In this document: piece by piece, positions 1 to 10,696 of the stretch | Layout: each line of letters begins with the position of its first letter | Position numbering within the stretch: position 1 is the first letter of the stretch | NCBI GenBank assembly: GCA_949289625.1 | Contig: CASEPH010000050.1 | Span: forward strand, 1 to 10,696 | Origin: an uncultured Clostridia bacterium | GTDB lineage: Bacteria > Bacillota_A > Clostridia > Oscillospirales > Oscillospiraceae | Length of the DNA stretch: 10,696 nt | Reading direction: 5' to 3' | The notes under the pieces: generated by a model | The model's input: the letters and a program-made list of their open reading frames with translations, nothing else | What the model was told of the DNA's origin: nothing | Database searches by the model: none | Made by a program: the position numbers and the translations under genes

Positions 1-920
1 TTGTGGGCGGTGTTCTTAAAGATGTCCAGGATGTTCTTGTCGTCGGCCCGCTCCGGCGTGGCCGTCAGGCCCAGGGTGAATTCCGGCGTAAAGTAGGACA
101 AAACCTTCTGGTATGTATCGGCAGAGGCGTGGTGCGCCTCATCCACAATGATATAGCCGAAGTCATCCGGCTTGAACCGTTCCAAGTTCAATGCCACGCT
201 CTGGATGCTGCCGCAGACCACGAAGGCGTTGCCCTGTTTCATGCTTTCTACATAGCGGCCGACTGTGGCCTTAGGCCACAATTCCCGGAAGGTCTTGGCG
301 GCCTGATCCACCAGTTCTACTGTGTGAGCCAGGAACAGCGTCCGCTTGCCGAATCGCTTGGCATCCATGACGGCGGTCACCGTCTTGCCGGTGCCGGTGG
401 CGTGGTAGAGCAGGGCGATGGTCTCAAAGTTGCAGCGCATCTCCTCCAGCGCCGCCAGAGCCTGTTTCTGATGTTCCTTCAGTTCCAGTTTGGAACCGTC
501 CAGGGACTTGCCCCGTTGGGTAGGGAGGTAGTCCTCGATCTCCTTGAAATTGGGGTGCTGGCCCAGGAATACTCGCAGTTCGTCCTTTACAGTCTCCGGC
601 TGCTGCTGCATCTGCCGCACTGCCCAGCGATACACATCCCAGCCCAGGTAAATCATGCTGTTCTGCTTGAGCAGGTCATCGTAAAACTTGTTTTGGGAGA
701 CCAGCTTGGGATTGTGAGAGGCCTCGTCGTCGATCTCGATGGCCACCTTCCGCCCGCCATTTTCCAGCAGGAAGTCGGCGAACCGGCTGTTCTGATAGAT
801 GTCGGAGAAGGGGTACTGGGAGTAAAGATAGCCGGCTTTCTCGGCACCGAAGGTATCGGAGAACAGTTCGATGAATAGATCTTCCGCACTGCTGCCGGAG
901 ACGGAGCGGTAGGTTGGCAT
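1..920 (-). CDS. SF2 DEAD/DEAH-box helicase with N-terminal PD-(D/E)XK-like nuclease domain (3' end outside window)
   Basis: Seen: an open frame from ATG at 920 to the window edge gives 306 residues. Residues about 10-100 resemble DUF559/Vsr-like endonuclease folds, with RFADF (D49) followed by VAIEID (E62, D64) and H69, which fits a PD-(D/E)XK metal site. A helicase core follows: Walker A ATGTGKT (174-180), motif II DEAH (260-263) and motif III GLTATPER (284-291). The C-terminal RecA lobe lies beyond the window. Known: nuclease-SF2 fusions of this kind translocate on or remodel DNA and are common in restriction and other defence loci. The start is supported by GAGGTG 8 nt upstream and lies 12 bp after the stop of the preceding pyrophosphatase gene, so the two are probably co-transcribed. 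No methyltransferase is visible, so classical restriction-modification is not established. Motif III and its flanks resemble the helicase at the other end of the window, suggesting a distant paralogue. Helicase call firm; nuclease call moderate; target unknown. Confidence 0.9.
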   Translation of the reverse strand, partial: MPTYRSVSGSSAEDLFIELFSDTFGAEKAGYLYSQYPFSDIYQNSRFADFLLENGGRKVAIEIDDEASHNPKLVSQNKFYDDLLKQNSMIYLGWDVYRWAVRQMQQQPETVKDELRVFLGQHPNFKEIEDYLPTQRGKSLDGSKLELKEHQKQALAALEEMRCNFETIALLYHATGTGKTVTAVMDAKRFGKRTLFLAHTVELVDQAAKTFRELWPKATVGRYVESMKQGNAFVVCGSIQSVALNLERFKPDDFGYIIVDEAHHASADTYQKVLSYFTPEFTLGLTATPERADDKNILDIFKNTAH

Positions 921-921
921 G

Positions 922-934
922 GAGGTGTCACCTC
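922..934 (-). promoter_or_regulatory. Palindromic ribosome binding site of the nuclease-helicase gene
   Basis: GAGGTG and CACCTC form a perfect 6-bp inverted repeat with one base between them. On the minus strand the first arm is the Shine-Dalgarno sequence, 8 nt before the ATG at 920, and it overlaps the TGA stop (933-935) of the upstream pyrophosphatase gene. As RNA, a 5-bp stem with a 3-nt loop could hide the binding site until a ribosome finishing the upstream gene melts it. The repeat is seen; translational coupling is inferred. Confidence 0.4.
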
Positions 935-1253
935 AATTCTCAACAACTTGTTTCAGCAGAAGTTTCTTCTCAAAGCCACCCCGTTTGGCGGCCTTGTCCG
1001 CCCGCACCTGCTCCAGTTCTTCCACTGTCCAACCCCGGGCTTTCACGACAGCCTGCATGACCTCCAGAAGGTCGGCCAGTTCCTCCAGGGATTTGCTCTC
1101 CTGATACTCTGCCAGCTCTTCGTTCAGCTTTTCGTCCAGAAGGCGCAGATACTCCTCGTGGGAGAGCGTTTCGCAGATGCAGGTTTTCCCATCTGCCTCA
1201 ACGATTTCGGGGATGCGGTCGCGGACCAGTTTGTGATACAGTTTAGCGGACAT
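933..1253 (-). CDS. MazG-like / phosphoribosyl-ATP-pyrophosphohydrolase-like NTP pyrophosphatase
   Basis: This 106-residue protein has the all-alpha NTP pyrophosphatase pattern: EExxE (E45, E46, E49) followed by ExxD (E58, D61), the acidic residues that bind Mg in MazG/HisE-type enzymes. It starts with KLVRDRIPEI (8-17) and ends with an RGGF motif (91-94), the hallmark of the small proteins often named 'phosphoribosyl-ATP pyrophosphohydrolase' outside his operons. Such enzymes convert an NTP or dNTP to the monophosphate plus PPi, usually as cytosolic house-cleaning. There is no histidine gene nearby, so a HisE role is unlikely and the substrate is unknown. GGAGG lies 7 nt before the ATG at 1253. 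The first 11 bp overlap the end of the NUDIX gene, so the two are translationally coupled. Pairing with a NUDIX enzyme suggests a shared role in nucleotide sanitation or in removing a nucleotide product during defence; this is inference. Confidence 0.87.
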   Translation of the reverse strand: MSAKLYHKLVRDRIPEIVEADGKTCICETLSHEEYLRLLDEKLNEELAEYQESKSLEELADLLEVMQAVVKARGWTVEELEQVRADKAAKRGGFEKKLLLKQVVEN

Positions 1254-1626
1254 TTTTCAGCCTCCTCAATATCACCTCGTCCGCCGGGCAGAATTCATAT
1301 TGGTCAATCTCGCCTGCGGTGATCCAGCGGATGTCGTTGTGCTCCAGCTTCTGGGGTGTGCCCTCCCGAATGGAGGCGTTGAGCAGCGTCAGGTGAACCG
1401 TCAGATCGGGGTATTCATGGACCACATCCATAAATGCTTCCCCCACATCCAGTGTAACGGCCAGCTCCTCCCGACACTCCCGGATCAGCGCTTGTTCCCT
1501 GGTTTCTCCGGGTTCCACCTTGCCGCCCACGAACTCCCAGAGTAGGCCGCGGGCCTTGTGTGCCGGGCGCTGGCAGATCATGAATTTGCCCTGATTCCAG
1601 ATTAGGGCCGCGACTACTTCCGTCAT
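1243..1626 (-). CDS. NUDIX hydrolase, MutT / 8-oxo-dGTP diphosphatase-like
   Basis: The 127-residue length is typical of single-domain MutT proteins. The Nudix box spans residues 35-57: G35, five residues, E41, seven residues, then R49-E50-C-R-E53-E54. The box ends in LAV, with Ala where the consensus has Gly. The approach to the box reads WEFVGGK, where MutT proteins usually have WEFPGGK. The C-terminal part, with IRWITAGEI and a PAD motif (114-116), matches the MutT/8-oxo-dGTP group. Known: these enzymes hydrolyse oxidised or non-canonical (d)NTPs to the monophosphate and PPi in the cytosol. The catalytic glutamates (E50, E53, E54) are present, so it should be active. GGAGA lies 10 nt before the ATG at 1626. 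The gene begins 39 bp after the jetD stop with no terminator between, and overlaps the next gene by 11 bp. It may therefore be transcribed with the jet operon. The exact substrate cannot be read from sequence. Confidence 0.92.
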   Translation of the reverse strand: MTEVVAALIWNQGKFMICQRPAHKARGLLWEFVGGKVEPGETREQALIRECREELAVTLDVGEAFMDVVHEYPDLTVHLTLLNASIREGTPQKLEHNDIRWITAGEIDQYEFCPADEVILRRLKNVR

Positions 1627-1665
1627 TCTTTGTTTCTCTCCATCGTAATCGTTGACATTTTCGTG
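1627..1665. other. Short gap between jetD and the NUDIX gene, no terminator
   Basis: This 39-bp gap holds the NUDIX ribosome binding site (GGAGA at 1637-1641). A 5-bp inverted repeat (TGACA/TGTCA, 1653-1668) overlaps the jetD stop; it has only six bases between the arms and no T-tract on the minus strand, so it is not an intrinsic terminator. I see no promoter on the minus strand. The gap therefore gives no reason to separate the downstream genes from the jet transcript. Confidence 0.5.
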
Positions 1666-2907
1666 TCACTTCGTCAAAAAAACTTCCTGCTCAATTGTGA
1701 CGCCATATTCCAGAATCTTCTCCATAGCAGACCGGAAGCGTGGGTATTTCCCGCAGTCCGTTGCGGCTCGGACTTGTTCCAGATAGGCCGCTGGGCGCTT
1801 CAGTCCGCTGCAATGATAAGCCACCACATCGTCCCCAGACATGCGCATGGGCGTCAGATGGGGGAAAATCATCTGCAGGCGCTCAAACATCTGGAAACCA
1901 CCAAGATCAATATCTGCCCAAAAAGCAACCAGAGCCTTTTCTGGAGCGAATGCTGCGATTTTTTCAAAAAACTTGCGCTTTTGTGGACTCAGGAAGCCTC
2001 CGTGGTAAACAACGAGCTCATCAGAATGCAAGTCCGATAAGATAAATTCATCGTAGTTGGTCTTATTCTCGATAAAAACAATCTTTTGGATTTTGCTCAG
2101 ATCAAAAGAAGCAATGGAGTCCACGGCTGTGCTGGGCAGAGCAAGGCCATAGGGTGACATTGCGGCGATTTTGAGCTCACCAAGATTAGTTTTTATGGCA
2201 CAGTCCCCGGCGAGCTCATAAAACTCTGGACGGGCATAGACACCAAGATAGGCAAGTTTTTCCCGGTCGCCCATATTCCCTTGTTCACAGGCTTCTGCCA
2301 GATCTACAGAGTACTGCACCGCAATCCGAAGGAATAGATCCCGAACCTCCCGTTCAAAGGTTTTTGTGTCCTGGTAGCACCTGTTGCTGAAGGCGCGCAT
2401 GGTGATGGCTTCTCCATGGAGAGAATCATATGCCGCAAATGCAGTAAGGAGTTTGTCCAGGAGAGGCCTGTCCTTTTTGCACCAGCCGGGTACGCGGAAG
2501 GCCTCCCTCGCTTGGCTGCATACATCATCCCGCCATGCGGCGATCCAATCTGTCGTAACTTGAGAGAGCTGTGAGGCAACCAGAGTTGCAATAGACTGCA
2601 CAATCTCCTTGGGGTGTTTCCTGCCTGTAATTCGATAACACTCAGGAAGACGCTCCAAATTTAACACAATACAAGATAAGACAGGCCGCCCGCTGACCCA
2701 TTGAGTGGAAATCAGGTCCTGCGCCTCTAAAGTTTTGACCACATCGTTCCATGCGTCTCGGATCTGTGCGTCCTCATACTGATATTCCGGGAACTCGTTT
2801 TTTTCAATTCGCAGCATGACACGGCGCGAGGAAATCCCTGGCTGCATCAAGTGCTTGCTCTTTTCATATTTATCCAACAGGCGGGAGAGGAGGAGTTCCT
2901 GCTTCAT
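1666..2907 (-). CDS. jetD: Wadjet nuclease subunit JetD (Toprim / Topo VI A-like)
   Basis: JetD is the effector of Wadjet: a dimeric nuclease related to topoisomerase VI subunit A and Spo11 that cuts circular plasmid DNA trapped by the JetABC motor. The 413-residue protein has the expected two parts: an N-terminal DUF3322-like region (about 1-240) and a C-terminal DUF2220/JetD_C Toprim region. The predicted metal ligands are visible: a Glu in the strand FIENKTN (E280) and the DxD in FWADIDLGG (D332, D334). The C-terminus ends with the family-like TIEQEVF. I chose ATG at 2907, which forms an ATGA overlap with the jetC stop and has AAAGGAG 11 nt upstream. An in-frame ATG at 2931 would add eight residues but place that binding site inside the gene. 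The middle is clearly AT-richer than its neighbours (19 G+C in 60 bases at 2041-2100). Identity is firm from the motifs plus position in the operon. Confidence 0.93.
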   Translation of the reverse strand: MKQELLLSRLLDKYEKSKHLMQPGISSRRVMLRIEKNEFPEYQYEDAQIRDAWNDVVKTLEAQDLISTQWVSGRPVLSCIVLNLERLPECYRITGRKHPKEIVQSIATLVASQLSQVTTDWIAAWRDDVCSQAREAFRVPGWCKKDRPLLDKLLTAFAAYDSLHGEAITMRAFSNRCYQDTKTFEREVRDLFLRIAVQYSVDLAEACEQGNMGDREKLAYLGVYARPEFYELAGDCAIKTNLGELKIAAMSPYGLALPSTAVDSIASFDLSKIQKIVFIENKTNYDEFILSDLHSDELVVYHGGFLSPQKRKFFEKIAAFAPEKALVAFWADIDLGGFQMFERLQMIFPHLTPMRMSGDDVVAYHCSGLKRPAAYLEQVRAATDCGKYPRFRSAMEKILEYGVTIEQEVFLTK

Positions 2908-5900
2908 GCCGACAAGATCTCCTTTCCCCAAGCTCTGATGTGCATCCGATACTTCTCTTTGATGACCAAATGGGTTCGATCCGCCAGCGGCATAATGTCA
3001 GGCAGTTTGTCCGGCGGGGTGCAGATGATGGCCTGCAAGCCCATCTTTCGCAGCAGACGGACGCTTTCCACGATACGGTCGCTGTCCATTTTATTAAAGG
3101 CTTCGTCAAACACCACCAACCGGACGGTATTGCTGGCCAAATTGGACGGATTGTTCACCTGATATAGTTGCGCAAAGGAAGCCAGTACCGCAATATAGAA
3201 GGGAGTCTGGGTCTCGCCGCCGGATTTGGTGTTGAGGGTCTGAGAGAGCAACTGCCTGGAGCCATTCTGATCCGTGGTCTCCAGGTCAAATTTCAGGTAA
3301 GTCCTGAAATCCGTGAACCGCTCAATGTTTTGCTGGAGTTCGCTCTGTTTTCTGGCATTGAGCTGGGTGTCATCCGACATGGCGATTTGGTTGAATAGAG
3401 TCTCGATAAGCTTTCCATATTTCTGCTGAAACGGAACGGCAAACAGGCCGCCCTCCCCCTCCATCAGCTCCGGTGCCATGATCATGTCGTAATAGTCGGC
3501 GTAGTCCGGATTGCGCTCCACCCGGAACTGATATTGGTCCGTCCCGAATTTCGCCTGTTTCAGGGCCTTGTTCAGATTCCGGACCTGCTGCTGCACCTGG
3601 TCGATACTGGCTTTTAACTTGGAAAGAAAGTCGTTCTGGAATTGCTCCATGGCGCTCTCTCGGGCAGCTTTGATCTTTTCCCTAAATTTGGGCAGCTCGC
3701 TCTCCTCCAAGGTGCGCTGCTCCGATTCATACTCCTCATTGTCCGGCGCATCAACCCGGAAGGAACAAGGTTTGAATCGCTCGCCGTACTCCTGTCTGGC
3801 CTGAAAGAGGCTTCTCTCAGTCCGGTCCCGCTCATTTTTTGTGCGCTCCAACTGGTCGCTGAAGTTTTTGCGAACCACCGAGGGACGTTTCAGCCGCTCC
3901 AGCTCCTGTTGATACCGGGGCAGGCCTATCCGCTCCTGATAGTCCGGGGAGAAGCTCTCGCGGATGCTGTCCTCCAGCTGGGATAGCTTTTGATACTGTT
4001 CCGGCAGCCGCTCATATTCCAGATGGTGGAGTTGCTCCCGCAGCCTCCCAAGGGAGACCGACTTCTCGTCCTTCTTTCCGTTCAGCGACTTGATCTCCTG
4101 GTCCAGATGGGTGATAATTCTTCTCTGCTCATCCAGCCAAAGTAAGTCCAGCTGGGAGATCTGCTCTTCAATTTGCTTAATTTCTGTTTTGACCTCCAAC
4201 CAACGCAGATAGTCTCTCAGTTTTTCCTCCACGGTGTTCTGGACAAAAAACTGGTTGAACAGGGGGTCATCTCGCTGCTGCAGTACCAGAAGGATGGGTG
4301 ACCAGTGCTGCATATCCGACTTCAGCTGCTTTAGATCCTCCTCCAGATGCTGAATACGCAGTGCAACGGCCCGGCGGCCAATGAAGGCATCGTCCATCCA
4401 TGTCCGACGCAGTGGACGAGCCACATATCCCTGATACAGCATGCCCTCCACAGTGATCGCCGTCCTGTAAGTGCGAAGTTCCTCCACACGGTTGCAGCAC
4501 ACCACCCGGCCCAGCAGATAGTTGATGTAACTGCGGGCCAAATTGTTTTGCGTCTCTACTTTTTGTGCCAGACTGTTGGCGGCGGGCTCCGCACGGTGGT
4601 CTTCCCGCAGTTTGCCGATGTCCACAAGTCCAAAGGAGTTTTGGCCAAACTCCCGCTTAATCCGGTCATAAATTTTCAGCGCGGTTTGATAGTGGTCTGG
4701 CTCTACCAGCAGGTAGAACTTCTGTGCATTGAGGTAGCCCTCCACCGCGCCCCGCCAGGCCTCTTCTCTGATCTCCAGCACATCGGCGAGGATCGAGACC
4801 TCCACAGGGCGGCCAGCTCTCTGCTCCAGCTCCACCCGGAGGCGATCTCGCAACTGGATCAGCCCTCGCGGATAGTCCTTGACATTCTTGCGGAGATTGG
4901 CCAGGGTGGTCTCCTTCTGGTCCGCCTCTGCTCTATATTCCGCCAGCAGATCGTCCACCCTGTGAGCGGCACTTCTGAGCGTATTATAGAGATCTGTGAC
5001 CGCTCTCTGAGCCTGCTCAAAGAGGGAGAGCGGGTATGCAAAGATTTCCTGGTCAGCGTGCGCCAGCACTGCGTAGGCCTTCTGCGTAGCCTCCGCCGCC
5101 CGCCGCACCTGCACCAGTTCTTCTTCCTCCTCCCAGCCCCCGATGCTGTTACACAGACTGCTGAGCCGAACGGCCTCCCGTCTGATTTCCAATGCGAGGG
5201 ACTGAAGCCCCTTGCCCAGTCTGGCCTGTTCCTCTTGGCGCGACCGCTTTTCCTGCTGGAGCTTTTCCTCCTCCTGGAATACGCTGCTCTGGGCCACTGC
5301 CCGGTCCAGCTCGCGCCGGCGGGCCTCTTTTTGTTCGATCTCGGTCTCCAGGCTCGCAATGCGCCGTTCTGTCTCAGCCAGAGACGCCTCGCAGTCCCTT
5401 TTTCCCACCTCTGTGCGGTCGATCAGAGACTGCTGCTCCTCTTTTTCCGCCCACAGGGACAGGAAAGACTGCACCTGCCAGCGGTCGATGGACTGCTGCC
5501 AGTCCCGGTATATTCGGCCGATCTCCCGCAAGGCAGAGAGCTTCTCCTCTTGGCGCTGAGCCAGCTGCTCATGGCGCTTATAGTCCCGGATGTTCTGCTG
5601 CATGGCCTCAATGTCCGGTTTTTCCGGGATGTCGCAGATGTTCTCTGTAATAAACTTCTGGATGTCCACGATGGGTCGGAAGGAGACGGCCTTCTTCATC
5701 ATTCGCATGACCTGCTCATTATGGACATTCCACTTGGCCAGCAGATCGGCCTGGTACTCCTTGTGGGTGTCATACAGCTTTCCCCGCACCCCATAGGTTT
5801 TCAAAAATCCTCGCAGAGTCGGGATATCGATGGCCTCTCCCTGACGAATGAAGCAGTCCTCCGGAAGGGTACCGTCATAGAGGAAGAAACGGTCCTGGCG

Positions 5901-6257
5901 GCTGCCGTCGCTGCGGCAGTCGAACACGACGCCGCTGACAAACTGCTTCCCCTCCATATCGTCCAGAAACTCACAGGCGATGAAGGCGGAAAAGTCTTTT
6001 CCCCGCCGGGATCCAGGGTTGTTTTCATCCATGTCTGCCCGCAGATATCCGTCCAGAGTCCGCTGGGACTTCTCATTGGCCGCCTGATTGAAGTTGCGGG
6101 CATTGGTCTCACCCAAGAGCACGATCTGAAGAGCGTCGATCACAGTGGACTTCCCCGCTCCGTTCTTACCCGTCAGAAAATTGATGTCGTCCACTTCGAT
6201 CAGCTCTTTCGAGAAATACAGCCAGTTAATCAGCAGGATCTTCTTCAGCTTCTTCAC
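2904..6257 (-). CDS. jetC: Wadjet SMC/MukB-like ATPase JetC
   Basis: JetC is the motor of Wadjet. It dimerises, binds ATP between its heads and, with JetA and JetB, extrudes DNA loops until a small circle is fully reeled in. The 1117-residue protein shows the full SMC layout: N-terminal head with Walker A GKNGAGKST (30-38) and Q-loop Q44; coiled coil about 220-455; a globular hinge about 460-635; returning coil about 635-905; C-terminal head with signature motif SGGE (1012-1015) and Walker B VRLVVFDEA (1045-1053, D1051 and E1052 acidic pair) followed by a D-loop. This matches SbcC/MukB-type Walker B families. The start is a GTG at 6257, fixed by AAAGGAGG exactly 6 nt upstream; no nearer ATG has such a site. 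It overlaps jetB by 32 bp and jetD by 4 bp. No frameshift or missing ATPase residue is seen, so it should be active. Confidence 0.96.
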   Translation of the reverse strand: MKKLKKILLINWLYFSKELIEVDDINFLTGKNGAGKSTVIDALQIVLLGETNARNFNQAANEKSQRTLDGYLRADMDENNPGSRRGKDFSAFIACEFLDDMEGKQFVSGVVFDCRSDGSRQDRFFLYDGTLPEDCFIRQGEAIDIPTLRGFLKTYGVRGKLYDTHKEYQADLLAKWNVHNEQVMRMMKKAVSFRPIVDIQKFITENICDIPEKPDIEAMQQNIRDYKRHEQLAQRQEEKLSALREIGRIYRDWQQSIDRWQVQSFLSLWAEKEEQQSLIDRTEVGKRDCEASLAETERRIASLETEIEQKEARRRELDRAVAQSSVFQEEEKLQQEKRSRQEEQARLGKGLQSLALEIRREAVRLSSLCNSIGGWEEEEELVQVRRAAEATQKAYAVLAHADQEIFAYPLSLFEQAQRAVTDLYNTLRSAAHRVDDLLAEYRAEADQKETTLANLRKNVKDYPRGLIQLRDRLRVELEQRAGRPVEVSILADVLEIREEAWRGAVEGYLNAQKFYLLVEPDHYQTALKIYDRIKREFGQNSFGLVDIGKLREDHRAEPAANSLAQKVETQNNLARSYINYLLGRVVCCNRVEELRTYRTAITVEGMLYQGYVARPLRRTWMDDAFIGRRAVALRIQHLEEDLKQLKSDMQHWSPILLVLQQRDDPLFNQFFVQNTVEEKLRDYLRWLEVKTEIKQIEEQISQLDLLWLDEQRRIITHLDQEIKSLNGKKDEKSVSLGRLREQLHHLEYERLPEQYQKLSQLEDSIRESFSPDYQERIGLPRYQQELERLKRPSVVRKNFSDQLERTKNERDRTERSLFQARQEYGERFKPCSFRVDAPDNEEYESEQRTLEESELPKFREKIKAARESAMEQFQNDFLSKLKASIDQVQQQVRNLNKALKQAKFGTDQYQFRVERNPDYADYYDMIMAPELMEGEGGLFAVPFQQKYGKLIETLFNQIAMSDDTQLNARKQSELQQNIERFTDFRTYLKFDLETTDQNGSRQLLSQTLNTKSGGETQTPFYIAVLASFAQLYQVNNPSNLASNTVRLVVFDEAFNKMDSDRIVESVRLLRKMGLQAIICTPPDKLPDIMPLADRTHLVIKEKYRMHIRAWGKEILSA
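2919..2925 (-). promoter_or_regulatory. Ribosome binding site of jetD
   Basis: AAAGGAG on the minus strand lies 11 nt before the ATG at 2907, inside the end of jetC. The spacing is long, but the site is the only strong one nearby and, together with the ATGA stop/start overlap, decides the start against the upstream in-frame ATG at 2931. Confidence 0.6.
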
Positions 6258-6855
6258 CTTCGTCCTCCTTTCTTAGTATCGAAACGACGGCATTTAACTT
6301 TTCGCTGGAGACCACAGACAACACTGTCGGAAGGATAGCAAATTTACAACTGCCCTGATTGTACTTTCCCTCAATGCGCTGGATCACAGAGTGGTTATCC
6401 AACACTGTAAGCGCGCGCTTTACCTCGTCCATATTGGGCTTTGCAGGCAGGATGGCATAATCGGTCACCACTTTTTCCAGTAGGTCACGAACGGTACAAA
6501 TCGCATCCTGCTCCATGCCCAGGCGCTCCATGTTCTCCTCGTAAAGCATGCGGATCGCCAAGAGGATAGCGGTTTCTTTTTTGTTCAGGGCGTAGCGGTT
6601 CGCTTCATCTGTGTTCAAAACATAAAAAAACCCGTTCAGATCGTCCTTTCGCAAATCCCAGTCCAGAAAGGCCAGGTAATCCCGCACAACCTCAAAATGA
6701 GTGGAGAGGAATACATAGTCCGGGTTATTGACCCGCCCCTCCCCCGGGCGATATACCGTTCTCACCACATAGGTACGACTGAGCAGCTGATTGCAGATCG
6801 CCTTAAAACGGTCGAGTTCCTTTTGTGTCGCCGTACTGAACCAATCAAAGCTCAT
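6226..6855 (-). CDS. jetB: Wadjet KITE / MukE-like subunit JetB
   Basis: JetB is the KITE subunit that dimerises, binds the JetA kleisin and helps clamp DNA on the JetC heads. This 209-residue protein has the expected size for the DUF4194/DUF6063-like MukE group and is all-helical with winged-helix character. The stretch DYVFLSTHFEVVRDYLAFLDW (interrupted here as residues 46-66), NKKETAILLAIRMLYEE (91-107) and the C-terminal winged-helix segment VKRALTVLDNHSVIQR (145-160) support this. There is no catalytic motif, as expected. The last residues, 196-209, are very acidic, and their codons overlap the start of jetC by 32 bp in another frame. ATG at 6855 forms an ATGA overlap with the jetA stop and has AAGGAGG 7 nt upstream. 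Sequence alone identifies this subunit less strongly than JetC; its place between jetA and jetC carries much of the weight. Confidence 0.88.
   Translation of the reverse strand: MSFDWFSTATQKELDRFKAICNQLLSRTYVVRTVYRPGEGRVNNPDYVFLSTHFEVVRDYLAFLDWDLRKDDLNGFFYVLNTDEANRYALNKKETAILLAIRMLYEENMERLGMEQDAICTVRDLLEKVVTDYAILPAKPNMDEVKRALTVLDNHSVIQRIEGKYNQGSCKFAILPTVLSVVSSEKLNAVVSILRKEDEGEEAEEDPAD
6264..6271 (-). promoter_or_regulatory. Ribosome binding site of jetC (GTG start)
   Basis: AAAGGAGG lies 6 nt upstream of the GTG at 6257, inside the 3' end of jetB. It is the strongest site in the operon and fixes a non-ATG start that places the basic KKLKK N-terminus directly before the first beta strand of the ATPase head. 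Confidence 0.75.
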
Positions 6856-8252
6856 CGTTCCCCCTCCTTCCTGCGTGTGATCTGAAGCTGAGGAATTGTA
6901 TATTGCCCCTGTGTATAATTCCCCACCAGATCCCGGACCAGATAGCCCGCCTCCGGGTCCTGCCCTGTCAGTACGGCCAGCATACTCATGATGTAGGCCT
7001 TGTCATCGGACAGGACAAGGTCTTTCGAGTAGCAGATCCCACGCTCGCCCAGCCATTGCTCCACGTATCGTGAGACAGCGGAACGGCTATACTCTGTCCG
7101 GAGCAATTCCGCTGCCTGGGCCTCCACCCCCGCATCCAACTCTTGATCCTCGATCAGGACCGGCGTTGCTTTTGCCCGCTTCCCAGGCCGTTTCCGGTGC
7201 CACAGACTTTTTTCCGACAGAAATGACTGCTCATAGAACTGGAAGACCGGCTGGATATGTTCCACCAGTTCAGACGCGCGGTGATTTTTCCCCAGCGATG
7301 TCAGAAGGTAATTCAGATTCCCTCGGACATTGTGGTCCCGGTTGGTCAGGTTCTCCAACTTCTGCGTGGTCGCCCGGGTGTATCGGCGCACCTGCCGGTC
7401 GATCTCATCCAGATATTCGTGCTCTATGCTGTCATAGCGATCTTTCACCCAAAAGATTTTTTGCAGAAGATCCCGCCGGCACTCCTCCAGGGTGCCGCCT
7501 CGACGGTCTTGCAGCGCGGCGTTGGAGAGGGTCAGCAGAAGGGGCTCATCTTCCAGCCAACCGGTGAGAACGGCCTGTATGGGGACTCGGTACTTTGGTA
7601 CGGAGTCTTTGATCTTCAGCGGGCGAATATAGGCCTCCACTACTTTTTGCCCAAAATCGTCAAAGTGGGATGCCAGGACCTCATTGACCTCTTGCATTTT
7701 GACCTGTATTTGAAAGTAATGCTTCACATTGTGATAGACCATTTGCAGCAGGTCGATCAGCGACCGCGTATTGTCGTATGCACTGTAGATCGCAGCCATT
7801 TTGTCATAGATGTTTTCGCTGTCTGCCGCCACTTTCAGGGTAGAATAGGTGCCGAATACATAGGAATAGCCCCGAATCGGGCTGTCGTCGCGCAGTTGGT
7901 GAAAGACTTCCAGCAGACGGCTGCTATACCCTGGGACCGTAATATATTCCTCAAAATCCTCGCCGCGCTCTTTTTCGAACCAGCCCTTGCTGTATAATTT
8001 CCGAATCAGGAACCTGGCTCTACCCGAAATATCCCGCAGCTCTTCCTCATCAATGTCCTCGCCCTCAAAGGTGGCGTCTGCCAGCTGCTGCTCCAGTTTG
8101 CTCCGAAGCATCATGTAAAAATCCTGCTCCAGGATCTTCAGGTTCTCCCGGTATGCAGTATAAAGCACATCCAGGGCATTTGCATACAGTGTGCGGTTGG
8201 GCGACGCTAAAACAGAGAATAATTCGGTTGGAATACGATCAAACAGATTCAT
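6852..8252 (-). CDS. jetA: Wadjet kleisin / MukF-like subunit JetA (DUF5716-type)
   Basis: JetA is the kleisin that bridges the two JetC heads and carries JetB. The chosen ATG at 8252 gives 466 residues starting NLFDRIPTELFSVLASPN, the usual opening of the DUF5716-type JetA family (recalled, not searched). By analogy with MukF, residues 1-110 should form a winged helix, the helical middle (about 110-345) a dimerisation and linker region, and 380-460 a C-terminal winged helix that contacts a JetC head. A charged low-complexity linker (about 350-375, rich in K and R) fits a flexible kleisin segment. A longer frame opens at 8321, but its extra 23 residues have no family character and lie antisense to another gene. 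The ribosome binding site is weak (GGGGG, 7 nt). It is first in the operon and overlaps jetB by ATGA. DUF5716-type JetA probably marks a Wadjet subtype other than the best-studied type I (DUF3375). Confidence 0.88.
   Translation of the reverse strand: MNLFDRIPTELFSVLASPNRTLYANALDVLYTAYRENLKILEQDFYMMLRSKLEQQLADATFEGEDIDEEELRDISGRARFLIRKLYSKGWFEKERGEDFEEYITVPGYSSRLLEVFHQLRDDSPIRGYSYVFGTYSTLKVAADSENIYDKMAAIYSAYDNTRSLIDLLQMVYHNVKHYFQIQVKMQEVNEVLASHFDDFGQKVVEAYIRPLKIKDSVPKYRVPIQAVLTGWLEDEPLLLTLSNAALQDRRGGTLEECRRDLLQKIFWVKDRYDSIEHEYLDEIDRQVRRYTRATTQKLENLTNRDHNVRGNLNYLLTSLGKNHRASELVEHIQPVFQFYEQSFLSEKSLWHRKRPGKRAKATPVLIEDQELDAGVEAQAAELLRTEYSRSAVSRYVEQWLGERGICYSKDLVLSDDKAYIMSMLAVLTGQDPEAGYLVRDLVGNYTQGQYTIPQLQITRRKEGER
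6863..6869 (-). promoter_or_regulatory. Ribosome binding site of jetB
   Basis: AAGGAGG lies 7 nt before the ATG at 6855 and within the last codons of jetA. Its quality, compared with the weak site of jetA, suggests jetB may be translated at least as well as jetA. Confidence 0.65.
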
Positions 8253-8277
8253 CCCAATTCCCCCATAGGAGACAATT
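8253..8277. promoter_or_regulatory. 25-bp head-to-head gap between jetA and the small plus-strand gene
   Basis: The start codons of two divergent genes are separated by only 25 bp. The gap contains AGGAG (8267-8271), the plus-strand ribosome binding site 6 nt before ATG 8278, and on the other strand a GGGGG (8260-8264) 7 nt before the jetA ATG. It is too short for two promoters. Each gene's promoter must lie inside the other gene, or jetA must be read from further upstream. I found no convincing -35/-10 pair in either direction. Confidence 0.55.
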
Positions 8278-8496
8278 ATGACTGGTATTTTGATCAAACT
8301 TGACGGAAGGCCTGATATCATATTTGAAAATGGAACGCTATATGGTGGCCTGCACTGTGGAGAGTGTTTTTCCGTGCTTGAGACCGATGCAGGTTGGGTC
8401 TCTGTACGGCTGGAATTGATCGATGACTGGGTGTTGGTAGACGGCGCCGGGGGAAAGAGGGCTCCTCTCCCCTACGGAAACCGGGTTCGCCTGTAA
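8278..8496 (+). CDS. Small DUF5348-like protein, divergent from the jet operon
   Basis: This 72-codon gene is the only plausible gene on the plus strand. It has a good ribosome binding site (AGGAG, 6 nt from ATG). The centre reads YGGLHCGECFSVL (residues 22-34), followed by a strand-rich segment with W40, RLEL and DDWVLVD (49-55) and a C-terminal NRVRL. This pattern resembles the DUF5348 family of small, probably beta-rich proteins common in Clostridia and their mobile elements; the match is from memory. No function is established for that family. There is no signal peptide, membrane segment or helix-turn-helix. The LHCGEC cysteines could bind a metal, but one pair is not enough to say so. 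Its stop lies 5 bp from the stop of the convergent helicase gene, with no terminator between. The whole gene is antisense to any leader of the jet operon, so its transcript could interfere with jetA expression. An alternative is that it is a passenger left by a mobile element. Confidence 0.72.
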   Translation: MTGILIKLDGRPDIIFENGTLYGGLHCGECFSVLETDAGWVSVRLELIDDWVLVDGAGGKRAPLPYGNRVRL

Positions 8497-8501
8497 ATCC
8501 G

Positions 8502-10696
8502 TTACCCCACCACCAATTTATTTGTCTTTTTCAAAAACTTCGCCGGAATGGGCCGGTCCAGCGCCCAGGTGATATTCATGGGCCGGCTGCCCTCGTGTTT
8601 CACATAGTTCGCCGTACCCAGGAAGGTATAAGCCTCGGCGCCTCCCGTAATCCGGTCCGCCTTGAACTCCCGGACAAACAGCAGCACTCTGCTCCCTCGC
8701 TCCCGATGGTGGATATACCGCTGGCCGGTGGGAGAGTCCGCCGCCGTGGTGCTCTGGCTCTGCCAGTGGAACAGGCTCTCGTTGATGGAATAGTCGTTGT
8801 ACATGGTGGTGGGCGAGTAGTCCTTGTCCGCCTTGTTCAACGTCACAAAGAACACATCCAGCTGCTTCTCCGGCAGCCATTTCACGCCCTCACGCACCGT
8901 TGCCGGCTTCAGGAAATCCAGCGCCACCAGCAGCTGATCCCGAGTGTAGGTGCAGTGGAGATCCAGCGGGCAGTCAAAGCTCAGATCCACCGGCTCGTCG
9001 ATGAAGTCAATCTGCTCATAGCGGTAGCGGAGCAGCTCCAGAAGCTCGCCCAGCAGCACCGGGCTGTCCGAGAGGGCATACAGGTTATCCAAAACCGCAT
9101 CAGATTTCCAATCCTCCGCTACCTTGCCCCAAACGGTCACATAAAACATCTGGAGCATCCGCTGTTCCACCGGAGAAAGGTTGGAAAAATCCACGTCGTC
9201 CAGCCGGGGCAACAGGTCCAGCAGGAAGGTGGTCCACCGGCGGGAGTCTACCACTGCCAGCTTGGAGAGGGCCTTGGTCAGCGTCTCCTCCAAGGGTTCC
9301 GCGAAGTCCTCCCGCACATCCGCCCGGGCGCACAGCCGGGAGAAGGAGGTAAACTTGTAAATTGTTCTGGGGTCCAGGTGGTAGTAATCCAGGAAGTTGG
9401 ACAGGGTGAGCTCCAATCCAGTATCCTCGGCAAAGCTGGCCACCCGAGATACCAGTCCGGCGGTGTTTCCATAGGAGGACCGGATGTTGTCCAGAATGTG
9501 CTTGGCCGCCTTTTTCTCCAACTGGATGTAGCAGCCTTTCGGGGCGGAGACAAACCCGTCCCTGATCTCCCGGGTCACGCTGCGGGTAGTGTTGGACAGC
9601 AGAGCGGCAAACTTGTCCTCGAAGTTGTACTTCTTGTTGGCCAGGCCGATGAAATCCAGCACTGTCAGGCATTCTTTGTCCTCCGCCAGCCGCAGGCCGC
9701 GGCCCAGCTGCTGGAGGAAGATAGTCAGGGACTCGGTGGGGCGCAGGAAGAGAACGGTATTTACCTCCGGGATGTCCACGCCCTCGTTGTAGATGTCCAC
9801 CACGAAAATGAAGCGGACCTCCCCGGCCACCAGGCGCTGTTTGGCGGCGCTGCGCTCCACATCCGGGGACTGCCCGGTGAGGTAGATGGAGGGGATGCCG
9901 TGCCCGTTGAAGTAGCGGCACATAAACTCCGCGTGTTCAATGGAGACGCAGAAGCCCAGACCCTTTACCTCGTCGATGTCGGTCACGTATTTCAGCAGGG
10001 CGCGCACCACCAGGTCGGCTCGACGGTCTGCAATCGCCCCGCTGAGGGTGTAAATCTTGGACAGATCCCCCTTGTCGTAGCCGCCCCGGCTCCAGCGCAG
10101 TTGGTCCAGGTCCACCGTGTCGGTGACGCCGAAATACTGGAAGGGGCACAGCAGTTTGCGGTCAATGGCCTCAGGGAGCCGGATTTCCGCGGCGATGCGG
10201 TTGTGGAAGTAGGGCAGCACGCTCTTGCCGTCCATACGCTCCGGGGTGGCTGTCAGGCCCAACAGGATTTGGGGCTGGTAGTAGGACAGCAACTTCTGAT
10301 AGGTGGGAGCCGCTGCGTGGTGAAACTCATCCACCACGATGTAGTCGTAAAAATCCGGGGCGGTTTTCGCGGTAAAATCCTGGCTGTTGAAGGTCTGGAT
10401 GGATAAAAACAGGTGGTCAATACCCTCTGTCCGGTAGCTGCCCACGAACAGCTCCCCGAAATTGGCGTCCTTCAGCACCGCCCGGAAGGTATAGAGGCTC
10501 TGCTTCAAAATCTCTTCCCGATGGGCTACAAAGAGCAATCGGCAGGGCTTTCCGGGATGCTGCCTCCGAAACCGCTTGTAATCCAGGGCGGAGATCACCG
10601 TCTTGCCGGTGCCGGTGGCGGCCACCACCAGGTTGCGGGTATAGCCCCGGACGGTGCGCTCCGCCTCCAGCTTATCCAGGATCTCCTGCTGGTAGG
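8502..10696 (-). CDS. SF2 DEAD/DEAH-box helicase with DUF3427-like C-terminal region (5' end outside window)
   Basis: The open frame runs from the window edge to a TAA at 8502, giving 730 residues; numbering here starts at the first complete codon. The helicase core is complete: Walker A ATGTGKT (26-32), motif II DEFHH (122-126, with Phe in place of the usual Ala), motif III GLTATPER (146-153), motif V NEGVDIPE (303-310) and motif VI QQLGRGLR (328-335). The second half is helical and ends with HWQSQS (643-648), a G-Q-R-Y segment and FLGTANYV, characteristic of DUF3427. Known family members often carry a phospholipase-D-like nuclease domain before the helicase, which would lie outside this window; that is inference. 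A GTG codon at 10628 sits just before Walker A and is not the true start, because the frame continues upstream with helicase-like sequence. Base composition is GC-rich (37 of 60 at 9181-9240). It lies upstream of jetA on the same strand, separated by 249 bp occupied by an antisense small gene. Likely role: DNA-processing defence or repair; target unknown. Confidence 0.92.
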   Translation of the reverse strand, partial: YQQEILDKLEAERTVRGYTRNLVVAATGTGKTVISALDYKRFRRQHPGKPCRLLFVAHREEILKQSLYTFRAVLKDANFGELFVGSYRTEGIDHLFLSIQTFNSQDFTAKTAPDFYDYIVVDEFHHAAAPTYQKLLSYYQPQILLGLTATPERMDGKSVLPYFHNRIAAEIRLPEAIDRKLLCPFQYFGVTDTVDLDQLRWSRGGYDKGDLSKIYTLSGAIADRRADLVVRALLKYVTDIDEVKGLGFCVSIEHAEFMCRYFNGHGIPSIYLTGQSPDVERSAAKQRLVAGEVRFIFVVDIYNEGVDIPEVNTVLFLRPTESLTIFLQQLGRGLRLAEDKECLTVLDFIGLANKKYNFEDKFAALLSNTTRSVTREIRDGFVSAPKGCYIQLEKKAAKHILDNIRSSYGNTAGLVSRVASFAEDTGLELTLSNFLDYYHLDPRTIYKFTSFSRLCARADVREDFAEPLEETLTKALSKLAVVDSRRWTTFLLDLLPRLDDVDFSNLSPVEQRMLQMFYVTVWGKVAEDWKSDAVLDNLYALSDSPVLLGELLELLRYRYEQIDFIDEPVDLSFDCPLDLHCTYTRDQLLVALDFLKPATVREGVKWLPEKQLDVFFVTLNKADKDYSPTTMYNDYSINESLFHWQSQSTTAADSPTGQRYIHHRERGSRVLLFVREFKADRITGGAEAYTFLGTANYVKHEGSRPMNITWALDRPIPAKFLKKTNKLVVG

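Follow-up and report, generated by a model that had tools for sequence, protein, structure and literature searches.

Wadjet type I of Escherichia coli strain GF4-3 is presumably the system seen in the solved complex 8as8/8q72; the structure entry title reads E. coli Wadjet. Two further proteins, JetD of Pseudomonas aeruginosa (7til) and MksG of Corynebacterium glutamicum (8b7f), are type I JetD proteins according to passages of PMC10586767. In the model outlined in parts of PMC10586767 and PMC12287153, circular DNA is extruded by JetABC until the motors meet, whereupon JetD cleaves the bent DNA; linear DNA and circles above roughly 50-100 kb escape, as described in the same passages. Type I is the focus of most Wadjet research to date, as stated in a section of PMC10586767. 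In Clostridium cellulovorans, deletion of jetABCD raises conjugative plasmid uptake by about five orders of magnitude, as reported in an excerpt of PMC12287153. The C. cellulovorans system resembles the present one as a Bacillota Wadjet.

The operon described here is an ordinary, intact clostridial member of this well-known type I family. It lies on the minus strand of the window (the whole stretch of 10,696 nucleotides analysed) and runs leftward from 8252 to 1666. The first gene, jetA (6852..8252, 466 aa, ATG start), codes for the putative kleisin subunit of type I, with DUF5716 (PF18982). It is followed by jetB (6226..6855, 209 aa, ATG start) for the KITE subunit with DUF4194, and by jetC (2904..6257, 1117 aa) for the SMC ATPase, whose GTG start lies behind AAAGGAGG. 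The last gene, jetD (1666..2907, 413 aa, ATG start), codes for a CAP/winged-helix and Toprim nuclease; an alternative TTG start at 2931 would give 421 aa. In the ORF list, the overlaps between successive genes are 4, 32 and 4 bp, in full agreement with the original prediction for the four minus-strand genes, and none of the genes contains an internal stop. By eye, a purine-rich Shine-Dalgarno-like stretch is found 5' of jetB, jetC and jetD, and a weaker one at jetA. The open reading frames, the Pfam and PADLOC matches, the motifs and the JetD alignment all agree with the prediction of a complete Wadjet operon that is apparently intact and has a JetA of the DUF5716 kind.

Tested against family models, JetA matches the Wadjet JetA model of both Pfam (PF18982, 7.2e-109, profile positions 2-434 of 434) and PADLOC (JetA1, PDLC00449, 551 bits, 6e-166). 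Among 7996 candidates scored, 977 homologues lie above threshold, and 52 of the 120 homologues listed are full-length JetA proteins at 97-99% identity. The predicted structure of JetA is poor (pLDDT 64.3, pTM 0.33) and was excluded from the fold search; a profile built from 30 close sequences found no chain among the solved structures even at E<=10. Judging by its sequence family, JetA is probably a kleisin. JetB is recognized as a KITE protein, as the original prediction required: it matches DUF4194 (1.3e-22) and MksE (1.3e-7) in Pfam, JetB1 in PADLOC (2.4e-52) and, with a family profile, solved JetB (8as8/9qxt at ~1e-4, 8dk1 at 1.7e-3).

The predicted Walker A, signature and Walker B motifs of JetC are all present (GKNGAGKS at 30, KSGGE at 1011 and LVVFDEA at 1047). 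The protein matches SbcC_Walker_B (4.1e-25) and AAA_29 (3.3e-17) in Pfam and JetC1 in PADLOC (1205 bits, E = 0). The family profile aligns with JetC of 8as8 over positions 3-1108 of 1112 (9.4e-43), and it ranks the 1096-1119 aa JetC proteins of 8as8 and 8dk2 (1.5e-39) above the 1371 aa JetC of 9qe0 (1e-14). The JetC alignment (A3) has 19 rows, with two loci omitted: L029, where JetC lies in two ORFs, and L033, where only a fragment is found. The family profiles of both JetB and JetC thus match their solved counterparts from E. coli and P. aeruginosa. With the E. coli type I system, the operon shares the jetABCD content, an SMC protein with Walker A, signature and Walker B, a KITE protein and a Toprim nuclease; the JetC profile aligns nearly end to end and the JetB profile matches. 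The differences are the low sequence similarity between the E. coli proteins and the clostridial clade of the window, and the length of JetB, which is 250 aa in the solved E. coli chain and 209 aa here.

JetD matches JetD_C in Pfam (1.7e-16) and JetD1 in PADLOC (615 bits, 1e-185). The Toprim-like E and DxD of the original prediction are found in the acidic motifs IENK, with E280, and DIDLG, with D332 and D334; a further one, EQE, holds E406. These four residues are invariant in all 15 aligned sequences, those of the window and of 14 relatives with identities as low as 21% (alignment A4, 15 rows, loci without a JetD match being omitted). The predicted JetD model (pLDDT 92.5) matches Topo VI-A, Spo11 and solved JetD/MksG in the fold comparison; its fold is of the Toprim type, as in Topo VI-A and the solved JetD proteins. 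The whole-chain fit to 8b7f and 7til is loose (TM 0.26-0.43, rmsd 10-13), and the P. aeruginosa (7til) and C. glutamicum (8b7f) proteins are 13-16% identical to the JetD of the window over the aligned part. The JetD profile finds solved JetD weakly (8b7f at 0.0024, 8q72 at 0.4, 7til at 0.68); with a narrower profile, 8b7f appears at 0.064, outranked by an unrelated chain. Alignments A1 and A2 hold 38 and 29, respectively, of the 120 listed homologues, picked for spread, together with the window. In A1, the JetD of the window stands without its first Met, and the model numbering is one lower than the JetD residue numbers given here. No single-sequence phmmer search with JetA, JetB, JetC or JetD matched a solved structure at E<=1e-3, which places the Wadjet clade of the window far from the characterized complexes.

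Upstream, the operon is bordered by a small gene with DUF5348 (8278..8496, plus strand; PF17295, 1e-13), outside the Wadjet core. It stands head to head with jetA, at a gap of 25 bp; the gap is so short that any jetA promoter overlaps the DUF5348 gene or lies further upstream. A scan around jetA found neither a sigma-70-type promoter nor a terminator, and a single promoter-like site lies 3' of jetD (9/12 matches; shuffles mean 0.3). The transcription of jetA might start from helB or from a promoter type outside the model of the scan. Neither a tRNA nor an Rfam family at gathering threshold was found in the window. The same head-to-head arrangement of DUF5348 and jetA is seen in L002 (a gap of ~28 bp by match ends) and L026 (~26 bp), and was not found in L001, L003, L025 and L027. 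The DUF5348 Pfam family is present in five of 23 genomes searched, adjoining jetA in one (G245). A constant Wadjet part was considered for this gene and rejected, as Pfam-family matches place it beside jetA only in G245, the window and L002. No account of DUF5348 was found in the open-access literature.

The other neighbors of the operon are further DNA-defense and nucleotide-cleaning genes. On the jetA side lies helB (8502..10694, minus strand), a superfamily 2 helicase with DUF3427 (ResIII 1.6e-34, DUF3427 1.9e-23), the start of which is cut by the window end. It matches PADLOC mREase_IV with 577 bits, and the full-length copy in L001 also carries a PLD domain. Beyond jetD, a MutT-like NUDIX hydrolase (1243..1626, minus strand; NUDIX_4 1.5e-23, PADLOC candidate PDC-S07 146 bits) is followed by a small protein of 106 aa (933..1253, minus strand), which is MazG/phosphoribosyl-ATP-pyrophosphatase-like by eye. 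No Pfam, PADLOC or NCBIfam model matches this protein at E<=1e-3, and its gene is conserved beside NUDIX and helA in relatives. The last gene, helA (3..920, minus strand), encodes a helicase (ResIII 6.2e-35) with a nuclease-like N-terminus, where a weak match to the MTES_1575 nuclease stays under the cut-off; its end is cut by the window edge.

Among the genome contigs compared, the closest named locus is that of Faecalibacterium gallinarum JCM 17207 (L001). It shares the gene order of the window, with jet proteins 68-84% identical and flanking helicases 87% (helB) and 93% (helA) identical. It differs in having no DUF5348 match and in the additional DUF6998 gene that separates the MazG-like gene from helA. 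This DUF6998 gene (17297-17761 of L001) weakly matches the model of a methyl-directed restriction enzyme; it has matches in L044, L045 and L047 and is absent from the window. The third-position GC of the jet genes in L001 is 0.41-0.53, versus 0.59-0.71 for all flanking genes. In the window, the values are 0.55-0.72 for the jet genes, 0.81 for helB, 0.78 for helA, 0.73 for NUDIX and 0.66 for the MazG-like gene; the value of jetC thus falls in the range of the flanks.

The operon thus occupies the gap between helB (the PLD/DUF3427 helicase) and the NUDIX-MazG-helA cluster, and the content of this gap varies among relatives. It is a Wadjet in the window, L001 and L026; in the last, there is no NUDIX match and the MazG-like gene follows jetD. 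The F. gallinarum genome has a second copy of this locus, L045, where an N6/N4 methylase and a HerA-type ATPase are accompanied by a third protein that has no match. In L047, the gap holds a gene with DUF7662 and one for a 665 aa protein that carries an NgoFVII-type PLD domain; NUDIX is reduced there to a 24-residue scrap and helB lacks its middle. The gap is only ~300 bases long in L050 and ~220 in L051, inspection by eye shows a single short ORF in each, and the helB match of L051 spans two frames. In L044, helB is a 59-residue scrap, and the gene next to NUDIX codes for 186 aa and has no match; a Tmn/YobI-type NTPase (7537-11178) lies beyond the scrap, as though most of helB had given way to it. 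More distant Wadjets adjoin helA/MazG on another side in L031 and L037, with JetA 34% and 22% identical to that of the window; the JetA of L037 is split into two ORFs. Both are type I in PADLOC. The JetC proteins of the window, L031 and L037 are 25-34% identical to one another, so these Wadjets represent separate clades.

Given the small number of loci, these comparisons suggest with moderate confidence that the gap is an exchangeable defense slot in Faecalibacterium-like Clostridia. The operon itself is most likely movable cargo in a defense island. A fuller reading has about an even chance: a fixed defense-exchange slot, three type I clades that settled in or beside it, and DUF5348, perhaps a regulator, travelling with some members of the clade of the window. 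The arrangement recalls the core defense hotspots of P. aeruginosa, where, in the passages seen of PMC10250203, fixed flanks enclose changing defense cargo of lower GC. By contrast, the flanks of the window are themselves defense-like, and the loci here are far fewer than those covered in these passages of PMC10250203. No account of a slot between helB and NUDIX-MazG-helA was found in the open-access literature, in which the passages encountered on DUF3427, Wadjet or nudix concern other loci.

A different explanation for the conserved neighborhood is that the Wadjet forms one larger joint system with the DUF3427 helicase, the NUDIX and MazG-like proteins and the helicase-nuclease. The order helB-jetABCD-NUDIX-MazG-helA is indeed common to the window and L001, and L026 shows helB-jetABCD-MazG-helA. 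However, L003, L025 and L027 belong to the same Wadjet clade (JetA 69-81% identical) and have no neighbor match in the flanks examined, while helB-NUDIX-MazG-helA lacks a Wadjet in L050 and L051 and encloses different cargo in L045 and L047. The contig of L002 is too short to show helB, NUDIX, MazG or helA neighbors. A joint system is therefore unlikely.

The linkage was also followed through genomes. In the family of F. gallinarum, 19 of the 396 genomes sampled have a JetA match, at 20 places, two of which are fragments of ~140-150 residues. Flanks were examined at 19 of the 20 places (G353 was left out), some of them ending at contig ends, and four of these 19 have a helA ortholog on the JetA flank (G001, G245, G239 and G159). 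A search with helA alone matches 354 of 396 genomes at E<=1e-3, as helicases are common. Orthologs were hence defined by at least 46% identity over at least about 290 residues, with split pieces counted once per genome. At least 17 of 396 genomes have such an ortholog among the matches listed, two candidates being scored per genome, a count that omits shorter high-identity scraps, e.g., in G072, G200 and G204. A JetA match and a helA ortholog occur together in six genomes, versus 0.82 expected from 19 and at least 17 of 396 (hypergeometric 4.7e-5, not a clean probability, as the genomes are related). The two genes are more than 2 Mb apart in G330 and on different contigs in G255. Outside these genomes, one scan of viral contigs for JetA gave 15 stretches that fit a pattern, none of which was confirmed, and two of 72,556 plasmid records have a JetA match, both distant (24-25% identical).

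The original prediction took the DUF5716-type JetA as a pointer to a subtype that has received less study than type I. This inference runs backwards: in PADLOC, the JetA1 models of type I carry DUF5716 in their description, which makes DUF5716 a mark of type I, and the best-scoring models for all four proteins are of type I. No mention of Wadjet together with DUF5716 was found in the open-access literature. That the operon is a type II or III Wadjet, with a size cut-off and cutting pattern of its own, is very improbable. The four proteins are distant by sequence from the solved type I proteins, but no type II or III model of JetA, JetB or JetD matched at E<=1e-3, where all 10 JetA, 14 JetB and 10 JetD matches of PADLOC are type I models. 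Among the best 25 of 49 JetC matches, the top 15 are type I, and the only type II or III matches there are those of JetC2 (type II) at 36 and 34 bits, the higher of them against 1205 for JetC1. The JetC profile, likewise, favors 8as8 and 8dk2 (9e-43 and 1.5e-39) over 9qe0 (1e-14). The type II/III reading was rejected because the best PADLOC subtype models are all type I. As a DUF5716 JetA is type I, a different size cut-off or cleavage pattern is without basis here; either would be speculation, and nothing seen in the sequence argues for it. Least credible of all is a chromosome-organizing condensin of the MksBEF/MukBEF kind without a role in defense: JetB also matches MksE, JetC weakly matches the MukB N-terminal model and MukB chains appear among the JetC profile matches, but the Wadjet models outscore these by far, the operon includes jetD as a fourth gene, which encodes an intact Toprim nuclease (MksBEF and MukBEF are three genes without nuclease), and JetA is present in a minority of genomes (19/396), at a locus in a defense-gene neighborhood.

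The operon is almost certainly a complete type I Wadjet (JetABCD), expected by homology to work as the published Wadjet-I. JetC, as the SMC motor, would assemble with the kleisin JetA and the KITE protein JetB into a dimer of motor units that load on DNA. These JetABC units would extrude a DNA loop, powered by ATP. On a small circle, the two motors would exhaust the DNA, stall and hand the bent DNA over for cleavage by the Toprim domain of JetD; linear or very large DNA would escape. For this operon, loop extrusion, size sensing and cutting, as well as a single transcript, are expected by analogy with the literature.

The operon adds a gut-clostridial type I Wadjet whose sequence is remote from those of the E. 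coli and Pseudomonas complexes with solved structures. Clostridial Wadjets may help to explain the resistance of some Clostridia to small plasmids in the laboratory (compare the parts cited of PMC12287153). The genomic context is the more useful part, more than the Wadjet itself, and the neighborhood is interesting but thinly sampled. Should helB and NUDIX-MazG-helA truly bracket an exchange slot, a scan of this site would bring new defense genes of the relatives of Faecalibacterium within reach at little cost.
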